Of a DNA stretch of 45,862 nt, positions 1 through 45,862 are shown in pieces. The DNA is from Acidimicrobiia bacterium. GTDB taxonomy: Bacteria > Actinomycetota > Acidimicrobiia > Spongiisociales > ZC4RG35. The position numbers and the translations under genes were made by a program. How positions within the stretch are numbered: the first letter of the stretch is position 1; the number at the start of each line of letters is the position of its first letter. The stretch is taken from positions 1 to 45,862 of the forward strand of contig JAICRU010000014.1 in the NCBI GenBank assembly GCA_025937235.1, written 5' to 3'. The notes beneath the pieces are model-generated. The model saw only the letters and a list, made by a program, of their open reading frames with translations. It was not told where the DNA came from and did not search any database.

Positions 1-765
1 GGCTACTGCGAGCAGTTCGCTGCGGCCATGGCCGTGCTCGGGCGCGCCGTGGGCATCCCGAGCCGGGTCGTGTGGGGGTTCACGCCGGGATCGGTGGAGC
101 AGCAGCCCAACGGGACTGAGCTCATCATCGTACGAGACCGTAACGCACACGCCTGGGTCGAGATGTGGATGGATGGCTTCGGATGGGTGCGCTTCGACCC
201 GACGCCCCGTAACGACGACGCCCTGCCCGACAGCATCACAGCCGACTTCGATCCGGCTCCATACCTTCCCCAATCTGATGGCCCGCTGACATTGGACCAG
301 CCAGGTTTCTTCGAAAGCCAATTCGAGGAAGGGCTCACCGACTTCGCCGCGCCGACCGACGGCACGGGCCCCGGTTTCCGACTCTCCCGAGCATGGCTGG
401 CGATCCCTGTGCTCGCCCTCCTCATCGGTCTGATCCCCATCTTGAAGGTCCTGCGTCGCCGGCGGCGGATCAAGCGTCTTCACGAAGGGGATGTCACCGC
501 GGCGTGGGAAGAGATAGTGGACCGTCTGACCGACTTGAGAACGCCGGTCCCTGCCCATCAGACTCCGCTCGAGTTTGCTCGCGCCACCGCTGGGGATCTG
601 GTCCCATTGGCGTCGTCATATTCGGCAACGGTGTACGGGAACCGGGCTGGGCTCGGCCATGTCTCCGACCTCACCCACGCCGAGATCTGGATCGGGAGGA
701 CCTACGAGACCTGGGACCGGGCGGTGGCGGTGTTCAACCCCAGGTCGCTCATCGACAGGGAGTAG
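1..765 (+). CDS. Transglutaminase-like/DUF4129 membrane protein, 3' part
   Basis: The reading frame is open from the first base, so the N-terminal part lies outside the window. The visible 254 residues begin inside a transglutaminase-like core. A Cys sits at visible residue 3 (GYCEQFA), His at 50 (NAHAWVE) and Asp at 66 (FDPTPR), which matches the Cys-His-Asp triad of this fold. A membrane segment follows at about residues 131-151, then a basic RRRRR stretch and a C-terminal cytoplasmic region resembling DUF4129. In actinobacteria such proteins usually have several N-terminal membrane helices and an external transglutaminase domain, often next to DUF58 and MoxR genes. That context cannot be checked here. 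The substrate is unknown. It converges on the MerR gene with only 5 bases between the stops. Confidence 0.85.
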   Translation, partial: GYCEQFAAAMAVLGRAVGIPSRVVWGFTPGSVEQQPNGTELIIVRDRNAHAWVEMWMDGFGWVRFDPTPRNDDALPDSITADFDPAPYLPQSDGPLTLDQPGFFESQFEEGLTDFAAPTDGTGPGFRLSRAWLAIPVLALLIGLIPILKVLRRRRRIKRLHEGDVTAAWEEIVDRLTDLRTPVPAHQTPLEFARATAGDLVPLASSYSATVYGNRAGLGHVSDLTHAEIWIGRTYETWDRAVAVFNPRSLIDRE

Positions 766-770
766 CGGAG

Positions 771-1271
771 TCAGCCGCCGGCGGCGGCCTGCTCGTCGCT
801 GATGTCGTCCTCCACCCTTCGCAGCATGGTCAGGAAGGTGCTGCGGTCGAGCTCGAACCTGGTCACGTCCTCTTCGACCTCTCGTGCGATCTCGTCGATC
901 GCGACGAAGAAGGCCAGCTGACCGGTGCGCAGGGCATCCATGAGCTCGCCCTCGTCCGAGCCCACGTGGAAGATGGTCTGGCCATCGGTGACGAGCTTCA
1001 CCTCGGCGAGGTGATCATCCATTCCGCCTTCCCGACGCAGATAGTCCCAAGCCCGCCGTACCCGCTGGAGTGACATCCCGTTGTCGAGAAGGCTGCGCAC
1101 CACCCGCAGAGCCACCAGGTCCCGAAAGGAGTAGAGACGCCGCACCCCCGGTCTCCCACCTGTGGTCTGGACCGAGGGTTTGACCAGTCCTACACGATCC
1201 CAATAACGAAGCTGATGATGCGTGCAGTTCGTCAGCCGACATGCCTGCTCGGCTGTGAATGATTGGTCCAC
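771..1271 (-). CDS. MerR-family transcriptional regulator
   Basis: A 166-residue protein with an N-terminal MerR-type winged helix: the segment from TAEQACRLTNCTHHQLRYWDR through the YSFRDLVALR helix is typical. I chose GTG at 1271 because a GGAAGG ribosome site lies 6 bases upstream and the family domain begins directly afterwards. Upstream in-frame sequence to 1532 is low-complexity and unlikely to be translated. The C-terminal part (about residues 85-166) is predicted helical and has no Cys cluster, so metal sensing of the classical MerR kind is not indicated. The ligand and target genes are unknown. It resembles the actinobacterial MerR regulators with an extended helical C-terminus that sit among housekeeping genes. 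Confidence 0.85.
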   Translation of the reverse strand: MDQSFTAEQACRLTNCTHHQLRYWDRVGLVKPSVQTTGGRPGVRRLYSFRDLVALRVVRSLLDNGMSLQRVRRAWDYLRREGGMDDHLAEVKLVTDGQTIFHVGSDEGELMDALRTGQLAFFVAIDEIAREVEEDVTRFELDRSTFLTMLRRVEDDISDEQAAAGG

Positions 1272-1386
1272 TCGTCCCTTCCTAATGCCAACCGCACCGG
1301 CCCGGAGTCGTGGACCGTTGCCCTCCACCACAAGCGTCGGAACCTCCGGAGACCGTCGCTGGGTCGGCAACAATAGCCGTTCGGAA

Positions 1387-1719
1387 TTAGTCGCGACGGA
1401 AGGGATCCTGCCAGTCGCCGGGCTCCTGGCTCTGCGTCTCGTCACTGGCCGAGCGCCATGCGCGCGACCGCACCCCGGCGACCAGGGCAGCCGCCGATCC
1501 GACCAGGAGGGCGAACCCAAGGAAGGCGACAACGGTGTTGGTAGCGAAGAATCCGATCACCACGGCAAGACCGGCCACCACTCCGAGCATGGCCAGCCGG
1601 ACACCGATGCGCGACGGCTTGGCAATCTGGCGGACAGCACGGGCTAGCTCCGGGTCCTCTTCGTAGAACTGCCGCTCTATCTCCGCCAGGATCTTCTGTT
1701 CGTGATCATCGAGGGGCAT
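1387..1719 (-). CDS. DUF3040 small membrane protein
   Basis: A 110-residue protein starting MPLDDHEQKILAEIE, the characteristic opening of the actinobacterial DUF3040 family. A basic linker follows, then two closely spaced hydrophobic segments at about residues 40-82, then a short acidic/basic tail. Two adjacent ATG codons occur at 1722 and 1719. The second is preferred because GAGAGG lies about 6 bases upstream and the family starts with MPL. The function of DUF3040 proteins is not known; they are small membrane proteins often found near cell-division and mraZ-type genes. It is separated by 115 bases from the MerR gene downstream on the same strand; I see no gene in that gap. Confidence 0.85.
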   Translation of the reverse strand: MPLDDHEQKILAEIERQFYEEDPELARAVRQIAKPSRIGVRLAMLGVVAGLAVVIGFFATNTVVAFLGFALLVGSAAALVAGVRSRAWRSASDETQSQEPGDWQDPFRRD

Positions 1720-1780
1720 CATCGACCTCTCAACATCCTCCAACGGCCCTCTGACACAATACACCCGGCACGGAGACAGT

Positions 1781-2965
1781 TCACCGGGTAAGCCATGGCT
1801 TCGGCTGAGGGGCCTTCAGCAGCCGGGCCGGCTCTACAGAATGTTCACCATATCGATCACGAACCTCGGCTACCGCCTCGGCGATCCTTGCCCAGCTCTC
1901 GTCGGACTCGATGGGCAGCTGTCTCGGCTCATCAGCCAGCTCCAGCGCGGAGCCGCCCAACCCGAGCAGACGCACCGGGCGGTCCAATGCCACCTGGCCT
2001 AGTAGATCGGTGGCCGTCGCAAACAGAACACGTGGGCTGTCCACAGCACCGTCCGCGGTCACGCTCCGCGTGATGGTGCTGAAGTCCGAGAACCGGACCT
2101 TCAGCGTCACCGTCCTCGCGGCCAAGCCCGAGCGGTGTAGCCGATCGGAGAGCCGCTGCGCCTGAGCGAGCAGGGCGGTCGTCATCACCTCGACACCCTC
2201 GAGATCCCGGTCGAAGGTCTCCTCAACGGATATCGACTTGGCCCCGGTGTCCGGAGTGACCGGCCGGGGGTCGATGCCGTGGGCGAGGTCGAGGAGGTGG
2301 CGCCCCTGAGTAGGCCCGAGCGAGCTGACCACCGTTGCCTCGGGCAACTCGGCCAGTTCCCCAATGGTCCCCACACCGAGACGCTGCAGCCCGGCGAGCG
2401 TGGCCGGGCCCACACCCCACAGCGCCTCGACCGGGAGGGCGTGCAAGAACACCAATTCGGTCTCCTTGGGCACGTGGAGCTCTCCGTCGGGTTTCGCCGC
2501 CTCCGAGGCGAGCTTGGCCATGAACTTCGACGCAGCGACGCCGACCGAGGCGGGTAGCCCGACCCTGGCCCTTATCGCCGCCCGAAGCGTGGTCGCCACC
2601 TCCAATGGTCCCGAGTAATGCCGTCGCAACCCGGACACGTCGAGGAACGCCTCGTCGACACTCAAACCCTCCACCAACGGAGTGAACTGCCTGAAGATGG
2701 CAAAGACCGCGGCGGAGAGCTCTCCGTAGCGCCCGTGGGCGGGCGGCACGACGATCAGATCCCGGCACAGGCGGAGTGCTATCGAGGTCGGCTGTGCCGA
2801 TCTGACGCCATGGGCCCTGGCCTCGTATGAAGCGCTGGCGATCACCCCGCGGCCGCCGGTGCCTCCCACGGCTACCGGCCTCCCCAGCAGCCCGGGGTCA
2901 CGAAGCCTCTCCGCCTCGACGAAGAAGGCATCGAGATCCACGTGCAAGATCGACTCGTCCCACAT
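1781..2965 (-). CDS. dinB: DNA polymerase IV (Y family)
   Basis: A 394-residue error-prone DNA polymerase of the DinB type, full length for the family. The palm shows HVDLDAFFVEAE with metal ligand Asp10 and a Phe15 steric-gate position. The second catalytic motif LSVDEAFLDV gives Asp104 and Glu105. The helix-hairpin-helix thumb (ALWGVGPATLAGLQRLGV) and the little-finger domain follow. It performs translesion synthesis. I see no canonical QLSLF-like clamp-binding tail at the C-terminus, which ends in PKPWLTR. The 55-base region upstream, shared with the divergent phosphatase gene, has no recognisable LexA box, so SOS control is not shown. Some actinobacterial dinB genes are likewise not LexA-regulated. 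Confidence 0.95.
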   Translation of the reverse strand: MWDESILHVDLDAFFVEAERLRDPGLLGRPVAVGGTGGRGVIASASYEARAHGVRSAQPTSIALRLCRDLIVVPPAHGRYGELSAAVFAIFRQFTPLVEGLSVDEAFLDVSGLRRHYSGPLEVATTLRAAIRARVGLPASVGVAASKFMAKLASEAAKPDGELHVPKETELVFLHALPVEALWGVGPATLAGLQRLGVGTIGELAELPEATVVSSLGPTQGRHLLDLAHGIDPRPVTPDTGAKSISVEETFDRDLEGVEVMTTALLAQAQRLSDRLHRSGLAARTVTLKVRFSDFSTITRSVTADGAVDSPRVLFATATDLLGQVALDRPVRLLGLGGSALELADEPRQLPIESDESWARIAEAVAEVRDRYGEHSVEPARLLKAPQPKPWLTR

Positions 2966-3020
2966 GCCTGCACGAAGTTAACGGCGGAGTTACCTCTGGT
3001 CGCGTCTGGTTCCGACCACA

Positions 3021-3704
3021 ATGAGTGGCATGGCTGCCCTGGCACATCTGGTTCGTCACGCCGAAGTCGACAATCCGGCCCATCTGGTCTATGCCGACCT
3101 CCCCGGATTCGGCCTCTCCCCGCATGGCATCGAGCAGGCGAAGCGGGTGGGTCGTTATCTTGGCCCCCGGCCGGTCGTGGCCATCTGGTCGTCGCCATTG
3201 GAACGTGCTTTGCGCACCGCCGAGGCGATCGCTGCCCGCACCGGTGTGCCGGTGAAAGTGGATGCCGGCCTGACCGAGTGGGCCGTTATCGGAAGATGGA
3301 AAGGTCATGTCTGGCGGGACATCCCGAACGTGTTCCCGGGCGACCTCGAGGCCTACCTGGAGCACCCGGAGAACCTCCCCTTCGCCGGCGAGAGCCTCAT
3401 CGAGATGGCGGACCGTATGGCGATGGTGGCGAGGCGACTCGATCAGGAGCACCCCCACGGTGACGTCGTCATCGTCTCCCATCAGGACCCCATCCAGTCG
3501 GCCGTGTTGAGGCTGATCGGCTCGCCCCTATCCGGCCTGCACGACAGCAAGCCGGGGCACGGAGCCGTCGTCAGCCTTCGCCCTGGCCCGGCCTGGCGGG
3601 TCGAGACGGAATGGGACCCGGGAGACACACCCCGCTTCGGAGAGAAGCCCGGCCTCAGGGTTCTCGAGCCTGCCGGTAGCCCGGAGGGCCCGACTTCGGC
3701 TTGA
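3021..3704 (+). CDS. Histidine phosphatase family protein
   Basis: A 227-residue member of the phosphoglycerate-mutase-like superfamily. The phosphohistidine motif LVRHAE places His13 as nucleophile beside Arg12. Arg62 (SSPLERAL), Glu86 (LTEWAVIG) and His154 (VIVSHQDP) fit the rest of the catalytic pocket. Actinobacterial proteins of this length include broad-specificity phosphatases and the MSMEG_4193 type; the substrate cannot be read from the sequence. ATG at 3021 is used; ATG at 3030 is an alternative. It is divergent from dinB and is followed 25 bases later by two unknown membrane proteins on the same strand, possibly one transcript. Confidence 0.88.
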   Translation: MSGMAALAHLVRHAEVDNPAHLVYADLPGFGLSPHGIEQAKRVGRYLGPRPVVAIWSSPLERALRTAEAIAARTGVPVKVDAGLTEWAVIGRWKGHVWRDIPNVFPGDLEAYLEHPENLPFAGESLIEMADRMAMVARRLDQEHPHGDVVIVSHQDPIQSAVLRLIGSPLSGLHDSKPGHGAVVSLRPGPAWRVETEWDPGDTPRFGEKPGLRVLEPAGSPEGPTSA

Positions 3705-3729
3705 AGGTGCCCGCTGCGAGACTCGGCAG

Positions 3730-4476
3730 GTGACGGTTCCGATCCTCGCCACCACCCCCCTCCTGGCCGCGTTGGCATGGGCGGCAGCCCTGGCAGTGGA
3801 CCCTGGCCCATTCGCTCCGGAGTCGGTGCTGTTGATGATGATCGGCGTTCTAACCCTGGCCACGGTTGGCATGGTCGGCCTGACCGTGACCGGTGGAACG
3901 TGGGCCCATCGGACATCGCTCGTCGCGCTCACCGGCATGTTCGCAATCGCAATCGCCAGGCCGATCGACGTGATCTGGGTCATCTCCCTGATCGTCACCG
4001 TGATTGGCGCCGTGGCCCTGCTCGTCCCCCCACTGACGACAAGGCTCCGCCGTCTGCCTCCCGCGGCCGGACCTCCCACACGGGCGGTGCTCGTTCCGCT
4101 GGTCCTGATCGGCTTCCCATTCCCGCTCGGGCTTGCCGCCTGGGATCGAACTTCTACCACCACGCTGATCATCGGGATTACCGCTCCCCTCGCCGCACTG
4201 TGGTTTGCCCGGGTGTTCCCTGGGGGCCTGATCGCGGTCAGGATCGCCTGGCCGGCCCTGGCCATCGGGCTCGCCTTCACACAGTGGCTCGCCCCGGCGG
4301 TCGTCTCGCTATGTGGCGGAATCTCGGTTGCTGTACTGGCCTGGCATCGCACGGTTGCGATCGCTTTCCATCCGCCCCGTGAGCGAGGCACTGTCTACCC
4401 GATCCCACCGGAGCTGGCTCCACGTGAGGTTCTCGACTCCGCCGACCTGGACGAGCGGGGCCGCCGCAAACCTTGA
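3730..4476 (+). CDS. Unknown multi-pass membrane protein
   Basis: A 248-residue hydrophobic protein starting at GTG with CGGCAGG just upstream. I count about six to seven membrane segments between residues 5 and 215, ending in a soluble tail with the charged stretch DSADLDERGRRK. No motif lets me assign a family; it is not an obvious transporter or enzyme. It lies 25 bases after the phosphatase gene and its stop overlaps the start of the next small membrane protein (TTGA), so the two are probably translated together. The function is unknown. Confidence 0.7.
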   Translation: MTVPILATTPLLAALAWAAALAVDPGPFAPESVLLMMIGVLTLATVGMVGLTVTGGTWAHRTSLVALTGMFAIAIARPIDVIWVISLIVTVIGAVALLVPPLTTRLRRLPPAAGPPTRAVLVPLVLIGFPFPLGLAAWDRTSTTTLIIGITAPLAALWFARVFPGGLIAVRIAWPALAIGLAFTQWLAPAVVSLCGGISVAVLAWHRTVAIAFHPPRERGTVYPIPPELAPREVLDSADLDERGRRKP

Positions 4477-4727
4477 GACGCCGGCCCAACCCGTGGATAG
4501 CGGTCCCGTCCCTGGCCCTTGGAATCATCGCGGGCGCGTTGGGCTGGATCATCACCGATCTCAGCTGTCGTCAGCCAGACGGCGCCGGCGGCTTCACGAC
4601 TTGCTTCGGATGGGCTGCGCTCGTGGCGGTCATCTCGTTTATCGTCGTCACCATCGGGGCGGCCTTGATACTGGTCCTGGTCTATCGGTCGCTCGCCGAG
4701 TGGCGCGAAGGCCAACACAAGACGTGA
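4473..4727 (+). CDS. Small two-helix membrane protein
   Basis: An 84-residue protein whose TTG start overlaps the preceding TGA stop by four bases. This supports translational coupling and decides the start, since no ATG is available. Two hydrophobic segments (about residues 9-29 and 46-70) flank a short loop with two cysteines, at positions 32 and 44 (LSCRQPD and FTTCFGW), which could form a disulphide outside the membrane. The tail is short and charged. I do not recognise the family. Confidence 0.6.
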   Translation: MRRRPNPWIAVPSLALGIIAGALGWIITDLSCRQPDGAGGFTTCFGWAALVAVISFIVVTIGAALILVLVYRSLAEWREGQHKT

Positions 4728-4757
4728 ACGTTGAAGCCCAGGCAGCCTTACACGCCC

Positions 4758-6017
4758 TCAGACTCTGCTGAAGATCAATGAGACGTTGTGCCCGCCGAAT
4801 CCGAAAGAGTTCGACATCGCATGCTCGAGACTCGCCTCACGCTTCACGTTCGGCACATAGTCGAGGTCGCACTCGGGGTCCGGAGTCTCCTGGTTGATGG
4901 TGGGTGGGAGCACCTGGTCACGAAGAGCCATGATGCAGGCGATCGCCTCGACGGCGCCTGCTCCCCCGAGGATGTGCCCGGTCATGGACTTGGTCGAGGA
5001 AACAGGTGTGGAGTCGGCGACCTCACCCATCGCTATGCGAATGGCGGCGGTCTCTGTCGAGTCGTTTGCCTCAGTGGACGTCCCGTGTGCATTGATGTAG
5101 CCGACCTCCGACGGTGAAAGCCCGGCGTCTTCAACGGCATTGACCATTGCTCGAGACGCACCGGTGCCACCGGGACGAGGCAGCGTGATGTGGTAGGCGT
5201 CCGCCGACATCCCGTACCCGGTCAGCTCGGCCAAGACGGTGGCACCCCTCGCCGTTGCCTGTTCCATGTCCTCGAGCACCAGGGCCGCGCCCCCTTCGCC
5301 CATGACGAAACCGTCACGATCGGCGTCGAACGGCCGCGAGGCCCGCTGCGGATCGTCGTTCCTCGTGGAGAGAGCTCGCGCCTGGGCGAAGGTGGCAATG
5401 CCAAAGGTGGTGATGGCCGCCTCCGAGCCCCCGGCGATCACGACGTCTGCGGCACCGCGGCGGATCAGCTCGGCGCCATCGCCGATGGCGTTGGCCGAGG
5501 CGGAGCACGCCGTGACCACACACGTGACGGGGCCGAGCAGGTTGTGCTCGATCGACGCCAGACCCGCAGCCATGTTGGGAATGACTCTGGGCACCCCGGT
5601 GGGGCTGACCCGGTCAGGGCCACGCTCGGTCAGTGTGACGATCTCGTCGATGAAGGAGCCCATCCCGCCGAACCCGGCCCCGACCACGACGCCGGCTCGG
5701 GTCGCTGCAGGGTCATCGTCGGCATAGGAGATCCCGGCCTGTTCCATGGCTTGTCGGACCGCGACCAGGAAGAATTGAGCAAAGCGGTCGACACGTCTCA
5801 CCTCTCGCTTGTCGAAGTGCTTCTCGGGCTCCCAGCCGCTCACCTCGGCGGCGATGGTGGTGCGATACCCGTCGGTGTCGAACTGTGTGATCGGACCGAC
5901 GCCCGAGCGGCCGGCCAGCATCCCCTCCCAGGTCGACCCGGGATCCTCACCTAGTGGCGTCACGGCCCCGAGCCCGGTGACGGCGACCCGCCGTCGCTCC
6001 GGTGCCATCGAGATCAC
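4758..6017 (-). CDS. fabF: 3-oxoacyl-ACP synthase II
   Basis: A 419-residue ketoacyl synthase that condenses malonyl-ACP with acyl-ACP during fatty-acid elongation in the cytoplasm. Catalytic Cys171 lies in VTACSASANA. His311 (NAHGTST) and His348 (SMTGHILGGAGA) complete the Cys-His-His triad, and the C-terminal NSFGFGGHN motif is present. Length is normal. The GTG start at 6017 overlaps the acpP stop by four bases (GTGA); ATG at 6008 is an equally plausible start. It is the last gene of the fabD-fabH-fabG-acpP-fabF cluster. Other actinobacterial KAS proteins (mycolate-type KasA/B) have the same fold, but the context argues for general fatty-acid synthesis. Confidence 0.95.
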   Translation of the reverse strand: MISMAPERRRVAVTGLGAVTPLGEDPGSTWEGMLAGRSGVGPITQFDTDGYRTTIAAEVSGWEPEKHFDKREVRRVDRFAQFFLVAVRQAMEQAGISYADDDPAATRAGVVVGAGFGGMGSFIDEIVTLTERGPDRVSPTGVPRVIPNMAAGLASIEHNLLGPVTCVVTACSASANAIGDGAELIRRGAADVVIAGGSEAAITTFGIATFAQARALSTRNDDPQRASRPFDADRDGFVMGEGGAALVLEDMEQATARGATVLAELTGYGMSADAYHITLPRPGGTGASRAMVNAVEDAGLSPSEVGYINAHGTSTEANDSTETAAIRIAMGEVADSTPVSSTKSMTGHILGGAGAVEAIACIMALRDQVLPPTINQETPDPECDLDYVPNVKREASLEHAMSNSFGFGGHNVSLIFSRV

Positions 6018-6259
6018 CCCCCGAGCTTCCCGTGGACGACGTCGATCGCCTGCCCGACGGTCATGATCGACTCCGCCTCCTCGTCGGGGATCTTCACCCC
6101 GAACTCGTCCTCGAGCGCCATCAATAGCTCCACCACGCCGAGACTGTCCACGTCGAGGTCTTCCTCGAAATGGGCGTCCTCGGTGATCTTCGAGGCATCC
6201 AGACCGAGCTCGGAGACGAGCACCTCGCCCAGTCGATCGGATATCTCGTTCCTGTCCAT
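6014..6259 (-). CDS. acpP: Acyl carrier protein
   Basis: An 81-residue acidic four-helix carrier protein. Ser39 in the VDSLGVVELL motif is the attachment site for 4'-phosphopantetheine, which carries the growing acyl chain. A strong AGGAGG ribosome site lies upstream of the ATG, fitting the high expression expected of ACP. It sits between fabG (32-base gap) and fabF (4-base overlap), the standard place in type II fatty-acid clusters. Length and sequence are typical. Confidence 0.96.
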   Translation of the reverse strand: MDRNEISDRLGEVLVSELGLDASKITEDAHFEEDLDVDSLGVVELLMALEDEFGVKIPDEEAESIMTVGQAIDVVHGKLGG

Positions 6260-6291
6260 TTCTTCCTCCTTATCTCTTGGGGGCGGGAAAG

Positions 6292-7041
6292 TTACAAGGC
6301 AAGACCGCCGTCCACGGCCAGGACCTGACCCGAGACGTATGAGGCGGCGTCGGAAACCAAGAACTCGACGGCCGCCGCCACTTCATCCGCCACCCCGAAA
6401 CGTCCCGCAGAGATGCGGCCGACCGCCTCCTGTTTGACCGCCTGGCTCAAGTCCTCGGTCAGCTCCGTGGTGATGAAGCCCGGCGCGACCACATTGACGG
6501 TGATGCCACGGGATCCGACCTCTTTGGCCACGGCCTTGGAAAAGCCGATCATCCCCGCCTTCGAGGCGGCATAGTTCGACTGTCCTGCGTTGCCGGTGAT
6601 CCCGGCCACCGAGGCTATGGACACGACCCTCCCCCAACGCGTCCTGATCATCGAGCGGAGGGCGAGCCGGGTGCATAAATACGTGGAACGCAGATTCGTG
6701 GCCAGGACCTGATCGAAGTCCTCCTCGCTCATTCGAAGCAACAACTTGTCCCGGGTGATCCCGGCATTGTTGACCAGCACTGCGACCGGCCCGAGGTCAC
6801 TCCCGATCGATTCGAACATCATCTCGACCTGGGCGGCATCGGATACGTCCGCCCGATATGCCTTCGCCCGGCCACCCTTCTCTTCGATCACCCGGACTAC
6901 CTCGTCCGCCGCCCCGGAGCTCTTCGAGTAGTTGACGGCGACGACATGCCCGGTGACAGCGAGCCGGACGGCGATAGCTCGACCGATCCCCCTGGAACCG
7001 CCGGTGACCAGGGCGACCCTCGCCCGGGGGTCTCCACTCAC
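6292..7041 (-). CDS. fabG: 3-oxoacyl-ACP reductase
   Basis: A 249-residue short-chain dehydrogenase that reduces 3-oxoacyl-ACP with NADPH. The nucleotide site TGGSRGIG (residues 13-20), NNAG (91-94) and the catalytic Ser144, Tyr157 and Lys161 (SNYAASK) are all present. The TEL segment near residue 200 and the C-terminal VDGGLAL are typical of FabG. The start overlaps the fabH stop by four bases (ATGA). Position within the fab cluster makes FabG far more likely than another SDR. Confidence 0.95.
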   Translation of the reverse strand: MSGDPRARVALVTGGSRGIGRAIAVRLAVTGHVVAVNYSKSSGAADEVVRVIEEKGGRAKAYRADVSDAAQVEMMFESIGSDLGPVAVLVNNAGITRDKLLLRMSEEDFDQVLATNLRSTYLCTRLALRSMIRTRWGRVVSIASVAGITGNAGQSNYAASKAGMIGFSKAVAKEVGSRGITVNVVAPGFITTELTEDLSQAVKQEAVGRISAGRFGVADEVAAAVEFLVSDAASYVSGQVLAVDGGLAL

Positions 7042-8123
7042 GTGAGCTTTTCGGGAAGGCCGAAGAAGTCGAAGTTGGCCTGCAACAGCTCCATCGTCGT
7101 GCGATCAGGCGGGGGAAGCTCGGCATCGCTCTCCCCCAGAGGTTCGACACGTTCCCCCCACCGGTATACGGCCGAGCCCCAGCTCAGCCCACCACCGAAC
7201 GCGGTGAACACGATGTTGTCGCCGGGATCGACCCGGCCTTGCTCCAGGGCTTCGGTCAGGGCGACCGGGATCGTGGCCGCCGAGGTATTCCCGTACGAAT
7301 GGATGTTGACGAAGACCCTGCTCTCGTCCACTCCGAGCCGGCGAGCGGTGGCATCGATGATTCGTGTGTTGGCCTGATGAGGGATAACCAGGTCGATGTC
7401 CTCCAGCGACAGGCCGGCGTCCTTGACGGCGCGGGCTGCCGAGTCACCCATCGTCGTCACGGCGCGGCGAAACAGCTCGGGTCCCTCCATGCCGATCGCA
7501 GAAGCCCGCGGATCGATCGGGCCCGGATCCCCGGCGGTGCCGTCCCGAGGTACGCCGAGGATGTGGCCCACCGACCCGTCCATGCCCAACTCCGAGGAGA
7601 GCAGGCCGATCGGCTCATCCGTCGGCTCCAGGACCACCGCCCCCGCCCCGTCTCCAAACAGCACACAAGTGGTCCGGTCGGTGAAATCAGTCACGAAGTG
7701 GAGCTTCTCGGTCCCGATCAGTAGCACGGTGTTGTTGGTCCCACCCCGGATCATGTTGGTCCCCACCACGACCCCGTAGACGAATCCCGAGCAGGCGGCA
7801 TTCAGGTCCAAGGCCGCTGCGTTCCATGCCTTCAGGTGTCTTTGGACCACCGAGGCAGTGGAGGGGATGATGGAGTCGCCCGAGCAGGTCGCGACCAGGA
7901 GGAGATCCACGTCGTTGACCGTCTTGCCCGCTGCGGCCAGGGCCCGCAGACCCGCGACAGCAGCCAGCTCCGAGGCCTCGACGTGACTGATGCGGCGCTC
8001 CTTGATGCCGGTCCTGGTGGTGATCCACTCGTCGGTGGTGTCCACCAGTTGCTCGAGATCGTGGTTGGTGAGGACATTGGGGGGCATGCACTTGCCCCAC
8101 CCGGTTATCTCGGCGTTCCGCAT
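7038..8123 (-). CDS. fabH: 3-oxoacyl-ACP synthase III
   Basis: A 361-residue initiating condensing enzyme that joins an acyl-CoA primer to malonyl-ACP. The triad is Cys111 (NAACSGFVYG), His249 (IPHQANTRI) and Asn279 (HSYGNTSAA). GAGGAG seven bases before the ATG supports the start. The usual family end (GGGLSWGSAVYRW) is reached near residue 323, and about 38 further residues follow, ending FDFFGLPEKLT; this extension is longer than in E. coli FabH. It could affect primer choice or partner contact, but that is a guess. Confidence 0.94.
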   Translation of the reverse strand: MRNAEITGWGKCMPPNVLTNHDLEQLVDTTDEWITTRTGIKERRISHVEASELAAVAGLRALAAAGKTVNDVDLLLVATCSGDSIIPSTASVVQRHLKAWNAAALDLNAACSGFVYGVVVGTNMIRGGTNNTVLLIGTEKLHFVTDFTDRTTCVLFGDGAGAVVLEPTDEPIGLLSSELGMDGSVGHILGVPRDGTAGDPGPIDPRASAIGMEGPELFRRAVTTMGDSAARAVKDAGLSLEDIDLVIPHQANTRIIDATARRLGVDESRVFVNIHSYGNTSAATIPVALTEALEQGRVDPGDNIVFTAFGGGLSWGSAVYRWGERVEPLGESDAELPPPDRTTMELLQANFDFFGLPEKLT

Positions 8124-8133
8124 TCAGGTCTCC

Positions 8134-9075
8134 TCAGGGTTGCCCAATGCTAACGACGGCTTCCATCGCCGACCCGATGTCATCGATCCCGGAGATGGCC
8201 AACACCGTCGCTCGGTCCACGGTTCTGCGGGCGAGGCCGGCGGTTACGTCACCGGGCCCGACGTGCACGAAGATGTCGATCCCAGCCGCAGCCATGTCGA
8301 GCAGGGAATCCGAGAAGAGGACAGGCTCGACCAACTGGCGGCTCAGGATCGACTCCATCTCGCCGGATCGATGACGCCTTGCCGTCGTGTTCGACCAGAC
8401 CGGGATTCGTGGCTCGGCCAGCGTCGTCGCCTTCAAGGCTGCGGTCAGGTCTGCCTGGGCGGGCGCCATGAAAGAGCTATGGAATGCGCCGGCGACGTTC
8501 AGCGGGACCACGCGCCTGATCCCGAATTCGGTGGCATTGGCTGCCAGCCAGGACAGGTCGTCCCTTCCCCCGGCCACCACTATCTGCCCGGGGGCGTTGA
8601 CATTGGCCACCTGGAGGCTGCCACCCAACTCCCGGCGCGCACCGCACACCTCCTCAGCCGAGTCGCGGCCCGCACCGATGAGGACAGCCATGCCCGAGGC
8701 CTCCAGCTCGGCGGCGCGGCCCATGGCCCGCCCCCGAGCCGCGACCAGGCCCAAGCCCGCGTCGAATCCGAACACACCGGCGGCGGCGAGAGCGGTGTAC
8801 TCGCCCAGTGAATGCCCGGCTGCTCCGTGCGCAACCAAGCCTCGCTCCCGGCCGGCCATGTCCCAAAGGGCGTAGGACAGCGCGAAGAGAGCGGGCTGCG
8901 CATGCTCGGTCCTGGTCAGGTCCTCCTCAGGGCCGTCCAGACACAGACTGCGAAGGGAAAAGCCGAGGATCTCGTCGGCTCTGTCACCGAGCAGATCATC
9001 CCGTGCGTCGAAGAGGTCGGCCCCCATGCCCACGGTCTGGCTCCCCTGACCGGGGAAGAGGATTCCGACACTCAC
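8134..9075 (-). CDS. fabD: Malonyl-CoA:ACP transacylase
   Basis: A 313-residue acyltransferase that loads malonate onto ACP. The nucleophile is Ser89 in AGHSLGEYTAL, the catalytic His199 lies in GAFHSSFM, and the N-terminal FPGQGSQ motif is present. It starts at GTG with no strong ribosome site. The next gene, fabH, follows after 10 bases. It is the first fab gene of the cluster and lies 30 bases downstream of the threonine aldolase gene, so the promoter may be further upstream. Confidence 0.95.
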   Translation of the reverse strand: MSVGILFPGQGSQTVGMGADLFDARDDLLGDRADEILGFSLRSLCLDGPEEDLTRTEHAQPALFALSYALWDMAGRERGLVAHGAAGHSLGEYTALAAAGVFGFDAGLGLVAARGRAMGRAAELEASGMAVLIGAGRDSAEEVCGARRELGGSLQVANVNAPGQIVVAGGRDDLSWLAANATEFGIRRVVPLNVAGAFHSSFMAPAQADLTAALKATTLAEPRIPVWSNTTARRHRSGEMESILSRQLVEPVLFSDSLLDMAAAGIDIFVHVGPGDVTAGLARRTVDRATVLAISGIDDIGSAMEAVVSIGQP

Positions 9076-9105
9076 CCGTATCCGACTCGGCCTGCCGTCA
9101 GGCGG

Positions 9106-10131
9106 TTACGGGAGCACCCCTAGCAGGCGCTCGACATCGGTCGAGTCGACGTCACGATGGGTCACGATTCGCCAAGCACCGCCGATGGGGGGATTCACCT
9201 TGATCCCGGCCCTGTCCAGTCGATCCTTCATGTCGGGCCAGTCGATCCCGAGCGCGGCGAAGTCCAGCCTCACCATGTTCGTCTCGACCTGCGAGGCGTC
9301 GAGTGACCCGGGGTAGCGCTCGGCCATGGCGTCTCCGAGACGGCGAGCCAGCGCATGATCCTCGATCAGGCGATCACGCCCGGCCAGGGCCACCCTGGCT
9401 GCGGCTGCGATCACCCCGGCCTGGCGCATCCCTCCTCCCAGTCGCTTTCGCAGGTAGCGCAGCTCGCGGATCAGCTCGGCAGGCCCGCAGACGATCGAGC
9501 CGACCGGTGCGCCGAGGCCTTTCGAGAAGCAGAACTGGATCGTGTCCGCCACCGCCCCGTATCGATCGGCCGGGACGCCACTGGCGGCGACGGCGTTGAA
9601 GATCCTGGCCCCGTCGACGTGGATGCTGAGGCCGTGGGCACGTGCCACTTCAGAGGTCTTCTCCATCACATCGATCGGGATGACCCTTCCCCCGGAGAGG
9701 TTGTGGGTGTTTTCCCAGACCATCAACCCGATTCGTGGGAAGAAACCGGAGAGGGCCATCGCCCGCTCGACGTCTTCGGGCTCGATGCGCCCGCCGTCAC
9801 CGCTGACGGTGCGGAACCCGACACCGGACAGCGCCTGTGGGGCACCGGCCTCGATGCTGCGGACGTGGCTGCCTTCGTGGGCCAGGACCTCCTCACCGGG
9901 GTGGGTCTGCGCCATGATCGAGAGCTGGTTGCCCATCGTCCCGGTGGGGACGTACATGCCGGCCTCCTTGCCGGTGACCGCAGCCGACTCCTCCTCGAGG
10001 AGGTTGATGGTCGGATCGTCCGAGTAGACGTCGTCGCCGACCGGGGCCGAAGCCATCGCCTCCAGCATCTCTCGGGTGGGCCTGGTGACCGTGTCCGAGC
10101 GAAAATCGGCTGTCCCATCGGGAAAGGGCAT
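9106..10131 (-). CDS. ltaE: Low-specificity L-threonine aldolase
   Basis: A 341-residue PLP enzyme of fold type I that cleaves threonine or allo-threonine to glycine and acetaldehyde. The cofactor lysine is Lys204 (FCFSKGLGAP), Asp173 (HVDGARIFNA) binds the pyridine nitrogen, and His89 (EGSHV) fits the ring-stacking position. The N-terminal DFRSDTVTRPT is a hallmark of the family. Length is normal. It is followed by fabD and preceded by an aminotransferase gene (9-base gap), probably as one transcript. Supplying glycine is the likely role; nothing in the sequence connects it to lipid synthesis. Confidence 0.93.
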   Translation of the reverse strand: MPFPDGTADFRSDTVTRPTREMLEAMASAPVGDDVYSDDPTINLLEEESAAVTGKEAGMYVPTGTMGNQLSIMAQTHPGEEVLAHEGSHVRSIEAGAPQALSGVGFRTVSGDGGRIEPEDVERAMALSGFFPRIGLMVWENTHNLSGGRVIPIDVMEKTSEVARAHGLSIHVDGARIFNAVAASGVPADRYGAVADTIQFCFSKGLGAPVGSIVCGPAELIRELRYLRKRLGGGMRQAGVIAAAARVALAGRDRLIEDHALARRLGDAMAERYPGSLDASQVETNMVRLDFAALGIDWPDMKDRLDRAGIKVNPPIGGAWRIVTHRDVDSTDVERLLGVLP

Positions 10132-10140
10132 CGGCCCAGG

Positions 10141-11328
10141 CTACAGACGATCGAGGGTGTGCCCGATTCGGGTCACTGCCTCCTCGATGCGGCCTGTATC
10201 TTCGACCAGGGCGAATCGGACGAATCCTTCGCCGCTCGGCCCGAAGCCGACTCCGGGGCTTATGGCCACTCCGGCCGTTTCGAGCAGATGGATGGAGAAT
10301 TCGGCGGAGCTCATGTCCTCGTACGAAGCGGGGATCGGGGCCCAGACGAACATGGTCCCCCTCGGTCTTTCCATCTTCCAGTCGAGCTCGGCCAGACCGT
10401 CGACCAGGACGTCGCGTCGCAGCCGATAGATCTCGTTGACCTCGTCGACGAACTCGTCGGCTTCGTCCAGGGCGGCGGCCGCCGCGATCTGGATCGGCTG
10501 AAAGGTACCGTAGTCGAGATAGCTCTTGAGCTTGGCCAGGGCGGCCACCACCTCGGCGTTGCCTGCCATGAAGCCCACTCGCCATCCGGCCATCGAGTGC
10601 CCTTTGGTCAGTGAGTAGATCTCGACCGCAACGTCTTTCGCGCCCGGCACTTCGAGCACCGAGGGCGGGCGATAGCCGTCGAACCCGAGATCGGCGTATG
10701 CGAAGTCGTGGACCAGGACCACCTCGTTGGACCGCGCCAGATCGACGAGCCGCTCGAAGAAGCCCAGGTCGACCGTGTGAGCAGTCGGATTGTGTGGGAA
10801 GCTGACGATTATGACCCGGGGCCGCGGCCAAGAGTCGTGGAACATTCGGTGAACCACCTCGAAGTAGTCCGCATCCGAGCCGATGGGCGCAGTCCGCACC
10901 TCGGCCCCGGCGATGACCGGGGCATAGACGTGAATCGGGTATGAGGGGTCGGGGACGATGGCGGCATCACCGGGCTGGAGCAGGGCCCACATCAGATGTG
11001 ACAGCCCCTCCTTGGACCCGATCGTCGAGATCACCTCGGTCTCGGGGTCGAGTTCGACTCCGAACCGTCGCCGGTATCGCCCGGCAAGGGCCCGTCGCAG
11101 GTCATCGATTCCACGCGATGCCGAATAACGATGATTTGCGGGTTGTCGGGCCGTCTCGACCAGTGTGTCGACCGCGATTTGTGGTGAGGGGATGTCGGGG
11201 TTCCCAAAGCCGAGATCGATCACGTCGACCCCGGCCTGCCTGGCCTTGGTCTTGAGACGGTTGACCTCGGCGAAGGCGTACGGGGGAAGCGAGCCGATCC
11301 GGCGGAAGTCGATCACGAGACCGGTCAA
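10141..11328 (-). CDS. Class I aminotransferase, AlaC-like
   Basis: A 395-residue PLP aminotransferase of fold type I. Asn180 (FPHNPTAHT), Asp208 and Tyr211 (VHDFAYADLGFDG), Lys242 (SLTKGHSMAGWRVGF) and a C-terminal Arg in GFVRFALV form the cofactor and substrate sites. The opening (RRIGSLPPYAFAEVNRLK) and the SLTKGHSMAGW motif match the AlaC/YfdZ group, which makes alanine from pyruvate and glutamate. LL-diaminopimelate aminotransferase is a close relative and cannot be fully excluded. The only upstream in-frame start is TTG at 11328; GTG at 11316 is an alternative. Neither has a clear ribosome site. Confidence 0.9.
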   Translation of the reverse strand: MTGLVIDFRRIGSLPPYAFAEVNRLKTKARQAGVDVIDLGFGNPDIPSPQIAVDTLVETARQPANHRYSASRGIDDLRRALAGRYRRRFGVELDPETEVISTIGSKEGLSHLMWALLQPGDAAIVPDPSYPIHVYAPVIAGAEVRTAPIGSDADYFEVVHRMFHDSWPRPRVIIVSFPHNPTAHTVDLGFFERLVDLARSNEVVLVHDFAYADLGFDGYRPPSVLEVPGAKDVAVEIYSLTKGHSMAGWRVGFMAGNAEVVAALAKLKSYLDYGTFQPIQIAAAAALDEADEFVDEVNEIYRLRRDVLVDGLAELDWKMERPRGTMFVWAPIPASYEDMSSAEFSIHLLETAGVAISPGVGFGPSGEGFVRFALVEDTGRIEEAVTRIGHTLDRL

Positions 11329-11387
11329 GGTAGCTCAGATGGGGAAGATCACCGACTCAATGCCTCACCAGGCACCGATACCGGCAC

Positions 11388-11816
11388 CTATCCCGAGATG
11401 CGGTCCAGGGCCCTGGTCAGTCTGTTGGGGATGACACTGCGGGTGACACCGAGCACTTCCCTGATCAATGCGAGTAGGTCGCCGGGGCCATCCCAGTGCT
11501 CCTGCACCACCTCCGGGCCGGCCCGCTCCACGAGCGAGTCGATGGCGAGGAGGATGAAGATCACATCGTCGGCCCAACCGATCACCGGGATGAACTCCGG
11601 CACCAGGTCGATCGGGCTGGCCACATAAGCGGCGGCCAGGCCCAAGGCCACCTTCGACCGACGAGGCACCCGGGGGTCCCTGAGAAGCCGGGCCACCAGC
11701 TTGACCAGGTTCGGCAACATCAGCACGGCGTCCTTGACCAGCTGACGACCCTGCAGCGAAACCCCTTCCGGGGGCAGGACTTCGTCGGGCTTGACGGTGT
11801 TCGGTTCTTGGGTCAT
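11388..11816 (-). CDS. YkvA/DUF1232 family protein
   Basis: A 142-residue protein whose centre (AAAYVASPIDLVPEFIPVIGWADD) is the DUF1232 signature. Two short hydrophobic segments surround it, so it is probably membrane associated. The function of the family is not established. Its ATG overlaps the stop of the 63-codon gene (ATGA), which itself overlaps the stop of the ArsA-type ATPase gene. This indicates a single translation-coupled unit of ATPase, small helical protein and DUF1232. Confidence 0.85.
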   Translation of the reverse strand: MTQEPNTVKPDEVLPPEGVSLQGRQLVKDAVLMLPNLVKLVARLLRDPRVPRRSKVALGLAAAYVASPIDLVPEFIPVIGWADDVIFILLAIDSLVERAGPEVVQEHWDGPGDLLALIREVLGVTRSVIPNRLTRALDRISG

Positions 11817-12004
11817 TCCACTTCGATCCTGGTTCGGGTGCCCTCGTCCCGTGTGTCGGGCTCGTCCTTGTCGCCGATCCGGCTCATCTCCTCGAACACC
11901 GCCTCGACGGCTTTCAAACCTTCGATCACTGCCTGGATGAGGTGATACCCGGCGCGGCGGCCGGCCCGGCCGAGGGCCTGCATGGTGTCGGACTGCTCCC
12001 TCAT
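11813..12004 (-). CDS. 63-residue helical protein
   Basis: A short protein with an amphipathic helical region (about residues 5-43) containing GYHLIQAVIEGLKAVEAVFEEM, followed by an acidic, disordered-looking tail. It overlaps both neighbours by four bases (ATGA at each end), which strongly supports translation despite the small size. I do not recognise the family. The helix could bind a membrane or the neighbouring Get3-like ATPase; that is inference from position. Confidence 0.65.
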   Translation of the reverse strand: MREQSDTMQALGRAGRRAGYHLIQAVIEGLKAVEAVFEEMSRIGDKDEPDTRDEGTRTRIEVE

Positions 12005-13179
12005 GACCTGGCGTCGGGGTCGGAGAACGAGACTCTCAGGGTGCCCCCGTCGAGGCGAGCACGGGTGACCTCCCGGCGATGGAGGGCGGCGGGGAGGATG
12101 AAGGACCGGCGGTAGGGCCCGACCTGGATGTAGATCTCGTGGCCATGGCGGTAGACGTCGAGGTCCGACTTGTCCACGAATGGGATGTCAACCTCCATCG
12201 CGACCCCACCTTCGTCGTCCAAGACCCGGAAGGGATGTGTGGCGGTGAAGTCGAAGATCGGATCACGCTCGCCATAGAGCTCGTCGGCCATGAACCGGAG
12301 ACGGTCCACCCCGACCATTTCATCGTCGAACAGCCGTAGACGCAGACGAGGCACTTCGGCGAAAGCGTCCTCCACGGTGTCCAGATGACCCTTCTGGATC
12401 GCTCTCCACCGCTCGAAGTAGGGATCAGCAACCTCCTCAGGCAGGACGCGGTTGACGACGACGCCGTCGACCCCGTATCCGAACAACCCGAGGTAGCTGT
12501 ACGTGCGCCTCGCCTCGTCGATCACCATCTTCTCCGGGTTCACCACCAACCGCGCCGAGGTCACCGCCGGGTTCGACATCAGCTCCTTGACTCCCTCGAT
12601 CGACTCGAAGACCGACTGGGCGGTGGTGAACACCTCGTCCTGGGGCAACGGGAGGTCTGTGAGCCGGCTGAGGATGGGGCGGGCTGCCTTCATGAGACGT
12701 CTCTCGGTGGGCAGCACCTTCTCGAAATACCAGCTGAGCACCTCCGGCAGCGAGAGAAGACGGAGCGTTTCCGCCGTCGGGGCGCAGTCGACGACGATGA
12801 CGTCGTAGACCCCCGAGCGGGCGTGGCGATTCACTTCGAGAAGGGCGAAGAGCTCGTCCATCCCGGGAAACACCAGGAACTCCTCGGCCTCGATCCCACC
12901 GGCTCCACCCCAATCGAGGACGTCCATGAGCTGGCGGCGTATCGATCCCCAATAACGGTCGAGCTGACGCTGAGTGTCGATCTGCTGCCCGTCCAGGTTC
13001 TCGACGATGCGACCGGGATCGGACCCGAGGCCGATTCCGATGGCATCGGATAGGGAATGAGCGGGGTCGGTGGACGTGACCAGGGTTCGATGACCGGCAT
13101 CGGCCGCCCTCAGGGCCGTGGAGGCCGCCACCGTGGTCTTGCCTACTCCTCCCTTCCCGGTGACGAGCACGATCCTCAT
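12001..13179 (-). CDS. ArsA/Get3-family ATPase with alpha-crystallin-like C-terminus
   Basis: A 392-residue SIMIBI-class P-loop ATPase. The deviant Walker A is TGKGGVGKTT (residues 7-16), followed by STDPAHSLSDA (switch I) and VVDCAPTAETLRLL (switch II). Residues from about 310 to the end form a small beta-rich domain (DIPFVDKSDLDVYRHGHEIYI and later RRSFILPAALHRREV) resembling the HSP20/alpha-crystallin fold. This arrangement is that of bacterial and plastid Get3d-type proteins rather than arsenite pumps, which usually have two ATPase halves and sit with arsB. No ars gene is nearby. A role in handling hydrophobic or membrane proteins is plausible but unproven. The ATG follows the SRPBCC stop after one base. 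Confidence 0.88.
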   Translation of the reverse strand: MRIVLVTGKGGVGKTTVAASTALRAADAGHRTLVTSTDPAHSLSDAIGIGLGSDPGRIVENLDGQQIDTQRQLDRYWGSIRRQLMDVLDWGGAGGIEAEEFLVFPGMDELFALLEVNRHARSGVYDVIVVDCAPTAETLRLLSLPEVLSWYFEKVLPTERRLMKAARPILSRLTDLPLPQDEVFTTAQSVFESIEGVKELMSNPAVTSARLVVNPEKMVIDEARRTYSYLGLFGYGVDGVVVNRVLPEEVADPYFERWRAIQKGHLDTVEDAFAEVPRLRLRLFDDEMVGVDRLRFMADELYGERDPIFDFTATHPFRVLDDEGGVAMEVDIPFVDKSDLDVYRHGHEIYIQVGPYRRSFILPAALHRREVTRARLDGGTLRVSFSDPDARS

Positions 13180-13180
13180 T

Positions 13181-13621
13181 TCAGGAGCTTCCCGTCACCC
13201 TCTTACGGAGGCCACGCAGCGCCGTGGTGACTATCTGCTTCTCCGCCTGGCGACGGATGAACCCGGGCATGGTGAAGTTGGGCTCCACGGTCAGGGCGTA
13301 GACGACTTCTGTTGCGCCATCGACCGGATTGAAGGTGTAGGAGCCCTCGAGCATCTTGACATCCTTGGAGTCGTCCTCCGCGACCCAGCTCAGCATGTTG
13401 GGGCGGTCGTGGGTGTAGCGAAGGACGTATTCGATCTCCTTGACGAACCCCTCCAGGACGAAGCGGGCGCGATGGACCATCCCATCCGAAGTCGTGTCCA
13501 GAACCTGGACTTCCTTCACCCCAGTCGCCCACTCGGGATATGAGCCGATGTCGGCGGCCACGTCATACAGGTCCTCCGCAGGGGCGTCGATCTCCAGGGT
13601 CTGAAAGGTTCCTTCGGTCAT
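13181..13621 (-). CDS. SRPBCC (START-like) domain protein
   Basis: A 146-residue single-domain protein. TFQTLEIDAPAEDLYDVA at the N-terminus, WATGVKEVQVLD and a C-terminal helix ending RRQAEKQIVTTALRGLRKRV fit the polyketide-cyclase/COQ10-like helix-grip fold, which binds hydrophobic ligands in a cavity. ATG at 13621 is chosen because the domain begins there; the in-frame sequence further upstream is Arg/Pro-rich and non-conserved in character. It is directly followed by the ArsA-type ATPase gene, so it belongs to the same unit. The ligand is unknown. Confidence 0.85.
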   Translation of the reverse strand: MTEGTFQTLEIDAPAEDLYDVAADIGSYPEWATGVKEVQVLDTTSDGMVHRARFVLEGFVKEIEYVLRYTHDRPNMLSWVAEDDSKDVKMLEGSYTFNPVDGATEVVYALTVEPNFTMPGFIRRQAEKQIVTTALRGLRKRVTGSS

Positions 13622-13653
13622 GGGCAGCCAACGCGAGATTAGCCGTCTGCCGT

Positions 13654-14427
13654 CTATGCGAGATCGGCCGGTTGAAGGCGCAGAGGACGCCCGGTGGCGC
13701 GGAAATAGCCGACGTTCCGGCATCGGGTGGGTCCGATTCGCCAGCTGCTGGCCTGCGGCTGGTGGACGTCGCCGAACAGATGGAGGCGGGGCCGGTTCGA
13801 CCGGATGAAGTCGTATACCGGGGCCGAGCCACGCTCGGCCCGACCGGTGATGACGTCTGTCTGGAGCGGGTCGACGGCGGGCGCGACATGAGTGCAGAGG
13901 ACATCGACCTCCCCGAGGCCGGCGAGGAGATCGGTCATGGCCTCGTCAGACACCTCACCGTCCGCCTGGAGCGGGGTGGCCGCCCCACCACCGACGAATC
14001 CGAAGCGCATTCCATCGATCTCCCTGGCCTCGCCGTGAACGTATTCATAGCCCTCCGGCAACACCTCAGCCAGCAACTGGGGGCGGTCGACGTTCCCGTG
14101 AATGACGAAGCCGTGCCCACCCTGGAGCGCCTCCGATACCCTGGCGTATTGGGCGCCAATCGCGTCGCCGATCGCTTCCCTGACCTCTTCGATGCGGTCA
14201 CCGACCGTCTCCAGCCACAGACCCCTCATCCGCTGGTAGTCCCCCGAACCGCGTGCCGAAGCAGAGGCGCGGGCAAACTCCATCCCCAGGACATCCGCCA
14301 CCGCACCCTCCCCGGTCCTGTAATCGGTGAGGTTGACCAAATCGCCGAGTATCACCAGCGTCTCTCCGGTGGCGACGACCCGACGCAAGGGCTCCAGGGC
14401 GAAATGGATGTCAGACAGGACCAGCAT
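13654..14427 (-). CDS. Metallophosphoesterase (YfcE-like)
   Basis: A 257-residue calcineurin-like phosphoesterase. Metal motifs in order: LSDIH (Asp6, His8), LGDLVNL (Asp29), HGNVD (Asn112), CTHVAP (His180) and FGDVHQP (His222). In most relatives the last motif is GHxH; here the first His is Asp220. The ATG at 14427 directly precedes the first metal motif. It overlaps the preceding membrane-protein gene by 17 bases. YfcE-like enzymes cleave phosphodiesters or phosphomonoesters, and the physiological substrate is unknown. Confidence 0.87.
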   Translation of the reverse strand: MLVLSDIHFALEPLRRVVATGETLVILGDLVNLTDYRTGEGAVADVLGMEFARASASARGSGDYQRMRGLWLETVGDRIEEVREAIGDAIGAQYARVSEALQGGHGFVIHGNVDRPQLLAEVLPEGYEYVHGEAREIDGMRFGFVGGGAATPLQADGEVSDEAMTDLLAGLGEVDVLCTHVAPAVDPLQTDVITGRAERGSAPVYDFIRSNRPRLHLFGDVHQPQASSWRIGPTRCRNVGYFRATGRPLRLQPADLA

Positions 14428-14719
14428 CGGAGTCCTGCTCCCGGGAGGAGTACCACGCCCACAACGAGCCAACTGCGGCCCCGACGACCGCCACGCCGAG
14501 GGCGGCAGGCCAATCGAGGTCGAGGGTGGAGAACTCGGCGGAGAGCCCCGCCATGCCGAACCCGACCAGGCCACCGATCGCTGCCCGCCCCGATGGGCCC
14601 ATTCGGCGGCTCGGGTCCCGATCCCTCCTCCCCACATTCTCGGCGAGAGTCCCACCGAGGATGACGACCATGAGCCCGATCACTCCCAGGGCGAGGGCGA
14701 TCGCATAGAACTTGACCAT
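14411..14719 (-). CDS. Small membrane protein, unknown
   Basis: A 102-residue protein from ATG at 14719 (MVKFYAIALALGVIG). It has one strong N-terminal membrane segment (residues 4-24), a basic loop with VGRRDRD, and two weaker hydrophobic stretches at about 46-58 and 68-88. The tail is acidic (SREQDSDAG). The family is not recognised. It overlaps the phosphoesterase gene and probably shares its transcript. Confidence 0.65.
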   Translation of the reverse strand: MVKFYAIALALGVIGLMVVILGGTLAENVGRRDRDPSRRMGPSGRAAIGGLVGFGMAGLSAEFSTLDLDWPAALGVAVVGAAVGSLWAWYSSREQDSDAGPV

Positions 14720-14762
14720 GTCCCGGCGAGCGTAACCCCGGCCCCGCCCGGCATCGGGACGT

Positions 14763-14951
14763 TCAGCCCACCCGGCGCTCGGCGGGCACCAGACGGAGCC
14801 TGGGCACCAAGCCCTCACCGGCTAGGTTGGCCAGGGCCATCACCTCGGTCTCGTCGAGATCCACCGGGCCGTCCGAGAGCAGGAATGTAACCACACAGTC
14901 GTCACAGGCGCTCGTGCCCTGCATCGCACACTGCTCGCAATCGATCAGCAT
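14763..14951 (-). CDS. 62-residue CxxC protein
   Basis: A small protein with four cysteines in two CxxC pairs: Cys5/Cys8 (DCEQC) and Cys16/Cys19 (ACDDC). It could bind one zinc ion or form a small redox centre. The C-terminal half is ordinary helical sequence (ETEVMALANLAGEGL). An AGGAGG ribosome site lies six bases before the ATG, the strongest in this region, so expression is likely. I do not recognise a named family. The gene is 43 bases upstream of the membrane protein and separated from the transporter operon by a hairpin. Confidence 0.75.
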   Translation of the reverse strand: MLIDCEQCAMQGTSACDDCVVTFLLSDGPVDLDETEVMALANLAGEGLVPRLRLVPAERRVG

Positions 14952-14997
14952 CTCATACCTCCTGCCGACGAAGGTAGAAGCTGGCTATGACAGATTC

Positions 14998-15046
14998 GTT
15001 CTGTGAGGATTTCTTTTCGTGGGCTGAAAGAAAACCCTCACAGAAC
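14998..15046 (-). terminator. Hairpin after the ABC-importer operon
   Basis: Perfect 11-base inverted arms (GTTCTGTGAGG at 14998-15008 and its complement at 15036-15046) enclose a second, nearly complementary pyrimidine/purine stem (TTTCTTTTC against GAAAGAAAA, one mismatch). The structure starts 6 bases after the stop of the substrate-binding gene. No T-run follows on the minus strand, so this is either a U-less terminator of the kind common in actinobacteria or an mRNA 3'-end stabilising stem. Confidence 0.6.
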
Positions 15047-15052
15047 GGTTGA

Positions 15053-15976
15053 TCAGCCCTCGATGAAACCGTTGGTGGTGAGCCACTCCTCGGCGAGCAG
15101 AGCTGGATCCTCCTGCTCCAGGTCGGCCCTGGCGTTCATCTCGGTCAGGTCTTCGGTGGTCAGCGCCTCTGAGAAGGAGTTGATCAGGGCGACCAGGTCA
15201 TCGCCGTGGGCTTCTATCACCTCAGTCCTCATTGCGGGGACCACGTTCTCTGCCGGGTTCAGCCCCATGTCGTCCTCGAGCGATACCCAGCCGTTGGCTG
15301 AGATGACGCCGGAAGTGGTGAACAACAAGCCGACATCGATCTCGCCACCCTCCAACGCGGCGACGGTGATCGGGCCACCAGCGTCGAGCGGAACGAATTC
15401 TGCGAACTCGATGCCATAGACCTCGGTCAGACCCTGGAGGCAGAGCGGGCGGTCCGGGCACTCGGGTGGGCCCCCGAAGGTCAACTCCCCGGCCACAGGC
15501 TTAAGATCTGACACGGTTGCAAGGCCGAATTCCTCCGCTGTCTCACCGGTGACCACGTATGCGTTCTTGTCCTGTGCAGGGCTGTACGCGAGCAGGGTGA
15601 CTCCCTGATCCTCCCAGGCCGCCCGGGCTGCTTCCCAGGTGGCCTCCGAGTCGGCGGACGCCTCGACTTCGAGGAATCCGGCCACCGTCCCGGTGTACTC
15701 GGGGACGAGGTCGATCTCCCCAGACTCGAGCGCAGGCTTGACCACTTCTCGGTTCCCCAGGTTGAGCTGGCGCTCCACCCGGTAGCCGTTCGCCTCGAGA
15801 CCCTGTGCGTAGATCTCGGCGACGATCACCGATTCGTTGAAGTTGAAGGACGCAACCCGTATCGGGTCGCCCTCGCCGGGGCCGTCTCCTGCGTCGTCAC
15901 CCGATCCACAGGCGGTGGCGATCAACGCCACGCCCAGGACCGCCCCAACGGCGCGGTAGCGGAGCATTCTCCGCAT
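15053..15976 (-). CDS. Glycine betaine/quaternary-amine ABC importer, substrate-binding lipoprotein
   Basis: A 307-residue extracytoplasmic solute-binding protein. It has a lipoprotein signal with the lipobox ATAC at Cys23, then a Gly/Asp-rich linker and an OpuAC-type domain (IRVASFNFNESVIVAEIYAQ, the EIDLVPEYTGT segment, and the C-terminal WLTTNGF). This family binds glycine betaine, choline, carnitine or ergothioneine; the ligand cannot be fixed from the sequence alone. ATG at 15976 is preceded by AAGGAG at 7 bases, which excludes the longer reading frame. It is the last gene of a four-gene importer, and its own strong ribosome site fits the excess of binding protein usually needed. Confidence 0.93.
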   Translation of the reverse strand: MRRMLRYRAVGAVLGVALIATACGSGDDAGDGPGEGDPIRVASFNFNESVIVAEIYAQGLEANGYRVERQLNLGNREVVKPALESGEIDLVPEYTGTVAGFLEVEASADSEATWEAARAAWEDQGVTLLAYSPAQDKNAYVVTGETAEEFGLATVSDLKPVAGELTFGGPPECPDRPLCLQGLTEVYGIEFAEFVPLDAGGPITVAALEGGEIDVGLLFTTSGVISANGWVSLEDDMGLNPAENVVPAMRTEVIEAHGDDLVALINSFSEALTTEDLTEMNARADLEQEDPALLAEEWLTTNGFIEG

Positions 15977-16030
15977 GGGTATCTCCTTACTGTTGTGATT
16001 GGGCAGCCGGGTACCACCCGGACCACCCAC

Positions 16031-16747
16031 TCAAACGGTAGAGCGCTGTGCCGGATTCCCGACATCGCCCCGCCGGGCCCCCTTCGGTGCCGATCCACGC
16101 TGCAATGCCCCCAGGCCTAGCTCGGCGACGATGGCGAGCAGACCGACCAAGACCGCCCCCACGATCAGCCGACCCATGTCCTGGCGGGCGAACCCATCGA
16201 CTATGTAACGACCCAGGCCACCCCACGCCACGAGCGCTCCCAGGGTGGCCGTCGCAATCACCTGGACTGTGGCGATACGCAGCCCTTCCACGATCAGAGG
16301 CGTGGACAGTGGGATCTCCACCGACGAAAGCACCTCCTTCCCGGTGAGTCCCATGCCTCGAGCCGCTTCGACCGTCCATGCTTCCACCGACTGAATACCG
16401 GTGACGGTGTTGGTGAAAAGTGGAGGGGCAGCCAGAGCGATCAGGGCGACCAGGACCGCCCACGGCTCTCCCACCCCTGCCCCCATCTGAACCAGGACTA
16501 GGAAGGAGATGGCGAGGATCCCGAACGAAGGAAGGGCCCGTCCGATGTTGACCACTGTCGAGGCAACGCCCGACCCACGACGGATGTGGCCCAGCCACAC
16601 AGCCAGAGGCAGCACCAGGATGGATGCGACAAGCACCGCGACGACCGAGATCCAGACGTGCTCCCACAGCCTGGTCGGGATCGAGTCCGGGCCCGACCAG
16701 GTGTCCGGGGCCGTCAGAAAGGCCTCTAGCTCCTCCCAGAACGTCAT
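16031..16747 (-). CDS. Quaternary-amine ABC importer permease (second)
   Basis: A 238-residue inner-membrane permease with about six hydrophobic segments. The EAA loop reads VEAARGMGLTGKEVLSSVEIPLSTPLIVEGLR, contacting the ATPase. It follows the first permease with an ATGA overlap, which decides the ATG at 16747. Its N-terminus (about residues 1-30) carries a soluble stretch before the first helix. It is paralogous to the neighbouring permease, and together they form the OpuCB/OpuCD-type membrane channel. Confidence 0.92.
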   Translation of the reverse strand: MTFWEELEAFLTAPDTWSGPDSIPTRLWEHVWISVVAVLVASILVLPLAVWLGHIRRGSGVASTVVNIGRALPSFGILAISFLVLVQMGAGVGEPWAVLVALIALAAPPLFTNTVTGIQSVEAWTVEAARGMGLTGKEVLSSVEIPLSTPLIVEGLRIATVQVIATATLGALVAWGGLGRYIVDGFARQDMGRLIVGAVLVGLLAIVAELGLGALQRGSAPKGARRGDVGNPAQRSTV

Positions 16748-17409
16748 TGCCGACCCCTCGCCCACGGGCTGAGCACCCTCTCCAACCAGACGAATCCGAC
16801 GTCGAGCAGCGTGGCCAGGACGACCGAGAGCACCACGCCCACCAGGATCTGGGTCCAGAAGAAGGTGTTGAGACCGCGCAGGATGAAGAACCCATAACCT
16901 CCGAGACCCAGGACGGCGGTGACGGTGACCAAACCGACGGTGGTGACTGTGGCGATGCGGAGCCCGGCAATGATCGCCGGCAGGGCGAGCGGGACTTCCA
17001 TCCGCCAGAAACGCGCCTGAGGGGTATAGCCCATGCCGTCGGCCGCCTCCGTCACCGAGGCGGGGACCCCATCGATTCCGGCGACGAGGTTGCGGATGAT
17101 GATGAGGAGGGTGTACGAGGTCAGAGCGATGACAGCGTTGGTGGCGTTGAGGCCCACGATTGGCACGAGGAGGGCGAAGAGGGCGAGGGAGGGGATGGTA
17201 TACAGAAGACCGGTCACCCACGTGATCGGGGCGTAAGTCCATCTCCAGCGGAGGGCGATGATGGCCAGGCCGACGGAGATGACCAAGCCGAGCAGCACGG
17301 AGACCGCGGTGAGCCCGAGATGCTCCCAGGTTCGCTCGACGATTTGATCCATGTTGCGGCCGATCCATTCCCAATCGATGAGGGGGGCGGCCTGCCCTAC
17401 CAAGGTCAT
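16744..17409 (-). CDS. Quaternary-amine ABC importer permease (first)
   Basis: A 221-residue permease with six predicted membrane segments. The coupling loop VTEAADGMGYTPQARFWRMEVPLALPAIIAGLR is the ABC-2-independent, EAA-type loop of BPD importers. The ATG overlaps the ATPase stop and its own stop overlaps the next start (ATGA each), so ATPase and permeases are translated as a coupled set with matched stoichiometry. Confidence 0.92.
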   Translation of the reverse strand: MTLVGQAAPLIDWEWIGRNMDQIVERTWEHLGLTAVSVLLGLVISVGLAIIALRWRWTYAPITWVTGLLYTIPSLALFALLVPIVGLNATNAVIALTSYTLLIIIRNLVAGIDGVPASVTEAADGMGYTPQARFWRMEVPLALPAIIAGLRIATVTTVGLVTVTAVLGLGGYGFFILRGLNTFFWTQILVGVVLSVVLATLLDVGFVWLERVLSPWARGRQ

Positions 17410-18512
17410 TCGGTGACCTCACCTGCGATGGCCTCGAGGTCGAGCATGCCGCGGTAGATCCCGTCATCGACCACCACCGCCACCCGGGCATGACTGGTGA
17501 CGACGGCGTCGAGTGCGGTCCGCAGCGAGTCTCGACTGTCGAGGGTCACGAGGAATGACCTCGGCTCCAAATCGCGCAGCTGAGAGGAGCCCACACGAGA
17601 CCCGTCCACCCAGCCGAGGAGACGATCGCCGTCGAGCAGCCCTAGCCAGTCCACCGCGTTGGCCTCCATCACCCGACGCGCCTCCTCCGGGCCGGCCGTG
17701 ACGTCGACGAACGGGCCTCGCTCCAATCCCGCGTCTATCACTGCGAGGAGAGACAGGCGCTTGAGGCCGCGTTCACCACCGAGGAACCTCTCCACGAACA
17801 TCGACGCGGGCTCGGCCAGGATCTTCTCGGGGGCGTCGTATTGGGCAAGGATCCCTCCCATCTCGAGGATTGCCATCCGGTTGCCCAGGAAAATGGCTTC
17901 GTCGACATCGTGGGTTACGAACACCACGGTCTTGCCCAGACTGTCCTGGAGCTCGTGGAATTCGGCCTGGAGACGATTTCTCACGATGGGGTCGACCGCC
18001 CCGAACGGCTCATCCATGAGCAGGACCGGGGGGTCGGCGGCCAGGGCGCGGGCCACCCCGACCCGCTGTTGTTGTCCTCCGGACAGCTCGGACGGGTACC
18101 GGCCGAGCATCTCGTGATCGAGCCCAACCGTCTCGACCAGCTCTTCGACCCGGTCGGCGATTCTGGTGTCGTCCCAACCCAGGAGGGACGGGACCGTGCC
18201 GATGTTCTGAGCGATGGTCCGGTGCGGGAACAAACCGATCTGTTGGATCACGTATCCGATCGACCGCCGCAGCTCGTGGACGGGGATGGCCATCGCATTC
18301 CTGCCATCGACGGTTATCTGGCCGGAGGTGGGCTCGATGATGCGATTGATCATCTTCAACGTGGTGGTCTTGCCGCACCCCGATGGCCCGATCAGCGTCA
18401 CACACTCACCGCGGGCGATGTCCATGGTCAGATCGGTCACCGCGGGCCGGGTGCTGCCGGAAAACACCTTTCTCAGGTTCTCCAGGCGGATCATCACGTC
18501 ATCGATCGACAC
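17406..18512 (-). CDS. Quaternary-amine ABC importer ATP-binding protein
   Basis: A 368-residue ATPase of the OpuA/ProV/OpuCA group. Walker A is GPSGCGKTT, the signature LSGGQQQR, Walker B VLLMDEPFGAVDP and the switch His lies in FVTHDVDEA. Beyond residue 240 is a divergent C-terminal region (VTAGPEEARRVMEANAVDWLG and VTLDSRDSLRTALDAVVTSHARVAVV) that looks like a pair of CBS domains. In OpuA-type systems this part senses ionic strength, so activation by osmotic stress is likely. GTG at 18512 has a GGAGGT almost touching it, an unusually short spacing; GTG at 18497 is another possible start. Confidence 0.92.
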   Translation of the reverse strand: MSIDDVMIRLENLRKVFSGSTRPAVTDLTMDIARGECVTLIGPSGCGKTTTLKMINRIIEPTSGQITVDGRNAMAIPVHELRRSIGYVIQQIGLFPHRTIAQNIGTVPSLLGWDDTRIADRVEELVETVGLDHEMLGRYPSELSGGQQQRVGVARALAADPPVLLMDEPFGAVDPIVRNRLQAEFHELQDSLGKTVVFVTHDVDEAIFLGNRMAILEMGGILAQYDAPEKILAEPASMFVERFLGGERGLKRLSLLAVIDAGLERGPFVDVTAGPEEARRVMEANAVDWLGLLDGDRLLGWVDGSRVGSSQLRDLEPRSFLVTLDSRDSLRTALDAVVTSHARVAVVVDDGIYRGMLDLEAIAGEVTE

Positions 18513-18541
18513 ACCTCCGGGCTCGGCGACACGGTACGCCG

Positions 18542-19456
18542 TCAGCTCCCCAGCCCACCGAGGAATGCGAGCACGGAATCGAGGTAGCCCTGACGGTCCA
18601 CGTCGTAGGACTCGACATGACCTGCGCCCTCCACCTGGATCAGCCTTATCAGGTCGGGGTTGGTCGCCTGCAGGTCGAGGCTGGTCTCCATGGGGACCCT
18701 GAGGTCCATGGTGCCGTGGTGGATCAGAACGGGCTGGCGAATCGTCTCATCGGCGTCTGCGATGTAATCGAGCAGCTTCCAATTGACTCCGATCCGAAGC
18801 GAGGTGATGAACTTCGCCGTGGCCGAGATGGTGGCGGGCACCGGGAGAGGAACCACTGGCAGCTCGCGCTGGCTGGCGGCGTAGTCGACAGTGCGACCGA
18901 AATCCACGTTGGGGGCGTCCAACAGCATCCCGACCACGATCTCGCGGGGCTGTCTGGAGAGAAACGACATCGAATGGGCCGCACCGGTCGAGAACCCGCT
19001 CAGCACCACGTTTGAGGCCCCGTTGGCGAGCGCATAGTCCACCGCCCCTGACACGTCCTCCCACTCGGTGGCCCCGTATTGGTAGTAGCCGGAGGGGTCG
19101 AGAGGCTGACCTTGGTCATTCCTGTACGTGATCGACAGCTGCGGGTAACCGGCCTGCTGCAGGGGAGCGAATAGCGGCTCGGCCTCGGCGGGGGTGGCGC
19201 CCAGGCCGTGGACATGCACCACCCACGTCGTGCCACTGGCCGGGAGATACCAGGCATCCATTGGCCCGAGCGGGGATTCGTACCTCACCTCCTGCAACTC
19301 GTAGCCACCCTCGACTGCAGTGATCGGTTCGGGATCCGGGATGAAGGCGTCCGCCATCAGCTCATTGGAGAAATACCAGCCCCCCGCCAGATGGAAGATG
19401 ACGACGAGCGTTATGAGCAGCCAGAGGACGGCCCGGAAGGAGAACCTGGATCTCAC
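18542..19456 (-). CDS. Membrane-anchored alpha/beta hydrolase
   Basis: A 304-residue protein with an N-terminal membrane anchor (residues 9-29) and an external alpha/beta-hydrolase domain. The nucleophile elbow is GFSTGA with Ser156; Asp251 (HHGTMDLRVP) and His280 (EGAGHVES) complete the triad, and HVHGLGA supplies the oxyanion loop. It resembles the BAAT/dienelactone-hydrolase-like esterases; the substrate is not predictable. GTG is used as start with no clear ribosome site. It lies 29 bases downstream of nothing on the same strand but close to the importer ATPase (start at 18512), so it might be the first gene of that transcript. Confidence 0.87.
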   Translation of the reverse strand: MRSRFSFRAVLWLLITLVVIFHLAGGWYFSNELMADAFIPDPEPITAVEGGYELQEVRYESPLGPMDAWYLPASGTTWVVHVHGLGATPAEAEPLFAPLQQAGYPQLSITYRNDQGQPLDPSGYYQYGATEWEDVSGAVDYALANGASNVVLSGFSTGAAHSMSFLSRQPREIVVGMLLDAPNVDFGRTVDYAASQRELPVVPLPVPATISATAKFITSLRIGVNWKLLDYIADADETIRQPVLIHHGTMDLRVPMETSLDLQATNPDLIRLIQVEGAGHVESYDVDRQGYLDSVLAFLGGLGS

Positions 19457-19477
19457 GGACGGAGATTCTGGCCGGAC

Positions 19478-20353
19478 TCAGCCGACAGGCAATGACAAGG
19501 CACCCACCAGATGCTCGTCGTGGTCGGTCACCGGGATGGGGTCCCGACCGAACGTGGGCTCGAGGGTCATCGCCTCGGCGATGGTCTCGTCGACCTTGGC
19601 CGACATCGCCTCCTCCATGAGAGAGCCCACCGCCGCAGCGCCGGCCCCGAGCAGTCTCTCCCGACGGACCAACCCGACCAACAGACCCTCGGCGGCAACC
19701 GCCAGCACCTTCTCCTCATGGACCCGAAGGGTGTCGTCGGCGAGACGTAAAGGGCTGACGAAGACCGGGTCGCCCATCCAACGGAACACCCTATCGGGCG
19801 CACTGCGAACCATGATTGCGCCGGCCGGCGCCCTGCTCCTCAGCTTGGCGCCGGGACCGAACATGGACCGCTGCAGCCAGGATCCGCCTGGAGCCCCGAA
19901 CACGACGAGTGTTCCCTCCTCCAGGCTCTCCACCAGCTCCGACATCCCGTCCACCTCGACCACACGGCCCCAGGTCTCGGGCACGGACAAGGCGATGTGA
20001 TCGAGTAGCTCCTCGGCCACGCGTGGGTCTTCGCCCGGCCTGATGGCGGAGAGCATCTCGGCTTCGACACCCAGGCTCCGCCCCAGTCGGGACGCCGTAT
20101 CCGCAGCCAGGAAAGAATGGGGGCCGCCGGCGACAGCAGACACGACGCGGGTCACCTTGCCCGGGACGAAGTCGAGGGGGACCGCCACGCTCACTAGGTC
20201 GAACGACCCCGGGAAGCGCCGAGAGACGAGCAAGTCGGCGCGATGGTCGATGCACTGCTGGATCAGGTCGCCGGTGATGCGGTCTGGCTCGCCTGCCGAG
20301 AGGAGAGTCGCCAACTCAGCGCAGCCGCTCCCCCGCGTCCACACCACCCTCAT
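19478..20353 (-). CDS. Universal-stress-like domain fused to two CBS domains
   Basis: A 291-residue protein starting at ATG 20353. Residues 1-65 are of unknown type. Residues 66-184 read as a universal stress protein domain (VTRVVSAVAGGPHS...), with a near-canonical ATP loop G153-xx-G156-9x-G166. Two CBS motifs follow, at about 193-236 (MGDPVFVSPLRLADDTLRV) and 242-288 (VGSLMEEAMSAKVDETIAEAM). USP and CBS domains both bind adenine nucleotides, so the protein may sense energy charge. Partner and target are unknown. It lies 21 bases before the hydrolase gene on the same strand. Confidence 0.75.
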   Translation of the reverse strand: MRVVWTRGSGCAELATLLSAGEPDRITGDLIQQCIDHRADLLVSRRFPGSFDLVSVAVPLDFVPGKVTRVVSAVAGGPHSFLAADTASRLGRSLGVEAEMLSAIRPGEDPRVAEELLDHIALSVPETWGRVVEVDGMSELVESLEEGTLVVFGAPGGSWLQRSMFGPGAKLRSRAPAGAIMVRSAPDRVFRWMGDPVFVSPLRLADDTLRVHEEKVLAVAAEGLLVGLVRRERLLGAGAAAVGSLMEEAMSAKVDETIAEAMTLEPTFGRDPIPVTDHDEHLVGALSLPVG

Positions 20354-20517
20354 CTCGTTCCCCGCAGCTGGGGTCACTCGCCCCTGTCCTCCGTCTTCGC
20401 TCGCAGCCCCGGGCTGAGCCCCCGGACGGCGTCCCACACCATAAGGGATACAACGAGTGCTGTCACCAATCGGTTTCCCGTGGTGCCTGGGCCGGCGCCG
20501 GGTGACAACATTGGGGC

Positions 20518-21114
20518 ATGGAGTTCAGAGATGTGATCCAAGAGCGGAGGATGGTCAGGAACTACGGGCCGGAGCCGGTCCCACCCGAAGCCCTCGACCG
20601 CATCGTCGATGCCGGGCTCAGGGCACCTTCGGCGGGCAACAGCCAAGGCCTCGCGTTCGTCATCGTGACCGATCAGGAGATACGCCGCGCTATTGCCGTC
20701 GTCGCCGACGAGGAGGAATACGTTGCCGCAGGATTCGATCCCTGGATCTCTCGGGCACCGGCCCACATCATCATCACCGTCAGCGAACAGGTCTATAGAG
20801 ACCGCTACCGCGAGCCTGACAAGCTCGGCGCCGACGGTCAGGAGGTCGAATGGCCGGTCCCGTTTTGGTGGGTCGACTCCGGGGCCGCGATGATGGCGGT
20901 GCTGTTGGCCGCGGTCGACGAGGGGCTGGCCGCAGGCTTCCTCGGCGTTCACTCGGTGCCGCGTCTGGGGGCCCTGCTCGGGATCCCACCGCACCACACC
21001 CCTATCGGCGTGGTGACAGTTGGATATCCGATGGCCGATCGTCGCTCCGGCAGCCTGGCCCGTGGGAAGAGGCCCCGGGAGACCGTGGTCCACTACGAGC
21101 GGTGGGCCGGCTGA
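20518..21114 (+). CDS. Nitroreductase-family flavoprotein
   Basis: A 198-residue FMN enzyme of the nitroreductase fold. EFRDVIQERRMVRNYGPEPV gives the phosphate-binding arginines, LRAPSAGNSQ is the conserved second FMN segment, and the Gly-rich end (GVVTVGYP) is typical. These enzymes reduce flavin, quinones or nitro compounds with NAD(P)H; the natural substrate is unknown. Its stop overlaps the start of the methyltransferase by one base (TGATG). The 164 bases upstream, between this gene and the divergent USP-CBS gene, hold no gene that I can see and must contain both promoters. Confidence 0.88.
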   Translation: MEFRDVIQERRMVRNYGPEPVPPEALDRIVDAGLRAPSAGNSQGLAFVIVTDQEIRRAIAVVADEEEYVAAGFDPWISRAPAHIIITVSEQVYRDRYREPDKLGADGQEVEWPVPFWWVDSGAAMMAVLLAAVDEGLAAGFLGVHSVPRLGALLGIPPHHTPIGVVTVGYPMADRRSGSLARGKRPRETVVHYERWAG

Positions 21115-21887
21115 TGGACATAGCTTCGGTCTCCAACCCCAGGATCAAGAGACTGGTCGCCCTCCGTGACCGCCGTGAACGCGATCGGGAGGGGGTATTC
21201 GTGGTCGAGGGGATCAGAGAGCTGGAGCGTGCCGTCTCCGCCGGGTTGCGGCCGCTGGAGATCTACTACGACCCCGGCCGGTTCCCCGGTCCACCGGTCC
21301 CGGCCGATGTGGCGCTCTCTGTCGCCCCGGACGGCATGGACCGCGCCTCCTACCGACGCCGATCGCAGGGTGTGATCGGCATCTTCGCCAGGTTCGACAT
21401 GGACCTCGACCATCTCGCTCCACCCCCGAGCCCGCTCTATCTGCTGGCCGAGTCAATCGAGAAACCGGGCAACCTGGGGGCCCTCCTCCGCACGGCCGAT
21501 GCCGTGGGCGCCGCCGGCTTGATCGTCACCGACACCGGAGCCGACCCCTTCAGTCCGAACGTCATCCGCTCATCGACCGGCGCGCTGTTCTCGATCCCGG
21601 TCGCCGTCGCCACCTTGGACCGCGCCGTCACCTGGCTCCGGGGCCACGACATCAAGATCTTCGCCGCCGACCCGGGCGCCGCCGATGTCCTCTGGAGCGT
21701 GGACCTGACCGGGCCGTGTGCGATCGTTGCCGGTTCGGAACATGCCGGCCTGTCGGACAGAGCGCGATCGGCCGCCGACTCCCTGGTGAGGATCCCGATG
21801 CACGGTGAGGGCGACTCCCTGAACGTCTCCGTCTCCATGGCGGTCCTCGCCTACGAGGCTCTGCGCCAACGCCGACCCCATTCCTGA
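21114..21887 (+). CDS. SpoU/TrmH-family RNA 2'-O-methyltransferase
   Basis: A 257-residue protein. Residues 1-95 form the substrate-binding L30e-like domain (NPRIKRLVALRDRRERDREGVFVVEG). The SPOUT domain follows with motif 1 ESIEKPGNLGALLRTADA (Asn120, Arg126), motif 2 IVAGSEHAGLS and motif 3 IPMHGEGDSLNVSVSMAV. These bind S-adenosylmethionine in a trefoil knot. Length and layout match the TsnR/RlmB-like 23S rRNA enzymes, but the exact target nucleotide is not predictable. The ATG at 21114 shares one base with the nitroreductase stop. Confidence 0.9.
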   Translation: MDIASVSNPRIKRLVALRDRRERDREGVFVVEGIRELERAVSAGLRPLEIYYDPGRFPGPPVPADVALSVAPDGMDRASYRRRSQGVIGIFARFDMDLDHLAPPPSPLYLLAESIEKPGNLGALLRTADAVGAAGLIVTDTGADPFSPNVIRSSTGALFSIPVAVATLDRAVTWLRGHDIKIFAADPGAADVLWSVDLTGPCAIVAGSEHAGLSDRARSAADSLVRIPMHGEGDSLNVSVSMAVLAYEALRQRRPHS

Positions 21888-21915
21888 GTTCGCCACGCCG
21901 TGACACAGCAGAACG

Positions 21916-21943
21916 TTGACATCGAACATATGTTCGCTTTAGC
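21916..21943 (+). promoter_or_regulatory. SOS promoter with LexA box
   Basis: A perfect palindromic LexA operator, CGAACATATGTTCG, lies at 21923-21936 and matches the Gram-positive consensus CGAAC-N4-GTTCG. It directly follows a TTGACA -35 hexamer at 21916-21921; a weak -10 (TTTAGC) is possible at 21938-21943. The operator lies in the spacer, where LexA would block RNA polymerase. It controls the exonuclease/GIY-YIG gene that starts 19 bases further on. Confidence 0.88.
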
Positions 21944-21954
21944 CTCGGAGGGGC

Positions 21955-23592
21955 GTGGCCGCCCTGCTCCAGCCCAGCTTCGACGATCTGTCGACCCCCC
22001 TCTTCGACGTCACCTTCTGCGTCCTCGACCTGGAGACAACAGGAGGCTCGCCACGTGACTCCGCCATAACCGAGATCGGGGCCGTCAAATATCGGGGCGG
22101 CCAGCTGCTGGGGACATTCCAGACCCTGGTCGACCCGGGCCTTCCCATCCCGCCCTTCATCACGATCCTGACCGGCATCACTGAGGCGATGGTGGTGAAG
22201 GCTCCCGACATCGCCACCGCCCTGCCGGCTTTCCTCGAGTTCATCGGCGATTCGGTGATCGTCGGTCACAACGTCCGCTTCGACGTCTCCTTCCTCGATG
22301 CCGCCGCCGTCGAGCACGGGTACCCCAAGCTGGGCAACGACACGGTCGACACCGCGGCACTGGGCAGACGACTCGTCCGGGATGAGGTCAGGAACTTGCG
22401 TCTGCAGAGCCTCGCCGCCCATTTCCGCAGCCCGGTGACACCCAACCATCGCGCGCTGGAGGACGCCCGTGCCACGGCTCACGTGCTGCATGGGCTCCTC
22501 GAGCGAGCGGGCAGCCTGGGCGTAACCAACCTGGACGACCTGCTCCAGCTCCCGAAGGCCCGCGGCTCGGCCCACTACTCGAAGATCGCATTGACGAACC
22601 ATCTCCCCCGGCGGCCCGGCGTCTATCTGTTCCGCGACAGGCACGGCAACCCGATCTATGTGGGAAAGGCAACCAACCTGAGGGCCAGGGTCCGCCAGTA
22701 CTTCTATGGAGACCAGCGCCGGATCATCGGGAACCTGATGCGGGAGCTGGACACGGTCGACCACATCGTGTGCCCCACCCCCTTGGAGGCCGAGGTCACG
22801 GAGCTACGACTCATCCACGCTCACCGCCCCCGCTACAACCGTCGGTCCCGGCCCCCGAAGACCTCGCACTGGGTGAAGCTGACCGACGAGGCATTCCCTC
22901 GTCTCTCTGTGGTGAGAACCCTGCGCACCGGCGCACTGGCCTATCTCGGCCCTTTCCGGTCGAAGTCGGCCGCCGATCTCGTGGTTGCCGCCCTCTGGGA
23001 GGCGACCATGATCCGGCGGTGCGCAACCAGGCCCGGATCGAGATCCGGATGCTGTGCACCTGCTCAGATAGGGGTGGCCTACTGCCCATGTGATGGGACA
23101 CTGGACATCGCCACCTACCGAAGAGTCGTCGATCACGTCGTCGAAGGGATCAACGCTCATCCCTCGATCCTGCTCGATCCATTGGCGGCCAGGATGGGGC
23201 AGCTCTCGTCGGAGCTGCGTTACGAAGAGGCGGCGTGGGCCCGCGACCGCCACGATGCGCTGGCCCGAGCCATCGAGACAGCCAGGTGCTGGGTGGCGCT
23301 CCACACGCTGGGCGTTGCCGAGCTAGAGGGTGATGATGGATCTCATGTCGTGCTCGACCACGGGCATCTCGTGTGCTCGTGGAGCGATGGGTCGCCCCCG
23401 CCTCTATGTCCGGCCAGCGACGGCGGTGAGCACCGAGCAGCGGCCGTCCCGGATTCGGTGGAGACGGCCGAGGAGGCACGTCTGATCTGGACATGGATGC
23501 AGAAGACACCGCTCCGCATCGTCGAAGCGAGCGGGACACTGTCGCTGCCGACCGAGCCGGTGGCCCGCCTCCATCGGTCCTCAGCCTGGTAG
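21955..23592 (+). CDS. DEDDh exonuclease fused to GIY-YIG (UvrC-N/Cho-like) nuclease
   Basis: A 545-residue two-nuclease fusion. Residues 18-185 are a DnaQ-type 3'-5' exonuclease: VLDLETTG (Asp25, Glu27), HNVRFD (Asp110) and HRALEDARAT (His165, Asp170). Residues 213-295 are a GIY-YIG domain: PGVYLF, NPIYVGKATNLRARV with Arg243 and Glu280. This matches the N-terminal incision half of UvrC and Cho. The rest has a Cys-rich patch around residue 365-385 and a UVR-like helix (LRYEEAAWARDRHDALARAIE) before a divergent tail. The UvrC RNase H-like and HhH domains are missing. The GTG start has GGAGGGG just upstream, behind a LexA box. A role in damage incision coupled to trimming is likely. The architecture is known in actinobacteria. 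Confidence 0.93.
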   Translation: MAALLQPSFDDLSTPLFDVTFCVLDLETTGGSPRDSAITEIGAVKYRGGQLLGTFQTLVDPGLPIPPFITILTGITEAMVVKAPDIATALPAFLEFIGDSVIVGHNVRFDVSFLDAAAVEHGYPKLGNDTVDTAALGRRLVRDEVRNLRLQSLAAHFRSPVTPNHRALEDARATAHVLHGLLERAGSLGVTNLDDLLQLPKARGSAHYSKIALTNHLPRRPGVYLFRDRHGNPIYVGKATNLRARVRQYFYGDQRRIIGNLMRELDTVDHIVCPTPLEAEVTELRLIHAHRPRYNRRSRPPKTSHWVKLTDEAFPRLSVVRTLRTGALAYLGPFRSKSAADLVVAALWEATMIRRCATRPGSRSGCCAPAQIGVAYCPCDGTLDIATYRRVVDHVVEGINAHPSILLDPLAARMGQLSSELRYEEAAWARDRHDALARAIETARCWVALHTLGVAELEGDDGSHVVLDHGHLVCSWSDGSPPPLCPASDGGEHRAAAVPDSVETAEEARLIWTWMQKTPLRIVEASGTLSLPTEPVARLHRSSAW

Positions 23593-23823
23593 AAGCTCTG
23601 CCCCGCTCCGCGTGATGATGGCATGTGCCAGGTCTTTACCCCCTGAGTGCTGGCGGCCATCGGACCCGATGTGCCACCCGTCCAACCGATCACCGAGCAC
23701 GCCACACGAGTACCCCCATATCCGCTGTTCGGCGGCCACGGAAGCGGCGGTCGATCGCGATGTCCCGAGTCATCGCACACCCAAGCCGAGAATGGCCCCG
23801 ACTTGAGTACGGCAGGGCGCCGA

Positions 23824-24483
23824 ATGAGACTTGAGCCGGTGGGCGCCAATGTGACCCTCGACGAGGCCGGGGTCTCCCTCGGTGGCTTGGTCGTCCTCAG
23901 GGGCATCTCCTTGAGCATCGGTCCGGCCGAGGTCTTGGGGATCGCCGGCCCCAACGGGTCCGGCAAGACCACCCTGCTCCGCCTGCTCGCCACGCTGGCG
24001 CGGCCTGACCAGGGGTCGGGCAGGGTCTTGGGTGCCACCCTGGGGACGGCGGAGGTCTATGCGATCCGGCATGACATCGGTCTGATCGGGCACGTCCCCG
24101 CGTTGATCCAGGAGCTGACTCTCCGGGAGAACCTCCAGCACGCGGCCCGTCTTGCCGGCGAAGACGTCTCACGGATCGACCGTGCTCTGCGGGTGGTCGG
24201 CCTGGAGGCCGCCGCGGATCGGAAGGTAGGGCAGAGCTCTCACGGCATGCTCCGACGGGCCGAGACGGCCAGGCTGCTCCTGACCCGACCCCGTCTCCTC
24301 CTCCTCGACGAGGCGTTCTCGGGTCTCGACATCAGTGCCCGCGAACTGATCGACACTCTGGTCGAACGTTCTGTGTCGGCGGGGGGGTCGGTGGTGATGG
24401 TCTCCCACGACGCCACCCAGCTCGCTTCCCGAGCCGATCGAATCATGCATATCGCCTCGGGCCGGATCGAGGCGGCTGCATGA
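23824..24483 (+). CDS. ccmA: Heme exporter ATP-binding protein
   Basis: A 219-residue ABC ATPase. Walker A is GPNGSGKTT, Walker B RLLLLDEAFSGLD, the switch His lies in VSHDAT, and the signature is the degenerate SSHGMLRRAE, as often in CcmA. It powers release of heme-loaded CcmE from CcmC. The ATG at 23824 is the first start that matches the family; upstream in-frame sequence lacks conserved character. It opens the eight-gene cytochrome c maturation operon. The 231-base region before it contains no gene I can support and probably holds the operon promoter. Confidence 0.93.
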   Translation: MRLEPVGANVTLDEAGVSLGGLVVLRGISLSIGPAEVLGIAGPNGSGKTTLLRLLATLARPDQGSGRVLGATLGTAEVYAIRHDIGLIGHVPALIQELTLRENLQHAARLAGEDVSRIDRALRVVGLEAAADRKVGQSSHGMLRRAETARLLLTRPRLLLLDEAFSGLDISARELIDTLVERSVSAGGSVVMVSHDATQLASRADRIMHIASGRIEAAA

Positions 24484-25154
24484 GCTTTTGGGACCAAGCG
24501 GTCGAGATCGCCAGGGTCGATCTTCAGGTGGAACGACGCATCGGCGACGTTCTTCGCATCATCCTCCCCTTCGCCGTGGTCGCCCTGCTCGTCTTCCCCC
24601 TGGCCCTCGGGATCGATCTGGCGGCGATAACCCGGATCGGGCCAGCCGTCTTCTGGGCCATTGGAGTGCTCTTCGGGATGCAGGTGGCGCTTCGCCAGGC
24701 AGCCGACGACCGCCCGGAGCGACGAGATCTCTACGCATTGCTCGGCGTCGACCCGGCAGCCCGATTCGTGGGCCGCTCCATGTCGGGCTCGCTCCTGATG
24801 CTCGGGTTCCTGCTCGCGTTGATGGTGGCGACCCTTCTCCTCTACAGTCCCCGGCTCCCCGAGGGCTGGCCGATCCCTGCGGCGGCAGCGATCCTCCTCA
24901 CCTCGATAGGGCTCACCGAGCTGGGGACCCTGGCCGGGGAAGTCACGGCGGGTTTGAGGAATCGCACCGCACTGGCCTCCCTGATCGTGGCGCCCCTGGC
25001 CATTCCCCTCGTCCTCGGAGGCGCACAGACCCTGGAATCACTAGCCCGTGACACCGGTATCCTGCCCTGGTTGTTGCTGCTGTTCGCGACCGACCTGGCG
25101 CTGGCGGTGGCCGGGGTCGGGTTGGCCCGGCCCATCGAGGAGGCTTCGAGATGA
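24480..25154 (+). CDS. ccmB: Heme exporter permease CcmB
   Basis: A 224-residue membrane protein with six predicted helices. The segment LFGMQVALRQAADDRPERRDLYALLGVDP and the later EVTAGLRNRTALASLIVAPLAIPLVLGG are characteristic of CcmB. It forms the ABC complex with CcmA. ATGA overlaps at both ends join it to ccmA and ccmC. Length is normal. Confidence 0.92.
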   Translation: MSFWDQAVEIARVDLQVERRIGDVLRIILPFAVVALLVFPLALGIDLAAITRIGPAVFWAIGVLFGMQVALRQAADDRPERRDLYALLGVDPAARFVGRSMSGSLLMLGFLLALMVATLLLYSPRLPEGWPIPAAAAILLTSIGLTELGTLAGEVTAGLRNRTALASLIVAPLAIPLVLGGAQTLESLARDTGILPWLLLLFATDLALAVAGVGLARPIEEASR

Positions 25155-25861
25155 GAACAACTCGCATCCTGATGGTGATCGCCGCGATCTCCCTCGGCGC
25201 CGGCCTCTATCTCACCTTCACCTCTCCCACCGATCGCCTCCAAGGGGAGTTCACCCGCATCGTCAACATCCACGCTCCCTCGATGTGGGTGGCCTTCCTC
25301 GCCTTCGGCGTGACGGCGCTGGCCTCGATCATGTGGTTGATTTTCAAGCGCACGGCCTGGGACAGGCTGGCTGAGGCCTCGGTCGAGACCGGTGTGATCT
25401 TCACCGCCACCGGTCTGTTCACCGGGATGGTGTGGGGTCAGGCGGTTTGGGGTCGTGCCTGGGACTGGGCCGATCCCAGGATGGCTTCGACCGCGGTCAT
25501 GTTCTTCGTATACATCGGGTACCTCGCTCTGCGGAAGGCTATCCCCGACCCGATCATGAGGGCCCGACGCTCGGCGATCCTCGGGGCGATCGCGGTGATC
25601 CAGGTACCGCTCGTGTACTTCTCGGTCAACCTGTTCCGCAGTCTCCATCAGACCCAGTCGATACGACCGGACGGGGCCACCATGCCCGATGCCATGGTGG
25701 TCGCGCTGCTGGTCAACTTCGTCGCCTTCACCCTGCTCTACGTGGCCCTCACCGCGGCTCGGATCCAGGTTGCGAAGGCCGAAGAGGAGAGAGCCGCAGA
25801 GACGGTGCCGGCCGGGGATGCCGTGACGACACCCATGTTGTCCGAGGTGGAAGATGTCTGA
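25151..25861 (+). CDS. ccmC: Heme-handling protein CcmC
   Basis: A 236-residue membrane protein of the heme-handling (WWD) family that presents heme to CcmE. The tryptophan-rich segment at residues 95-106 (WGQAVWGRAWDW) is the external WWD-like motif. His41 (IVNIHAPSMW) and His166 (SLHQTQS) match the two axial heme ligands. Six membrane segments are visible. The C-terminal tail is acidic and longer than in E. coli. It overlaps ccmB by four bases and ccmD by eight. Confidence 0.93.
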   Translation: MRTTRILMVIAAISLGAGLYLTFTSPTDRLQGEFTRIVNIHAPSMWVAFLAFGVTALASIMWLIFKRTAWDRLAEASVETGVIFTATGLFTGMVWGQAVWGRAWDWADPRMASTAVMFFVYIGYLALRKAIPDPIMRARRSAILGAIAVIQVPLVYFSVNLFRSLHQTQSIRPDGATMPDAMVVALLVNFVAFTLLYVALTAARIQVAKAEEERAAETVPAGDAVTTPMLSEVEDV

Positions 25862-25958
25862 CGAGGTCGTCGTCTACGGCACCTTCTTCATCTGCTACGC
25901 CGTCTTCGTGTGGTACGCCGCCCGACTCCATCTCCGTTATCGGCGAGCCAAGGGCTGA
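25854..25958 (+). CDS. ccmD: CcmD-like 34-residue membrane peptide
   Basis: A 34-codon gene from ATG at 25854 to TGA at 25958. It has a short acidic N-terminus (MSDEVVVYG), one membrane helix (about residues 8-24) and a basic C-terminus (RLHLRYRRAKG). Size, topology and position between ccmC and ccmE are those of CcmD, which holds the CcmABC complex to CcmE and aids release of holo-CcmE. It overlaps ccmC by eight bases. Sequence conservation in CcmD is low, so the call rests mainly on topology and place. Confidence 0.85.
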   Translation: MSDEVVVYGTFFICYAVFVWYAARLHLRYRRAKG

Positions 25959-25961
25959 ACC

Positions 25962-26375
25962 GTGAATCAGCGTCGCTTCGTCTACCTCGGCATCGGGGGG
26001 GTGGTCGCCATCGTGCTCGCACTCACCGTCAGCGGCCTCGACGACAACCTGACCTACTACCTCTACCCCTCTGAGGCGGTCGATCAGCGCCCCGATTTCC
26101 CCGATGGCGAGCGGTTCCGCCTTGCCGGGATAGTGATGACCGGTTCGGTCTCCGAAGACGGGGACACCACCTCCTTTCAGGTCTCCGACGGCGGCGCCGA
26201 GATACCGGTCGTCCTCTCGGGGCCAAAGCCCTCCCTCTTCGCCGAAGAGGTGCCACTCCTCCTCGAAGGAGCATGGTCGGGCGACGTCTTCGAGGCGGAC
26301 TCCGCTCTCATCCGCCACGACGAGAACTACGAGGTCCCGGAGGAGGGCGGGGCCTATCGCGACCCCGAGGATTGA
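25962..26375 (+). CDS. ccmE: Heme chaperone CcmE
   Basis: A 137-residue periplasm-type protein with an N-terminal membrane anchor (residues 6-25) and a beta-barrel OB fold. The heme-binding motif at 118-126 reads RHDENYEVP: His119 is the covalent heme ligand and Tyr123 the conserved partner (HxxxY). This is the His type, not the CxxxY type found in archaea and some other bacteria. It starts at GTG, three bases after ccmD, and shares one base with ccmF (TGATG). Confidence 0.93.
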   Translation: MNQRRFVYLGIGGVVAIVLALTVSGLDDNLTYYLYPSEAVDQRPDFPDGERFRLAGIVMTGSVSEDGDTTSFQVSDGGAEIPVVLSGPKPSLFAEEVPLLLEGAWSGDVFEADSALIRHDENYEVPEEGGAYRDPED

Positions 26376-28384
26376 TGCTGGCGTTGCTCGGATCGGCCGG
26401 CGTCGCCGCTGCCCTCGCCGGATCGGTCCTCCTCGTGATCAGGGGGATTGGGCTCGCCCGAGGAGGTGAGGGCGACCTCCGTGGGCCGGCCAAGCTGGTG
26501 TTGGCCGGAGCCGTCGTCTCCATGGTCTCGATGCAGATCGCGCTGCTCACCGACGACTTCAGCCTGGCCTACGTCGCCAACCACCACGCCACCGCGACGC
26601 CCTTCCCCTTCGACGTCGCCACCGCCTGGGCGGCTCTGGAGGGCTCGATAATCCTCTGGGCCCTCGTCCTCGCCGTGTTCACCTGGGTGGTGGCGCGCCG
26701 CAGCGCCGACCGTCTCGGCGCGGCGGCGTTGGCCGTGATGGGCGGGGTCGGGATCTTCTTCTTCGGTCTCATGCTGACCGTGGCCAACCCCTTCGAGGTC
26801 TGCGTCGATGCCCTGACCACTGGTTGTGCGGCCTCCAGCCCGTGGCCGTTCGCCGCAATCGAGACACCCGTCGATGGACCGGGCCCCAACCCCCTGCTGC
26901 AGAACCACTTTCTGATGGCAGTTCACCCGCCGGTCCTCTACATCGGGTATGTCGGGCTGACCGTGCCGTTTGCCTATGCCATCGGTGCCTTGGCATTGGG
27001 CGTCCCCGGCCCGGATTGGCTCCGACGGAGCCAGCGGGCCACCCTGGTTGCCTGGTCGTTCCTCACTCTGGGCATCCTGCTCGGGGGATGGTGGGCATAT
27101 GAGGTGCTCTCCTGGGGCGGCTACTGGGCGTGGGATCCGGTGGAGAACGCCTCGCTGATGCCGTGGTTGGCCGCCACCGCGTTCATCCACTCCGGACTGG
27201 TGCAGCAGCGCCGCGGCATGCTCCAGGCCTGGAACTTCGTGCTCGTGATAAGCGCCTTCGCCCTCACCATCCTGGGGACGTTCCTCACCCGGTCGGGGAC
27301 GATCAACTCGGTCCACTCCTTCACTCAATCGGCGATCGGTCCCGCTCTGCTCGGGTTCCTGGTCCTCGTGCTCGCCGGCTCCTTCACACTGTTCGCGATG
27401 CGTTCGCACCTGGTGTCCTCATCACCGCGCATCGAGACGTTCGTCTCCCGCGAGGGGACGTTTCTCCTGAACAACCTCCTCCTGACGGTTTATGCGTTCA
27501 TCGTCCTCATCGGCACCACCTATCCACTCCTCCTCGAAGCCTTCACGGGGACCCAGGTGGGTGTCGGCGAGCCTTTCTTCAACCGTCTCGCCGTGCCCCT
27601 CTCTTTCATGCTCCTGCTCACAATGGGGTTCGGTCCAGTGACCCCGTGGCGGGGGGCGCCGGCCGGGCTGCTCTGGCGGCGGCTGCGGGGGCCGGCCATC
27701 GTCGCTCTCGCCACCGGGCTCGTGGTGGCACTCACCGTGACCCGGGTCGCATGGGTGATCTTGGCCATCGTCCTCGGTGTCTGGGTGGCCGCCGCCATCG
27801 TCGGGCTCCTCGTCGAGCTGGCCGCGAAGAGATCGGCGAAATCGGGAAGGTCCCTGTACGGGGAGATGAAGACCGTAGTAGGTAATGAACAGCCCTTCTG
27901 GGCCGGTCAGGTGAGCCACATCGGGGTGGCCCTCGTCGCCGTCGGGATCGCCTTCGCCGCCAATCTCCCCCTTCACACCGAGGTGGAGCTCGCCCCTGGC
28001 GAATCGGTGGTGTTCGCCGGGTACACCCTCACCTACGAGGCGCCTTTTCGTCGTGAGGAGCCCAACCGCCTCGTGCAGGGAGTTCGGGTGCAGGTCGGCC
28101 GGGGTGACCGGGTGATCACCACCCTGGAGCCGCGGGCCAACTTCTACGACAACGAGATGGGCGGGATCATCACACCGGCGGTGATGAGCCGGGCGGGGGG
28201 CGACCTGTACCTGACGATGCGGGACCTCGATTCCGAGACCGTGCAGCTCGGGCTCGACACCTCACCGATGATCTGGCTGCTGTGGCTGGGTGGATTGGTG
28301 ACCGCGGCCGGGGGCTTCTGGTCCCTGGCAGCCCGACGCAGGGACCGCGTCATGACTTCGCCCAAGGTCATGGCCGATGTCTGA
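26375..28384 (+). CDS. ccmF: Cytochrome c heme lyase subunit CcmF
   Basis: A 669-residue polytopic membrane protein that joins heme from CcmE to apocytochrome c. The WWD motif around residues 236-260 reads GGWWAYEVLSWGGYWAWDPVEN in two adjacent parts, and the conserved TFLTRSGT segment follows. His residues at NHHATA, AVHPPVLY and FIHSG fit heme-ligand positions. Length is slightly above that of E. coli CcmF. The ATG at 26375 overlaps the ccmE stop; longer in-frame sequence upstream lies inside ccmE. Confidence 0.94.
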   Translation: MLALLGSAGVAAALAGSVLLVIRGIGLARGGEGDLRGPAKLVLAGAVVSMVSMQIALLTDDFSLAYVANHHATATPFPFDVATAWAALEGSIILWALVLAVFTWVVARRSADRLGAAALAVMGGVGIFFFGLMLTVANPFEVCVDALTTGCAASSPWPFAAIETPVDGPGPNPLLQNHFLMAVHPPVLYIGYVGLTVPFAYAIGALALGVPGPDWLRRSQRATLVAWSFLTLGILLGGWWAYEVLSWGGYWAWDPVENASLMPWLAATAFIHSGLVQQRRGMLQAWNFVLVISAFALTILGTFLTRSGTINSVHSFTQSAIGPALLGFLVLVLAGSFTLFAMRSHLVSSSPRIETFVSREGTFLLNNLLLTVYAFIVLIGTTYPLLLEAFTGTQVGVGEPFFNRLAVPLSFMLLLTMGFGPVTPWRGAPAGLLWRRLRGPAIVALATGLVVALTVTRVAWVILAIVLGVWVAAAIVGLLVELAAKRSAKSGRSLYGEMKTVVGNEQPFWAGQVSHIGVALVAVGIAFAANLPLHTEVELAPGESVVFAGYTLTYEAPFRREEPNRLVQGVRVQVGRGDRVITTLEPRANFYDNEMGGIITPAVMSRAGGDLYLTMRDLDSETVQLGLDTSPMIWLLWLGGLVTAAGGFWSLAARRRDRVMTSPKVMADV

Positions 28385-29381
28385 ACGCGTCCGCGGCATC
28401 GCATCGGTCTCGGTCATCGTGGGGATGGCCATCGTCCTTTTCTTCTTGGTGTCGACCCGCCCGGCCACGGTCGACCGTGTCGAGGAGATTGGATCCCGTA
28501 TCAAATGCCCGGTCTGCCAGGGCGAGTCCATAGCCAACTCTCCATCGCCGATGGCCGAGGACATGATGGACCTCGTCGCGGAGCGCGTCTCGTCGGGGGT
28601 GCCCGACGGAGAGATCGTCGAGGAGATTCTCGGCTCGTACTCCGGCGCGGTGCTTCTCGACCCCCCCGCTTCGGGCAGCACCCTGGCGTTATGGCTGGCG
28701 CCTGCCGCCGCCCTGGTCCTGGGGCTGGCAGTGATCCTCTGGTGGCGGCGTCATCCCGGCCAGGACTGGGAAGAGCCTGCGGCTCCAGGCAGGAGCTGGG
28801 CAAGGCTCATCATCGGCGGGGTGGTTCTCGTCCTCGTTTTCGCCGGGATCGTGGTCTTCGCCGCCAACTCCCTCCAGGACCGCCCCGCCGCGGCGGCAGG
28901 CGCAGCCAACCTCGGTGAGCAGGATCTCTCCGATGTCAGCAACGAGACGATGGAGGCGGTGATCGCCGCCAACGAGGACGATCCGCAGATCAACGGGATG
29001 CGGCTGGCGCTGGCCGAGCGGTATTTCGAAGCAGCGGACTATCGCTCGGCCTTTCCCCACTATCTCGAGGTAGCCGACCACCCGGGTGCATCCGACCCCG
29101 AGGCGATCACAGCCTTGGTCCGCCTGGGATGGATAGCATTCGATGGCAACGGCGAGGTCGAGACCGCCATTCGTCTCATCGACGAGGCATTGGCCATCGA
29201 CCCCGGCTCCCAGCTTGCCCTGTATGTCCGGGCGCGCGTCCTCTGGTGCGCCTCGGCCGAGACGGAGCAGGCGGTAGAGGCCTTCGAAGAGTTGCTCACC
29301 CAGCCCGACCTCGCGCCTGAGACCCGAGCCCAGATCGAGTCGGACCTCGATGCGGCCCGGGCCGGCGAGGACTGCCCATGA
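28377..29381 (+). CDS. CcmH-CcmI fusion (apocytochrome thiol reductase with TPR region)
   Basis: A 334-residue protein. Residues 1-30 hold a membrane anchor. The CcmH/CcmL domain follows with the redox pair Cys44/Cys47 in IKCPVCQGESIANS. Two more membrane segments occur at about 103-122 and 140-162. The C-terminal half is a TPR region (YFEAADYRSAFPHYLEVADHPG and following repeats) of the CcmI type, which captures apocytochrome c. E. coli also carries a CcmH-CcmI fusion. It overlaps ccmF by eight bases and the thioredoxin-like gene by four. Confidence 0.9.
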   Translation: MSERVRGIASVSVIVGMAIVLFFLVSTRPATVDRVEEIGSRIKCPVCQGESIANSPSPMAEDMMDLVAERVSSGVPDGEIVEEILGSYSGAVLLDPPASGSTLALWLAPAAALVLGLAVILWWRRHPGQDWEEPAAPGRSWARLIIGGVVLVLVFAGIVVFAANSLQDRPAAAAGAANLGEQDLSDVSNETMEAVIAANEDDPQINGMRLALAERYFEAADYRSAFPHYLEVADHPGASDPEAITALVRLGWIAFDGNGEVETAIRLIDEALAIDPGSQLALYVRARVLWCASAETEQAVEAFEELLTQPDLAPETRAQIESDLDAARAGEDCP

Positions 29382-29971
29382 AAGGGAATGGCCTGCGCTG
29401 GACGGGTCTCACCGTGGTGGCGGCAACGGTGATTCTGGCCGTGGTGCTCGCCAGCAGATTCGGCTCGGACCCCGGTTTGGTGGACTCTCCCCTTCTCGGG
29501 ATGCCCGCGCCCGAGTTCGACCTGCCCGGTCTCGATGGCTCCGTCGGCACCGAGCTGTCCGCCCTCAGGGGTGAGATCGTTGTGCTCAATTTCTTCGCCT
29601 CCTGGTGCCTGGAGTGCCGGGACGAGCACGATGACCTGGTTGCCGCCTCAGAGTCCTTTGCCGGGCAGGGTGTTCGATTCGTCCAGATCGCATATCAGGA
29701 GCGAGCAGAGGAGACCCTCTCCTATCTCGATCAGGCCGGGTCCTCTGCCGCCACCCTTTATCTTGCCGATCCCGGAAGCCGGACCGCGATCGCCTACGGC
29801 GTCTTCGGAATCCCCGAGACCTTCTTCATCGATGCCGACGGCACCGTGGTGGGAAAGATCATCGGAGAATCCGATGCGCTCGTCCTCGGATCAACGATCG
29901 ACGCGATAAGGGAAGGAGAGCAACCGGGACAGCAGATCACCGGGGACACCCAGCAGCGTCCGGAGAGTTGA
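29378..29971 (+). CDS. ccmG: Thioredoxin-like CcmG/ResA protein
   Basis: A 197-residue membrane-anchored thiol oxidoreductase. The membrane segment is at residues 10-27, and the thioredoxin fold has the active site FFASWCLECRDEH (Cys77, Cys80). Glu79 and the cis-Pro loop FGIPETFFID are typical of CcmG/ResA, which keep apocytochrome c reduced. It ends the ccm operon, coupled to the preceding gene by ATGA. It could equally be called TlpA/ResA-like; the operon context decides for ccmG. Confidence 0.9.
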   Translation: MKGNGLRWTGLTVVAATVILAVVLASRFGSDPGLVDSPLLGMPAPEFDLPGLDGSVGTELSALRGEIVVLNFFASWCLECRDEHDDLVAASESFAGQGVRFVQIAYQERAEETLSYLDQAGSSAATLYLADPGSRTAIAYGVFGIPETFFIDADGTVVGKIIGESDALVLGSTIDAIREGEQPGQQITGDTQQRPES

Positions 29972-30022
29972 CGGTCTTGGAAGGCCAAGTGGCCATGACC
30001 GCAGGTCGGTTCACAGAACCGC

Positions 30023-31420
30023 TCAATCGGGCAGGATCACCTCGAGACTGACCTCGTCGAACGAGGCGGTGTCGATGGCAGCCGAGCCGGTGCCCAGCAG
30101 GTACACCTCGAAGAAACCAAGCAGATAGCGGTCCACGATCGGGATGATTGCGCCGGCCGGTATCGGCCCCTTCCAGCCCAGCCTGGATGCGATCGGTGAC
30201 AACAGCGGCATGCTGAGGAAGTCGGTCTCCGTCGTCCCGTCGACCCCTACCCAGTACGTCGTGGCAGTCGACCGCTCGGCGATACCGCGCAGGATGGCGT
30301 CGTTGTCGGTACCCCGCCAATCATCGGACCTCATGTAGAGGGAAGGCCGCGTAGCGGAGATGGCCAGGGCACGGTCGGGAATCGGCTCCACCCACGGGTC
30401 GAGGCCGAGCACTGCGTCACAACGCTCGTCCTGCAGACAGAATGTGATCGCCGCCCCCCCGCCGGCCTCGTTCCCGTAGACACCGAGTCGGGTCGTGTCG
30501 AAGCTCGAAGCGAGCTCGCCGAACGGGCCATTCGGGCCAGCTTCCATGGCATTTATCACAGTGACGATGTCATCGTTGAGCACCCCGAGCAGAGCCTCGG
30601 TGGACTCGGCGAATACCTCCTCGCCGACGTCCGCCGGATCGGGCAGGGCAGCAGGGTCGTAGGGCACGACCTCCTCATCGGGGAAACGCGTGGTGGCCGC
30701 GATGTAGGTGTGATCGATCGCAACGACGATGAAGCCATTGCTGACCAGGCCCTCTACCTGGTAGACGGCATTGGTGCGAAAGCCGGTCCATCCATGGCTG
30801 TAGACGACAACCGGGAATGTGCCGGGTGCGACCGGCACGGCGGAGTTGGCATGCGAGGAGGTGTAGCCGGTGTGACTGAGGAACCAGCCTGGATACCCCA
30901 TCAGGTTCGAGACCTTCGGCGCCACGACATCCCAGTCCTCGCTCCACGGAATCGGATCGGATTCTCCTGTGGAGAGCGCCGGATACCAGACCTGAGCCAT
31001 GATGCTCCTCCCTGGACCGGGCGTCGGCCCGTAGATCTCCTCGCGCTCGGAGTCGACCAGCTCGAGGCTGACCGTCCCGATGGGCTCGGGACCGGTGGGA
31101 ACAGGGAGCTCAGGCACTGGCAGCGCAAGGGGGAGGATCGCCCCGAGCGCAAGTCCGGCCAGCCCGAACAGGCCGCGGGAGATTCGTCGCGCCCAGTCGA
31201 GCCTTCGCTCCACTGACAACAGGTCCCCGACTGCCAGCCCCAGGGCCGTCAGGTAGACCGGGATCATCTGCCAACGGAGCCCTTCGATCTGCCAATGGGC
31301 AGTGAAGGCGACCAGAAGGAGCCCGGCGGTGATGCCGCGTCGCGTCCGAATCCCGAAGATGGCGGCCCAGGCGACCGCGAACACCTCGGTGAAGATGAGG
31401 AATAGCTCGAAACGCCTCAA
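30023..31420 (-). CDS. PAF-acetylhydrolase-like protein lacking catalytic Ser and His
   Basis: A 465-residue protein. Residues 1-105 contain about four membrane segments. The remainder resembles the platelet-activating-factor acetylhydrolase II family of alpha/beta hydrolases: VWYPA, the oxyanion segment VVVYSHGWTG, IDHTY, and GLDPWVEP with Asp341 at the acid position. The nucleophile elbow, normally GHSFGG, reads GNEAGG, placing Glu318 where Ser should be. The His position, normally followed by DF and PLLSP, reads GTTETDF with Glu398. The remaining fold is intact and there is no stop or shift. It is therefore probably a pseudoenzyme or one with a changed mechanism. It converges on the ccm operon. 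Confidence 0.8.
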   Translation of the reverse strand: MRRFELFLIFTEVFAVAWAAIFGIRTRRGITAGLLLVAFTAHWQIEGLRWQMIPVYLTALGLAVGDLLSVERRLDWARRISRGLFGLAGLALGAILPLALPVPELPVPTGPEPIGTVSLELVDSEREEIYGPTPGPGRSIMAQVWYPALSTGESDPIPWSEDWDVVAPKVSNLMGYPGWFLSHTGYTSSHANSAVPVAPGTFPVVVYSHGWTGFRTNAVYQVEGLVSNGFIVVAIDHTYIAATTRFPDEEVVPYDPAALPDPADVGEEVFAESTEALLGVLNDDIVTVINAMEAGPNGPFGELASSFDTTRLGVYGNEAGGGAAITFCLQDERCDAVLGLDPWVEPIPDRALAISATRPSLYMRSDDWRGTDNDAILRGIAERSTATTYWVGVDGTTETDFLSMPLLSPIASRLGWKGPIPAGAIIPIVDRYLLGFFEVYLLGTGSAAIDTASFDEVSLEVILPD

Positions 31421-31446
31421 AGCCGGTGGAGCCTAAGACCGCCGGG

Positions 31447-31807
31447 TCAGCTATGGCACTTGGCTGCCGGGGTACGGTCAAGGACTCGGGTGCCCTGGTG
31501 GAACACGAGCTGCCAACCGCGTCCGCGGCGCACCTAAACGGAGGACATGCGTGTCTCCCGGCTTCGGCACCCACAGCCTGGATGTGACCAGGGCGACTTC
31601 CGGGGTTATCTCCTTGACGTCGAAGCTCTTGATCCTGACCACGCCCGGTGTCTGCTGGAGCATTCTCTGGATCATCATGTCCTTGGTGTAGACCCGCCCG
31701 CTGCTCCCGAGTTCGACGAAGTCCGGGTGGAGCAATGGGATCACCGCCTGAGGTGACCCCTGGCCCAGACCATTCCTCACCTGGTCGGGACTGGAAGGCG
31801 AGGCCAC
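31447..31807 (-). pseudogene. Frameshifted NTF2-like (DUF4440) protein
   Basis: The upstream part, in the frame ending beyond the shift, reads LLHPDFVELGSSGRVYTKDM and later VALVTSRLWVPK, the DUF4440/SnoaL-like pattern. After HVLR near 31540 the expected end appears in another frame: RRGRGWQLVFHQGTRVL, ending in a TGA at 31447-31449. The two halves cannot be read without a frame change of one base near 31530-31540, and the first frame runs out of family sequence there. It is either a recent pseudogene or an assembly error. The start is uncertain (GTG at 31807 or 31780). In this family such proteins are small soluble cone-fold domains of varied function. Confidence 0.7.
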
Positions 31808-31863
31808 CAGGCCGTGGCCGGGTGCAACGGAGTCGGCGAATCCCTCGTTACACTCGGTTCCCC

Positions 31864-32322
31864 GTGAAATCGACCCTGTACTTCGCCTACGCATCGTTCC
31901 TCGATCCAGACAGGATCGCCGCCGTCGCCCCGGGCGCAACCTTCCTTTTCACCGCCCACTTCCCGGAGACCAGGTTGGTCTTCATCGATTCGGATGAGGC
32001 AAAGGGTCTCCCATCCCTCCTGGCAGAATCGGGGCACACCGTATGGGGAGGGATCTTCCAAGTGCCCGACGACGAGTTGGCTGCCCTGACCGACGCCGAG
32101 GAATCAGAGGGACGCGTGGCCGGCTGGGATGTCAAGGCTGTCGACCGCGAAGGCAACAAGCACGACTGCCTCACGTTCGTGGCGAAAGCCTCACCCAATG
32201 GCGAGCACCGGCCGGGTCTCAGCCACCTCGAGTCGATGATCAAGGGGGCACGGCACTGGTCGCTCCCCGCCGGGTGGGTATTGGGCCTGGAGGATCTGGG
32301 CGAAGATCCGCTGTTCTCCTGA
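31864..32322 (+). CDS. Gamma-glutamylcyclotransferase-like protein
   Basis: A 152-residue protein from GTG at 31864. The opening STLYFAYASFLDPDRI matches the glycine-loop of the GGCT/AIG2 fold (usually YFAYGSN). WGGIFQVPDDELAALTDAEE follows, with Glu80 the likely catalytic acid. The end (LPAGWVLGLEDL) is longer than the shortest members. Family enzymes turn gamma-glutamyl amines into 5-oxoproline. The GS-to-AS change in the loop (YAS instead of YGS) leaves activity uncertain. Confidence 0.78.
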   Translation: MKSTLYFAYASFLDPDRIAAVAPGATFLFTAHFPETRLVFIDSDEAKGLPSLLAESGHTVWGGIFQVPDDELAALTDAEESEGRVAGWDVKAVDREGNKHDCLTFVAKASPNGEHRPGLSHLESMIKGARHWSLPAGWVLGLEDLGEDPLFS

Positions 32323-33015
32323 TCAGGTCTCCGACGCCTCGATCGTGTCAGAGGGGTGGTCTTCCCCCTCCACCGGAGCGAAAAGCCGATGCAAACCCCA
32401 GGCCAAGAGGCCACCGACCAGCGGGAACACGATGTAGACCCAAAGCTGCTCGAGGGCCTCGGACGATCCAGATACCACCGCCGGCCCGAAGGAACGCGCT
32501 GGATTGACCGATGCCCCGGAGAAGGGAATGCCGGCGATATGGACCGCCACCAGGGTCAGGGCGATCCCGAGCGGGGCGTGATTGCCGCCGGTCCTGGTCA
32601 CGGACAGGATGACCCAGATGAACACGGTGGTCAGGACGACCTCCATCAAGATCCCGGTGGAGAGGACCGGGTACCCGGTTACCGTCCCGGCCACGTCATC
32701 TCGGCTGGTGGCGGTCATTACGACGAGCGAGGCAACCGACGCCCCCGCCAGTTGCGCGACCCAGTAGCCGACTGCATCAGCGAACGACGTCCTGCGGTCG
32801 AACAACATGGCCAGGGTCACTGCCGGGTTGAAGTGCCCACCGGAGACATGACCTACCGCCCAGATGCCTGCAAGCAAGGCCAGACCGAACCCGAGCCCGA
32901 TGGCCACGATCTCGGCGGCGCCGCTCGCCCCATTTACCGCCAGGATCCCCATCGACCCGAAGAAGACCAGGATGAACGTGCCGAAGAACTCGGCGAGATA
33001 CTTGTTCACGACCAT
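32323..33015 (-). CDS. Aquaporin (MIP family)
   Basis: A 230-residue channel with six membrane helices and both NPA boxes (HFNPAVT, SVNPARS). By alignment with AqpZ, the selectivity-filter positions are Trp52 (AqpZ Phe43), His159 (His174), Ala168 (Thr183) and Arg174 (Arg189). Trp is usual at the first position in glycerol channels and His at the second in water channels, so the filter is mixed. Water, and perhaps small neutral solutes, are likely substrates. The ATG at 33015 has AGGAGG about 8 bases upstream. Its stop directly abuts the stop of the preceding convergent gene. Confidence 0.93.
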   Translation of the reverse strand: MVVNKYLAEFFGTFILVFFGSMGILAVNGASGAAEIVAIGLGFGLALLAGIWAVGHVSGGHFNPAVTLAMLFDRRTSFADAVGYWVAQLAGASVASLVVMTATSRDDVAGTVTGYPVLSTGILMEVVLTTVFIWVILSVTRTGGNHAPLGIALTLVAVHIAGIPFSGASVNPARSFGPAVVSGSSEALEQLWVYIVFPLVGGLLAWGLHRLFAPVEGEDHPSDTIEASET

Positions 33016-33129
33016 TCGAGCTTCCTCCTGTTGATAGGCAGATTTGGACCTGCGCCGGCTCCGGAAGGTTTCGCGATCTCTGGTCAGGCTATGCCGAACC
33101 CGTGCGCGACCATCGGATTTGCCCCAAGC

Positions 33130-33157
33130 GATGGGGCCCCCTCACGGAGGCCCCATC
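33130..33157 (-). terminator. Hairpin downstream of rnpB
   Basis: The arms GATGGGGCC (33130-33138) and its complement (33149-33157) form a 9-base GC-rich stem with a 10-base loop. It lies just 3' of the RNase P RNA on the minus strand. No U-run follows, so termination is inferred from place and stability. Confidence 0.55.
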
Positions 33158-33162
33158 GGCGT

Positions 33163-33509
33163 GGTGAGCCCGCCTGTAAGCCGGATTCTGTCGAGGACGA
33201 CCATCCATCTGGGCGCATCGTTGCCGACGCGCTCTTGCGGCCTACCCGGGACTCGATCGACGGGCCGTCGGCGTCCCTGCTTGGCCTTGCTCCGGGTGGG
33301 GTTTGCCGAGCCGTCACAGTCGCCTGTGACGCTGGTGAGCTCTTACCTCACCGTTTCACCCTTGCCTGTGCCCGATCTCGGGCCATCGGCGGTCTGCTCT
33401 CTGCTGCACTTTCCGTCGGGTCACCCCGCCTGGGAGTTACCCAGCACCCTGCCCTGTGGAGTCCGGACTTTCCTCGGTCTCACGACCGCGGTCGCCCGGC
33501 GGGCTCACC
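33163..33509 (-). ncRNA. rnpB: RNase P RNA, bacterial class A
   Basis: The catalytic RNA of ribonuclease P, which removes 5' leaders from tRNA precursors. The 5' end (minus strand) carries the P1 arm GGTGAGCCCGCC, complementary over 12 bases to the 3' end at 33163-33174. The conserved P4 strand GAGGAAAGTCCGGACTCC, the ACAG-containing segments, and the 3' signature ACAGAATCCGGCTTACAGGC are all present. Length (about 347 bases) fits an A-type RNA. The exact ends are set by P1. Confidence 0.95.
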
Positions 33510-33514
33510 ACACC

Positions 33515-33542
33515 ATTCTACGAGCCTGCCCGCTTTCGTCGA
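33515..33542 (-). promoter_or_regulatory. rnpB promoter
   Basis: On the minus strand a TAGAAT -10 box (33515-33520) lies five bases before the RNase P 5' end. A TCGACG -35-like hexamer (33537-33542) sits 16 bases upstream. The -10 box contains the stop codon of the preceding membrane-protein gene. The match to a housekeeping sigma promoter is good at -10 and moderate at -35. Confidence 0.65.
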
Positions 33543-33895
33543 CCGGCCAGCCACCCGGTGAGGCCGGCGATCAACGCGGCCAGGACCGAGAGCCACAACA
33601 CCGATAGGGTGGGTGCGGGGCTCCCCCCCAGCCTCGCCACGACCATGATCAGACCGGCGAGTAGGAGACCCGTCACCGCCCCATGGAAACGCTCGGAATG
33701 GCGGGCCATGCGGCCTGCGACCCAGCCCGCCACGGCCAACCCGACCACTATCCCGACGATCAGACCGATGTCAGCACCGTCTTCGACCCCGACCACCGTG
33801 AGCAACCCCCCGACCACCAGGCCCAGGATGGTTGCGGAGAGGCCACCGGCGCCGACGCCAAGACCCACCGCCACCAGGTTCAACGCTGCGAGCAC
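33518..33895 (-). CDS. Small polytopic membrane protein (YrzE/TIGR04086-like)
   Basis: A 125-residue protein with four predicted membrane helices separated by short loops, rich in Gly, Val and Leu. One loop has basic character (GRMARHSERFHGAV). This layout is like the TIGR04086/YrzE membrane proteins of unknown function. I chose GTG at 33895 because GGGAAG precedes it at about eight bases and the first helix begins at once; a TTG at 33943 would extend it by 16 residues. Its stop codon lies within the rnpB -10 box. Confidence 0.65.
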   Translation of the reverse strand: MLAALNLVAVGLGVGAGGLSATILGLVVGGLLTVVGVEDGADIGLIVGIVVGLAVAGWVAGRMARHSERFHGAVTGLLLAGLIMVVARLGGSPAPTLSVLWLSVLAALIAGLTGWLAGRRKRAGS

Positions 33896-33978
33896 GGGAC
33901 GATCTTCCCACTCATGGCGCCCTCTCGGAGCCCAGGCCCGCAATCGCCCGAGGCGACAATCACGGTAGGGTCACCGAA

Positions 33979-35364
33979 GTGGAACCGAACAGAGGACCGG
34001 GGCCCCTGGTCGTCGCGGCCCACCGGCTCCCCGTCGCCTGGGACGAGCGGGCCAAGAAATGGAAGACCAGCCCGGGGGGGTTGGTGTCCGCTCTCGCCCC
34101 CGTCCTGCGAGAACGGGGGGGTGTATGGGTTGGCTGGAACGGAGTCCCGGGGGGCGACTCGAAGACTTTCACCGCGGACGGGATCAGGAACCGCTCTGTG
34201 GTGCTCACCGAGTCCGAGATCGAAGACCACTACGACGGTTTCTGCAGCGGCACGATCTGGCCCCTCTACCACGACGCGATCCGCCCCCTCGAGTTCCATC
34301 GCCACTGGTGGCGACCCCATCAGGAGGTCAACGAGAAATTCGCCCGGGCCACGGTCCGTGCTGCCGGGCAGGATGGGAGAGTCTGGGTCCACGACTACCA
34401 GCTACAGCTCGTTCCAGCCATGGTCCGGGAACGGCTTCCGGAGACGCGGATTGGCTTCTTCCTGCACATTCCGTTCCCGCCCGTCGACATCTTCGAGCGC
34501 CTCCCCTGGCGCCGCCAGGTCCTCGAGGGCCTGCTTGGGGCCGACTACATCGGGTTCCAGACCCGGCGCGCCGTGCTCAACTTCGCCGCCGCCGCCCGTG
34601 AGATCGCCGGCGCCCAGGGGCCCGCCACGTCGCTGGAGTATCAGGGCAGGCATATACGGGCCCAGGCAGTGCCGATCTCGGTCGACATCGCCCAGAGCAG
34701 GGCTGCGGGGAACTCTGAAGAGGCGCAGGCCGCGGCCGAGCGGCTGAGGGGCGACCTGGGGAAGCCCGAGCACGTCATTCTCGGGGTCGACCGTCTCGAT
34801 TACACCAAGGGCATCGATCTTCGGCTCAGAGCCTTCGAGGTCATGCTGCAGCGCCATCCGGAGCTCAGGGGGAAGGTGTCGTTCATCCAGATCGCGGTGC
34901 CGAGCCGGGAGGATGTCGGCGAGTACCAGACGATCCGGCGTCGGGTCGAGGAGATGGTGGGCCGGATCAACGGCCGGTTCGCCCGCGCCTCATGGACCCC
35001 CATCCACTATCTGTATCGGAGCTACTCCTTCGACGACCTGGTCGGCGCTTATCTCGCTGCCGACGTGATGATGGTCACGCCCCTACGTGACGGCATGAAC
35101 CTGGTGGCGCTGGAGTACGTGGCCACCCGCCCCGACAACCGCGGAGCGTTGATCCTGAGCGAGTTCGCCGGGGCCGCCGAGCGCCTCATGGATGCCTTGA
35201 TCGTGAATCCCTATGACCTGGATGCGTTGGCGGTCTCTCTGCACACTGCGGTGATGATGGACGGAGAAGAGCAAGCTCGCCGCATGTCCCGTCTGCGTAG
35301 AGCCGTGGGCAGATGGGACGTCTACTCCTGGGCTCGCCAGAACATCGAAGCGATCGACGGGTGA
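33979..35364 (+). CDS. otsA: Trehalose-6-phosphate synthase
   Basis: A 461-residue GT20 glycosyltransferase that makes trehalose-6-phosphate from a sugar nucleotide and glucose-6-phosphate. Motifs: [63 protein letters not shown] (Arg/Lys that bind phosphate) and [15 protein letters not shown]. Length is normal for OtsA alone; no phosphatase domain is fused and no otsB is in the window. The GTG at 33979 gives a start close to the beta-strand expected first. It is likely part of osmotic or desiccation protection. Confidence 0.95.
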
Positions 35365-35477
35365 TCGGGAACATGGGGAGGTGTCACGAGGCCCTCGCCC
35401 GGCCCTGCCGATGCTCGACACCTGGGTCGCATTGCAGCCCACCCGATGACGAGCACGACCATTCCTAACCTCGCCCC

Positions 35478-36161
35478 GTGTGCGGACGCTTCTCGATAAC
35501 CGGTGACCTCGACTTCTACGCCGAATACTTCGGAGCCGACGAGGTATTAGCCGAGCGTCTCGAGCCCAATTGGAATGTCGCCCCCACGGATCCCGTGTAT
35601 GTCGTGGCCGAGCGAGAAGGCGTCCGTTTGCTGGACTCGATGCCATGGGGCCTCGTCCCGCACTGGGCCAGAGACATGCGCTCGATCCACATCAACTCGC
35701 GCGTGGAGACAGTGGCCACCAGCGCCTCGTTCCGAGAGTCGTTCTCCCGCCGCCGCTGCTTGATCCCTGCCGACGGGTTCTACGAATGGGAGCCGAAGGA
35801 AGCGGGGCGGGCCCCACACTGGGTCTACAGGGCCGATGGTCACCCGATGGCGTTCGCCGGCATCTGGGCCTCCCGCAACGACGCCGATACCGATACCTGG
35901 CGGCGCACCTGCTCGATAATCACCATGGCGGCCCGGGGTGCGGTGTCATCGATCCATGACCGGATGCCGGTCTCGCTCCATCCGTCGGTCTGGGATGGAT
36001 GGCTCGACCGAGAGATCCGGGATCCCGAAGTCGTGAGTGGTCTGCTTCAGCCGATCGACCCCGACCTGATCATGGAGCATCCAGTCTCGAAGCTCGTGAA
36101 CTCGGTGAAGAACAACGGCCCAGAGCTCCGAGCGAGATCGAGCCCGGAAACGCTGTTCTGA
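35478..36161 (+). CDS. SOS response-associated peptidase (YedK/HMCES)
   Basis: A 227-residue abasic-site processing protein. Cys2, exposed after Met removal, forms a thiazolidine crosslink with abasic sites in single-stranded DNA. Asn73 (INSRVET), Glu103 (GFYEW) and His160 (IHDRMPV) complete the active site. The GTG start is fixed by the requirement for Cys2. No ribosome site or LexA box is visible in the 113 bases before it, so SOS control is not shown here despite the family name. It shares one base with the permease gene that follows. Confidence 0.94.
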   Translation: MCGRFSITGDLDFYAEYFGADEVLAERLEPNWNVAPTDPVYVVAEREGVRLLDSMPWGLVPHWARDMRSIHINSRVETVATSASFRESFSRRRCLIPADGFYEWEPKEAGRAPHWVYRADGHPMAFAGIWASRNDADTDTWRRTCSIITMAARGAVSSIHDRMPVSLHPSVWDGWLDREIRDPEVVSGLLQPIDPDLIMEHPVSKLVNSVKNNGPELRARSSPETLF

Positions 36162-37357
36162 TGCACCCGACCCTACGGCGCGAGATGGGAGTGGGCGGGG
36201 CGATCGTCACCGGGCTGGGTTCGATCCTCGGCACAGGGGCCTTCGTCGCCATCGGCCTGGCAGCAGGGATGTGGGGTGACTCCGTCCTCTTTGCAGTCCC
36301 GATTGCCGGTGCGCTGGCCACGTTCAACGGGCTCTCCTCGGCGTTCCTCGCCGGGCGCTTTCCGGTCGCCGGCGGGACCTACGAGTACGCCTACCGAACT
36401 CTGGGGGAGTGGTGGGGATTCGCCGCCGGATGGCTCTTTCTGCTTGCAAAGACCGCGTCGGCCGCTGCGGCTGCCTTGGGGGTCTCCACCTACCTGGGCT
36501 TGACGGGAGATCAGCGGGTGCTCGCCATCGTGGCCGTGATCGCGGTGACCGTCTTCGTCCTGGCCGGCTTACGGCCAAGCACTGTGGTCAACGTCGCCCT
36601 GGTCACGATCACGGTGTCTGCGCTGGTCACATTCGGAATCTCGTCGATAGCCGCTCGTGGTGCTTGGCAGCCGATCTCGACCGACGTGATCGGAGCCGGT
36701 CTGTTCCCTGCCATTGCCTTCGTGTTCGTCGCATACACCGGGTACGGGCGCATCGCCACACTGGGCGAGGAGGTGCGTCGGCCGGAACGAGCGATTCCCC
36801 GGGCGGTGGTGGTAACGCTGATCATCGCCACCGCCCTCTACACACTCGTCGCTTTGGGGGGACGGGTGGCGAGAGGTCCCAATTGGGGCCTCGCTCTGGG
36901 TGAATCCGGCCTCGACGCCCTTCTCGAGCCGCCCGCCTCGCTCGTGGTGGCGATCGGCGCCGTGACCGCCATGCTCGGTGTCCTTCTCAACCTGGTCCTC
37001 GGGCTGTCCAGGGTCTGGCTGGCCATGGGGCGCCGCAACGACATGCCCCGGGCGTTGGCCCAGCTCGACAGGCGTCAGAACCCGGTCAAGGCAATCGTCA
37101 CCGGGGCAGTGCCCATCGTCCTGTTCACCTTGTTGGGTGACCTGTCCCTCACCTGGTCCTTCTCTGCGTTCACCGTGCTCCTCTATTACGGGATCACCAA
37201 CCTCGCCGCCCTGTCCGTGGACCGACGGCGATGGACGGCATGGGCCGGTTTGCTCACCTGCCTCTCCCTCTCATTCTTCGTTCCCCTCACTGTGTGGGTG
37301 ACCGGAGCCGCGTTGGTCGCACTTGGTGCGATCTGGAAGTCACTTCGCAGAGCTTGA
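36161..37357 (+). CDS. APC-superfamily amino-acid permease
   Basis: A 398-residue membrane protein with about 11-12 helices. The first helix carries GLGSILGTGAFVAIG, the unwound GxG segment that binds the amino group in APC transporters. FVAYTGYGRIATLGEEVRRPERAIPRA is a strongly conserved mid-protein motif. The C-terminal part is slightly shorter than in full-length APC members. Substrate is not predictable; cationic or aromatic amino acids are common for relatives. The ATG overlaps the yedK stop by one base, so co-expression is likely though unexplained. Confidence 0.88.
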   Translation: MHPTLRREMGVGGAIVTGLGSILGTGAFVAIGLAAGMWGDSVLFAVPIAGALATFNGLSSAFLAGRFPVAGGTYEYAYRTLGEWWGFAAGWLFLLAKTASAAAAALGVSTYLGLTGDQRVLAIVAVIAVTVFVLAGLRPSTVVNVALVTITVSALVTFGISSIAARGAWQPISTDVIGAGLFPAIAFVFVAYTGYGRIATLGEEVRRPERAIPRAVVVTLIIATALYTLVALGGRVARGPNWGLALGESGLDALLEPPASLVVAIGAVTAMLGVLLNLVLGLSRVWLAMGRRNDMPRALAQLDRRQNPVKAIVTGAVPIVLFTLLGDLSLTWSFSAFTVLLYYGITNLAALSVDRRRWTAWAGLLTCLSLSFFVPLTVWVTGAALVALGAIWKSLRRA

Positions 37358-37391
37358 CCGGGATGGGCGATAGCCTGCCCCCACCCTCCCC

Positions 37392-39071
37392 ATGAGATCT
37401 GTTGTCTGCTCGCTCCTGACTGCCTTGACTCTGGCCGCCTGCAGCACCCTGGTGGGAGAGACCCCGGTGGAGACGAGGGCCCCGCCATCTCCACCGACCT
37501 CGACTAGCACGAGCACGACCACCACGACCGAGGAACGGGACTGCACCCCCCTTCCAACGGGTGCCACCCCGGTGGCGACTGGCTCTGTGGCCGGGGATGT
37601 CCTGGCGCTCTCGAGGGAGATTTTCCCGTGCGCACATCAGGTTGTGGTCGCCGGGGAGACTGACCTGACCGAAATGGCCTTGGGGGCACAACTCGCCGCC
37701 GCTCTGGGAGGCCCGTTGCTGCATCCCGGCCCGGAGCTCTCCGCAGAGCTGCAACGCCTGGCCCCCCTCACCGTCTACGTCGTCGGCGGTGTCGACGTGA
37801 CGACACCGCAGGGCACACAGGTGCTGCGACCGAGCTGGGCCCAAGCCGCGTCCATGGCCGAAGAGGAGCTCGGGGTCACGAACGATTTCTCCCTGCCGGT
37901 TGTCCCCGATGCGTCCACGGTGGTCGAGACGATCGCCGCCCTCACCGCCCGGGACCGGGTGGCGGCTCCGGCGCCCGGCGCCACGCCGCAGACGCCGGCG
38001 GTAGACCCGGCCGCTCTGATCCGGGGGTTGGCCGTTCCGATCGGTTCGGATTTCGTGTGGTTGGTTCCTGCGACCCAGCCCGGGCTCGCTCTCAGCGCAG
38101 CCGCCATGGGGCATGCTGTCGGCGCCTCCGTGGTCGCCTACGAACCGGGCGACATCCTCGGCCATCCCGAACTCGGCGCGGCCCTGTCCGGACGGACACC
38201 GAGCGCAATCAGGTATGTGGGTGCGGAGCCCCCTGCCTCGCCATGGGAGATCGAGGTGCTGCTGCGAGGTGTCCAGGTCCCGGGCGGAGGGTACCGAGTA
38301 TTCCCTGCCACGACGCCGCGTCGCTATGTCGCGCTCTACGGAAACCCGCACACGCCGGCCCTCGGCGCCCTCGGCGAACAGGGACCGGCCGACTCGCTGA
38401 CCCGAATGCAGCCACTCCTCACCGAGTACGGATCAGACGGAAGCCAGGTGATCCCGACCTTCGAGATAATCGCCAGCGTGGCCTCGGCAGGACCCACCGA
38501 TGGCGATTACAGCGAGGAATGGGATCCCGCCGCCTTCGAGGAATGGATCAGGTTCGCCGGAGACAATGGTCTCTACGTCGTCCTCGACCTCCAGCCGGGC
38601 AGGGAGGACTTCCTGACTCAGGCCCGGCAATACGAGGAGCTGCTCAGACTCCCCTACGTCGGTCTGGCCCTCGACCCGGAGTGGCGGCTTCTCCCCGACC
38701 AGGTGCATCTTCGCCAAGTCGGCCATGTCCAGGCGGCCGAGGTCAACACCGTCGTCGACTGGCTCGCCGACCTGGTGCGCGACAACGGGCTGCCCCAGAA
38801 GCTGCTCCTGGTGCACCAGTTCAAGTTCTCGATGATCGCAGACCGCGAAGCGCTGAAACAACGTCCCGAGCTTCAGATGGTCATCCAGATGGATGGGCAG
38901 GGACCGATCCCGACCAAGGACGAGACTTACGCGGTCCTCACCGCAGGGACCGACGAGGCTCACTGGAGGTGGGGATGGAAGAACTTCTACGACGAGGACT
39001 CCCCAGAGACCGCTTCTCCCGCCTACACCATCAACAGGTCGCCGATTCCCGTCTACGTGTCGTATCAGTGA
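37392..39071 (+). CDS. Lipoprotein with CWB2-like region and a barrel-like C-terminal domain
   Basis: A 559-residue secreted lipoprotein. The lipobox LAAC gives Cys17, and a Thr/Ser/Pro-rich linker follows to about residue 48. Residues 65-300 contain patterns like cell-wall-binding repeat 2: MALGAQLAAALGGPLLHPGPELS followed by LTVYVVGGVDVTT, and a second weaker copy with AIRYVGAEP. The C-terminal 245 residues read as alternating strands and helices (YVALYGNP, VIPTFEIIASVAS, LYVVLDLQPG, VGLALDPEW, LLLVHQF, LQMVIQMDG), as in a TIM barrel of glycoside-hydrolase type. Asp and Glu in LDPEW are possible catalytic residues. No named family is recognised. It is probably on the outer face of the cytoplasmic membrane. 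Confidence 0.7.
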   Translation: MRSVVCSLLTALTLAACSTLVGETPVETRAPPSPPTSTSTSTTTTTEERDCTPLPTGATPVATGSVAGDVLALSREIFPCAHQVVVAGETDLTEMALGAQLAAALGGPLLHPGPELSAELQRLAPLTVYVVGGVDVTTPQGTQVLRPSWAQAASMAEEELGVTNDFSLPVVPDASTVVETIAALTARDRVAAPAPGATPQTPAVDPAALIRGLAVPIGSDFVWLVPATQPGLALSAAAMGHAVGASVVAYEPGDILGHPELGAALSGRTPSAIRYVGAEPPASPWEIEVLLRGVQVPGGGYRVFPATTPRRYVALYGNPHTPALGALGEQGPADSLTRMQPLLTEYGSDGSQVIPTFEIIASVASAGPTDGDYSEEWDPAAFEEWIRFAGDNGLYVVLDLQPGREDFLTQARQYEELLRLPYVGLALDPEWRLLPDQVHLRQVGHVQAAEVNTVVDWLADLVRDNGLPQKLLLVHQFKFSMIADREALKQRPELQMVIQMDGQGPIPTKDETYAVLTAGTDEAHWRWGWKNFYDEDSPETASPAYTINRSPIPVYVSYQ

Positions 39072-39110
39072 ACCTGGCAAGATCTCGCCCACATGGCTGA
39101 AGGGAGAAGG

Positions 39111-40091
39111 TTGACCAAGTACGCCTACTTCTGCGGTCATGAGCAATGGCATCCGGAGGAGCTGGTCGAGCAAGCCATCCAGGCCGAGGCCGCAGGATTC
39201 GACGCCGTAGTCGTCTCCGAGCACTTCCATCCCTGGGTCGACGACGAATCGGCCTCAGGCTTCGCGTTCTCCACGATCGGGGCCATGGCCCAGGCCACGG
39301 ACAGTGTGCAACTGATCACCGGCGTGACGACACCGTTGTTCAGGTTCCACCCTGGTGTCGTGGCCCAGGCGGCGGCAACCCTGGACCGACTTTCGGGGGG
39401 GAGATTCATCCTGGGTGTCGGGACCGGAGAGAACATCAACGAAGGGCCTCTCGGATACGACTTCCCCGCCTATTCGGAGCGGAACGCTCGCATGAAGGAG
39501 GCTCTGGAGATCATGCGGCGTTTGCTGGACGGAGAGAAGTTGAGCTACGAGGGCCAGTTCTACATGACGGACCGGGCGCGTCTCTACAGCCCTCCGCTGG
39601 GGCCAGTGCCGATATTGCTCGCGGCCGGCGGGCCGAAATCAGCCACCCTGGCCGGCGAGCTGGCGCAAGGAGTCATCACATCGGTGAAGGATCCGGCAGA
39701 GACCAGGGAGAAGGTGGTCGATCCTCTCATCGAGGCGGCGTCTGAGCACGGTAGGGAGCCCCCTTTGGTGCTGGCGACGCGGTGGTCGATCGTTGCCGAG
39801 GACGACGACGAGGCGTGGCGGGCGATCTACCCATGGCGTGGCCTGCGGGCGCCGGGAAGGCTGGAGGCGGTTGATCCCGCCGAGCTCAGGGAGATGGCCG
39901 ACGCCATGCCGAGGGAGGAGATCCTGGAGCGCTATTCCCGGGTGAGCACGGCCGCGGAGATCCTTGAAATCTACCGGCCGTTGGTCGTCGACCTGCAGGC
40001 CGACATCGTCACTTTCCAGATGGCCGCCCTCGACCAGCCGGGCCTAATCGAGAAGTTGGGGAAAGAGGTCCTGCCCGAGCTCAGGCGCTGA
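39111..40091 (+). CDS. F420-dependent LLM-class oxidoreductase (TIGR03557-like)
   Basis: A 326-residue TIM-barrel flavin-type oxidoreductase. The N-terminus (TKYAYFCGHEQW), the SEHFHPW motif, TPLFRFHPGVVAQAAATLDRLSGGRF and GTGENINE match the F420-dependent glucose-6-phosphate-dehydrogenase-like group. I prefer TTG at 39111 over ATG at 39093 because AGGGAG lies just before it and the protein then begins LTKYAYF, aligned with the family MTKYGYF start. The substrate is unknown. The presence of F420 enzymes supports an actinobacterial host. It follows the lipoprotein gene closely. Confidence 0.87.
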   Translation: MTKYAYFCGHEQWHPEELVEQAIQAEAAGFDAVVVSEHFHPWVDDESASGFAFSTIGAMAQATDSVQLITGVTTPLFRFHPGVVAQAAATLDRLSGGRFILGVGTGENINEGPLGYDFPAYSERNARMKEALEIMRRLLDGEKLSYEGQFYMTDRARLYSPPLGPVPILLAAGGPKSATLAGELAQGVITSVKDPAETREKVVDPLIEAASEHGREPPLVLATRWSIVAEDDDEAWRAIYPWRGLRAPGRLEAVDPAELREMADAMPREEILERYSRVSTAAEILEIYRPLVVDLQADIVTFQMAALDQPGLIEKLGKEVLPELRR

Positions 40092-40094
40092 TGC

Positions 40095-40751
40095 TCAGCC
40101 CGCCCGGGTGATCATTTCGACGAGCTGCAGGATCCGTTGAGATGCGTCAGATGACAAGGTCTCGTCCCTCGCCGCCACCATCAATGACGGCACCACCTCC
40201 TGAAGAGCGGCGAGGACCTGACCCGAGTCCTCGTTGGGGGAGGTGAGAAGCAGGTCGACCGAGGGGATCATGCCCTCGGCCAACCCGGCACCGAAGGAAG
40301 CGAACAGGTCGATCCGCTGACCATCGACGTCACGGGTGACCATCATCCGCCGCCCGCCACCCTCTGGTGTGATTCCCACCACGAAGAACTCGATCCCATC
40401 CGCGGTGGTGGTCCCCAGATCCTCGAGTGTGGCCTCTTGGCTGAGGGCGCCGCCGACACCTTGGGCGAATCCGCTCCAGAAGTTCGCTGCGACCTCGCCG
40501 TCGCCGCCGGCCAGCGCCGCGGCGACCGTGGACGGAGCCGCCCCCTCGGCCAGGGACGCGAGCACCGCCTGGCCGGGCACGGCCAGGGAGCCGGCTCCAC
40601 TGAAGTCACCGGCGGCCAACAGCGAGCGCAACTCTTCAACGGCTGTCACCGGATCCGGTGCCCCCTGCCCAATGGTCACGGTCGTTCCACTCCCGCCGGG
40701 CGAGCAGGCGGCGAGGAATGCCACCAGGCTCAGAAGCAGGCTCCTAAGCAT
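40095..40751 (-). CDS. Lipoprotein, unknown
   Basis: A 218-residue secreted lipoprotein with the signal MLRSLLLSLVAFLAAC and the lipidated Cys16. The mature part has no known domain; a helical first half (AVEELRSLLAAGDFSGAGSLAV) and a second half with strands such as GIEFFVVGIT and RMMVTRDVDGQ suggest a small alpha/beta fold. It overlaps the DUF457 gene upstream by eight bases and converges tightly on the LLM gene (three bases between stops). Its function is unknown. Confidence 0.72.
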   Translation of the reverse strand: MLRSLLLSLVAFLAACSPGGSGTTVTIGQGAPDPVTAVEELRSLLAAGDFSGAGSLAVPGQAVLASLAEGAAPSTVAAALAGGDGEVAANFWSGFAQGVGGALSQEATLEDLGTTTADGIEFFVVGITPEGGGRRMMVTRDVDGQRIDLFASFGAGLAEGMIPSVDLLLTSPNEDSGQVLAALQEVVPSLMVAARDETLSSDASQRILQLVEMITRAG

Positions 40752-41280
40752 CCTGAACGACCAGCCCGGGGATCCGGCCCGATCGGAGGAACTCATCGCG
40801 CCGTGGCTTCTGATCGAGGCCTGTGGCGAACCACAGCCAGACCAGATAAGCCAGCCCGGCGGCCTCGAAAATCCATCGCCAAGGGTCGGACGTCGCACGT
40901 TCCCAAGCTCCCGGCCAGAACGACTCGGTGCCCCTGGGCATCTCCCATCCGAAGAACGGCCAGAACAAGACCTCCGGGTCGGTCCACATACCGTCGAGAA
41001 GGATATGGAATAGCCATCCGACAGCTAGAGCCATATAGGCGCGCCGGCGCCGACCTCTCCTCGTCACGAGCATCACGACGACGATGTAGAGCGACGGGGC
41101 AACCAGGGTGTGGAACCAGAGCTCACCGATGGCCAGGTCGGGCAGGATCACCGTTCCGAACAGCAGATCGACCAGATCGGGGAGGATCGCCCCGAAGAGG
41201 AGGAACCTGACGTCCACCTTTGGATCCTTGAAGATCCAGCGGAACAACCAGAGGGTCGCCCCGAGGTGCCAGAACAACAT
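40744..41280 (-). CDS. DUF457-like membrane-bound metal-dependent hydrolase
   Basis: A 178-residue membrane protein with four to five hydrophobic segments. Conserved polar residues lie in the membrane regions: His5 (MLFWHLGAT), PDLVD, His57 (LWFHTLVAP) and LFHILLDGMWTDPEVLFWP. These resemble the YdjM/DUF457 inner-membrane hydrolases, which may bind a metal. The substrate is unknown. It lies three bases after the zinc-ribbon gene, which it follows in the same transcript. Confidence 0.78.
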   Translation of the reverse strand: MLFWHLGATLWLFRWIFKDPKVDVRFLLFGAILPDLVDLLFGTVILPDLAIGELWFHTLVAPSLYIVVVMLVTRRGRRRRAYMALAVGWLFHILLDGMWTDPEVLFWPFFGWEMPRGTESFWPGAWERATSDPWRWIFEAAGLAYLVWLWFATGLDQKPRRDEFLRSGRIPGLVVQDA

Positions 41281-41283
41281 CTC

Positions 41284-41991
41284 TCAGGCGACGAGTATGC
41301 GTCTGCAGTGGACGCAGCGGGGGATGTCGGCGTCGAATGCCTCGATCTGCTCGGTGGGTGAGAGGGTCATGTGGCACCCGCCGCAAACCCCATGCTCGAA
41401 TCTGCCGATGGCCACGCCCTCTTTCGACCGGCGCAGTGTCTCGTAGAGCTCGACCAGATCGCGCGGAACCGGAGCCATAGCCTCCTCCTTCCGCTCCTCC
41501 TTGCGAGCCAGCTCGGCATCGATCTGCTTCCACTCGGCTTTGATCACGGTCTCGAACCCGGCCTTCTCCTGACCGACGGCATCGCGTCTGGATTCGAGGT
41601 CGGCCAACTGATCGCGAACTGGGTCGAGCCTCTCCAGCATGCCCAGGACCTTCTCCTCCAGTGCCTCTCTCTGTCCGTGGAGGCTTTGCACCTCGAGCCG
41701 CATATGCTCGGTCTCGCGGGCGCTCATCCCGCCGGCGAACAACCGGGTCTCGTGCTCGCCGAGCTTGGCTTCCAGCATCTGCAGCTCGCCTTCCGCCTTG
41801 TCGAAGTCCAGCTCCAGGCCCTTCAGCTCGGCGGCGGCAGTCTGGATCTCCGAAGTCAGCTGTTGCTCTTGCTCGTGCGCCGTCTTGTATGCAGCCAGCT
41901 CGGGGAGTGATTGGCGTCTCTCCAGCAGACGATCGATCTGGAGATCGAGGTCCTGCACATCGAGCAGGTCGGCGAGGCTCGTCATCTCCAT
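41284..41991 (-). CDS. Coiled-coil protein with C-terminal C4 zinc ribbon
   Basis: A 235-residue protein. Residues 12-170 form a long antiparallel-type coiled coil rich in Glu, Leu and Gln. The C-terminal zinc ribbon has Cys203/Cys206 (GVCGGCH) and Cys226/Cys229 (RCVHCRR). This is the CT398/Rv2229c-like family found in many bacteria, sometimes proposed to bind nucleic acid or membrane-export machinery; its function is not settled. A start at ATG 41985 (third codon) is also possible. Confidence 0.88.
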   Translation of the reverse strand: MEMTSLADLLDVQDLDLQIDRLLERRQSLPELAAYKTAHEQEQQLTSEIQTAAAELKGLELDFDKAEGELQMLEAKLGEHETRLFAGGMSARETEHMRLEVQSLHGQREALEEKVLGMLERLDPVRDQLADLESRRDAVGQEKAGFETVIKAEWKQIDAELARKEERKEEAMAPVPRDLVELYETLRRSKEGVAIGRFEHGVCGGCHMTLSPTEQIEAFDADIPRCVHCRRILVA

Positions 41992-42044
41992 GGGGCAGGT
42001 CAGGGTAGTTGTCCCCGGGTGTTCGGCCCTCGGGCGCCCTTCCT

Positions 42045-43097
42045 ATGCTCTCCGGCTTGGAGCGAAGAGCGCCGCTGGGCTGGGAGCCGCCGTCGGATTG
42101 GACACGGCTTGTCGTGATCGACTCTCACACCGGCGGTGAGCCCTTCCGGGTGGTCGTGGAAGGTCTGCCCGAGATCCGTGGCGCGACAATGCCGGAGCGA
42201 CGCCGGCACGCCGAGGAGCACCTCGACGGGCTGCGGAAGACGCTCATGTGGGAGCCGCGGGGGCATGCCGACATGTACGGGGCTTTCCCCGGCCCACCCC
42301 TCGATCCCGCCAGCGACATCTCCGTGCTCTTCCTCCACAACGAGGGTTTCTCGACGATGTGCGGGCACGGGATCATCGCTCTCACCAAGGTGGCTCTCGA
42401 CACCGGCATGCTGCCTGCTCGAGGCCCCGAGACGACGATCGGGATCGATACGCCGGCGGGTCGGATCGTGGCGACCGCGACCGTGGCGGACGGAGCAGTG
42501 GGGGCGGTCTCCTTTCGGAACGTGGCCTCTTTCGCGGCCGCCTTGGATGAGACGGTCGAGGTCCCCGAGATTGGAACGGTCAGGTACGACATTGCATTCG
42601 GTGGCGCCTTCTACGCCTACGTGGCGGCCGCCGATCTCGGGCTTCGACTGAGCGCCGAAGAGACCCCCCGGCTGATCACGACGGGTCGCGCCATCAAGAG
42701 GGCCTTGATGGCAAAGAGACCGATCACCCATCCGGTGGAGCCGGGGCTCGGCTTCCTCTATGGCGTGATCTTTGTCGGCCCTCCCGAGGACCCCGCGCAT
42801 CATTCACGGAACGTCTGTGTGTTCGCCGACGGGGAGGTCGACCGCTCCCCCACCGGAACGGGAGTCAGTGGACGGCTCGCCATCCACCATGCCCGGGGCG
42901 AGATAGGGATCGGGGAGGAGATCAGGGTGGAGAGCATTCTGGGCAGCCTGTTCACCGGACGCGTCGTGGAGAAATCCGAGGTGGGAAACATGCCGGCGGT
43001 GATCCCCGAGGTGATCGGGACGGCCCACATCACCGGGCGGAACGAGCTCTGGCTAGACCCGAGGGACCCGCACGGTGGGGGATTCTTGATCCGCTGA
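42045..43097 (+). CDS. trans-3-hydroxy-L-proline dehydratase (proline racemase family)
   Basis: A 350-residue proline-racemase-fold enzyme. The first catalytic position is Cys106 (TMCGHGI). The second, normally Cys in DRSPCGTG of racemases, is Thr270 (DRSPTGTGVSG). A Cys/Thr pair is the hallmark of trans-3-hydroxy-L-proline dehydratase, which makes pyrroline-2-carboxylate. The ATG at 42045 gives normal length; TTG at 42009 is an extension of doubtful value. No hydroxyproline-catabolic neighbours are present. It runs convergently into the truncated SRPBCC gene, overlapping it by 45 bases. Confidence 0.9.
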   Translation: MLSGLERRAPLGWEPPSDWTRLVVIDSHTGGEPFRVVVEGLPEIRGATMPERRRHAEEHLDGLRKTLMWEPRGHADMYGAFPGPPLDPASDISVLFLHNEGFSTMCGHGIIALTKVALDTGMLPARGPETTIGIDTPAGRIVATATVADGAVGAVSFRNVASFAAALDETVEVPEIGTVRYDIAFGGAFYAYVAAADLGLRLSAEETPRLITTGRAIKRALMAKRPITHPVEPGLGFLYGVIFVGPPEDPAHHSRNVCVFADGEVDRSPTGTGVSGRLAIHHARGEIGIGEEIRVESILGSLFTGRVVEKSEVGNMPAVIPEVIGTAHITGRNELWLDPRDPHGGGFLIR

Positions 43098-43445
43098 GCT
43101 AAACCGCCCAAACCGACTCCTCGCCGGCCGCGTCTTGCCACCGTCCTCGGCCGTCGCCCACAGCTCCCATGTGCTCCCCGGCTTGAACAGGTTGGAGTCG
43201 ATGACGGTCCCTCTCAGGGCATGCGAGTGGGACCAGTCGTAGCACACCCGCTCCCAGACGTGGCCAATCGGCCACGGATTCCCTTCGGTCACCACCGCGT
43301 AGTCCTCACCGACTTCGTGTACCTGCAAGTGCTCGACATGGACGTCTGGCCACAGCTGCGCGCGCCGGTCGGAGAAGTCCCGCGCCGCGGCGAGCACGAC
43401 CTCCGGGGCCAGCTCGCTGTGCTCGCTCACCCCGACACTCGGCAT
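43053..43445 (-). CDS. SRPBCC-family protein, C-terminally truncated
   Basis: The first 105 residues from ATG at 43445 (MPSVGVSEHSELAPEVVLAAA) are a clear START-like domain: WPDVHVEHLQVHEVGEDYAVV, GNPWPIGHVWERVCYDW and TVIDSNLFKPGSTWELWAT. After AEDGG the sequence turns to an Arg/Ser-rich tail that is antisense to the end of the dehydratase gene, and none of the three frames continues with family-like sequence. The usual C-terminal strand and long helix are missing. The gene therefore appears truncated, probably by the recombination that placed the neighbouring gene. Its product may be unstable. Confidence 0.65.
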   Translation of the reverse strand: MPSVGVSEHSELAPEVVLAAARDFSDRRAQLWPDVHVEHLQVHEVGEDYAVVTEGNPWPIGHVWERVCYDWSHSHALRGTVIDSNLFKPGSTWELWATAEDGGKTRPARSRFGRFSSADQESPTVRVPRV

Positions 43446-43774
43446 GGATGTGACCTTACGGCCCCACAGCCAGGGACCGCAGACGCATTGGTCACCGCTT
43501 TTCCGGGTTTCTGCTCTCTTGGGCGTTGACGGTCCCGAACCCACTCGCCGGATCGTCGTTCGTTCCAGGGTCGAACCGGTCAGCAACCGGTGCCGGGGCC
43601 GTCGATCGGGACTGCCGTGATTTCCACGGACAAGCCCTCACAGTCCTTCATCAGATCTCGATCAAGTACCCGCCACATAGGGGGATGTGAGCGAGGTCCC
43701 CATACTCCGTGGTCGCGGCATGTGAGACAATGTGTAGCGACTGACAATTCGTTGGCCGCAGCCTGGAGGCAATC
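43446..43774. other. Intergenic region, no gene seen
   Basis: This 329-base stretch between the truncated SRPBCC gene and the 41-codon gene holds no reading frame with convincing codon bias or family motifs. Short repeats such as AACCGGTCAGCAACCGGT near 43577-43594 are visible. The last part must carry the promoter and ribosome site (GGAGG at 43765-43769) for the small gene. Confidence 0.5.
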
Positions 43775-43900
43775 ATGGGCAGCAAAGACAAGGGCGGCAA
43801 GAACACCAAGTCTGTCGCCAAGAAGAATCTCAAAGAGAAACGTCGCGACAAGCAGGAGAAGAGGACGGCCGCGGAAGCTGAGCGCAGCCACAAAGCCTGA
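43775..43900 (+). CDS. 41-residue highly basic protein
   Basis: A 41-codon gene beginning MGSKDKGGKNTKSVAKK, ending RSHKA. About a third of the residues are Lys or Arg, with Glu/Asp mixed in the second half (LKEKRRDKQEKRTAAEAE). It would be a single helix or disordered. A GGAGG ribosome site lies five bases before the ATG, and the frame shows G/C-biased third positions. Short Lys-rich proteins of this style occur across actinobacteria and may bind nucleic acid or the ribosome; that is inference. Confidence 0.7.
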   Translation: MGSKDKGGKNTKSVAKKNLKEKRRDKQEKRTAAEAERSHKA

Positions 43901-44721
43901 AAGCCGTCCCTCTGTTGGCTGCCGTGACCTGAGGTGAGAGCGCCCTTCTCGCCCCCATCTCCTGGTGGGTGCCACCTCGCCACCACGGTCCGTTGTTGAG
44001 GGCAGCGCGCTCGACGGCGCATTCTTGGGTGAGATGACTCCCGATTGGTTGTCGATCGTTCAAAGACACACTCGGGGCTTCCGGGACCCATTGCTCACGG
44101 TTGAGAACCCGAACAGAGTCTCTTCGAGGTCCAGTAGGCGATCACGGAACCTCATATCGACGCACACACGCGTCGCCCATGGCCCAGGCCTCGATAGGCT
44201 GTTGATCGAATCGCGCCTCACGGTCACCGGGCAATCGTCCCCAACCGGGGTGAAGCTGAACCGTCCCCCATCGGTTTCGTGAGCAGTGAGCCACTCGATC
44301 AGGCGCATGCCGACAGAGGCTCGTCGCTCGTCCCCAAGGCCACGCCGGCGGCGATGAGCTCTTGGGGGATTTGTCGCACCTAGACATGTCTCGGGCCAGG
44401 GGATCATCGACCAGCCTCGCACGATCAAGGCGGTGGTCCTGTGGAGCAATTCGAATGCCGGCTGTCGGCCATTACCTCTCTGGATCAGCTCTGCAGGGTC
44501 CAACGCCGCGTGCGGATTGGCCCTGAGGTGTGGGGACTCGAAGCCGAACACTGAGATGTGACACAAGGAGAGCGGCCGTTGTCGTCATTGCAGAACGCCG
44601 TGCTCGGGTCGAGGCATACCGTGGTCGGCGCGTTCCCAGAGGCCACGGTCATCGGTCATGTGCTGGGGGTGGGAGAATTTCGGCCCGGAGAGGAACCGCG
44701 GACCACCCGCTGTCGATGTAG
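43901..44721. other. Region of weak coding signal
   Basis: This stretch between the small basic protein gene and the glycosyltransferase lacks any gene I can recognise. Third-position G/C bias is weaker than elsewhere in the window, and overlapping short frames on both strands are of similar quality. It may be a decayed remnant or a boundary of the polysaccharide region. Two low-confidence frames inside it are listed separately. Confidence 0.45.
44060..44566 (-). CDS. Possible ORF, unknown product
   Basis: A 168-codon frame opening with ATG. It contains LDPAELIQRGNGRQPAFELL, later RLIEWLTAHETDGGRFSF and RFRDRLLDLEETLFGF, which look protein-like, but I recognise no family. Codon bias is only moderate and no ribosome site is seen. 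It may be a gene of foreign origin, a remnant, or not a gene at all. Confidence 0.25.
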   Translation of the reverse strand: MCHISVFGFESPHLRANPHAALDPAELIQRGNGRQPAFELLHRTTALIVRGWSMIPWPETCLGATNPPRAHRRRRGLGDERRASVGMRLIEWLTAHETDGGRFSFTPVGDDCPVTVRRDSINSLSRPGPWATRVCVDMRFRDRLLDLEETLFGFSTVSNGSRKPRVCL

Positions 44722-44740
44722 TCAGACCGCGGCACTTTGA
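44558..44740 (+). CDS. Possible short ORF or gene remnant
   Basis: A 60-codon frame from GTG at 44558. The middle (GSRHTVVGAFPEATVIGHVLG) has strong G/C third-position bias, better than its surroundings. An AAGGAG at 44565-44570 could serve an internal TTG start at 44579. It overlaps the convergent glycosyltransferase stop by 19 bases. No family is recognised. Confidence 0.25.
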   Translation: MTQGERPLSSLQNAVLGSRHTVVGAFPEATVIGHVLGVGEFRPGEEPRTTRCRCSQTAAL

Positions 44741-45862
44741 CGCCCGGATCCGATGGATGCGTAGGTCTCTGAGCCAGCCGCGATGTCTGACATCATCTCG
44801 GTGAAGCGGGCGCCGATCGTGGGCCAGTACCAGTCGGTGGCCAACCGCTGCGCCCGTGATGTCATTAGCTCACGGATGGATCGGTCAGAGAGAACCTGTC
44901 TGAGTTTCGCTCCCAAGACATGCGGTTCGCCAAAAGGGACGACCGCGCCGGCTCCATCCCGAAGCAGTTCCACGGCATGGGCAAACTGGGTCGCGATCAC
45001 AGGTTTCGAGGCTGCGATGGCTTCGACCAGAACTCCTGAAGTCACTTGGTCTGCCGACTCGTACGGAAGGACGATCATGTCGGCGCTCCGGACTAGACGC
45101 GCCAGGCTCTGGCGGTCGAGATAACGGTCGTCGAAGCCGACCATGGAATCCAACCCGAGCGATCGAGTCAGTGCCATCAGACTCTCGCGGTAGGACTCCC
45201 CCGAAGTCCTCTTCACTTCCGGATGGGTGGCACCTGCAATCAGATAGCGCGGGAGCGGTCTCATATCGGCGATGTCCTCGAGAGCTCGAATCGCCCACTC
45301 CAACCCTTTGCCGGGCCCGATCAGGCCCCAGGTGAGAATCAAAGGCTGGCCGCCTTTCACGAGCGATGGACCGGCAAACCCAGGATCGGCGCCGTGGGGA
45401 ATGACCGAAATCCGACCCGGATCTACGCCGTAGAGCTCGACGAGGCGGGTGGAAGCGGTTTGGCTCATGACCACTACTCGCTCGGCGAGACTGACCATCG
45501 ATACGGTGATGCTCCGCTGATTCTGCGTTGGCTCGCGGAGGACAGTGTGGAGGGTGACGGCGCTCGGTACTGACAGGCGTGACATGAAGTCGAGGACCTC
45601 GACGCCATCTCGTCGGCCCCATATGCCGAACTCGTGCTGGATCGACACAGCGTCGTAGCGGTTGAGCACCGCCGCGGCGTTCCGCTGTGATGAGCCATTG
45701 CCGGGCCGGTGATGCATCACCACGTGCTGCAAGTGGTTCTCGGTAGAGTCATCGCCGAGGCGAACTACACCAGTCGCATTGCCTGGGTTCCTGCCTCCTA
45801 TGGCTTTGACAAGTGACTCCGTGTAGGAGGCGATTCCGCAGACAGTTGGTGGGTACGTGGAC
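44722..45862 (-). CDS. Group 4 glycosyltransferase, 5' end outside window
   Basis: The frame stays open to the edge of the window, so the N-terminal start is missing; the visible part is 379 residues. The first visible residues (STYPPTVCGIASYTESLVKAI) are the N-terminal Gly-rich acceptor loop of a GT4 enzyme, so little is missing. The later parts are also typical: SIQHEFGIWG, VIPHGADPGF, LILTWGLIGPGKGLEWAI, MIVLPYESADQVTSGVLVEAIAASKPVIAT. The GT4 E-x7-E motif is represented by that last segment. Such enzymes transfer sugars in capsule, exopolysaccharide or glycolipid synthesis. Substrates are unknown. Confidence 0.88.
   Translation of the reverse strand, partial: STYPPTVCGIASYTESLVKAIGGRNPGNATGVVRLGDDSTENHLQHVVMHHRPGNGSSQRNAAAVLNRYDAVSIQHEFGIWGRRDGVEVLDFMSRLSVPSAVTLHTVLREPTQNQRSITVSMVSLAERVVVMSQTASTRLVELYGVDPGRISVIPHGADPGFAGPSLVKGGQPLILTWGLIGPGKGLEWAIRALEDIADMRPLPRYLIAGATHPEVKRTSGESYRESLMALTRSLGLDSMVGFDDRYLDRQSLARLVRSADMIVLPYESADQVTSGVLVEAIAASKPVIATQFAHAVELLRDGAGAVVPFGEPHVLGAKLRQVLSDRSIRELMTSRAQRLATDWYWPTIGARFTEMMSDIAAGSETYASIGSGRQSAAV

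Follow-up and report, generated by a model that had tools for sequence, protein, structure and literature searches.

Human Lp-PLA2 (plasma PAF acetylhydrolase; PDB 3d59) belongs to the PAF-acetylhydrolase isoform II family (PF03403) and carries a catalytic triad of Ser273, Asp296 and His351 (PMC8764669, PMC6973114). Around this triad, Gln352 contacts the substrate, Leu159 belongs to the sn-2 pocket (PMC8764669) and Leu371 is a ligand contact (PMC6973114). Several α/β hydrolases from other families act without catalysis. ABHD5/CGI-58, a lipase co-activator that lacks the serine nucleophile, has a non-hydrolytic role in lipid metabolism (PMC5314347), and the NDRG family and neuroligins are non-catalytic α/β hydrolases in which triad residues are absent or substituted (PMC7022630, PMC5943944). 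In principle, the bacterial protein presented here would work like all of these, but ABHD5/CGI-58 is eukaryotic and from a different family. The NDRG proteins and neuroligins are also different families; the parts of those sources available describe the NDRG3 pocket as blocked by helices and report no Glu/Asp/Glu set. Searches of the open-access literature, partly with narrow phrases, returned no report of a pseudoenzyme in the PAF-acetylhydrolase II family, and narrow phrase searches of the same literature returned none of an α/β hydrolase whose nucleophile elbow carries a Glu. To our knowledge, no α/β hydrolase with a Glu nucleophile has been described. Non-catalytic α/β hydrolases are thus already known, and the Glu/Asp/Glu variant described below, together with the recurrence of such losses, is unreported as far as we searched.

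The window, the whole stretch of 45,862 nucleotides of Acidimicrobiia DNA that was analyzed, is one contig of a 3.1 Mb genome. It carries a hydrolase-like open reading frame of 465 codons with a TTG start and no internal stops (Table 1), intact as the initial annotation had read it. Relatives begin at the matching position with an MRxxE motif, using TTG, GTG or ATG, which supports the TTG start. The product scored 53 bits against PF03403 (curated cut-off, 20; E = 2.6e-14), placing it in the PAF-acetylhydrolase isoform II family, and a profile built from 35 relatives for comparison with the PDB matched human Lp-PLA2 (E = 8.4e-31). The best solved relative was a bacterial esterase (5yae), aligned over residues 103–452 of the window protein. 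Unlike the window protein, 5yae has the nucleophile Ser and the His, and its matched chain begins beyond the membrane region. No second PF03403-matching gene was found in the window genome. A second match in genome G001 (C79) was considered as a paralogue and rejected, as it represents a single locus split by a contig end, with identical sequence at both contig ends.

The profile alignment placed Glu318, Asp341 and Glu398 on Ser273, Asp296 and His351 of Lp-PLA2, with the motifs GHSFGG, LDAWMFP and GSVHQNF aligned at these positions. Where an active esterase has Ser-Asp-His, the window protein has Glu318-Asp341-Glu398. The HGxxG oxyanion segment is present as H209-G-W-T-G, and the protein also keeps the Trp that follows the acid and the Cys328/Cys334 pair. 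The window protein and Lp-PLA2 are therefore alike in the homologous domain, the Asp, the oxyanion loop, this Trp and the pocket layout, whereas the equivalents of Ser273, His351 and His272 are replaced in the window protein, which additionally has about four N-terminal membrane helices. The initial annotation had named both Glu substitutions, with residue numbers that proved exact, and the retention of Asp341 and the oxyanion segment that it described is seen in the alignment. It overlooked the replacement of His317 by Asn, further changes in the pocket, the intact orthologues found at this locus in relatives and the different triad losses in two more genera.

Table 1 Features of the hydrolase-like gene and its conserved neighbors (coordinates within the window).
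Feature	Coordinates	Strand	Basis
PAF-acetylhydrolase II-like protein, catalytic Ser and His both Glu	30023..31420	-	ORF, Pfam PF03403, PDB profile match
N-terminal membrane region, about four helices, with EGxRWQ loop	31118..31420	-	low-confidence model, hydropathy, charges, conservation
Oxyanion segment H209-G-W-T-G213, retained	30782..30796	-	alignment
Asn217, not in intact family members (Leu159 of Lp-PLA2, sn-2 pocket)	30770..30772	-	alignment, PMC8764669
Asn317, in place of the His that all intact family members have (His272 of Lp-PLA2)	30470..30472	-	alignment
Glu318 in GNEAGG, nucleophile position (Ser273 of Lp-PLA2)	30467..30469	-	alignment
Asp341 in LDPWVEP, acid retained (Asp296 of Lp-PLA2)	30398..30400	-	alignment
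Glu398 in GTTETDF, catalytic His position (His351 of Lp-PLA2)	30227..30229	-	alignment
Thr399, genus-specific (Gln352 of Lp-PLA2)	30224..30226	-	alignment, PMC8764669
Trp416, genus-specific (Leu371 of Lp-PLA2)	30173..30175	-	alignment, PMC6973114
CcmG/ResA-like thioredoxin, conserved convergent neighbor, orthology marker	29378..29971	+	neighborhood comparison
CcmH/TPR protein, cytochrome c maturation cluster, conserved neighbor	28377..29381	+	neighborhood comparison

An AlphaFold model calculated from the window protein and one relative (L031) was of low confidence (pLDDT of 33.7) and placed helices at residues 2–22, 27–45, 50–68 and 76–99, of which 27–45 fell below the hydropathy cut-off. About four N-terminal helices support the membrane location that had been assigned to the protein at the outset. 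The EGxRWQ loop is conserved in nearly all relatives, Trp50 is invariant in all aligned sequences, and the membrane region as a whole is conserved in both the intact and the inactive forms. Under the positive-inside rule, basic loops lie on the inner side of the membrane. Loops 1 and 3 carry such basic residues (RTRR; ERRLDWARRISR) and would thus lie inside, which suggests that the hydrolase domain lies outside the cell membrane, in which case the EGxRWQ loop would face it.

Of 138 genomes of the order, 51 carry the gene, and almost every genome of the window's family is among them. No relatives of the protein were found among viral contigs, and plasmid records held only distant homologues (<60% identity). 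Glu/Asp/Glu was present in all three examined genomes of the genus, which consists of uncultured Acidimicrobiia, in proteins sharing 78–91% identity, and in no other relative examined. Joint conservation of Glu318 and Glu398 among homologues, on which the initial annotation had made its reading depend, thus holds within the genus (3/3). The Glu318 codon differs between the genomes (GAG in the window, GAA in the other two), and this difference, together with the presence of the pair in three genomes, shows that the pair is neither a product of chance nor an assembly error. All other readable ORFs have Ser at the nucleophile position, with three exceptions. The triad positions read Gly/Asp/Ser in L017 (genome G010, genus g9), Gly/Asn/Ser in L018 (G016, genus g15) and Gly/Asn/Pro in L019 (G026, genus g15). 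L018 and L019 lack the acid, which is Asn, and also the oxyanion HGWTG motif. G010 and G016 each have a second, distant PAF-AH-like gene (L049 and L060, respectively) with Ser/Asp/His present. A further member, L009 (G003), keeps Ser-Asp-His and is otherwise intact, but its oxyanion motif is changed from SHGWTGFR to SHRWSGLG.

Throughout most of the family, and in some members of another family (f5), the hydrolase gene is convergent with the adjoining CcmG-like thioredoxin gene, which is followed by ccmH. Intact members, the window genus and the forms in g9 and g15 all have this neighborhood, apart from L019, beside which no ccmH was recovered, and orthologues beside the ccmH and thioredoxin genes include ones with Ser-Asp-His. 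Given this shared locus, the forms without the triad are orthologous to the intact enzymes and are not stray paralogues; the g9 and g15 forms are the same gene at the same locus, with the catalytic residues lost through other substitutions. Across this Acidimicrobiia family, the PAF-AH-like membrane protein and the cytochrome c maturation genes (28377–31420 in the window) are kept convergent, with no known functional link.

In a protein tree computed with the triad columns left out, the three Glu/Asp/Glu sequences formed one clade nested among intact members, with the intact L004 as sister. The neighboring thioredoxin and CcmH genes likewise put L004 beside the window genus. Forcing all triad losses into one clade was rejected (AU p = 1.8e-7). 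When only g9 and the window genus were forced together, the hydrolase gene did not reject the grouping (AU p = 0.13); the neighbor genes rejected it (AU p = 1.9e-4), which speaks against a single loss common to these two. If the hydrolase gene followed its neighbors, this amounts to three losses. Triad loss thus occurred separately at least twice in any case, and probably three times.

We compared the changes in the window genus with the lipid pocket of Lp-PLA2, taking as pocket those residues described as pocket-lining or ligand-touching (PMC8764669, PMC6973114). A residue counted as genus-specific when it was fixed in the genus and no other family member had it, with the triad-lacking forms set aside. 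Seven of the 11 genus-specific domain residues that could be mapped onto Lp-PLA2 fall in the pocket (173, 217, 317, 318, 398, 399 and 416; hypergeometric p = 5e-6, for a test picked after inspection and with the triad sites included). The same test on intact clades gave p values from 0.02 to 1. The g9 form has Asn217 and Thr399 as in the window genus. This resembles convergence, but the intact L042, from another family of the order, has Asn217 too.

The selective regime bears on whether the gene is simply being lost. Between genus members, dN/dS was 0.11–0.135, inside the 0.08–0.22 spanned by intact pairs, and the root-to-tip length was 0.32–0.35, on a par with the 0.31 of the intact sister. 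Across 24 intact family members, 78 positions are invariant, and of these the three genus members have all changed at 317, 318 and 398 alone; individual intact members deviate at zero to five otherwise invariant positions, never in the triad. Under neutral simulation, both Glu residues survived in three species with a probability of about 0.003 (0.04 at half the synonymous distance). The window protein thus has its triad replaced under purifying selection, as expected of a pseudoenzyme. The early decay of a dying esterase gene is very improbable. Decay does occur nearby, since the DUF4440 gene just upstream (31430–31960, minus strand) is broken in the window, where its N-terminus is altered, its frame is shifted and the original frame contains a stop; it is open in two other species of the genus (L091 and L003). 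However, the hydrolase frame is intact in three species, its evolution is not accelerated, and the only invariant residues lost in all three belong to the active site. Taken together, dN/dS, branch length, the invariant-site pattern, the codon change and the simulation make decay of the hydrolase gene unlikely. It is scarcely credible, moreover, that the protein is still a serine esterase with Ser and His relocated. Ser365, His209 and His237 are invariant, but equally so in members with the normal triad, and a comparison of the three genus members with the family members found no newly fixed Ser, His or Cys, which makes a relocated nucleophile unlikely. From these sequence comparisons, a conserved pseudoenzyme, and not random decay, is well supported; the initial annotation had argued against decay from the double substitution, and purifying selection, the joint retention of Glu318 and Glu398 and the lack of a replacement Ser or His now bear this out.

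We propose, with a probability of about 0.62, that the window protein is a non-hydrolytic, membrane-tethered, extracytoplasmic binding protein with a remodelled acidic pocket. About four N-terminal helices would anchor the PAF-acetylhydrolase-type α/β hydrolase domain on the outer side of the cell membrane. Serine-ester hydrolysis would have been lost on the branch to the genus, through the changes of His317 to Asn, Ser318 to Glu and His398 to Glu, while the fold, the oxyanion loop and the membrane part stayed under normal selection. The lipid pocket would have turned acidic and oxygen-rich, through Asn217, Asn317, Glu318, Asp341, Glu398 and Thr399, and would most likely bind a putative ligand, for example a cation, the headgroup of a cationic lipid or a different polar small molecule. 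The protein may then act through binding at the membrane, as a sensor, a carrier or a partner-activating subunit. Proximity of the carboxylates at 318, 341 and 398 is expected only on the basis of the general Ser/His geometry of α/β hydrolases. A carboxylate pair can itself be catalytic, and thus the loss of all catalysis is not proven. A re-purposed enzyme, with Glu318, Asp341 and Glu398 either coordinating a metal, as the initial annotation had considered, or acting as an acid-acid catalytic pair, for new, non-serine-ester chemistry in the old pocket, is unlikely but deserves consideration: both residues became Glu and stay so across species despite the codon change at 318, the oxyanion segment is kept, and oxygen-bearing residues cluster around the site. 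Against this, narrow phrase searches of the open-access literature yielded no α/β hydrolase with a Glu nucleophile, and the related genera changed the site to Gly, Asn, Ser or Pro, which indicates that the protein can persist without the carboxylate pair. The separate triad losses indicate that catalysis is dispensable in this PAF-AH-like family, and this counts for a scaffold, in which the conserved role would reside in the membrane helices and in the fold as a partner surface, with the old pocket silent. The conservation of the membrane region in intact and inactive forms and the conserved position beside the ccmH and thioredoxin genes would fit such a role. We nevertheless regard it as quite unlikely, as the pocket changes in the genus were concentrated and then fixed, and a silent pocket would need neither. 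A binding protein with a remodelled pocket therefore remains our preferred reading.

The locus provides a clean case in bacteria: its position is conserved, and related genera carry the same orthologous gene either with the triad intact or without it. These orthologues make it possible to test directly why a hydrolase is retained once catalysis goes, and also whether the double-Glu elbow is inert, binds metal or has gained a new catalytic role.
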